This document shows positions 1-36,529 of a stretch of DNA of 36,529 nucleotides, piece after piece (the first letter of the stretch is position 1; each line of letters begins with the position of its first letter). The notes under the pieces were generated by a model. The model was given only the letters and a program-made list of their open reading frames with translations, made no database searches and was not told the DNA's origin. A program made the position numbers and the translations under genes. Where the stretch lies: NCBI GenBank assembly GCA_027036015.1, contig JALVTH010000036.1:1-36529 (forward strand). Direction: 5' to 3'. The DNA comes from Campylobacteraceae bacterium (GTDB lineage: Bacteria > Campylobacterota > Campylobacteria > Campylobacterales > Sulfurovaceae).

Positions 1-83
1 AACCCACTTCTTTTTCACTCTCTATTTATGATATACTGGGAATTTTTTCAGGAATTGGCGCAGCTCTTGCTTATACTTCAATT
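1..83 (+). pseudogene. truncated duplicate of the DMT-family transporter gene
   Basis: These 83 bases are identical, base for base, to 2725-2807 inside the intact transporter gene at 2313-3197. Identity stops exactly where the insertion sequence begins at 84. The fragment therefore encodes an internal piece of the same EamA-type permease and is cut off by the element; its 5' part lies outside the window. Perfect identity means a recent duplication, or possibly an assembly effect at the edge of the sequence. It cannot yield a functional transporter. Confidence 0.85.
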
Positions 84-98
84 CCTGAGTTTCTCAAA
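84..98 (+). repeat. left terminal inverted repeat of the IS
   Basis: CCTGAGTTTCTCA begins at the exact end of identity with the transporter gene. It pairs with the right terminal repeat with one mismatch in 13 bases. It lies about 35 bp beyond the transposase stop codon. Confidence 0.8.
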
Positions 99-132
99 TG
101 GACACACAAATTCATGGGAGCTTAAAAAAATC

Positions 133-1746
133 TTAATTTTTTATAGCTTCAAATACCATCTGTTGAATATCATCAAATTTTAGATAAAGTAACTCACCAT
201 TTATATTAATGGCATACATATGTTTAATAATGTCTCTTAAAAGTTTTTCAGAGAAGTCAAATTTGGTTTTACTCTTTTTTAGTTTTCTCTCAAACTCTTT
301 ATAGATAGCATAAGATACAAAGCTAATAAGAATATGAGCTTTAATTCTATTTTCTAATCTGTGATATATAGGTCTTATTCTTAAATCTGTTTTAGATATT
401 CTAAAAGCTCTCTCAACTGCATACTGGTTTTGATAGTGTGCTATAACATCATTAGCATTAAGTGTAAAATCATTAGTAGCAAACCCTTTAATACCGTCTA
501 GTTTTTCATCCAGTTCTACTTTGTTTGGATTTAGCTTATATTTAACAGTGCATTTCTCATCAATATCAAGGTATTTAGCATAGTAAGAGAGCTTTAAATC
601 TGATTTTGTGATATTTTTCTTTGTAAGTGTTGCTTCTATCTTTTCTATTGCTCTTTCTCTTGTTTTCTTATCTTTTTTAGCTCTTTTAGATGAGTAGGTA
701 AGAATCAGTTTTTGTTTTATGTTTAATTTTTTAGTTATCTCTTTGTTGTTATCGACTTTTTCTTTATAGCTTATCTCTTTTTCTATATCTAATGTTTTTA
801 TTGCACCGTCTGTTATAAAGGTTAAATCTGCAATTTTAGCTTTTAGTGCTTCATCGACTGCTTTAATTTTATAAGCTAATATATACTTATAACCGTTATT
901 TTCAAGATAAGCTATATTGGCACTGTTAAGCATTCCCTTATCAGCTACAACAATAGGTTTGCAAGAGAGGTTAAATTTATGCTGAAACTTCTCTAATATA
1001 TCTATAAGAGTATGACCTTCATACTTATTGCCTTCATATACTTCATAAGATAAAGGATAACCCTCTAATGTAGTAAAGAGTCCTAAAAGAATCTGAGGTC
1101 TATTTATCTTTCCCTCTTTGGAAAATCCTACTCTTCTTAAATCATCTTCGCTTTCACTCTCGAAATATAGTGTTGTTACATCATAGAAGGTTACTGTTAG
1201 AGTATTACCCATTAGTTTTAGAGTATGGTTAAATATACATTTTTCTATTTCATTTTTAATATCTTCTTGATAGATATTATCTAAAAAGCGGTAGATTTGA
1301 TTTTTATCAATACTCTCTTTTTTAAAATATTCAAGGTAATCTATAAGGTATAATTTGCTTCCTGGATATAATATTCTTGATATTACAAGTGATTTAAAAA
1401 ATTTACTTTTTTTACTATCTAAATTAATACTATTACATCCTAACTCTTTAAATACTCTTCCAAAGATAAGTTCATCTCCTATTGGAATAAGATCTTTATT
1501 AGAAAGGTTAATAAATTCTAAATTATCACTATTATCTGTTTCATCTATATCAAAAAGTGTAGGATATAACTTTTTATTTAACTGTTTAACTCTCTTATTT
1601 GCTATACTTAATAATAGCTCTTTCTCTTTTTTACTTTTTGCACATCCTATTGTCTCAATTACTTTATAGCCTCTATTTTTCCTATCAACTATTTGTATAC
1701 TAATACTACCGCTTTTATTCTTCTTCTCTCTTATATGCAAACCCAT
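133..1746 (-). CDS. IS1634-like DDE transposase, 537 aa
   Basis: This is the transposase of the surrounding insertion sequence and catalyses its excision and insertion. It has the DDE (DDE_Tnp_1) layout. The first Asp is in YDVTTLYFE (about residue 189), the second in VVADKGMLN (about 269), and the Glu is in YAVERAFRISKTDL (about 445) with a Lys seven residues on, in the family's Y-x2-ER-x6-K style signature followed by IRPIYH. The 537-residue length suits the IS1634/IS1549 group. The frame is intact with no internal stop, and all three catalytic residues are present, so it is probably active. The ATG at 1746 precedes the conserved start of the protein; no strong ribosome binding site is visible, as is common for transposases. 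Confidence 0.9.
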   Translation of the reverse strand: MGLHIREKKNKSGSISIQIVDRKNRGYKVIETIGCAKSKKEKELLLSIANKRVKQLNKKLYPTLFDIDETDNSDNLEFINLSNKDLIPIGDELIFGRVFKELGCNSINLDSKKSKFFKSLVISRILYPGSKLYLIDYLEYFKKESIDKNQIYRFLDNIYQEDIKNEIEKCIFNHTLKLMGNTLTVTFYDVTTLYFESESEDDLRRVGFSKEGKINRPQILLGLFTTLEGYPLSYEVYEGNKYEGHTLIDILEKFQHKFNLSCKPIVVADKGMLNSANIAYLENNGYKYILAYKIKAVDEALKAKIADLTFITDGAIKTLDIEKEISYKEKVDNNKEITKKLNIKQKLILTYSSKRAKKDKKTRERAIEKIEATLTKKNITKSDLKLSYYAKYLDIDEKCTVKYKLNPNKVELDEKLDGIKGFATNDFTLNANDVIAHYQNQYAVERAFRISKTDLRIRPIYHRLENRIKAHILISFVSYAIYKEFERKLKKSKTKFDFSEKLLRDIIKHMYAININGELLYLKFDDIQQMVFEAIKN

Positions 1747-1854
1747 ACAAAATCATACCATAATACTCTATGGGACACACATTTTTTTATATATCAACTT
1801 TTTTATGTCCTTTTATTGGGATTATATTATTACGAATTTTTTATTTTTGGGAAA

Positions 1855-1869
1855 AGTGAGAAAGTCAGG
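1855..1869 (-). repeat. right terminal inverted repeat of the IS
   Basis: Read on the minus strand from 1869 this is CCTGACTTTCTCA, matching the left end at 84 at 12 of 13 positions. The next base outward (1870) is the first base of the interrupted aminotransferase gene. Confidence 0.8.
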
Positions 1870-2239
1870 TCTCAAAATTTTCTTGTCCATATTTTCTGGC
1901 AATCTTAACAGCACCTTCATTAGCTTCTGCTCCAGAATTTGCAAAAAAAACGCGCATATCAAAGCCGCTTTTTTGCACTAACTCTTTTGCAAGTTTAACT
2001 TGTGGCTCAATTACCCAAAGATTCGAGATATGGATAATCTTTTTTGCCTGATCACAAATTGCCTCAGCTAACTTTTCATTTCCATATCCAACACTATTTA
2101 CTCCTATTCCACTTCCAAAATCAATATACTCTTTATTATTTTCATCAAAAACGCGTGCACCCTCACCACGAACAAAATTAGTATAATTTCTTGCATAAGA
2201 ATGAAGAACAAACTCTTTATCTAACTTTTCTAAATCCAT
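1870..2239 (-). pseudogene. argD: acetylornithine aminotransferase, 5' fragment cut off by the IS
   Basis: The remaining roughly 123 residues are the N-terminal third of an ArgD-type class III, PLP-dependent aminotransferase (family length about 390). That enzyme makes N-acetylornithine in arginine biosynthesis. Visible family features are YIDFGSGIGVNSVGYGN near residue 40 and FFANSGAEANEGAVKIARKYG at the break. The reading frame runs two codons into the insertion sequence and stops. The catalytic Lys and the whole large domain are missing, so the fragment cannot work. I place the start at the ATG at 2239, because GAGG lies 8 nt upstream of it; the ATG at 2245 is too close to that site. A TATAAT-type box lies upstream on the minus strand. 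The missing part may survive left of the window. Confidence 0.85.
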
Positions 2240-2245
2240 AGGCAT

Positions 2246-2312
2246 TTCCTCTTTTTAGTATAATTATATCTAATTTTGTTACAATTGCGCCTAAATTTGA
2301 CAAAGGAAATGA
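2246..2312. promoter_or_regulatory. divergent promoter region of the argD fragment and the transporter
   Basis: This AT-rich spacer of 67 bp has a TATAAT/TATACT-like box for the minus strand near 2258-2270 and a TACAAT box at about 2281-2286 for the plus strand. An AAAGGAAA ribosome binding site precedes the transporter ATG at 2313. No other operator is obvious. Confidence 0.5.
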
Positions 2313-3197
2313 ATGTTAAACAAAATTGATAAAGGCGTATTATTGATGCTTTTAGCAAGCATTTGTTTTGCAATAATGGGTGCTTGTGTAAAAATTGTTT
2401 CAAAAGATATTCCAGCTTTAGAAATAACCTTTTTTCGAAATGTTTTTGGAGTAGCTATTATTCTTTTTGCTCTTTGGAAAAATCCAAGTAACAATATTGG
2501 AGGTAAGCCGCTTCTTCTTTTTTTTCGAGGACTTATGGGCTTTTTAGCACTTTTAGCTTACTTTTACAATATGGCACACATCCCTCTTGGTGTTGCAGTA
2601 ACTTATAATAAAACTTCACCTTTATTTTTAGCCTTTTTTGCTTGGCTTTTTTTAAAAGAATCTTTACCAAAAAGTGCTATTTTAGCTTTGTTTTTTGGCT
2701 TTTTGGGCATTGTTCTTATTGCAAAACCCACTTCTTTTTCACTCTCTATTTATGATATACTGGGAATTTTTTCAGGAATTGGCGCAGCTCTTGCTTATAC
2801 TTCAATTAGAGAACTTCGAAAATATTACGATACAAGAACTATAGCACTCTCATTCATGAGTGTTGGAACGATTGGACCTTTGCTTTTAATGTTTCTTGGA
2901 AGTTTTATTGAAATTAAAAGAGAGCTTCAATTTATTTTCGCTCCTTTTATTATGCCAAAGTTTAATGAATGGATTTTTATTATAATAATAGGTATTAGTG
3001 CTACAATTTCTCAACTCTTAATGACAAAAGCCTATTCAATCACAAAAGCTGGAATTGTTGGAGCAATTACCTATACGCAAATTCTTTTTGCAACCATTAG
3101 TGGCGTTTTACTTGGAGATAAATTTCCAGATATTTATACAATTTTTGGAATGATTTCTATTGTACTAGCAGGACTTTTGGTGCTTTATAAAAAGTGA
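2313..3197 (+). CDS. DMT superfamily (EamA) permease, 294 aa
   Basis: This is a polytopic inner-membrane protein of the drug/metabolite transporter family. About ten hydrophobic segments are arranged as two similar EamA halves: the N-terminal half starts at GVLLMLLASICFAIMGACVK, and the second half starts near DILGIFSGIGAALAYTSIREL. The length of about 295 residues is normal. The substrate cannot be read from sequence; relatives export amino acids, nucleosides or other metabolites. The ATG at 2313 follows AAAGGAAA with good spacing. The gene is complete, unlike its partial copy at 1-83, and is followed by a strong hairpin terminator. Confidence 0.85.
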   Translation: MLNKIDKGVLLMLLASICFAIMGACVKIVSKDIPALEITFFRNVFGVAIILFALWKNPSNNIGGKPLLLFFRGLMGFLALLAYFYNMAHIPLGVAVTYNKTSPLFLAFFAWLFLKESLPKSAILALFFGFLGIVLIAKPTSFSLSIYDILGIFSGIGAALAYTSIRELRKYYDTRTIALSFMSVGTIGPLLLMFLGSFIEIKRELQFIFAPFIMPKFNEWIFIIIIGISATISQLLMTKAYSITKAGIVGAITYTQILFATISGVLLGDKFPDIYTIFGMISIVLAGLLVLYKK

Positions 3198-3199
3198 GC

Positions 3200-3237
3200 T
3201 TGCGCTAAAAGCGCAAACTTTTAGAAAAAGTTTTTTT
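3200..3237. terminator. bidirectional intrinsic terminator between two convergent genes
   Basis: Two hairpins lie in tandem. TTGCGC (3200-3205) pairs with GCGCAA (3211-3216). AAACTTTT (3215-3222) pairs with AAAAGTTT (3226-3233), followed by a T run on the plus strand. The two stems overlap and exclude each other. The position between the ends of the transporter gene and slyD suits a terminator working in both directions. Confidence 0.7.
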
Positions 3238-3242
3238 ATAGT

Positions 3243-3752
3243 TTAATGTCCACAACCGCAGCTTCCATCACCACAGCCACCAGTTCTTTCAACTTGACCA
3301 GTTTGAGCCTCAGTTGGTGTAGCATCTCGGACACTTACTACTTTTACATTAAACATCAAATCTTTCCCAGCTAAAGGATGGTTAAAATCAACTGTTACAC
3401 CTTCATCGTCAAAATCTACAACGGTCACTTGAATCGTTTCTCCATTTTGTCCTTGACCATAAAGTTGCATTCCTTTTTCTAACTCAATTCCTTCAAATTG
3501 CTCTTTTGGTAACTTTTGCAAAGCATTTTCATCTCTTTTTCCATACGCTTCTTCTGCTTTGACTAAAATAGAAGCCTCTTCGCCTTCTTGCATACCCACA
3601 AGTGCTTTTTCAAGCCCTGGAATAATATGCCCCTTACCTGTAATAAACTCAAGTGGCATATGCCCTTTGTTAGAATCAATAACCTCTTGCTTTCCAGCTT
3701 CAGTTAATTCATATTCAATTCCAACTACGCTATTTTCAGCTTTAACTGTCAT
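3243..3752 (-). CDS. slyD: FKBP-type peptidyl-prolyl isomerase, SlyD-like, 169 aa
   Basis: This is a cytoplasmic prolyl isomerase and chaperone of the SlyD group, which in other bacteria also delivers nickel. The N-terminal FKBP half contains the GHIIPGLEKALVGMQEGEEA signature near residues 40-60; the insert-in-flap region follows (EEAYGKRDENALQKLP), then the FNHPLAGKDLMFNVKVVSV strand. The C-terminus ends GGCGDGSCGCGH, a short Cys/His metal-binding tail like those of SlyD proteins. No signal peptide is present. An AAAAAGGAAAAA ribosome binding site precedes the ATG, and a TATTAT box upstream could give the gene its own promoter. It follows the Tol operon, as in Campylobacter and Helicobacter. 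Confidence 0.92.
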   Translation of the reverse strand: MTVKAENSVVGIEYELTEAGKQEVIDSNKGHMPLEFITGKGHIIPGLEKALVGMQEGEEASILVKAEEAYGKRDENALQKLPKEQFEGIELEKGMQLYGQGQNGETIQVTVVDFDDEGVTVDFNHPLAGKDLMFNVKVVSVRDATPTEAQTGQVERTGGCGDGSCGCGH

Positions 3753-3820
3753 AGTTTTTCCTTTTTGTTGAATATAATAAAATCTGATTTTATCTTTTTA
3801 CGCTTAAAAAAACTTTACTC

Positions 3821-4612
3821 CTATTTTAAATATTTTTTGGCAATTTTAGCACTTGCACTATTTCCATACTCTTCTACGACTGCTTCAAAAAAATTATTAG
3901 CTTCATCTACTCTTCCAAGTCTTTTTAAAGCAAAAGCAGTGTGCAAAAGTAATTTATCCATGTAAGCTGCATCTTCGTTAATCGTTACACTTTCTTGATA
4001 GTAACTAATGGCTTTTTTATATTTTTTTTGCTTATAAGCAATTTCACCCAAATAAAATTTTACAGCAGCCTTTTTATAACCCCTTTTTTCAAGCTCTAAA
4101 AATTTACTTTTAGCACTGCTTAATTTTGCTTTGGTAAAGTCAAGTACTGCCTCTTTATAAAGTTTTGCACTTGGAATTTTAGCAAGTGAAGTTTTTGGCT
4201 GATTCTCTTTTTTTGCTTTAATTTTTTCTATTTCTTTTTTGTTTGAAGCTAAAGGCGTTTTTTCTTGAGAGTTTTGCATCGTATTTTTAGGCATAGTTGA
4301 AACTATTGAAGTTTGAGCTTTTTTACTCTCAAGAGCAGCTACTCGCTCAGAGAGTTGATTAATAATTTTTTCGTAATTTATAGAATGTAGTTTTTGACGA
4401 AGTGTAGCAATTTCGTCATTTTGTCCATTAATAATAGTTTTAAGTCCTTCAATTTGCTCTTGCAATTGATTAATACGCTGTTTTAAAAGTAAAATCTGCT
4501 GAGTATTTTTTTTCACTAAAGAATCTGTATCTACAAAATCGCTATCACTATAAACTGATGGCTCAGCTAAAAGAAAAATTGTAAATAAATGAAGAAAAAA
4601 TATTTTTTTCAT
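3821..4612 (-). CDS. cpoB: Tol-Pal accessory protein CpoB/YbgF, TPR and coiled coil, 263 aa
   Basis: This is a periplasmic protein that links outer-membrane constriction (Tol-Pal) with septal peptidoglycan synthesis in other Gram-negative bacteria. It has an N-terminal signal peptide (about MKKIFFLHLFTIFLLAEP). A coiled coil follows at about residues 35-95, rich in Q, L and K heptads; then a low-complexity linker; then C-terminal TPR repeats at about 150-263, for example LYKEAVLDFTKAKLSSAKSKF and AVKFYLGEIAYKQKKYKKAI. It lies 9 nt after the tolB stop codon and is the last gene of the Tol operon. In related genomes pal lies between tolB and this gene; here there is no room for it. Confidence 0.88.
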   Translation of the reverse strand: MKKIFFLHLFTIFLLAEPSVYSDSDFVDTDSLVKKNTQQILLLKQRINQLQEQIEGLKTIINGQNDEIATLRQKLHSINYEKIINQLSERVAALESKKAQTSIVSTMPKNTMQNSQEKTPLASNKKEIEKIKAKKENQPKTSLAKIPSAKLYKEAVLDFTKAKLSSAKSKFLELEKRGYKKAAVKFYLGEIAYKQKKYKKAISYYQESVTINEDAAYMDKLLLHTAFALKRLGRVDEANNFFEAVVEEYGNSASAKIAKKYLK

Positions 4613-4621
4613 TTTTGCCCC

Positions 4622-5857
4622 CTACCAATCAATTGCTTGAATTCTATCCATATTTAGCGGAAAAACTTCGCTGATATTGGCACTAATATTAATAAATCCA
4701 ATTGAATTTTTCCCAGGTAAACGCTTAATATACATTAAAACTTTTCCATCACTACTAAATCTTGGAAATTGATTAATTCCCCCACTTGTTAATGGTCTTG
4801 TTTGTGAACCATTTGAAGTAGTTAAATATAAATTATACTCTTTGGGTGACTCTTTGCTTGAATAAACAATTTCATTTTCGTAAGCATCACATGAGCCGTT
4901 ATTTCTTCCATGAAAAACGATTTGTTCAACTGCTCCAGAGCCAGTTATTGATTTTTTAAAAATATTTGGATAACCCATTCTATTGGAGACAAAAACAAAA
5001 TTTTGCTCTCCATCAACAAATTTCCCAGCAACATCAATGCCACTGAAAGTGGTTAATCGTTTTGCACTTCCTCCACTAAACAAATAGATATCTGGCTGAC
5101 CGTTTGGAGCCATTGTTAAAAGTAGTTTACCTCCATCTTTACTAACATCTGAACATGCAAGCATTCCTTTAGAAGTGGTAATTAATTTTCTTTGCCCTGT
5201 ATATATATTAAGTTTAAAAAGTCTTAAATTATCGTCATTATCATAGTTACTGTAATAAAGCTCTCTTTGCCTGCTTGAAGCCCATTTTGGAAAGAGATTG
5301 AGTCCTCCTTTAATGATAACCTTTTGATACGTAAAAGTATAATCTGCAAGCATTATTTCAGTTTGTTTTCTACCAATATAACGCGCTAATACAACAAATT
5401 TATTCATCCAATCAATGGAAGGATAGTGTAAAATGTCGTTAATTTCGCTCACTGCTTTATGAATCAAAAATGGAGCTTTTTCAACTTTACTTACAGTATA
5501 GTTTTTATTTAAAATTAAGCGCTTATCCTTAAAGAATTTAATATCTAAAGAAGCTCCATTTGTTGGAGTTCTTTGAAGTCGATAAAGTAATATAAATTTA
5601 CTATTTGGCAATGTAATAACAGATGAGTTAAAAGGTTTAATTGAGCTATTTTTATCAGTTAAAAAATGACCACTCAATCTAAAATCGGCTTTAAAAAGTT
5701 CATTTGCTTTTTTTCTAAAAGCAGCATTCATACTACTTGCGCTAATGATAGTTACTTTTGTTCTTTGATCAACGTTTTTTTCAATTTTTAATACAGCATC
5801 AACATTTTGAGCAAATAGTGAAATAAAGGCAAGAAAAAAAAGTAAAACATATTTCAT
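4622..5857 (-). CDS. tolB: Tol-Pal system beta-propeller protein TolB, 411 aa
   Basis: This is the periplasmic component of the Tol system, which couples inner-membrane energy (TolQRA) to the outer-membrane lipoprotein Pal. A signal peptide occupies about residues 1-17 (MKYVLLFFLAFISLFAQ). An N-terminal TolB domain follows, and from about residue 180 WD40-like propeller blades recur (for example LACSDVSKDGGKLLLTM, FVSNRMGYPNIFKKS, NQFPRFSSDGKVLMYIKR). The length is close to the E. coli protein (about 430). An AAGG ribosome binding site lies upstream. The 63-nt gap to tolA contains a TACAAT box (5882-5887 on the minus strand), so tolB and cpoB may also be transcribed separately. Confidence 0.92.
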   Translation of the reverse strand: MKYVLLFFLAFISLFAQNVDAVLKIEKNVDQRTKVTIISASSMNAAFRKKANELFKADFRLSGHFLTDKNSSIKPFNSSVITLPNSKFILLYRLQRTPTNGASLDIKFFKDKRLILNKNYTVSKVEKAPFLIHKAVSEINDILHYPSIDWMNKFVVLARYIGRKQTEIMLADYTFTYQKVIIKGGLNLFPKWASSRQRELYYSNYDNDDNLRLFKLNIYTGQRKLITTSKGMLACSDVSKDGGKLLLTMAPNGQPDIYLFSGGSAKRLTTFSGIDVAGKFVDGEQNFVFVSNRMGYPNIFKKSITGSGAVEQIVFHGRNNGSCDAYENEIVYSSKESPKEYNLYLTTSNGSQTRPLTSGGINQFPRFSSDGKVLMYIKRLPGKNSIGFINISANISEVFPLNMDRIQAIDW

Positions 5858-5881
5858 TTTTTAACCTTTTCTTTTTTTTAG

Positions 5882-5887
5882 ATTGTA
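5882..5887 (-). promoter_or_regulatory. candidate -10 box for tolB-cpoB
   Basis: On the minus strand the sequence reads TTGCTACAATC: a TACAAT box with a TG just upstream, about 25 nt before the tolB start. A second AT-rich box (TATAAT) lies further upstream. It is the only intergenic space longer than a few bases within the Tol cluster. Confidence 0.4.
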
Positions 5888-5920
5888 GCAAGTTGCTTAT
5901 AAAAATTATATTAAATAGTA

Positions 5921-6631
5921 TTATTTTGCTATAAACTCAACAATAATTTCTAAAGGTCGTGGATTTGAATGTGGTCCAAACCCAACTCTTTTTAGTTGCT
6001 CTAAATAGTGTTTTAAAGATTCGTTAAATTCTGGATTAAGGGAGCGGTATAAAATTTTGTAATCAAAAAGTCCACTTGGATAAATTGTTAATTTCACGCG
6101 AACCTTTTCTCCAGCAAAATTACTTTGAGCTGGCCAACCCTGTAATATTCTTTGCACGTTGGCTAAATATTTATTCACTACGCCTTGAGCTTTATTGGCT
6201 TTCCTTAGCGATTTTCCACCATTACCTACTTTTTTTGTATTTTTTTCTTCTTTAGTATTTGTTAAACTTTTTGATAAAGAGTGAAAAAGCTTTGCCGTAT
6301 CTATTTTTTTATGCACCTTTGAAGGAGCTTTTTTCTTAGCTATTTTAATCTTTTTTTGTGGTTTTTTTGTTGATTTTTTAACGTTTCGCACCTTTTTAGG
6401 AATTTTTTTAGACTTTTGTTTTTTAACCTTTTTCTTTTTGCTTTTGTGCTCAACTTTTGCTTTTGATATAGGAGAACCAAGAGAGACTTCTATTGCTTTT
6501 TCATTTTTTTCAACATAAACTTTTGCTTTTGGATAACTTGGAGTATATACAAGAGCAAAAATTATGGATAAAACAATAATAAGATAAATAGAAGCTGCAA
6601 TAATGATTGATTCTAATTTTAACTTGCTCAT
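5921..6631 (-). CDS. tolA: TolA/TonB-like energy transducer, 236 aa
   Basis: This protein should carry conformational energy from TolQ/TolR across the periplasm to TolB and the outer membrane. One N-terminal membrane anchor lies at about residues 8-30 (IIIAASIYLIIVLSIIFALVY). A very lysine-rich, probably extended stretch follows at about 55-125. The C-terminal globular domain of the TonB/TolA type spans about 150-236 (RVKLTIYPSGLFDYKILYRS). It is shorter than E. coli TolA (about 420) because the helical middle domain is reduced, as in relatives. The start lies 2 nt after the tolR stop codon, so translation is probably coupled. Confidence 0.85.
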   Translation of the reverse strand: MSKLKLESIIIAASIYLIIVLSIIFALVYTPSYPKAKVYVEKNEKAIEVSLGSPISKAKVEHKSKKKKVKKQKSKKIPKKVRNVKKSTKKPQKKIKIAKKKAPSKVHKKIDTAKLFHSLSKSLTNTKEEKNTKKVGNGGKSLRKANKAQGVVNKYLANVQRILQGWPAQSNFAGEKVRVKLTIYPSGLFDYKILYRSLNPEFNESLKHYLEQLKRVGFGPHSNPRPLEIIVEFIAK

Positions 6632-6633
6632 TG

Positions 6634-7020
6634 CTACTGTGTAATTAAAGAGACTTTAGAAAATCCAACATCTTTTACACTTTTTAAAAGAAACATTACA
6701 TCTTTATATTGTAAGTTTTTATCGGCTCTAATAAAGACGGTTTGATTTAAATTATAATTTTTTGATTTTAACATAAAAGAGTCTCTAAAATTCGCTAAAG
6801 TAAAGCGATCCTTTCCTAAATAGATATTTTTATTTCTATCCATTCGAATGGTAATTGGAGATTCTTTTGAAACTTTAACGCTTTTTGTTCCCTCGGGCAA
6901 ATTAATTTTTTCTTGATATGTAACGGTGGGGGCCGTTACCATTAAAATAGACATTAAAACAAGCATAATATCTACAAATGGAGTGATATTTAAATCTGGA
7001 TTTTCATCCCAATTATACAT
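6634..7020 (-). CDS. tolR: biopolymer transport protein TolR/ExbD, 128 aa
   Basis: This inner-membrane protein is part of the proton channel of the Tol motor. It has one membrane segment near the N-terminus (about residues 12-30), beginning NITPFVDIMLVLMSILMV and containing the Asp expected to conduct protons. A periplasmic domain follows (VFIRADKNLQYKDVMFLLKSVKDVGFSKVSL is the conserved ExbD/TolR end). The length is typical. The gene overlaps the tolQ stop codon by one base. Family alone would not separate TolR from ExbD; the neighbouring tolB and cpoB decide. Confidence 0.9.
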   Translation of the reverse strand: MYNWDENPDLNITPFVDIMLVLMSILMVTAPTVTYQEKINLPEGTKSVKVSKESPITIRMDRNKNIYLGKDRFTLANFRDSFMLKSKNYNLNQTVFIRADKNLQYKDVMFLLKSVKDVGFSKVSLITQ

Positions 7021-7583
7021 TATTTTTCCCTGCTAAGAAGCAAATTTGCTATTGAATTTAAAATTGAATTTAATTCATACACCTTCCGTTTCAATAAAAG
7101 ATGAAACATATAAGCAAAAATTGCTACAAAAATTCCAAAAGCCGTTGCCACTAACGCTTCAGAAATTGCGGGAGCTACTACATTAAGTGTTGCACTTTTT
7201 ACATTTCCAAGTCTGCCAAATGCTTCTAAAATACCAACTACAGTTCCAAATAGTCCAATAAATGGAGCAGTTGATGCCATAATGGCAAGTTGCGTTAAAC
7301 CTTTGGTAGATGCTCTTAGAGTATCATTAATAGCCGCATCTAAAAGCTTTTGTCTATTTACATCTTTTAATCGGTGTAAAAAATTATAAAAAACTGACGT
7401 AATTGCAATATCTTCATTTGGATTGTTATAGAGACGATTAAGGGTGTCATGCTCAATTTTTATTCGATAATTAATAAGTCTATATCTATATAAAAAGATG
7501 TAAAAAGTTGCAATAAAATAAAATGATAAAGCAGCAATAACAATATATGTTATTGCGCTTGCATGGGCTAAATAATCTCCCAT
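7020..7583 (-). CDS. tolQ: MotA/TolQ/ExbB proton channel protein, 187 aa
   Basis: This is the multi-span inner-membrane channel partner of TolR. The first membrane segment is at about residues 10-32. After a cytoplasmic loop come two more segments, one at about 100-125 with the family motif STAPFIGLFGTVVGILEAF and one at about 142-165 (ISEALVATAFGIFVAIFAYMF). The length is on the short side for TolQ but normal for this phylum. It starts 8 nt after atpC, so it is probably read from the same transcript as the ATP synthase genes. Confidence 0.9.
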   Translation of the reverse strand: MGDYLAHASAITYIVIAALSFYFIATFYIFLYRYRLINYRIKIEHDTLNRLYNNPNEDIAITSVFYNFLHRLKDVNRQKLLDAAINDTLRASTKGLTQLAIMASTAPFIGLFGTVVGILEAFGRLGNVKSATLNVVAPAISEALVATAFGIFVAIFAYMFHLLLKRKVYELNSILNSIANLLLSREK

Positions 7584-7591
7584 TTTTTAAC

Positions 7592-7972
7592 CTAACGCTT
7601 AATTGATTCTACTTTACTAACAGCAGTTGCAATTGCTGCATCACTCGTTTGTGCACTTTTTAAAAGTTTTTTTGCCTCTTCAATGTTTTGACTAAGAACA
7701 CCTTCTTCATCTTTTACAACAACCGCGCCATCTACCACACAAGTAATTTTATTTTCATCTACTTTTGCATAACCACCATTAATTGCTACAACAAGCTCTT
7801 TATTGTTAGCTGTTGTTGCTGAAATTACTCCCGCATCAAGCAAACTAACCAAAGATGCATGCTGAGGCAAAACTCCAAATTCGCCCTCTTTTCCACAAAG
7901 CGTAGCAATTTTTACATCGCCATCGTAAATAACGCCTTGCGGCGTTACGATTTCAAGCTTGATTGTGCTCAT
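7592..7972 (-). CDS. atpC: ATP synthase F1 subunit epsilon, 126 aa
   Basis: This subunit belongs to the rotating stalk and can inhibit ATP hydrolysis. The N-terminal beta-sandwich is clear (LEIVTPQGVIYDGDVKIATL, EGEFGVLPQHASLVSLLDAG), followed by a C-terminal helical part of about 40 residues. The length is slightly below that of E. coli (139), typical of the phylum. It is the last ATP synthase gene, 17 nt after atpD and 8 nt before tolQ. Confidence 0.95.
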   Translation of the reverse strand: MSTIKLEIVTPQGVIYDGDVKIATLCGKEGEFGVLPQHASLVSLLDAGVISATTANNKELVVAINGGYAKVDENKITCVVDGAVVVKDEEGVLSQNIEEAKKLLKSAQTSDAAIATAVSKVESIKR

Positions 7973-7989
7973 TACACTTCCTTTTGGCT

Positions 7990-9396
<1,407 letters not shown>

Positions 9397-9417
9397 CTAC
9401 TTACTCCTCTTTCTTTC

Positions 9418-10299
9418 TTATTTCATTGCTTCAACGCCACTGATAATTTCAATGAGCTCAGTTGTAATAGATTCTTGACGAGCTTTATTATAAGCCACCG
9501 TTAAGGTTTTTACCATTTCTTTAGCATTATTTGTTGCTGTATCCATTGCTTGCATTCTTGCACCATGTTCAGCTGCAAGAGAATCAATAAGTGTATAGTA
9601 ACTAATATATTCTAAATATCTATTAATTAGTGCTTCTAAAAGTGTATCATCATCAGGCTCCATTTCAAGCTCTGAAGTTGATACAGCTTTTGCTTGAAAC
9701 TCATTTGGATCTAACGGTAAAATATGATTCACTCTTACTTCTTGCGTAATCATATTTACATAACCATTGTGAACCATAATCACTTTTTGCGTTTTTCCAT
9801 CTAAATAGTCATTTACTACATTTTTTATAAATGCTGCTGCTGCTTCATATGTTGGTGCAGAGCTTAAATTTTCAATTTCGTCTAAAAGTTCTTTTTGCTT
9901 AAATTTATAATACGCAATTCCTTTTTTTCCAATAACTCTTAAGCGAACTTTAGCACCTTTATTTTCATATTCTTGCATGATGCCATTGGCAACTTTAATC
10001 GTTCGAGAGTTAAAAGCGCCACAAAGCCCTTTATCAGCAGTAACTACGATTAAATCAACAACATTTGGCTCTTTCACTACTTTAAAAAATGGATGATCCA
10101 AGTTTTCATTTGCTTTTGCTAAATTTATCGAAATTTCTTGAATCATCTCTGTAATTTTTTGTGCATATGCACGAGATTGCTTCGCCAAAAGTTCAGCTCT
10201 TCTCAATTTTGCTGATGAAACGAGCTTCATAGCACGCGTTGTTTTTTGTGTGCTTTTGACGCTTTTTATTTTTCTTTTAATATCTTTTAAGCTTGCCAT
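9418..10299 (-). CDS. atpG: ATP synthase F1 subunit gamma, 293 aa
   Basis: This is the central rotor shaft of F1. The N-terminal helix (MASLKDIKRKIKSVKSTQKTT, continuing into RAMKLVSSAKLRRA) and the C-terminal helix (ARMQAMDTATNNAKEMV, near ITTELIEIISGVEA) are the conserved coiled coil that enters the alpha-beta ring. The mid domain contains the usual VTADKGLCGAFNS. The length is standard. It lies between atpA (11 nt) and atpD (21 nt) in the same operon. Confidence 0.97.
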   Translation of the reverse strand: MASLKDIKRKIKSVKSTQKTTRAMKLVSSAKLRRAELLAKQSRAYAQKITEMIQEISINLAKANENLDHPFFKVVKEPNVVDLIVVTADKGLCGAFNSRTIKVANGIMQEYENKGAKVRLRVIGKKGIAYYKFKQKELLDEIENLSSAPTYEAAAAFIKNVVNDYLDGKTQKVIMVHNGYVNMITQEVRVNHILPLDPNEFQAKAVSTSELEMEPDDDTLLEALINRYLEYISYYTLIDSLAAEHGARMQAMDTATNNAKEMVKTLTVAYNKARQESITTELIEIISGVEAMK

Positions 10300-10310
10300 A
10301 ATTTAGCCTT

Positions 10311-11825
10311 TTAAGCTGTAAATTGAGATTTGAAATCCTCAAGTGCTTTTTTAAGCTCTGCTTCAATTTCGTCATCTAATTGTTTCTTTTCTCTAATTTG
10401 CTCTAAAATTTGTGGATACTTAGAATCAATAAAAAGATACAATTCTTTTTCAAACTTTGTTACTGCACTTACTGGAATATCGTCTAAATATCCTCTTGTT
10501 CCAGCATAAAGCGCTACAACTTGCTTTTCAATAGGAATTGGTGAATATGGTGGTTGTTTAAGAAGTTCAACCATTCTTTGACCACGCTCAAGCTGTTTTC
10601 TTGTTACTTCATCTAAATCACTTGCAAATTGAGCAAATGCCTGAAGTTCTCTATATGCTGCCAAATCAAGTCGAAGTGTACCAGATACTTGTTTTGTTGC
10701 TTTAATTTGTGCTGCCCCTCCAACGCGAGATACAGATAAACCAACGTTAATTGCTGGGCGGATACCTGCATTAAAAAGGTCAGTTTCAAGGAAAATTTGC
10801 CCATCAGTAATTGAAATAACATTTGTTGGAATATAAGCTGAAACATCTCCGGCTTGTGTTTCAATAATAGGAAATGCAGTAATTGAACCAGCCCCTAACT
10901 TATCATTTAATTTTGCTGCTCTCTCAAGCAATCTACTATGAAGATAAAATACATCCCCTGGATAAGCTTCGCGTCCTGGTGGTCTTCTTAAAATCAATGA
11001 CATTTCACGATATGCAACTGCATGCTTACTTAAATCGTCATAAAAAATTACTGCATGGCGACCATTGTCTCTGAAAAATTCAGCCAATGTAACACCGGCA
11101 TATGGAGCTAAAAATTGCATTGCCGCAGGATCAGCCGCACCTGCATTTACAATAATAGTATACTCCATTGCACCAGCTTCTTGCAATCTTTGTACTAAAT
11201 TAGCCACACTTGATTGTTTTTGTCCAATTGCAACGTAAATACAAATTACATCTTTACCTTTTTGGTTAATAATCGTATCGATTGCTAAAGTTGTTTTACC
11301 AGTTTGTCTATCACCAATAATAAGCTCTCTTTGTCCACGACCAACTGGAACTAACGCATCAATTGCTTTAATACCAGTTTCAAGTGGTTCGTGAACCGAT
11401 TTTCTTGCCATAATACCTGGTGCTTTTTCTTCTACAAATCTAAATTCACTTGCTTCGACAGGACCTTTACCATCAATTGGTTCCCCAAGAGGATTTACAA
11501 TTCTTCCAACAAGTGCATCGCCAACTGGCACTTTTAAAAGTTGACCAAGGCGTTTAACGCTCATTCCTTCACGAATAGATTCATATTTACCAAGAACAAC
11601 AATACCAACGCTGCCTTCTTCAAGGTTTAAAATCATTCCTTTAACGCCATTGTCAAACTCAACCATTTCACCTGCCATGGCGTTATTAAGTCCATATGCT
11701 TTTGCAACGCCATCTCCAATTGATACTACTTTACCAACTTCGTTTACATCAACTTCTATCTCAAAATTTTCAATTCTCTCTTTAATTAAAGAGCTAATCT
11801 CATCTGCTTGTAATTTTGTAGCCAC
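10311..11825 (-). CDS. atpA: ATP synthase F1 subunit alpha, 504 aa
   Basis: This is the non-catalytic nucleotide-binding subunit of F1. The P-loop [11 protein letters not shown] lies near residue 170. The ATP synthase signature [17 protein letters not shown] lies near 360, and [23 protein letters not shown] is also conserved. The length is standard. A GGAGAT-type ribosome binding site precedes the ATG. No anomaly was seen. Confidence 0.98.
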
Positions 11826-11844
11826 AAAATCTCCTTTCTTCGTT

Positions 11845-12378
11845 TTAAAGTGCTTTTTGAATGTGTTTTAATAGAGCCTCTTTTACCATAGCTTTGGAAA
11901 AACTTAATTCCAAGCCTAAATCGCTCACCTCTACCCTAACCCCATCAATTTCACTTTGAATAGGATTTAAATGAATCGTTGCATTTGCATAGTTCGATAA
12001 TTTTTTCTCTAATTTCTCAAGTAACTCTTTACTTATTTCTTCTTTACTCTCAACCACTCCTTCAAAAGAGTTGCTTTGTAAGCGCATCTCTTTTTCTAAA
12101 ATTTGAGTCATTTCAGGAATAAAAATCAGTCGATCTTTTTGAGACATTAAAGTTAAAAGATTGACTACTTTTTTATCTAACTTATCTGCTACAGGAGTAA
12201 TTAAAACTTGAAATTTTTCTCCTTTTTTAATAAGAGGAGAAGTTAAGAAATCTTGAATTTTTTTGTCATTTACAATTGCATCACTCAATGCTCTTAAAAC
12301 TTGGAGCGTATCTTCAATCGATACGCCTTCAAGCTTTAAAAGTGCTTTTGCATACATTCTTGCTACTGCCGAATCCAT
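11845..12378 (-). CDS. atpH: ATP synthase F1 subunit delta, 177 aa
   Basis: This subunit attaches the peripheral stalk to the top of F1. The N-terminal helical domain begins [13 protein letters not shown], and the protein ends with the conserved pattern [20 protein letters not shown] before a C-terminal helix. The length is normal. Its ATG shares a base with the atpF stop codon, so translational coupling is likely. Confidence 0.95.
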
Positions 12379-12923
12379 TATGCCACCTCTTTTGTTACGA
12401 TGTTAAGAATCTTTTGAGCATCAAGTGGAATATCTTCAAGTGCAATGTTCTCGTTTAAAGTTTTTAGAGTAACTTCTCTAATTGTTTTTCTCTCTTCTAT
12501 CTCACACTTTTGCTCAAAAGTTTTTTGCATTGCTACCAATTCATCCTCAGTCATTTTTTCGATTTTCTCTTTTAAAAGAATCGCTTCTTTTTTTGCATCT
12601 TTTACGATTTCTTTTGCTTTTTCTTGCGCACTTGCAAGTTTTGCTTCTGCTTCTTCTTTTGCTTTTTTTGCAGCTTCTTTTTTATGCTCTATCTCTTGCA
12701 ATTCGTCTGCAATTGATTTAGTTCTTTTTTCTAAAAACTCTTTAATTGGATTTGCAAGAAGATAATACAAAAGCCCAACTAAAAGTGCAAAGTTAAAAAG
12801 TCTTGGAACAAAGTCGTTGTGTCTGCCAGTAATTTTAAAATATTGTTCAGCTAATGCACTCTCATGTGCAGCTAAAATTGCAGGAACTACAATAAAAAGT
12901 GTCGCTACCATTATCTTTTTCAT
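12378..12923 (-). CDS. atpF: ATP synthase F0 subunit b, 181 aa
   Basis: This is one of the two different b-type subunits of the peripheral stalk. A hydrophobic N-terminus that looks like a signal peptide (MKKIMVATLFIVVPAILAAH) is followed by a membrane segment (FNFALLVGLLYYLLANPIKEF, about residues 43-63) and then a long charged helix rich in K, E and A (about 65-150). Together with the next gene upstream (atpF') this gives a heterodimeric stalk, known from Campylobacterota, cyanobacteria and chloroplasts. Confidence 0.92.
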   Translation of the reverse strand: MKKIMVATLFIVVPAILAAHESALAEQYFKITGRHNDFVPRLFNFALLVGLLYYLLANPIKEFLEKRTKSIADELQEIEHKKEAAKKAKEEAEAKLASAQEKAKEIVKDAKKEAILLKEKIEKMTEDELVAMQKTFEQKCEIEERKTIREVTLKTLNENIALEDIPLDAQKILNIVTKEVA

Positions 12924-12932
12924 ATTAATCCT

Positions 12933-13355
12933 TTATAGCTGAGAAAACTTAGCTTTAAGAGACTCTTTGAGCAACGGCATTTGAGATAATAGTGCCGCTT
13001 TTACCTCTTGACTCTCTTTCTCTAAGCGTTTTTTGAACTCTTCGTAAGCTTTCTCAAGCTCAGCCTCTTTTTCTTGAAGTACCATATTTGCCTTTGCATT
13101 TGCTTCATCAAGTGCAGCTTGACGAATCGCAATTGCTTCTTGTTTTGCTTTGTTAATAAGCTTGGCTGCTTCTTTTTCTAAATCGCTCGCTCCATCTTCT
13201 AAAGAAGTTGCTTCTTCTAAATCTTTTCTAATAGTTCTATCACGTTGATCCATAAAGTTTACCATTGGCTCATAGAGCGATTTATTTAAGTAAACAAGCA
13301 AGCCTAAAAAGACAAGCAAAACCACTAACATCAACGAAGGTATCAGTTCTAGCAT
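12933..13355 (-). CDS. atpF': ATP synthase F0 subunit b', 140 aa
   Basis: This is the second peripheral-stalk subunit. One membrane segment near the N-terminus (LIPSLMLVVLLVFLGLLVYL) is followed by an uninterrupted charged helix to the end. I start it at the ATG at 13355 (MLELIPSLML), because an excellent ribosome binding site, AGGAGGG, lies 3-9 nt upstream. An in-frame ATG at 13379 lies upstream of that site and would read through it, so it is rejected. This is the first gene of the ATP synthase cluster, 61 nt after parB. Confidence 0.92.
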   Translation of the reverse strand: MLELIPSLMLVVLLVFLGLLVYLNKSLYEPMVNFMDQRDRTIRKDLEEATSLEDGASDLEKEAAKLINKAKQEAIAIRQAALDEANAKANMVLQEKEAELEKAYEEFKKRLEKESQEVKAALLSQMPLLKESLKAKFSQL

Positions 13356-13385
13356 TCGCCCTCCTATTAAAATATGCAAAATTCT

Positions 13386-13407
13386 ACCATTTTGCTTTTT
13401 AAATGGT
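13386..13407 (-). promoter_or_regulatory. hairpin between parB and the ATP synthase operon
   Basis: ACCATTT (13386-13392) and AAATGGT (13401-13407) form a perfect 7-bp inverted repeat with an 8-nt loop, directly downstream of the parB stop codon. No U-run follows it on the minus strand beyond ATTTT, so it is at best a leaky terminator or an RNA-stability element. A TATTTTAAT-like box lies just downstream, before the atpF' ribosome binding site, and may be the ATP synthase promoter. Confidence 0.35.
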
Positions 13408-13416
13408 GGTTAATTT

Positions 13417-14298
13417 TTAGGATTTTTTTATGAAGTCGATAAATTTGAGTAATTCTTTCTCAGATGAGAGTAAAATCTCTACACTTTGCCCTTTTACTTT
13501 TACTTTAAAAGGAAGATTTTGCGTAATTTCATTGATATATTCTTTTGAAATTTTAAATTTTTTATCCCCTTTAGTAACACTTTTTATCTCTTTGTTACTA
13601 TTTTTGTGTTTTTTTAATAACTCTTCGGTTTCTCTTACGCTTAATTTTTGTCCTATAATAGAATCTACGACTACTTTTTGCTCATTTTGTGAGAGATTTA
13701 CTAAAATTTTTGCATGCCCTTGTGTAATTTTATTTTGCAATAGTGCATCTTTTGCATAATCGCTTAAGTGCAAAAGCCGTAAAGTATTAGTAATTTGTGA
13801 ACGGCTCTTATTAACAATTTGAGCCAACTCTTCATGCGTAATGTTATGCACTTCTAAAAGTTCTTTATAAGAGAGTGCCAATTCAATTGGATTTAAATTT
13901 TCTCTTTGAATGTTTTCAATAAGAGCAAGTTCTCTTAAGCGAAGTTCATCAAGTTCAACTTGTGCAATAATAGCTTTAATTGTAGGTAGATTTGCAAGTT
14001 TTGAAGCTCTAAGTCTTCGCTCACCAGCAATTAAAATATAGCGATCGTTATGCTCAATAACAACGATTGGTTGCAATAAGCCATGCTGTTTAATAGAGTT
14101 TGCAAGCTCTTGCAGCTTTTCTTCATCAAAATATTTGCGCGGCTGATAAGGATTTGGATCGATTAAATCAATCTCAATTTCACTAATAGCCTCGCTCTTT
14201 TCATCGTTAATGACTTCTTTAAATTGCGACTCGTAATTTTGGCCAATTTCACTTAAAATATCTCCTAAGCCTTTTCCTAATGCACTTTTTCTTGCCAT
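13417..14298 (-). CDS. parB: chromosome partitioning protein ParB, 293 aa
   Basis: This is the parS-binding CTP switch of the chromosome segregation system. The N-terminal nuclease-like/CTPase domain carries PNPYQPRKYFDEEKLQELA, LLQPIVV and the C-box-like AGERRLRASKLA (about residues 50-120). ENIQRENLNPIELALSYKEL follows, then a helix-turn-helix region for parS (about 150-215), and a C-terminal dimerisation part. The length is normal. It starts 1 nt after the parA stop codon. Confidence 0.96.
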   Translation of the reverse strand: MARKSALGKGLGDILSEIGQNYESQFKEVINDEKSEAISEIEIDLIDPNPYQPRKYFDEEKLQELANSIKQHGLLQPIVVIEHNDRYILIAGERRLRASKLANLPTIKAIIAQVELDELRLRELALIENIQRENLNPIELALSYKELLEVHNITHEELAQIVNKSRSQITNTLRLLHLSDYAKDALLQNKITQGHAKILVNLSQNEQKVVVDSIIGQKLSVRETEELLKKHKNSNKEIKSVTKGDKKFKISKEYINEITQNLPFKVKVKGQSVEILLSSEKELLKFIDFIKKS

Positions 14299-14299
14299 T

Positions 14300-15082
14300 T
14301 TACTTACTCTTTAATACTGCTGCAGCTAAAGCTTTATATGCAAGTGAACCTTTAGAATTTGCCGCATACGTAACTACTGGTTTTCCAAAACTTGGACTCT
14401 CAGCAACTTTTACATTTCTTGGAATTACAATATACTCTTTTTGCAATTTAAAAAGCTTATCTTTAAAGTGATACTCAATATCGGCTAAAACTTGCTTTGA
14501 TAAATTATTTTGCGACGAATACATTGTTGGCAAAAAGCCTTTGACTTTTAATTTTGGATTAATCGATTTTTTAATTAAGGTAATGGTATTTAAAAGTTGT
14601 GCTAAACCCTCAAGTGCAAAGAACTCACACTGAATTGGAATAATAACTGAATCAGAAGCACTTAAAGCATTAATCGTGATTGGTCCAAGAGCTGGAGGTG
14701 AATCAATAATAATAAAATCGTAATTATTCTTAATTTTTGCAAGTTTTTCGCGTAAAATTACTTCTCTTTTTTTATTTTTCTTATCGTAAAACTCTTTTTC
14801 AATCCCAATAACGCTTAAATTTGATGGTACCAAATCTAAATTTTTAAATTCTGTTTTTAAAATTACCTCTTCAACTTCTTTTACTCCAGTTAATACATGA
14901 TAGATGTTAAATTCAAAGCTATTTCTACTATATCCTAAATTGGTAGTAGCATTAGCTTGCGGATCTAAGTCAACTAAGAGCACCTTTTTCCCATTATTGG
15001 CTAAAGATGCCGCTAAGTTAACTGCAGTCGTCGTTTTACCCACTCCACCTTTTTGATTTGCAATACTAATTACTTCACTCAT
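14300..15082 (-). CDS. parA: chromosome partitioning ATPase ParA/Soj, 260 aa
   Basis: This is a deviant Walker A ATPase that positions ParB-parS complexes. The deviant P-loop [20 protein letters not shown] lies at residues 8-27, Walker A' ([16 protein letters not shown]) near 40, and Walker B ([18 protein letters not shown]) near 120. There is no N-terminal DNA-binding extension, so this is the small chromosomal type. Its start overlaps the birA stop codon by 4 nt (ATGA). Confidence 0.96.
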
Positions 15083-15714
15083 CGTAAACTATAAATCCTT
15101 TCGTTATCTATCATTATGGAACCATCATTTAATAAAGTAGCATTTTTTAAAGAAGTTTTTTTGCCTTTAACATGAACGAAAAACTCAAAACTTCTTTTAA
15201 ATTCTAACCTAAATTTACTAAAAATCTCCTGCCATTTAGGCGCCTTTTCTAATAGTAAAAAATATGATTCTAAGAGGCTATTTACGCTATTTTTTAACTT
15301 TACATAACCATAATTTTCATCTCTTGGAACTAAATTAACACCAATTCCAACCACAAAAGTATTTTGAAAAAAATTTGTCACAACTCCTCCACATTTTTTA
15401 TCAATTTTATAAAAATCGTTTGGCCATTTTAAAAAAACTTCTTTATCATCTTTGCTTATAAGCTCTTTTAAAAGATAGGCAAAATAGATAGAGGCTGAAC
15501 TTACTGCCAAATCATTGGGTAATTTTTCTTTTTCAATAGCAAAAGAAAAGAGCAAATCCCCCTCTTTTGCCTCCCATCTGTTGCCTCTGCTCCCAATGCC
15601 GTTACTTTGTCTTTTTGCAATAACTGCTACATTTTTACTCAACTTTTTCTTTTTAATAGCCTCTATTAAATAAAGTTGCGTTGAGGGCAACTCGTCAAAG
15701 TAAAGAATCTCCAA
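15079..15714 (-). CDS. birA: biotin-[acetyl-CoA-carboxylase] ligase, 211 aa
   Basis: This enzyme attaches biotin to the carrier protein of acetyl-CoA carboxylase. The ligase-domain motifs are visible: STQLYL (substrate loop), [25 protein letters not shown] (the GRGRxxR-like biotinyl-AMP loop in a divergent form, about residues 35-60), and FLKWPNDFY near 100. There is no N-terminal helix-turn-helix, so it is an enzyme only and not a repressor. It starts with TTG (15714), preceded by AAAGG at good spacing, and overlaps the fmt 3' end by 20 nt. Confidence 0.88.
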
Positions 15715-16606
15715 CTTTAAGCCTTTGCCCTATTAAATAAGCTTTTGCACTCATTTTCTTTTTTGATTTTGGCTGAAGAGAGCCAATTTTAACTTTTCCT
15801 TTATTACAAGTAACGATGATTGCTTCATCTTCAATAGCAACAATCTTTGCCGCTTCATTTTGACTTTCACTCTCAATGAGTTTCACGTCAAAAAGTTTCA
15901 TTCCATTTTCTAAAAATACTCCTGGCCAACCATAATAAGCTCGATATTTATTAAAAAGAGTCTTTGCATCTTTAAAATCAACTAAGCCATCTTCTTTCTT
16001 AACTTTAGAACACTTACTTGATAGAGCATCAATTTGTTTGATTGGATTAATCTCTTTCCATCGTTTTAACACTTTTACAATTAAAGAGCCTCCAAGTTTT
16101 GCCAATATTTGCATCATCTCTTCTAAATTGTTTGCTTTTTCTACTTCAAAAATGCTAAAACCCAAAATATCTCCACAATCTAAGCCCTCATCCATAAGCA
16201 TAGCGCTAACCCCACTTATTTTATCATCATTTAAAAAACACTCTTGAATGGGCGAAGCTCCTCTATATTTTGGTAAAATAGAAGCGTGTAGATTAATACA
16301 TGGGGCTATTTCTAAAATCTCTTTTGGAAGCAAAAGCCCATATGCAGCCACAACAATAAAATCTGGGTTTAATTCTTTTAATTTTTGAATAAGTGCTTCA
16401 TCTTTTAAACTTAAAGGTTGCAAAACTTCAATCCCTTTATTTAAAGCTAACACTTTTACTGGCGGGGGAGTGAGAATTTTTTTTCTTCCGACTGGGCGAT
16501 CTGGTTGGGTTAAAACTAAAGTAACTTCAAATTCTTTATCATTTAATAAGGCTTCTAAAATTGTTTTTGCATAGTTGGGCGTGCCCATAAAAATAATCTT
16601 TTTCAC
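15695..16606 (-). CDS. fmt: methionyl-tRNA formyltransferase, 303 aa
   Basis: This enzyme formylates initiator Met-tRNA. Conserved features are [17 protein letters not shown] at the start, [10 protein letters not shown], and the catalytic block [19 protein letters not shown] (near residue 105) with DEGLDCGDI. The C-terminal OB-like domain spans about 200-303. I choose the GTG at 16606, which overlaps the proB stop codon (GTGA) and has AGGA 6-7 nt upstream. The ATG at 16639 would add eleven residues that resemble nothing in the family. A parS-like sequence lies inside the gene (15879-15894). Confidence 0.93.
15879..15894 (+). promoter_or_regulatory. degenerate parS-like site inside fmt
   Basis: AGTTTCACGTCAAAAA matches the common bacterial parS consensus TGTTTCACGTGAAACA at 13 of 16 positions, with the core TTTCACGT intact. 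It lies 0.8 kb upstream of parA on the transcribed path. parS sites often cluster near parAB, but no second copy was found in the window. Confidence 0.3.
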
Positions 16607-17382
16607 AGAGTTTCCTTTATAAAAAGAGTTCCTCCACAATGTTCATTTGCTAAGAGAAATGATTTAACGTCACTCAAATCAAAGCCACTTGAAAGAAATG
16701 TTGGGATGCTGCGCTCAAGCAAAAAATTTGCAGCCTGTAATTTTGTTACAATGCCTCCTGTTGCAAATTCATTATTTGGACTTTTTGGAGCAATAAGTTC
16801 ATTTTGATTTAATTTATGAACTATTTTAATTGGTTTTGCATCTTTATTTTTATTTGGATCATCAGTATAATAAGCATCAATATCACTTAAAATAACTAAT
16901 AAATCGGCATCAAAATAGTATGCCACATGAGCTGAGAGTCTATCATTATCTCCAAAAAGCAATTCTTCAGTTGCCGTTACATCATTTTCGTTTACAATTG
17001 GTAAAACTTTATTTTTTAAAAGCTCTTCAATTGCACATCGTGCGTGTTTAGTTCGCTTTCTTGAATCAAAATCGTCAGCTGTTAATAAGATTTGAGCCGT
17101 AATGATTTCATATTTTTCAAAAAGCTTTTGATACTCTCTTAATAGATGTGGCTGTCCAATTGCTGCTAAGGCTTGTTTTTTGGCAATATCACTTTTATCT
17201 AAATGCAACTTTGTAAAACCAGCCGCAACAGCACCAGAGCTTACTAAAATAATCTCTTTTTCCATTTTATGAAGCTCTACTAAAAACTCAACTAAGGCTT
17301 TTAAACGCTTTTTTGCCAAAGCTCCATCTTGAGTTAAAACGTGTGATCCTACTTTTATAACAACTCGTTTAAACTCTTTCAC
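16603..17382 (-). CDS. proB: glutamate 5-kinase, 259 aa
   Basis: This is the first enzyme of proline biosynthesis from glutamate. The amino acid kinase fold is shown by [10 protein letters not shown] at the start, [11 protein letters not shown] near residue 45, [25 protein letters not shown] near 140, [13 protein letters not shown] near 170, and a [11 protein letters not shown] substrate loop near 215. The C-terminal PUA domain of E. coli ProB is missing, normal for this phylum. It overlaps both obg (ATGA) and fmt (GTGA) by 4 nt. Confidence 0.95.
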
Positions 17383-18476
17383 TTATTTGCCTTTACAATA
17401 TTATAGAGCATAAATTTAAGAGCTTCTAAATTGAGGTGTGCAACGGAAGAAATTGGCAAAATAAACGCTGGTTTATCCCTTTCAAGTTCTTCCCATTCCT
17501 CTTTTTCTTGTAAGTAGCTTAAATAATTTGAGCTTGCACCAAATTTTTGCGCACCATTATTTGGCTCTAGTCCTAAAGAGACGATAAAATGCTTTATTTT
17601 TTTATTAAGCTCTTGAGTAGATAAAGCATCAATTTTAGTTATTGCAATGGCAAAATGTTTTTGAGCCAATTTTTGCGAATATTTTTTAAGCTCCTCTTGC
17701 AAGCTTTGATATTGATACTCCATTTGACGATAATTACTTGCATCTATCATAAATAAAAGTGTATTAGTTCGCTCAATATGGCGCAAAAATTCAAGCCCAA
17801 GCCCTCTTCCATCACTTGCACCTTCAATAATTCCAGGAATATCAGCCATTAAAAAATCTTCAAACTCACTAACTCTAACAACGCCAAGTTTTGGTGTTAG
17901 CGTTGTAAATTCATAATTGGCAATTTCTGGTTTAGCATTTGAGAGCGTTGCAATTAAAGTTGATTTTCCAACATTTGGAAAGCCAACAAGCCCAACATCA
18001 GCAATTGATTTTAGCTCTAATCTAATTTTTTTTGTAATTCCAGGAAGTCCTGGCTGAGCATAGGTTGGGCGCTGGTTGGTTGGCGATTTAAAATGAACGT
18101 TTCCAAGCCCGCCTTTGCCTCCTTCTAAAAAAAGCACTTTTTCTCCTTCTTTAGTTAAATCAAGTAACAATTCGTTGGTTTGAGCATCAAATACTTGCGT
18201 TCCAGGCGGCACAATTAAAATTAAATCTTCTCCTTTTTTTCCAAAGCGTTTTTTTCCTTGTCCTGGTTGGCCATTTTTAGCTTTGAGATGACGCTTTCCA
18301 CGATAAAAGGCTAAAGTGTGCGTATTTCTATCAACTTTAAAATAAACGCTTCCTCCCTTTCCCCCATCTCCGCCATCTGGTCCACCTTTTTGCACAAATT
18401 TTTCAGTATGAAACGAAACACAGCCAGCCCCGCCTTTTCCAGAGCTAACAAGCAACTCCACTTTATCAATAAACAT
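17379..18476 (-). CDS. obg: GTPase Obg/CgtA, 365 aa
   Basis: This is an essential ribosome-associated GTPase linked to 50S assembly and stress control. The glycine-rich Obg domain covers about residues 1-155 ([31 protein letters not shown]). The G domain follows: [14 protein letters not shown] (G1), [12 protein letters not shown] (G2), [22 protein letters not shown] (G3), AITKIDAL (G4) and ISSVA (G5). It lacks a long C-terminal tail. In Campylobacter the ribosomal protein genes rplU and rpmA lie upstream; here a yciH-like gene takes that place. Confidence 0.97.
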
Positions 18477-18500
18477 CTATTACCTTTAAATTTTTTTGCA

Positions 18501-18506
18501 ATTATA
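18501..18506 (-). promoter_or_regulatory. -10 box of the obg-proB-fmt-birA-parAB operon
   Basis: On the minus strand TGCTATAATTGC holds a perfect TATAAT with an upstream TG, 24-30 nt before the obg ATG. An AAAGGTAA ribosome binding site follows. The gap of 37 nt between the yciH-like gene and obg is the largest between 24.0 and 14.3 kb on this strand, which supports a separate operon start. Confidence 0.55.
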
Positions 18507-18513
18507 GCAAATC

Positions 18514-18822
18514 TTATTTTTTAAATCGAAAGTTTTTTGATTTGAGTAACTCTTTAAGCAAAGTGTGATCACCTTGAAGTTCAATAGAGTTTTGCTTGAT
18601 AGTTCCACCAACACCTAAATGGCTTTTGAGCTCTTTAAGAAGCTTTTTTAACTCTTTTTTTTCAAGAAAAAACTCTCCAACAATCGTTACAACTTTATTT
18701 TTTCTTTTTTGCTTTTGAATGGTTAAACTATGCTCTTTTGGAGTTAATATTTTCTTTTTTTCCTCTTCAAAACTCCAGCCATCTTCAAATTTTGCCCCCA
18801 TTTCAAAAAGATTTTTTCGCAT
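18514..18822 (-). CDS. SUI1/eIF1-like protein, YciH family, 102 aa
   Basis: The C-terminal half carries the SUI1 signature: VTIVGEFFLEKKELKKLLKE, then GVGGTIKQNSIELQGDH (about residues 70-86), then LLKELLKSKNF. Bacterial YciH binds the 30S subunit and can act on start-site selection in vitro; its role in cells is poorly known. The length (102) is typical. It starts 9 nt after the yaaA stop codon and ends 37 nt before the obg start. Confidence 0.85.
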   Translation of the reverse strand: MRKNLFEMGAKFEDGWSFEEEKKKILTPKEHSLTIQKQKRKNKVVTIVGEFFLEKKELKKLLKELKSHLGVGGTIKQNSIELQGDHTLLKELLKSKNFRFKK

Positions 18823-18831
18823 TTAAATCCT

Positions 18832-19563
18832 TTAAATAATTTCAAAAATTACTTCAATTTTTTTCTTACCCTCTTTTATCTCTTTAATAGCTAAATTTGG
18901 AATTTGCAACTGCAAAAATTCATCAAAAGATTGAACATTGTTTTTTGCAATTTCTTTTAAAACGATTCCTCGATAGGCCTTTGCCCAGTGACTAACAATT
19001 TTATTATTTTTTAAAAACTTTAACTGCATCACTTTTGCATTTAGTTTAAAAAACTTTTTATAAAAAGTAGGCGATAAATCTAAAATCTCTTCTTCCCCTA
19101 CAAACTCATCTAAAGGCTTTTTTAATGCTTGAGAATATAAAGTTTCTACTTTAAAAGCTCCAATTTGTGCACCTTGTTTAACTTTATAAAGAGGAATTTT
19201 ATCACTTGCTAAAAGAACCCCAAAAAGATTTGAAAAAATAATAACATTTTTATCAATATAATTTTGCACTGTTTTTGGTAACTTTTCATATCCTAAATAC
19301 TCATATGCAACACCACTATATCGTTTTATAGCTTTCATAACTGGAGCATTTAAAAGCAAACCAAATTCATTTAAGTCACTCTCTTTTTTTAATCCCGTCA
19401 AAGCTTTTTTCACTTCTATATCATCGCTTAAAATAATCTTTTCATATTCTTTTATGAGTTTTTCTCTAAGCTTATTTATTTGAGGACAACAAAGCTTTTT
19501 TAATTCAAATTTGCCCTCTCCGCCACTATTTTTCGCCTCACTAGGTGCAAAGAGTATTTTCAA
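18832..19563 (-). CDS. yaaA: YaaA family protein (DUF328), 243 aa
   Basis: It begins MKILFAPSEAKNSGGEG, close to the family's N-terminal ILLSPAKT/S pattern, and contains RYSGVAYEYLGY near residue 85 and HWAKAYRGIVLKEIAKN near 195. E. coli YaaA protects DNA and proteins from peroxide by lowering free iron; the fold binds DNA. Its length matches the family (about 240-260). It overlaps the preceding lipoprotein gene by 4 nt. Confidence 0.88.
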   Translation of the reverse strand: MKILFAPSEAKNSGGEGKFELKKLCCPQINKLREKLIKEYEKIILSDDIEVKKALTGLKKESDLNEFGLLLNAPVMKAIKRYSGVAYEYLGYEKLPKTVQNYIDKNVIIFSNLFGVLLASDKIPLYKVKQGAQIGAFKVETLYSQALKKPLDEFVGEEEILDLSPTFYKKFFKLNAKVMQLKFLKNNKIVSHWAKAYRGIVLKEIAKNNVQSFDEFLQLQIPNLAIKEIKEGKKKIEVIFEII

Positions 19564-20201
19564 AATAACCCCTTTGAACTTAAGTATTGTAACTCATTTT
19601 CTTTGTGTAACTTTTTATTTATCCCTTTAAATAACAAAGATGGCGTTTTGGAAGGAACAAATTTTTCTTTGGGTATTGTTTGCATTTTTGAGCTTATTTC
19701 ATAATTTTTTTTAAATGATGGCGTAAAGTTATAAATTCTACGAGCTCCCAAATAGCGCCGTTTATAGTAAGGATTATTAAGCGAAGAAATAATAACTCCT
19801 CTTTTTGCCGTGCTTGCGTGCTCAAATTTTCCGTTACCAATATAAATTCCAACATGCGTTACGCGCCCCGTAAAATAGCGCCCTGTATCAAAAAAGACTA
19901 AATCTCCTTTTTGCAATTGATCCCTTGCTACGGGCGTTCCTACCTTAAACTGCTCTCTTGCAACGCGTGGAATTTCTATACCCATAGTTCCATAAGTAAA
20001 ATAGGTAAGCCCTGAACAATCAAAACAATAGGGCCCCTCTTCTGCCCAAACGTAGCGTTTTCCAAGATTACTTTTGTTAATTTTGTCTAATGCAGCTAAA
20101 GAGGGTTTATAAAGCACTTTTGGTTTATGAATTGTATAATCATATTTTGAACACGCACTAAATAATATAACAATTGTTGCAATTATTATTCTATTCATCA
20201 T
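19560..20201 (-). CDS. NlpC/P60 family lipoprotein, putative peptidoglycan endopeptidase, 213 aa
   Basis: Such proteins cut peptide stems in peptidoglycan. A lipoprotein signal peptide ends in a lipobox (ILFSAC), predicting a membrane-anchored periplasmic protein. The catalytic Cys is in CFDCSGLTYF (about residue 62 from this start), and the two His are in RVTHVGIYIGNG and FEHASTAKRG. The C-terminal ~60 residues after the domain are polar and of unknown role. I chose the ATG pair at 20201/20198 over the ATG at 20213, because the latter adds residues before a normal signal peptide. It overlaps the small upstream gene by 11 nt. Confidence 0.88.
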   Translation of the reverse strand: MMNRIIIATIVILFSACSKYDYTIHKPKVLYKPSLAALDKINKSNLGKRYVWAEEGPYCFDCSGLTYFTYGTMGIEIPRVAREQFKVGTPVARDQLQKGDLVFFDTGRYFTGRVTHVGIYIGNGKFEHASTAKRGVIISSLNNPYYKRRYLGARRIYNFTPSFKKNYEISSKMQTIPKEKFVPSKTPSLLFKGINKKLHKENELQYLSSKGLF

Positions 20202-20382
20202 GCAAAATCTCATTCATTTTTTTTGTTCTCTCATCTTTTTTATGAGTATTGCCCGGCTTTCTCATCTCATGAATCAAAGTCCAAAGCAATGTTATAGCAA
20301 TAATTGCAATTGCAAGATGCAAAAGATAATTTTGTGGTTCAAAAAGCATATGTAAATTGTAAAAATGTTCGTGCTCTTTCAT
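20191..20382 (-). CDS. small single-span membrane protein, 63 aa, unknown
   Basis: I do not recognise this protein. It has a short polar N-terminus with several His (MKEHEHFYNLHM), one strong membrane segment at about residues 19-38 (YLLHLAIAIIAITLLWTLIH), and a charged C-terminal tail of about 25 residues with five Lys and two Arg, likely cytoplasmic. It is fitted between queA (9 nt) and the NlpC/P60 lipoprotein (overlapping), with a GGAGAG ribosome binding site, so it is very likely expressed. The partner could be the lipoprotein, but that is inference. Confidence 0.65.
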   Translation of the reverse strand: MKEHEHFYNLHMLFEPQNYLLHLAIAIIAITLLWTLIHEMRKPGNTHKKDERTKKMNEILHDE

Positions 20383-20391
20383 TTTCTCTCC

Positions 20392-21414
20392 TTATAAAAT
20401 TAACATTGCATCGCCATAGCTAAAAAAGCGATACCCTTTATTTATTGCTTCTTGATAAAGCTCTAAGGTCTTTTCTCTTCCAATAAAACTACTAACAAGC
20501 ATTATAAGTGTGCTTTTTGGCAAATGAAAATTAGTAAGTAAAAAATTTACTCTTTTTGGTGGATTGAGAGGATGCAAAAACAAATCGCATTCTCCACTTA
20601 ATTTTTCTTCTCTAACATAATATTCAATCGTTCTTGTAGCTGTTGTTCCAATTGCTAAAATCTTTTTATTATTTTTTATAATTTTAGCAGCTTCTTTTGG
20701 TATTTCAAAATATTCGCTATGCATTTGATGCTTTGTAATAATCTCACTTTCAACACTCCTAAAAGTTCCGGCTCCAACATGTAAAGTAAGTGTTTGAGTT
20801 TGAAACATTCTTTGCATCTTTTCAAAAAGCTCTTTGCTAAAATGAAGTGAAGCAGTAGGTGCAGCAACTGAACCCTCTTTTTTTGCAAAAAGGGTTTGAT
20901 AACTATTTTCATCTTCTTTTTCATCGGCTCTATCAATGTAAGGTGGTAATGGAACGTGCCCTATTTGCTCTAAAATGGCAACTAATTTAGTAAAATTTAG
21001 CTTTTTATCTCCTACATAAAACTCTACTACCCTGCTTCCATCATTATTTAATGCAATAACTTTTGCCCTTAAATTTAAATCAAAATAAAGCTCACTCCCC
21101 TTTTTAACTTTACCTCGAATCATTGCACTAAAGCAATTATTGCTTAAAGGCTTTAAGAGCAAAAGCTCAATCTTACCACCACTTTGCTTTTTTCCAAAGA
21201 TGCGTGCTTTTATCACTTTGGTATCATTTAAAAAGATGATCGTATCTTTGGGAATAAATTCTAAAAACTCTCTAAAAATAGTATGCGTTATTTTATTGTT
21301 ATTTCTTTCATACACAAGCAATTTCGCCATATCTGGCGGATTGATAGGATATTTGGCAATTTGCTCTTTTGGCAAAAAATAATCATATGAAGAGGTTAAT
21401 AAATCTTTATGCAT
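20392..21414 (-). CDS. queA: tRNA preQ1(34) S-adenosylmethionine ribosyltransferase-isomerase, 340 aa
   Basis: This enzyme adds the cyclopentene-containing part of queuosine to preQ1 in tRNA, using SAM. Conserved blocks are SSYDYFLPKEQIAKYPINPPDMAKLLV at the start, FLNDTKVIKARIFGKKQSGGKIELLLL, the substrate block HVGAGTFRSVESE, IGTTATRTIEYY, and TNFHLPKSTLIMLVSSFIGRE near the end. I start at MHKDLL (21414), which matches family N-termini. The open frame extends to 21468 inside tatC, but that extension is only the shadow of tatC. The overlap with tatC is 8 nt. Confidence 0.95.
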   Translation of the reverse strand: MHKDLLTSSYDYFLPKEQIAKYPINPPDMAKLLVYERNNNKITHTIFREFLEFIPKDTIIFLNDTKVIKARIFGKKQSGGKIELLLLKPLSNNCFSAMIRGKVKKGSELYFDLNLRAKVIALNNDGSRVVEFYVGDKKLNFTKLVAILEQIGHVPLPPYIDRADEKEDENSYQTLFAKKEGSVAAPTASLHFSKELFEKMQRMFQTQTLTLHVGAGTFRSVESEIITKHQMHSEYFEIPKEAAKIIKNNKKILAIGTTATRTIEYYVREEKLSGECDLFLHPLNPPKRVNFLLTNFHLPKSTLIMLVSSFIGREKTLELYQEAINKGYRFFSYGDAMLIL

Positions 21415-22378
21415 CCTCATCTTCTTTATAAGGATTAACAATTTTTGCAATAATAATAGAAACACCATAAAGCAATATAAGCGGCGTTGCCATTAAAATT
21501 TGTGTTATGACATCAGGTGGCGTTAAGATTGCTGCAATGATAAAAATAATAACTATGGCATATTTAAAATAATCTTTAAGTGTTTTATCAGTAACCAAAC
21601 CAACTAAAGCTAAAAAGTAAACTACCATTGGCAATTCAAAAGCAATTCCAAAACCAAATAAAATCTTTCCAAAAAAGCCTATGTAATCTTCGATATTAAT
21701 TAAAGGGGTATATAAAAAAGCTCCAAAGGTGATTAAAAATTGAAATCCAAAAGGAGCAACAACATAATACGCAAAGAGCACTCCCAAAATAAACATTACT
21801 GTCACACCAATTAAAAATGGCAATGCCATGCGCTTTTCATTTTCATAGAGTCCTGGTGCAACAAAAAGCCACGCTTGCCAAAGAATAATTGGCAAAGCAA
21901 TAAAAAGTGCTGCATACATTGAAACTTTAAGTGCAACTAAAAATACTCCACCAAGCTGATGTGTTGTTACACTTCCCCAAAAAACACTCTCTTTTGCTTT
22001 TTCTTTTGATTTTTGTTCAATGGCTTCGAGTTTTTTGGCTAATGCGGATACTTCTTTTGCTAAAATTTTTTCGTTTTTTGTTGCATTGCTATCTTGCTCA
22101 ATTGCTTTTGTTCTTAAAAAAAGAGTTTTTAAATTTGAGACATTTTTTTCTATTTGCGTAATGTTTTGCTTTTTAGAATAGACTTTCCATTTTGCTTCGT
22201 TATTTTTTTGCACCACTTTTTGCGCAGCAATTAAAGCTCTATCAAGTGGAGCTGTTACCCAATCTAAGATTGGTTTGTAAAAAATAAAAGAGATTACAAA
22301 TCCTGCAATTAAAGCTAAAATTGAAATAATAATTCTTTTTCTAAGCTCTACTAAATGAGGCTTTAAATCTTCATACAT
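21407..22378 (-). CDS. tatC: twin-arginine translocase subunit TatC with an enlarged first periplasmic loop, 323 aa
   Basis: TatC is the core receptor of the Tat pathway, which exports folded proteins. The N-terminal HLVELRKRIIIS, the F-x-APGLYENEK motif (about residues 172-182) and six membrane segments are present. The loop between segments 1 (about 15-34) and 2 (about 142-170) is over 100 residues, with a highly charged, predicted helical stretch at about 50-130. Most TatC proteins are 240-260 residues, so about 75 are extra. The reading frame is clean and codon use is like the neighbours, so this looks like a real insertion and not an error. It lies 2 nt after tatB. Confidence 0.93.
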   Translation of the reverse strand: MYEDLKPHLVELRKRIIISILALIAGFVISFIFYKPILDWVTAPLDRALIAAQKVVQKNNEAKWKVYSKKQNITQIEKNVSNLKTLFLRTKAIEQDSNATKNEKILAKEVSALAKKLEAIEQKSKEKAKESVFWGSVTTHQLGGVFLVALKVSMYAALFIALPIILWQAWLFVAPGLYENEKRMALPFLIGVTVMFILGVLFAYYVVAPFGFQFLITFGAFLYTPLINIEDYIGFFGKILFGFGIAFELPMVVYFLALVGLVTDKTLKDYFKYAIVIIFIIAAILTPPDVITQILMATPLILLYGVSIIIAKIVNPYKEDEDA

Positions 22379-22380
22379 TT

Positions 22381-22884
22381 TTAACCTTCACTTTTTATAT
22401 TTTTAAAAGCCACTAATTTCTCATCTTGCAAGTTTTTTACTTGTTTTTCTTCGTTTTCTTCTTTTGCTTCTTTTAAAGGAGTTTCTTCTTGTTTTTCTAA
22501 TTTTTCAAACTCTTTATCTATCTCATCAAATTCATCAAAAATGGAATCGTCATTTATATCTTTTGGCTCAAATTTTTGTGTATCATGTGCAATTTGACGA
22601 ACTTCATCGTTTAATTCATGCAATTGCTGTTGTGCTACATTTTTAAATGCTTTTAAATCGTTTTGTGCACTCTCAAGCTCTTGTTTATAATAGAGTGCTT
22701 CTTTTTTTAACTCTTCAATTTGTAATTCTTTATTAATCGTCTCTTTTGCATCTTCAAAACTACGCTTAATCTTTCCAATTGTTTTTGCAATGGAGCGCAA
22801 TGTTTCTGGTAATTTGTCTGGTCCAATAAAAACAAGTGCTATGATTGCAATTAAAAGTATTTCGGTAAAGCCCATATCAAACAT
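22381..22884 (-). CDS. tatB: twin-arginine translocase subunit TatB, 167 aa
   Basis: TatB binds TatC and receives Tat substrates. One N-terminal membrane helix (FTEILLIAIIALVFIGPDKLP, residues 6-26, with the conserved Glu and the GP-x-LP hinge) is followed by an amphipathic helix and a long charged C-terminal region rich in E and K. Length and the neighbouring tatC favour TatB over TatA. tatA is not in the window. Confidence 0.9.
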   Translation of the reverse strand: MFDMGFTEILLIAIIALVFIGPDKLPETLRSIAKTIGKIKRSFEDAKETINKELQIEELKKEALYYKQELESAQNDLKAFKNVAQQQLHELNDEVRQIAHDTQKFEPKDINDDSIFDEFDEIDKEFEKLEKQEETPLKEAKEENEEKQVKNLQDEKLVAFKNIKSEG

Positions 22885-22920
22885 TAAGCAATTCCTACAA
22901 AAAATTTTTCTTAATTGTAT

Positions 22921-23967
22921 CTAATTTTGCATAATAAATAGCGCTAACTCATCTGCTAAAAAATAATCCTCATTAAAATATTTCCCATTTGTAAAGCTCA
23001 ATTTTTTCTCTTTTACCAAAAGATTAGCTCGCTCTTGCATATTTAAAGGCAAAATCTTTTGTTCAACCCCAACAATGGATCGAAGTCCTAAAAAGAGCTT
23101 TTCAAGCAAAATATCTTCTTTGCTTAAAACCTCTTTTTCACAAAAAAAAGGATCGTTAATAAAATTTTGAATATTTTTATGGGAATAGTAACGATAATTT
23201 TTTCTAAATCCAACGACTCCTGCACCAAAGCCCAAATACTCTTTATGTTCCCAATAAGCAAGATTGTGTTTACAAATTTTACCATAATTTGAAACTTCAT
23301 ATTGCTTTAACCCATAAGATTTAATAGTTTCTTTTATAAAAAAATTCAACTCTTCTTTTTGTGCCTTAACCTTAGGCATAGAGAAAAATCTACTCCCCTC
23401 TTCTAGCGTTAATTCATAGGTTGAAATATGTGTAATTGGCAAAGAAAAAGCAAGTCTCAAGTCTTGCTCTAAAAGCTCTTTTGAATCAATTGCCAAATCA
23501 TATAGCAAATCTAAAGAGATATTATTAAATCCAACTTTATAAGCATTTTCAATAGCTTTAATGGCATCTTTTGCTTTATGGGCTCTGTTTAAATAACGCA
23601 ATTTCTCATCACTAAAGCTTTGAACACCAAAACTTATTCGATTCACTCCCAAACTTCTCATTGCTCTAAGCCAAGGTAAAGTGGCCGAGTTTGGATTAGC
23701 TTCGATACTAATTTCACTCTCATTGTTTATAAAAGGCTTCAAAAATGCAAAAATCTCTTCGTAATATTGTGGCTTTATTACCGAAGGTGTTCCACCGCCA
23801 ATAAAAATCGTTGCAATTTTTTGTTTATTTTTTTGCAACGCTTTAGTAATAACTTTTGTAAGCGATTTCATATAAGAAGGAATGGTAAAATGCAAATTAG
23901 TATAAGAATTAAAAGCACAATAAAAACATTTCGAATCGCAATATGGTATATGAATGTAAATATGCAT
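22921..23967 (-). CDS. hemW: radical SAM protein HemW (heme chaperone), HemN-like, 348 aa
   Basis: The radical SAM cluster motif is CDSKCFYC at about residues 10-17 (CX3CX2C). The SAM-binding IFIGGGTPSVI lies near 57, EANPN near 95 and SFGVQSF near 116, with the C-terminal HemN-like domain beyond 250. The length (348) and lack of the HemN N-terminal extension point to the HemW heme chaperone rather than coproporphyrinogen dehydrogenase; older annotations often call these HemN. It is probably the first gene of the operon running to the yciH-like gene. Confidence 0.88.
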   Translation of the reverse strand: MHIYIHIPYCDSKCFYCAFNSYTNLHFTIPSYMKSLTKVITKALQKNKQKIATIFIGGGTPSVIKPQYYEEIFAFLKPFINNESEISIEANPNSATLPWLRAMRSLGVNRISFGVQSFSDEKLRYLNRAHKAKDAIKAIENAYKVGFNNISLDLLYDLAIDSKELLEQDLRLAFSLPITHISTYELTLEEGSRFFSMPKVKAQKEELNFFIKETIKSYGLKQYEVSNYGKICKHNLAYWEHKEYLGFGAGVVGFRKNYRYYSHKNIQNFINDPFFCEKEVLSKEDILLEKLFLGLRSIVGVEQKILPLNMQERANLLVKEKKLSFTNGKYFNEDYFLADELALFIMQN

Positions 23968-24075
23968 TTACCCCTCTTTTTTACGAAAATAATTAGCTTA
24001 TAATTATATTTAGGGTAAAATTTTAGCCAATTTTTAATAAGTGCATTGTTTTTTGATGCGAATAAAGGGTTGAAA
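23968..24075. promoter_or_regulatory. divergent promoter region of hemW and rppH
   Basis: This 108-bp AT-rich spacer separates the minus-strand block from the rppH operon. TATAAT at 23999-24004, and a second box in GGGTAAAATTTT further on, are candidates for the plus strand. The ribosome binding site AAAGGG precedes rppH. No clear operator palindrome was seen. Confidence 0.5.
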
Positions 24076-24555
24076 ATGAAAGATTTACTACAATATCGCC
24101 CTAATGTCGCAGCTATAGTTTTATCGTCAAAGTATCCCGAAAAAATAGAATACTTTATAGCAAAACGAAAAGGAGCAAGAAGAAGCTGGCAGTTTCCCCA
24201 AGGTGGCATAGACAAAGGAGAAACTCCCCAAGAAGCGCTTCTTAGAGAATTAAAAGAAGAAATTGGAACAAATAAAGTTGAAATTATAGCTGAATATCCA
24301 GAATGGATAAAATATGATTTTCCAAAAAATTCAAAGAATAATTTTTATCCATTCAAGGGGCAAAACCAAAAATTTTTCTTAGTGAAATTGCTTGATGATG
24401 AAGCAATAAATTTAAATAGTTTCATAACGCCAGAGTTTGATGAATATCTTTTTGTAAGTGAAGAAGAGCTTTTTAAAAAGGCTTTTTATTTAAAACGAAA
24501 AGCCTATAAACAAGTAATTGAATATTTTAAAAAGGAAGGATTTCTTAAATGTTGA
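24076..24555 (+). CDS. rppH: RNA pyrophosphohydrolase (Nudix), 159 aa
   Basis: This enzyme removes pyrophosphate from 5'-triphosphate RNA and so triggers mRNA decay; in this phylum the gene was first named nudH or invA. The Nudix box [22 protein letters not shown] lies at about residues 35-56, preceded by SWQFPQ, typical of RppH. I start at the ATG at 24076 ([15 protein letters not shown]), because AAAGGG lies 6 nt upstream; the ATG at 24046 adds ten residues not seen in the family. It overlaps lysC by 7 nt. Confidence 0.92.
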
Positions 24556-25772
24556 TTGTTCAAAAATATGGAGGCACCAGTGTTGGGACTTTAGAGCGAA
24601 TCCAAAACGTAGCAAATCGCGTTGCCAAAGCAAGAGATGAAGGCAAAGATTTAGTCGTTGTTGTCTCAGCAATGAGTGGGGAAACCAATAAATTAATCGA
24701 ATATGCCCATTTTTTCTCCAAAAATCCAATCAAAAGAGAGATGGACATACTCCTTAGCTCAGGCGAAAGGGTTACTGCCGCTCTTTTATCCATAGCACTA
24801 AATGAAATGGGATACAAAGCGATAGCACTTACTGGGCGACAAGCGGGCATTAAAACTGATACGGCTCACACTATTGCAAGAATCGAATCTATCGATACTT
24901 CTAAAATTCAAGAAAAAATCCAAGATGGCAACATTGTTATTGTTGCAGGTTTTCAAGGCATTAACGACAAAGGTGAAGTAACTACGCTTGGTAGAGGCGG
25001 AAGTGATTTAAGTGCTGTGGCACTTGCTGGAGCTCTTAAGGCTGATGCATGTGAAATTTATAGTGACGTTGATGGCGTTTATACAACCGATCCAAGAATA
25101 GAGCCAAAAGCAAGAAAGCTTGATTTTATCTCATATGACGAGATGTTAGAACTCTCAAGTCTTGGTGCAAAAGTATTGCAAAATCGCTCAGTTGAACTTG
25201 CAAAAAAAATGGGTGTTACCATCGTTGCAAAAAGTTCATTCACTGATGCTCCAGGAACCATTATTTCAGAAGCAAAGGAAGATAAAATGGAAGAAGTTTT
25301 AGTTAGTGGTGTAGCGCTTGATAAAAACCAAGCAAGAATTACTTTAAGAGGCGTAGAGGATCGACCAGGCATTGCAGCAGAAATTTTCAAAAAACTTGCA
25401 GACGAAAATATTAACATCGATATGATTATTCAAAATGCAAGCGAAGATAAAGATGGAGTTAAAAAAACCAATTTAGGCTTTACTGTAGCACAAAATCAAC
25501 TTGAAGATGCAAAAAACGTTATTCAAAACTTTAATCAAGAAATTGGTTCAGTTGATTTTGACGAAAACGTTGCAAAAGTCTCAATCGTTGGCGTTGGAAT
25601 GAAAAGTCATAGTGGTGTTGCGGCAACTGCATTTGAGGCTTTAGCAAAAAATAATATCAATATCGAAATGATTTCAACGAGCGAAATTAAAATTTCGATG
25701 ATTATAGACGAAAAATATGGCGAACTTGCCGTTAGAGTATTACACGATGCGTATGGGTTAGATAAAAAATGA
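24549..25772 (+). CDS. lysC: aspartate kinase, 407 aa
   Basis: This is the first step of lysine, threonine, methionine and diaminopimelate synthesis. The N-terminal kinase domain begins [21 protein letters not shown], has [40 protein letters not shown] and the [13 protein letters not shown] block. Two ACT domains follow (about residues 265-335 and 345-405), so feedback inhibition is expected. The length is normal for the monofunctional enzyme. No lysine riboswitch is possible because the gene starts inside rppH. Confidence 0.97.
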
Positions 25773-26308
25773 ATTTTAGTGAGTGGACTCTTGAAACAAT
25801 AAGAGAAGAAGGCTCTTGCTTTAGCTGGATGGAAGAGCTTCGTTTTCATTGGATTCCACAAGCTCAAAATGCTATTAAAAAAATTTTAGATGGTGTAAGT
25901 ATTATTTTAGTTACTGATAGAGACTTTAAATGGTTTAGCAATTATATAAGCGATCGAATCAATGCTCCTTGGCAAGATCGTCCCTTCTTGCCAATTTATC
26001 AATTAGAAGGTATCTTTCCAGCTCAATATTATCTCAATAATCCAAGCGAACTTGATTTTTTATACGATTTACTTGATATCTCTTTTAGTAATGGATACTT
26101 TTTTTGGTATATTGGAAGTGGCAAACATAAATTTTACGAATACATAGAACAAGATAAAGATAGCCTTATTTGGAGTTTAAATAAAGAAATAGAAGGTATT
26201 TTTAGCCTTAAAAAAAGCGATCCAATGCTTGATATTAAGCTTATACAAGCTTTTAAACTCTTTAACAAAACTATTAATGGTGCAATGTTTGGAGAGATAG
26301 AACTTTGA
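25769..26308 (+). CDS. hobA: DnaA-associating initiation factor HobA, 179 aa
   Basis: HobA binds domain I of DnaA and promotes its assembly at the origin; in H. pylori it is essential and is the counterpart of DiaA. The protein begins [22 protein letters not shown] with a [12 protein letters not shown] stretch and a [13 protein letters not shown] loop, close to known HobA sequences. It is restricted to Campylobacterota, which helps to fix the taxonomy. The start codon overlaps the lysC stop codon (ATGA), in the same order as in Helicobacter. Confidence 0.9.
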
Positions 26309-26946
26309 AATTACAATTAAAAAGCCAAATAATTATTAGCGATAACTTTGAAAAAGTTCTTGAACTTTTAAAAGAAGATGCCTCAAAAGAGATACTTTTT
26401 GAACTCTTTATAAAAGAAGATAACACAAATTTTACAATAAATGACGCAAACGAAGTAATAGCCAAAGCTTATCTTGCATCAAAAGAAAAAGTAGTTTTAA
26501 TTTTAGGCGCTAAGCAATTTAGTGAAGTTGTGCAAAATAGACTCTTAAAAATTATTGAAGAGCCTCCAAAAAATAAAGAATTTATCTTACTTTGTAAAAA
26601 TCAAGCAACTTTACTTCCTACCATTACTTCGCGCTTACCACTTGAGAAAGCTTTTTTTGAAGAAAAAGAAGAGGTTGAACTCAAGCTTAATCTAAACAAT
26701 TTAACCTTGCAAGAAGTGTATAACTTTTTACAAGAATATAAAAGAATCGATCAAAATCAAGCCGCCTTGCTTTTAGAAGAGATCATAAAAAAAGCAATAA
26801 AATCGCAAAAATTTCTTTTGGATCAAGAGGCTTTAGAATTTTTTAGCACACTAAGAGAATCTCTTTTTTTTGGTGCTAAAGGAGATTTTATTTTATATAG
26901 TGCACTTTTGATGCTTTTAGAAAAAAGAAAAAAAGGCAAAGTATGA
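26305..26946 (+). CDS. holB: DNA polymerase III subunit delta', short form, 213 aa
   Basis: This is a clamp-loader subunit. Recognisable are VVQNRLLKIIEEPPKNKEFILLCKN and LLPTITSRLP (about residues 72-112), the delta'/DnaX-type block including the SRC/SR-like arginine region. At 213 residues it is much shorter than E. coli delta' (334), with a reduced N-terminal ATPase-like domain and no Walker A loop. The short form is normal in this phylum. It starts with TTG at 26305, overlapping the hobA stop codon (TTGA). Confidence 0.82.
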   Translation: MKLQLKSQIIISDNFEKVLELLKEDASKEILFELFIKEDNTNFTINDANEVIAKAYLASKEKVVLILGAKQFSEVVQNRLLKIIEEPPKNKEFILLCKNQATLLPTITSRLPLEKAFFEEKEEVELKLNLNNLTLQEVYNFLQEYKRIDQNQAALLLEEIIKKAIKSQKFLLDQEALEFFSTLRESLFFGAKGDFILYSALLMLLEKRKKGKV

Positions 26947-28079
26947 GAATTTATGAAATTGCAAAACCAAAAGAGAGTAAAAACTATTTACAAAATTTAG
27001 ATGTTGATAAAGTAGGAATCAATATTCTCTCTCAAAAAATGGACTATTTTTATATCGCCATAAAAGATATAAAAGCTGCGGCTTTAAATATTCTAAAACA
27101 AGATGCCTTAAGCGTTGGAGCAGACGTTGCAGCACCAAGCGGAGTAATTGCTTGCAAGAAAGAGTTTTATGATTGCTTACTTTTTGGAACAAAGCGTCAA
27201 CTTCTTCGCTTAGCTACTAAAGAATTAGCTCAACCATTTGGTTTAAAAGAGCTTGGCAAGAGGCTTCGCGAAATTCTTTATAAAAAAAATTTTCCTATTA
27301 AAATTATGGGAGTTATTAATGCAAATGATGATAGCTTTTATGAAGGAAGCCGCTTTAAAGGCAAAGATGCTATAAAAAAAATAGAGCAAATGATAGAAGA
27401 TGGAGCTAATATTATTGATGTTGGAGCCCTCTCAAGCCGCCCTGGCTCAAAACCTATTCCTCAAGAAGAAGAGCTTATAAGAGTTCAAGAGATTTTAGAA
27501 GCTATAAAAAAAGAAAAACTCTATAAAAAAGCACTCTTTAGTATCGACTCATACGCTCCATTAGTAGTGCAAGCTGCGCTTGATAGGGGCTTTAGAATAA
27601 TAAACGACATAACAGGGGCAAAAGATGATAGACTCTTAAAACTTGCAAAAGAATATAAAGCAAAAATTTGTATTATGCATATGCAAGGAACGCCTGAGAC
27701 AATGCAAATTAACCCTCAATATAAAGATGTTGTGAGTGAAGTTGATGAGTTTTTTCAAAAAAGAATTCAAAAAGCCCAAAATTTTGGTTTAAAAAAAGAA
27801 GACATTATTTTAGATGTTGGCATTGGCTTTGGCAAAACCTTAGAGCATAATTTAGCACTTTTGCGCTCTCATGCTCACTTTATGCACTTTGGTTGTGAGC
27901 TTTTAATTGGAGCAAGCAGAAAATCACTTATTAATGCCATTACTCCAGCACCTGTGCAAGAGCGCTTGCCAGGAACTTTAGCCATTCATTTAAAAGCAAT
28001 TGAACGTGGTGCTTCAATTGTGCGATGCCATGACGTTAAAGAGCATGCACAAGCCATTAAAATTTGGCAAGAGCTTTAA
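26943..28079 (+). CDS. folP: dihydropteroate synthase with N-terminal extension, 378 aa
   Basis: This enzyme joins p-aminobenzoate and a pterin pyrophosphate in folate synthesis and is the sulfonamide target. The TIM-barrel part begins near residue 118 with IKIMGVINANDDSFYEGS (the family's MGVLNVTPDSF block in an altered form). It continues with IIDVGALSSRPGS, FSIDSYAPLVVQAAL, IINDITGAKD, ICIMHMQGTPETMQ, ILDVGIGFGKTLEHNL and LIGASRKSLI. The roughly 115 residues before the barrel are seen in other Campylobacterota. The ATG overlaps the holB end by 4 nt. Confidence 0.93.
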   Translation: MRIYEIAKPKESKNYLQNLDVDKVGINILSQKMDYFYIAIKDIKAAALNILKQDALSVGADVAAPSGVIACKKEFYDCLLFGTKRQLLRLATKELAQPFGLKELGKRLREILYKKNFPIKIMGVINANDDSFYEGSRFKGKDAIKKIEQMIEDGANIIDVGALSSRPGSKPIPQEEELIRVQEILEAIKKEKLYKKALFSIDSYAPLVVQAALDRGFRIINDITGAKDDRLLKLAKEYKAKICIMHMQGTPETMQINPQYKDVVSEVDEFFQKRIQKAQNFGLKKEDIILDVGIGFGKTLEHNLALLRSHAHFMHFGCELLIGASRKSLINAITPAPVQERLPGTLAIHLKAIERGASIVRCHDVKEHAQAIKIWQEL

Positions 28080-28089
28080 CATTTTTAGT

Positions 28090-28095
28090 GTATAA
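28090..28095 (+). promoter_or_regulatory. -10 box for the lipoprotein gene at 28125
   Basis: AGTGTATAATTAAA contains a perfect TATAAT about 30 nt before the TTG start, with a TG just upstream. The ribosome binding site AAAAAGGAAA follows. The transcript would have a very short 5' leader. The box lies just after folP. Confidence 0.5.
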
Positions 28096-28124
28096 TTAAA
28101 AAGATCCTAACAAAAAGGAAACTT

Positions 28125-28721
28125 TTGCGCTTAATCGTTACAATTTTTTTTATTCTTTTTACCTTTAGCGCTTGTCAAAAACAAGTCGGAAAAGAAGCCT
28201 TTAGCACTCTTCCACTAAAAGATGGCAATATTACTACTATTACACTTTTTCAAATTACTGCTAAAAAAGTTGATACTATGATTCAAGCTGGAGCCGATTT
28301 TATAGAATTAATTGCTTTTGGTGCTTTGTATGGAGGGTGTAAAAAAGGTTCTATGAGCCTTTATATGAAAAAAAACTATGTAAAAGCAAAATTTCACGAA
28401 TGTCTCTTATGGGATGGAACCTCAAATAATAGTTATGATGGCACTTTTATTTTTAAAGGTGATTACAAAAACTTTACAGCTTCTTTTTACAATTTTAGCG
28501 TCAATAAAAAAGAGTTAAAAGAAAAAATTTATCTTCAAAGTTTCGAACAAAATTTTAGCAAAGAAGGAAAAGTAAAAAGCTATTACATAAGCTTTGCAAA
28601 ATATGCTTATAGCAACAATTTTATACTCACAATTACCCACTTAAAATGGAAAAATATTGATGGAGAGCTCAAAGCTTATGGCAACATCCAAGGAGCCATA
28701 AAAATTGATGGAGGATATTAA
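28125..28721 (+). CDS. putative lipoprotein of unknown function, 198 aa
   Basis: I do not recognise this protein beyond its export signal. A hydrophobic N-terminus with a lipobox (FTFSAC, Cys about residue 17) predicts a lipid-anchored periplasmic or outer-membrane protein. The mature part is rich in aromatic residues and beta-type alternation (SLYMKKNYVKAKFHECLLW, FKGDYKNFTASFYNFSV), with two Cys (GGCKKG and FHECLL) that could form a disulphide. It starts with TTG, supported by AAGGA upstream and the signal peptide directly after it. Its stop codon lies inside the TTAA shared with the stop codon of the convergent protease gene. Confidence 0.7.
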   Translation: MRLIVTIFFILFTFSACQKQVGKEAFSTLPLKDGNITTITLFQITAKKVDTMIQAGADFIELIAFGALYGGCKKGSMSLYMKKNYVKAKFHECLLWDGTSNNSYDGTFIFKGDYKNFTASFYNFSVNKKELKEKIYLQSFEQNFSKEGKVKSYYISFAKYAYSNNFILTITHLKWKNIDGELKAYGNIQGAIKIDGGY

Positions 28722-29791
28722 AGAGTTCTTGATTCTTTCGAATAAGGAGCATTAAATTGTTCAAATAAGTATTCTTGAACTTCATCCACTCTATTAATAA
28801 ACCGTAAAAAATTATTTGCTATCTCTTCTTTAAACGAGCTAAAAATCTCGCTTTGATGAATTCTATACGAAAGATAAATTTCGTTTTTATACACTCCCAA
28901 AAAGAAAGGCGACTCTTTATTTGAGAGTATATATTCAAAAAGCTCTTTACTTGGCGTCGTTGGTAATAAATTTAAAGGCGAAGTGGCATAAAGCCCCTCA
29001 TCATCATTAGATAAAAAAATACGTATTAAAGCATTTGTCTTATAAAAACTCCAATAATCTTTATCCAAAGCACAAAGGATTGGATTTAAACCAGCTTTTT
29101 TTAAAATTGGTTCAATAAATCGTTCAAACTCACTTTTTTTAGGCTCTAAAAAAATAGAACTATCTATCTTATTCCCACATTTTGGACAAAAATCACTTTT
29201 TTGACAAATAAAATGAGCGCAAGAATTGCACTTAATTGCTGTGCCTTCACATCTTTTTTTAAATTCTTTTATCTCTTTACATAAATCTTTTAACAATATT
29301 CCAAAGCCCATATTATCAGCATTAGTAAATTTTGCTGTAACAACTCCTGCAACTTTACCCTCTTTTGTTAGCATTACGCCACCACTATTGCCAGGGTTTA
29401 CTGCGGCATCAGTTTGAAGATAATATCTTCCATCCATAAATTGCTTGTGAGCCGAAACGACTCCTTTGGTCACGCTTTTTGGCATGCCAAAAGGATAGCC
29501 TATAATAAAAACTTCATCTAAATTTTGCATTGCTAAATTGCAATCAAGTTCAATGTTACTTTCAATCTCTAAGCCCTCAACTTCTAAAAAGGCAATGTCC
29601 ACCTCGCTATTAACAAAAACCACTTTTGCTAAATATCGCATCTTTTTATCATCTTCTATCCCAACTTCTCTAAAAGGCGTTACAACATGATAATTAGTAA
29701 TTAAATAATTAAAATCTTTAATAGCAAAAGCACTCCCGCTTCCACTTCCAGTAATTACTTTATAAACATTTTCCCCATAAATATTTACCAT
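28718..29791 (-). CDS. trypsin-like serine protease with a zinc ribbon, cytoplasmic, 357 aa
   Basis: The N-terminal half is a chymotrypsin-fold protease of the HtrA type. His is in NYHVV (about residue 35), Asp in NSEVDIAFLEV (about 65), and Ser in NPGNSGG (about 136), with IIGYPFG between. A zinc ribbon follows (CNSC at 188-191 and CPKC at 202-205). The C-terminal ~140 residues look like an alpha/beta fold resembling YbjN or secretion-chaperone proteins, but that is only an impression. No signal peptide and no PDZ domain are present, unlike HtrA/DegP. I start at the ATG at 29791, which has AAGG 7 nt upstream and follows the upstream gene's stop codon directly. It is probably translated from one mRNA with the tail-anchored protein. 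Confidence 0.8.
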   Translation of the reverse strand: MVNIYGENVYKVITGSGSGSAFAIKDFNYLITNYHVVTPFREVGIEDDKKMRYLAKVVFVNSEVDIAFLEVEGLEIESNIELDCNLAMQNLDEVFIIGYPFGMPKSVTKGVVSAHKQFMDGRYYLQTDAAVNPGNSGGVMLTKEGKVAGVVTAKFTNADNMGFGILLKDLCKEIKEFKKRCEGTAIKCNSCAHFICQKSDFCPKCGNKIDSSIFLEPKKSEFERFIEPILKKAGLNPILCALDKDYWSFYKTNALIRIFLSNDDEGLYATSPLNLLPTTPSKELFEYILSNKESPFFLGVYKNEIYLSYRIHQSEIFSSFKEEIANNFLRFINRVDEVQEYLFEQFNAPYSKESRTL

Positions 29792-29792
29792 T

Positions 29793-30977
29793 TTACAACC
29801 TTGATAATAAATATAACAGCGCAATTAAAAGTAAAATATAAAGAAAGCTAAAATCACTCTCCCTCTCTTCTTCATTTAAGAGCTTTTCGTAAAATTCATA
29901 TAATCTCTTTCCAGCATCTTTCATTTCGTCTTTATTTATTGCTACAAGTGTTGCAACAATTTTATTTTGGACTTTTGGAGGCAAATTATAACGATCGATT
30001 AAATCTAAAAAAAAACCATACAAATAAAATCCAAGTCCAATATAATCTTCTTTTTTAACGTATTTATTAACGCTTTCACCTTCATCTTGCAAAAGCTCTT
30101 TGAGTATAGCGTTGTTAAAATAGCGCTTTGGCGGCAAGAAAAATTTTGGATAATAAAGTGATTCTTTAAGCTCTTTTTCATCAAGTTTTTCTAAATAGTT
30201 TAAAAATGCAATTGCCTCTTGTATTCTTTTTTCATATTCAATCGACGAAGAAAAAAGCTTTCCTAAAGCCTCTGTTAGTTTATATTTAATATTTCCTCTA
30301 ATATATGGCATAATATTTAATTGCATAAGAGCAATTGCCAAAAAGTCCCATTCATATTTTTGTAAATTCTCTTGCACTAAATGATCCAAACTCTTTTTTG
30401 TCTCTTGAATGATTGCATTAATTGCCTTTTTTGCCTTTTCAAACTCCTTATCGTTTAGAAAAGATAACGAAACTTCTCCAAGATCTTTTGCCCCATACTC
30501 TTTAATAAAATGAGTCTTATAATAACTACTTGCATACACCATATCGCGCAAAATTTCATAAAGTTTATAAGGGTGCAACAACTCTAAAGGCTCATTAATC
30601 TCAATAAAAATCAAATCCCCTTCAAGCTCATATCGAACAAATGAGAGATCTTTAAAATTGAGTTCACTAATTCTGCGATAAAGAGCAATTTTATTCGTAT
30701 TTTCATCAACTCTTAAAAAATTTAATCTTGCCCTAAAATAACCATTTTCTATTTTTACTTTCAATTTAACATTAGTATGCACTGCCTCAAAAGAGCAACT
30801 TTTTTTACATTTTTTCTTTTTCAAAAAATCTTCATTTAAATAATGCAAAAGATTTATAGCACTTAAAAAATACTCCTTTTTTTCAAAAGCATTTTTTGCC
30901 TCTTGCCAATATTTTGGACTAAAGTCCAAATAAGGAGCTTCTTTTATTGCTTTATAAAATTTTGGCAATTGTTTCAT
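29793..30977 (-). CDS. tail-anchored membrane protein of unknown function, 394 aa
   Basis: I do not recognise this family. The bulk is predicted helical and charged, with a Lys/Cys patch (KKKKCKKSC, about residue 55). After it comes a beta-rich stretch (about 65-140) resembling the YbjN/chaperone-like C-terminal part of the neighbouring protease, though weakly. The last ~20 residues (FSFLYILLLIALLYLLSRL) form a single membrane anchor, so the protein should face the cytoplasm. I start at the ATG at 30977, which has AGGA 5-6 nt upstream. The ATG at 31001 is rejected because it lies within a TATAAT box. Its stop codon is next to the protease start, indicating one operon. Confidence 0.7.
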   Translation of the reverse strand: MKQLPKFYKAIKEAPYLDFSPKYWQEAKNAFEKKEYFLSAINLLHYLNEDFLKKKKCKKSCSFEAVHTNVKLKVKIENGYFRARLNFLRVDENTNKIALYRRISELNFKDLSFVRYELEGDLIFIEINEPLELLHPYKLYEILRDMVYASSYYKTHFIKEYGAKDLGEVSLSFLNDKEFEKAKKAINAIIQETKKSLDHLVQENLQKYEWDFLAIALMQLNIMPYIRGNIKYKLTEALGKLFSSSIEYEKRIQEAIAFLNYLEKLDEKELKESLYYPKFFLPPKRYFNNAILKELLQDEGESVNKYVKKEDYIGLGFYLYGFFLDLIDRYNLPPKVQNKIVATLVAINKDEMKDAGKRLYEFYEKLLNEEERESDFSFLYILLLIALLYLLSRL

Positions 30978-30999
30978 TGCAATCCTAATTTTTTGCAGC

Positions 31000-31005
31000 A
31001 TTATA
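31000..31005 (-). promoter_or_regulatory. -10 box of the tail-anchored protein / protease operon
   Basis: On the minus strand AGATATAATGC has a perfect TATAAT, whose last T forms part of a spurious ATG. The real start lies 23 nt further on, after AGGA. The palindrome at 31010-31027 lies directly upstream, in the -35 to spacer region. Confidence 0.55.
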
Positions 31006-31009
31006 TCTA

Positions 31010-31027
31010 AAAAGCCATTAGGCTTTT
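31010..31027. promoter_or_regulatory. perfect palindrome in a divergent promoter region
   Basis: AAAAGCC (31010-31016), spacer ATTA, and GGCTTTT (31021-31027) form a perfect 7-bp inverted repeat between two divergent genes. It overlaps the promoter of the tail-anchored protein. Nothing needs terminating here, so a repressor or activator site for one or both genes is the better guess, though the shape is also that of a small terminator. Confidence 0.45.
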
Positions 31028-31056
31028 AAAAGCAAAAATATGCAATAATCAAAGTT

Positions 31057-34076
<3,020 letters not shown>

Positions 34077-34080
<4 letters not shown>

Positions 34081-34796
34081 GACTTGATCAATTTTTAGTA
34101 AAAAAGGGGCTTTTTGCAAGCCGCAACAAAGCCCAAGAAGCCATTAAAAAAGGGCTTGTAAAAGTAGATAACAAAACTATTACAAAACCCTCTTTAGAAG
34201 TAGAAAATCCAAACATCAAACTTTTGCAAGAGAGTTTTTATGTCTCTCGTGCAGCATTAAAACTTAAAGGCTTTTTAAAAGAGTTTCCAATAGATTTAAC
34301 AAACAAAGAGTGCCTTGATGTTGGAGCAAGCACAGGCGGCTTTAGCCAAATCTTATTAGAATATCCCATCAAAAGCCTCACTTGTATTGATGTTGGCACA
34401 AATCAATTGCATGAAAGTATAAAAAACAATAGCAAAGTGAGCTTTTTTGAAAATCAAGATATTAGAGATTTTAAGCCAAACAAAACGTTTGATATTATTG
34501 TTTGTGATGTCTCTTTTATCTCACTTAGCAAAATTATTGATGCAATCAATACTTTAACAAGAGAAAAAGGCATAATTATTTTACTTTTTAAACCCCAATT
34601 TGAAGTGGGCAAAAATACAAAACGCAATAAAAAAGGCGTTATCCAAGATAAAAAAGCAATAGAGCTTGCCAAAAAAAATCTTTTAGCCCAAACTACTACC
34701 CTTAATTGGAGACTTCTTAAAGAAACACCCAGCAAAGTTGCTGGCAAAGAGGGAAACCAAGAGATATTTTTATGCTTTCAAAAGGATAAAAAGTGA
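34077..34796 (+). CDS. tlyA: TlyA family rRNA (cytidine-2'-O)-methyltransferase, 239 aa
   Basis: This enzyme 2'-O-methylates 16S and/or 23S rRNA, which affects sensitivity to capreomycin in other bacteria; it was once called a haemolysin. An N-terminal S4 RNA-binding domain (MRLDQFLVKKGLFASRNKAQ, residues 1-60) is joined to an FtsJ-type methyltransferase domain with the SAM motif CLDVGASTGGFSQIL (about 80) and DIIVCDVSFISLSKI. GKEGNQEIFL ends the protein. The position next to ligA and ribF matches Campylobacter. Confidence 0.93.
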
Positions 34797-35596
34797 TTCA
34801 ATCTATTGCAATAGGCTCATTTGATGGTATTCACTTAGCCCATCAAGCTTTAATCAATAAAGCTGATGCTATTTTGATAATTGAGAGATTTAGCGCCACT
34901 CTTACACCAGGATGGAAACGCACCTTTTTTATTCATAAACCTTGTTTTTTTTATCCATTTGAAAATATTAAAAATTTAACGCCAAAAGAGTTTATCAAAA
35001 AACTTCAAAACAACTTTCCTGCATTAAAAGAAATTATTGTAGGCTATGATTTTATTTTTGGAAAGAATAGAAGCGGAAATATACAAACTTTGCAAGAAAA
35101 TTTTCATGGCAAAGTAACAGTTATTAAAGAAATAACATTAGATGGCATCTCTATTCATTCAAGAGTTATTCGAAAACTTTTGCAAGAAAATAATATTGCT
35201 TTGGCTAATAAACTACTTGGCAGATATTATCAAATAGATGGCTACCCTATTAAAGGACTTGGGCTTGGCTCTAAAAAGCTTGTTCCAACAATTAATTTAA
35301 AAGTGCAAGATTATCTCTTGCCACAAGGTGTCTTTGCTACCTTTACCAAAATAGCAAATATTGCTTACCCTTCTGTCACTTTTATTGGTATAAGAAAAAG
35401 CATTGATAGCTCTTTTAGTATCGAAACACATCTATTAAAAAATTTTCATCAATCACCAAATCCATACAAGCCAATTTTTATTCAATTTGTTGCCTTTTTA
35501 AGAGAAAATCAAAAATTTGCCTCTTTTAATCTTTTAAAAGAAGCTATTATAAAAGATATAAGCAAAGCAAAAAAGATTTTTAGTAATTTACCATAA
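34793..35596 (+). CDS. ribF: bifunctional riboflavin kinase/FAD synthetase, 267 aa
   Basis: This enzyme makes FMN and FAD from riboflavin. The N-terminal nucleotidyltransferase begins SIAIGSFDGIHLAHQALI, with VGYDFIFGKNRSGNIQTL and ISIHSRVIRKLL. The C-terminal kinase follows, with GLGLGSKKLVPTINLKV (about 160-175), the counterpart of the GRxLGFPTAN loop in a divergent form, and the SIETHLL motif. It is short (267 against about 310), which is common here. It starts with GTG, overlapping the tlyA stop codon, with AAGGA 7 nt upstream. Confidence 0.92.
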   Translation: MIQSIAIGSFDGIHLAHQALINKADAILIIERFSATLTPGWKRTFFIHKPCFFYPFENIKNLTPKEFIKKLQNNFPALKEIIVGYDFIFGKNRSGNIQTLQENFHGKVTVIKEITLDGISIHSRVIRKLLQENNIALANKLLGRYYQIDGYPIKGLGLGSKKLVPTINLKVQDYLLPQGVFATFTKIANIAYPSVTFIGIRKSIDSSFSIETHLLKNFHQSPNPYKPIFIQFVAFLRENQKFASFNLLKEAIIKDISKAKKIFSNLP

Positions 35597-35608
35597 TTTT
35601 TATTTAAA

Positions 35609-35628
35609 TTATGTCACTTTTGACATAA
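35609..35628. promoter_or_regulatory. palindromic candidate operator in the CRISPR leader
   Basis: TTATGTCA (35609-35616), spacer CTTT, and TGACATAA (35621-35628) form a perfect 8-bp inverted repeat with a 4-nt spacer. Half sites of this size and spacing are typical of CRP/FNR-family regulators. Its centre lies about 39 bp before the TATAAA box. It could instead help to end the ribF transcript, but no T run follows. Confidence 0.45.
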
Positions 35629-35654
35629 TAGTAAATCGGATAAAATTAATCCTG

Positions 35655-35660
35655 TATAAA
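35655..35660 (+). promoter_or_regulatory. candidate -10 box of the CRISPR leader
   Basis: CCTGTATAAAGC holds TATAAA with TG immediately before it. It lies 249 bp before the first repeat, so a transcript from here would carry a long leader. A second candidate, TATGCTAATATT near 35851, lies closer to the array. Confidence 0.3.
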
Positions 35661-35908
35661 GCTTCAAAAATCGTTATACAAAAATTACCTCTTGTTCTTT
35701 GCAAATGCCCTATTTTTGGGAATTTTTATTTTTTCGTTTAAGATAAATTTAAGATTAAAAAGAGACTTTGCAAAAAATCAAATGCCCATAAAATGGTACT
35801 TATGTATTTTTTATGTCTTTTAACTCGCTTTATCTATATTTAAGATAAAATATGCTAATATTTTATCAAATACCCAATTTTAGGGCTCTTTCACAATTTA
35901 TTGTTGCC

Positions 35909-36529
35909 GTTTCAACCAGACCCGATTTTAAGGGGATTGAGACGACCGCATCCTCTAACTCTTTTGTACGCTCTTAGAGTCGTTTCAACCAGACCCGATT
36001 TTAAGGGGATTGAGACTATGCCTTTACCTGAAGGCTGAGCCGCCTTCTCATCTGTTTCAACCAGACCCGATTTTAAGGGGATTGAGACGGAGGGAGCTTT
36101 TAACTCCGCTTTATTGGGAATTTTGTTTCAACCAGACCCGATTTTAAGGGGATTGAGACGAAAATTCCCAAACTTCTTTAAGAGTTACATAGTTTCAACC
36201 AGACCCGATTTTAAGGGGATTGAGACTTAGCGGAGCTAATAAACTCCGCCAAATAAGCGCGGAGGGTTTCAACCAGACCCGATTTTAAGGGGATTGAGAC
36301 TGGCGTTAGCGGAGCTAATAAACTCCGCCAAATAAGGTTTCAACCAGACCCGATTTTAAGGGGATTGAGACAGCATCTGGAATACCAAGCTTTTTAATCG
36401 CTTTTCGTTTCAACCAGACCCGATTTTAAGGGGATTGAGACCATCTTGACCCGCTGGAATATACAAAGCGCTCTTATTGTTTCAACCAGACCCGATTTTA
36501 AGGGGATTGAGACTCAAGAGGAGCAGCAT
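35909..36529 (+). CRISPR. CRISPR array, nine 35-bp repeats, continues past the right edge
   Basis: Nine repeats, all identical, start at 35909, 35982, 36054, 36125, 36192, 36266, 36337, 36407 and 36479. Each begins GTTTCAACCAGACCC and ends AAGGGGATTGAGAC. The ends are complementary with one G-U pair, so the repeat RNA can form a hairpin. Eight full spacers measure 38, 37, 36, 32, 39, 36, 35 and 37 nt; a ninth is cut at 36529. The handle ATTGAGAC and the variable spacer length suggest a type III or type I-B system, but no cas gene is in the window. Spacers 5 and 6 overlap in sequence, and spacers 3 and 4 carry an inverted repeat around repeat 4. Confidence 0.98.

Follow-up and report, generated by a model that had tools for sequence, protein, structure and literature searches.

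Two neighbouring spacers with a shifted 31-nt overlap in a CRISPR array of a Campylobacteraceae bacterium: probable double capture at one hairpin-bearing site

Background

How do two neighbouring CRISPR spacers come to hold the same 31 nt, each with a flank that the other lacks? The question is raised by spacers 5 and 6 (here A5 and A6) of CRISPR array A, which lies in the window of 36,529 nt analysed here; this window is the entire contig C36 of a draft genome of 1.69 Mb in 79 contigs. Overlapping spacers are rare in natural loci, according to Erdmann and Garrett 2012 (PMC3468723). An earlier note on this DNA had held that two separate acquisitions must have taken almost the same protospacer, and had listed an acquisition hotspot, imprecise trimming and capture of overlapping RNA or DNA pieces from a structured source as possible reasons.

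Results

The overlapping spacers A5 and A6

Array A has nine exact repeats (GTTTCAACCAGACCCGATTTTAAGGGGATTGAGAC) and complete spacers of 32–39 nt, with spacer 9 cut by the contig end at 36529. The features of the array are as follows.

35909..36513, + strand: CRISPR array A, nine identical 35-nt repeats and 8 complete spacers, running beyond the contig end
36227..36265, + strand: spacer A5, 39 nt, by leader order the newer of the two
36301..36336, + strand: spacer A6, 36 nt, by leader order the older of the two
36227..36257, + strand: A5 copy of the shared 31 nt
36306..36336, + strand: A6 copy of the shared 31 nt, same letters on the same strand
36230..36249, + strand: hairpin GCGGAG-CTAATAAA-CTCCGC in A5, 6-bp stem
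36309..36328, + strand: the same GCGGAG/CTCCGC hairpin in A6, 6-bp stem
36089..36124, + strand: spacer A3, whose GGAGCTTTTAACTCCGC is similar to the A5/A6 hairpin GGAGCTAATAAACTCCGC

A6 is 5 nt longer on the leader side and A5 is 8 nt longer on the opposite side, giving a union of 44 nt (TGGCGTTAGCGGAGCTAATAAACTCCGCCAAATAAGCGCGGAGG). The positions, strand, identity and extensions given in the earlier note were reproduced letter for letter, and its statement that the pair is not a plain copy holds, as each spacer has a flank absent from the other. The computed chance expectation for a 31-nt identity among the spacers of array A is ~1e-14.

A further recurrence was observed for TTGGGAATTTT, which is found at the end of A3 (36111-36124), inverted at the start of A4 (36160-36173) and also in the leader (35713-35726); its presence in three places is rare enough to notice and possibly of chance origin. 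The genes preceding array A are ligA, tlyA, ribF and other housekeeping genes, no cas genes were found in the examined parts of the window, and an IS1634-family transposase gene is located at the left contig end (133-1746).

cas genes, sister array and leaders

Two CRISPR-Cas systems were identified elsewhere in the genome. Contig C4 carries a type III-D operon (cas6-cas10d-cas7-cas5-cas7-csx19-cas7) without cas1/cas2, identified by PADLOC (Cas10d 1e-129, Cas7_IIId 7e-166 and 6e-129, Cas5_IIId 2e-126, Csx19 3e-34) and in agreement with NCBIfam, and contig C42 carries a type I-B set (cas3, cas4, cas1 and cas2), whose array has 17 complete spacers and a 30-nt repeat distinct from that of array A. 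A PF01867 search detected one Cas1 (Cas1b) in the whole genome, the one on C42 near cas3, cas4 and cas2. The earlier note had suggested looking for a reverse transcriptase (RT) fusion at cas1; this Cas1 has no RT domain, and the profile search of the draft assembly with PF00078 gave no match. The nearest named relatives of this Cas1 are from Sulfurovum and other Campylobacterales metagenome genomes. A Fic/Doc-type gene lies between cas4 and cas1 of the I-B locus (L030 3496-4458).

Array A is not adjacent to the III-D operon. Since the other repeat family adjoins the I-B genes, array A most likely belongs, by exclusion, to the type III-D effector; the last bases of its repeat, ATTGAGAC, resemble a type III 5′ tag. 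As the only Cas1 detected belongs to the I-B set, the enzyme that filled array A is most likely the I-B Cas1-Cas2.

Sixteen further copies of the array A repeat are found on contig C8 (L028), forming array B. The leaders of these two type III arrays and a motif at the leader end were located as follows.

35597..35908, + strand: array A leader, matching that of the same-repeat array on C8 at 296 of 312 bases
35884..35905, + strand: motif GGCTCTTTCACAATTTATTGTT at the leader end; a motif from the type I-B leader on C42 (L030) agrees with it at 21 of 22 positions

As the leaders are 95% identical over 312 bases at two sites of the genome (window 35597-35908 and L028 1108-1420), the leader has been duplicated, and each array acquired its spacers independently. 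The motif common to the type III and I-B leaders (GGCTCTTTnACAATTTATTGTT; L030 ~5861-5882), for which the best of 60 shuffles reached 19/22, lies 25 nt upstream of the type III repeat versus 115 nt upstream of the I-B repeat, and a relative has a similar motif (L083 ~7260-7281) ~114 nt ahead of its own I-B array.

Within array B, spacers B14 and B15 are exact adjacent copies (L028:55-90 and 126-161), an ordinary spacer-repeat duplication unlike A5/A6. By direct reading, B1 (L028 1038-1072) and B5 (754-786) are antisense to an apparent ribosome-binding site followed by a start codon.

Overlap geometry in comparison arrays

For comparison, we used 70 arrays (~1,740 spacers) located beside Cas1b genes related to that of the genome; judged as a group by their repeats and surrounding genes, most of them are type I-B. 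Partial spacer overlap is uncommon but real in them: 22 other overlapping, non-identical, same-strand pairs were found, with a shift of 0 in 14 pairs, of 2 to 4 nt in 3 and of at least 14 nt in 5. Long overlaps with a small shift begin at the same base in 14 of 17 cases, as PAM-anchored uptake predicts, and A5/A6 is off that rule, its leader-side ends differing by 5 nt rather than being shared as in PAM-anchored (type I) pairs. A small non-zero shift is combined with a long overlap in 3 of the 22 pairs, none of which is error-free. The same asymmetry was described in Sulfolobus, where the PAM end is homogeneous and the other end heterogeneous (Erdmann and Garrett 2012, PMC3468723).

In a genome of the same family (G015:C220, L162 7283-9508), a III-D operon that includes Cas2 and a fused RT-Cas1 adjoins a 34-spacer array; the one overlapping pair in this array likewise has a shift, of 11. 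In our genome, the type III arrays spread more widely in spacer length than do I-B arrays in Campylobacterota relatives (sd 1.84 vs 1.06, Levene P 0.003).

A hairpin within the shared stretch

The shared 31 nt contain the GCGGAG/CTCCGC hairpin in both spacers. For the reverse strand of the union, the folding energy is -18.4 kcal/mol (z -3.8). The flank private to A6 (TGGCG) is able to base-pair with the core segment CGCCA; GCGGAG is repeated in the flank private to A5. The hairpin pattern was found nowhere else in the genome nor in 11 other genomes of the genus. A host repeat element carrying it was considered and rejected, as none was found in these genomes outside A5 and A6.

Hairpins are over-represented in the two type III arrays of the genome. 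Of the 21 independent type III spacers, 6 have stems of at least 6 bp, versus 21 of 363 I-B spacers (Fisher P 0.0018), in a test that rests on these 21 type III spacers and was conceived after the A5/A6 hairpin was seen; the excess persists when A5, which prompted the test, is left out (P 0.0075). The I-B spacers comprise those of the genome's own I-B array (2/17 with stems) and of Campylobacterota relatives of similar base composition (19/346). Folding energies point in the same direction more weakly (P 0.03). In type III arrays of three relatives, stems were found in 6 of 48 spacers (P 0.08), all six from the RT-Cas1 relative. The type III spacers B1, B10 and B11 have ordinary gene targets without a hairpin.

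Search for targets

The earlier note had proposed searching both spacers against databases, and none of the collections searched yielded a protospacer for A5/A6: at up to 3 mismatches it was absent from the genome itself and from 397 phylum genomes, from 175 family genomes searched by BLAST with few candidate stretches scored per genome, from IMG/VR (exact 27-mer, exact 18-mer and three degenerate reading-frame patterns) and from GTDB genomes (exact 20-mer), and phage and plasmid collections gave matches at chance level only. Self-targeting by the shared core was also considered and rejected, the own genome having no further match at ≤3 mismatches. Degenerate patterns of A2 and A8 found nothing, no relatives of the B10 target protein were found in IMG/VR, and counting of open frames on the two strands gave no strand bias.

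Matches were obtained for B10 and B11 and, more weakly, for C1, the newest spacer of the I-B array, which otherwise gave weak protospacer matches only. All three match one phage-like contig from a genome of the same genus.

L041 (G009:C193) 2553-2587, 2661-2694 and 8412-8447: matches of B10, B11 and C1, the first two in one gene and the third weak

B10 and B11 match 108 nt apart and are both antisense to the gene; the flanks before B10, B11 and C1 are CAAA, GTTA and TCTC, with 3, 7 and 12 mismatches in the matches, respectively. As these spacers match one contig, the I-B and III-D systems seem to encounter invaders of one kind. From the orientation of their matches, the mapped type III guides seem to face the mRNA, as their function requires.

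Discussion

It is probable that A5 and A6 are two successive, independent captures from one invader site by PAM-independent type III uptake with imprecise ends. The review PMC9048733 describes type III adaptation as PAM-independent, hairpin-preferring uptake of DNA, with lengths centred on 36 and no RT required. A hairpin formed in single-stranded invader DNA, during replication or transcription, may offer a preferred double-stranded substrate, from which Cas1-Cas2 would capture a fragment centred on the hairpin; the ends of this fragment would be trimmed loosely to about 36 nt, and the hotspot would be sampled twice in succession, giving A5 and A6. The acting enzyme would be the I-B Cas1-Cas2, working on type III arrays. 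As the protospacer was not found in the searched collections, we infer the contiguity of the 44-nt union, the PAM, the type of nucleic acid and the source.

The hotspot and the imprecise trimming proposed in the earlier note are both supported by the unanchored ends, the wider type III spacer lengths, the hairpin at the site and the hairpin excess in the two arrays. Its two separate acquisitions are the best reading as well, although its "must" is too strong, since no protospacer was found and a duplicated 44-nt ancestor trimmed from opposite sides is formally possible. It was right to list a structured source. Capture of RNA by an RT-Cas1 has no support in this genome.

Against the reading of two captures by PAM-independent uptake, it should be considered that uptake by I-B Cas1-Cas2-Cas4 would predict a PAM-anchored end. 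Two kinds of array that differ in their habits seem to be supplied by the single Cas1 detected. Perhaps, although we regard this as doubtful, one I-B Cas1-Cas2 works in two ways: for the I-B array its uptake is PAM-anchored and of narrow length, and for the III-D arrays it is PAM-free, loosely trimmed and directed to hairpins, the difference being set by partners (e.g. Cas4) or by the leader and not by Cas1.

The hairpin may instead be irrelevant, with A5 and A6 being two random, independent captures from one abundant invader whose short genome was sampled often without a PAM; this is a rather unlikely alternative, although one to be taken seriously. Repeated sampling of one invader does occur, as B10 and B11 come from one gene of the phage-like element 108 nt apart, and overlaps with a large shift and no hairpin are present in the comparison arrays (spacers 10 and 14 of L047, spacers 56 and 57 of L091). 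However, a shift of 5 nt with 31 nt in common is far closer than in these large-shift cases, the shared part of A5/A6 bears the hairpin and the two arrays are hairpin-enriched.

It is improbable that A5 and A6 derive from different homologous or repeated hairpin elements, such as terminators or intergenic palindromes, of one or two invaders with the same 31-nt core. Such an origin would be consistent with the similar hairpin in A3 and with spacers 16 and 33 of L047 and 6 and 41 of L065, which overlap with internal indels or differing flanks, as homologous virus sites would. On the other hand, the 31 nt of A5/A6 are without a single change, and the TGGCG/CGCCA pairing together with the GCGGAG repeat in the A5 flank is consistent with a single, uninterrupted structured stretch.

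That overlapping RNA fragments of an abundant structured transcript were captured in the manner of RT-Cas1 is very improbable: the RT-Cas1 fusion beside the III-D operon of G015 and the antisense orientation of the mapped type III spacers B10 and B11 would be in line with it, but no RT was found in this genome, its only detected Cas1 lacks an RT domain, and selection for function is expected to yield antisense spacers as well (PMC5576922). Hardly credible, too, is a duplicated 44-nt ancestral spacer that lost 5 nt in one copy and 8 nt in the other, or an assembly artefact, since, despite the known exact duplication (B14 and B15) and the break of array A at a contig end, 44 nt is outside the observed 32–39 nt range, both deletions would need to end exactly at the repeat border, and two private flanks cannot be invented by an assembler.

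Read as two captures at one hairpin site, A5/A6 would be a natural record that type III uptake can strike one hairpin twice with neither end held constant, in a III-D setting and in a phylum where, to our knowledge, uptake is unstudied. With two array types and one detected Cas1 in the same genome, the control of PAM dependence and hairpin preference becomes testable.

Comparison with known systems

As in the hyperactive uptake of Sulfolobus (PMC3468723), near-identical overlapping spacers from one element show variable trimming; however, in Sulfolobus the PAM end is constant and the leader-distal end varies, whereas both ends vary in A5/A6, which stand side by side in a natural array. In Thermus (PMC6452258), partially overlapping spacers were likewise necessarily acquired independently from the same locus, but those cases are among the shared spacers of sequenced genomes, in arrays of different types, and are not neighbours in one array. 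The RT-Cas1 type III system of Marinomonas (PMC5576922) resembles ours in its type, in not needing a PAM and in uptake in either orientation, although it has an RT-Cas1 and none was detected in this genome.

The type III systems of Streptococcus thermophilus and Staphylococcus epidermidis (Zhang 2021 and Aviram 2022, via the review PMC9048733) are similar in their PAM-independent ends, lengths around 36 and an RT that is not needed, and the preference for hairpin-forming DNA that the review reports for S. thermophilus is matched by A5/A6. Those two are III-A systems with direct acquisition data, whereas here the system is III-D without an adjacent cas1 and is read from array anatomy alone. A5/A6 is best seen as a clean natural example of the already known PAM-free, hairpin-leaning type III uptake.
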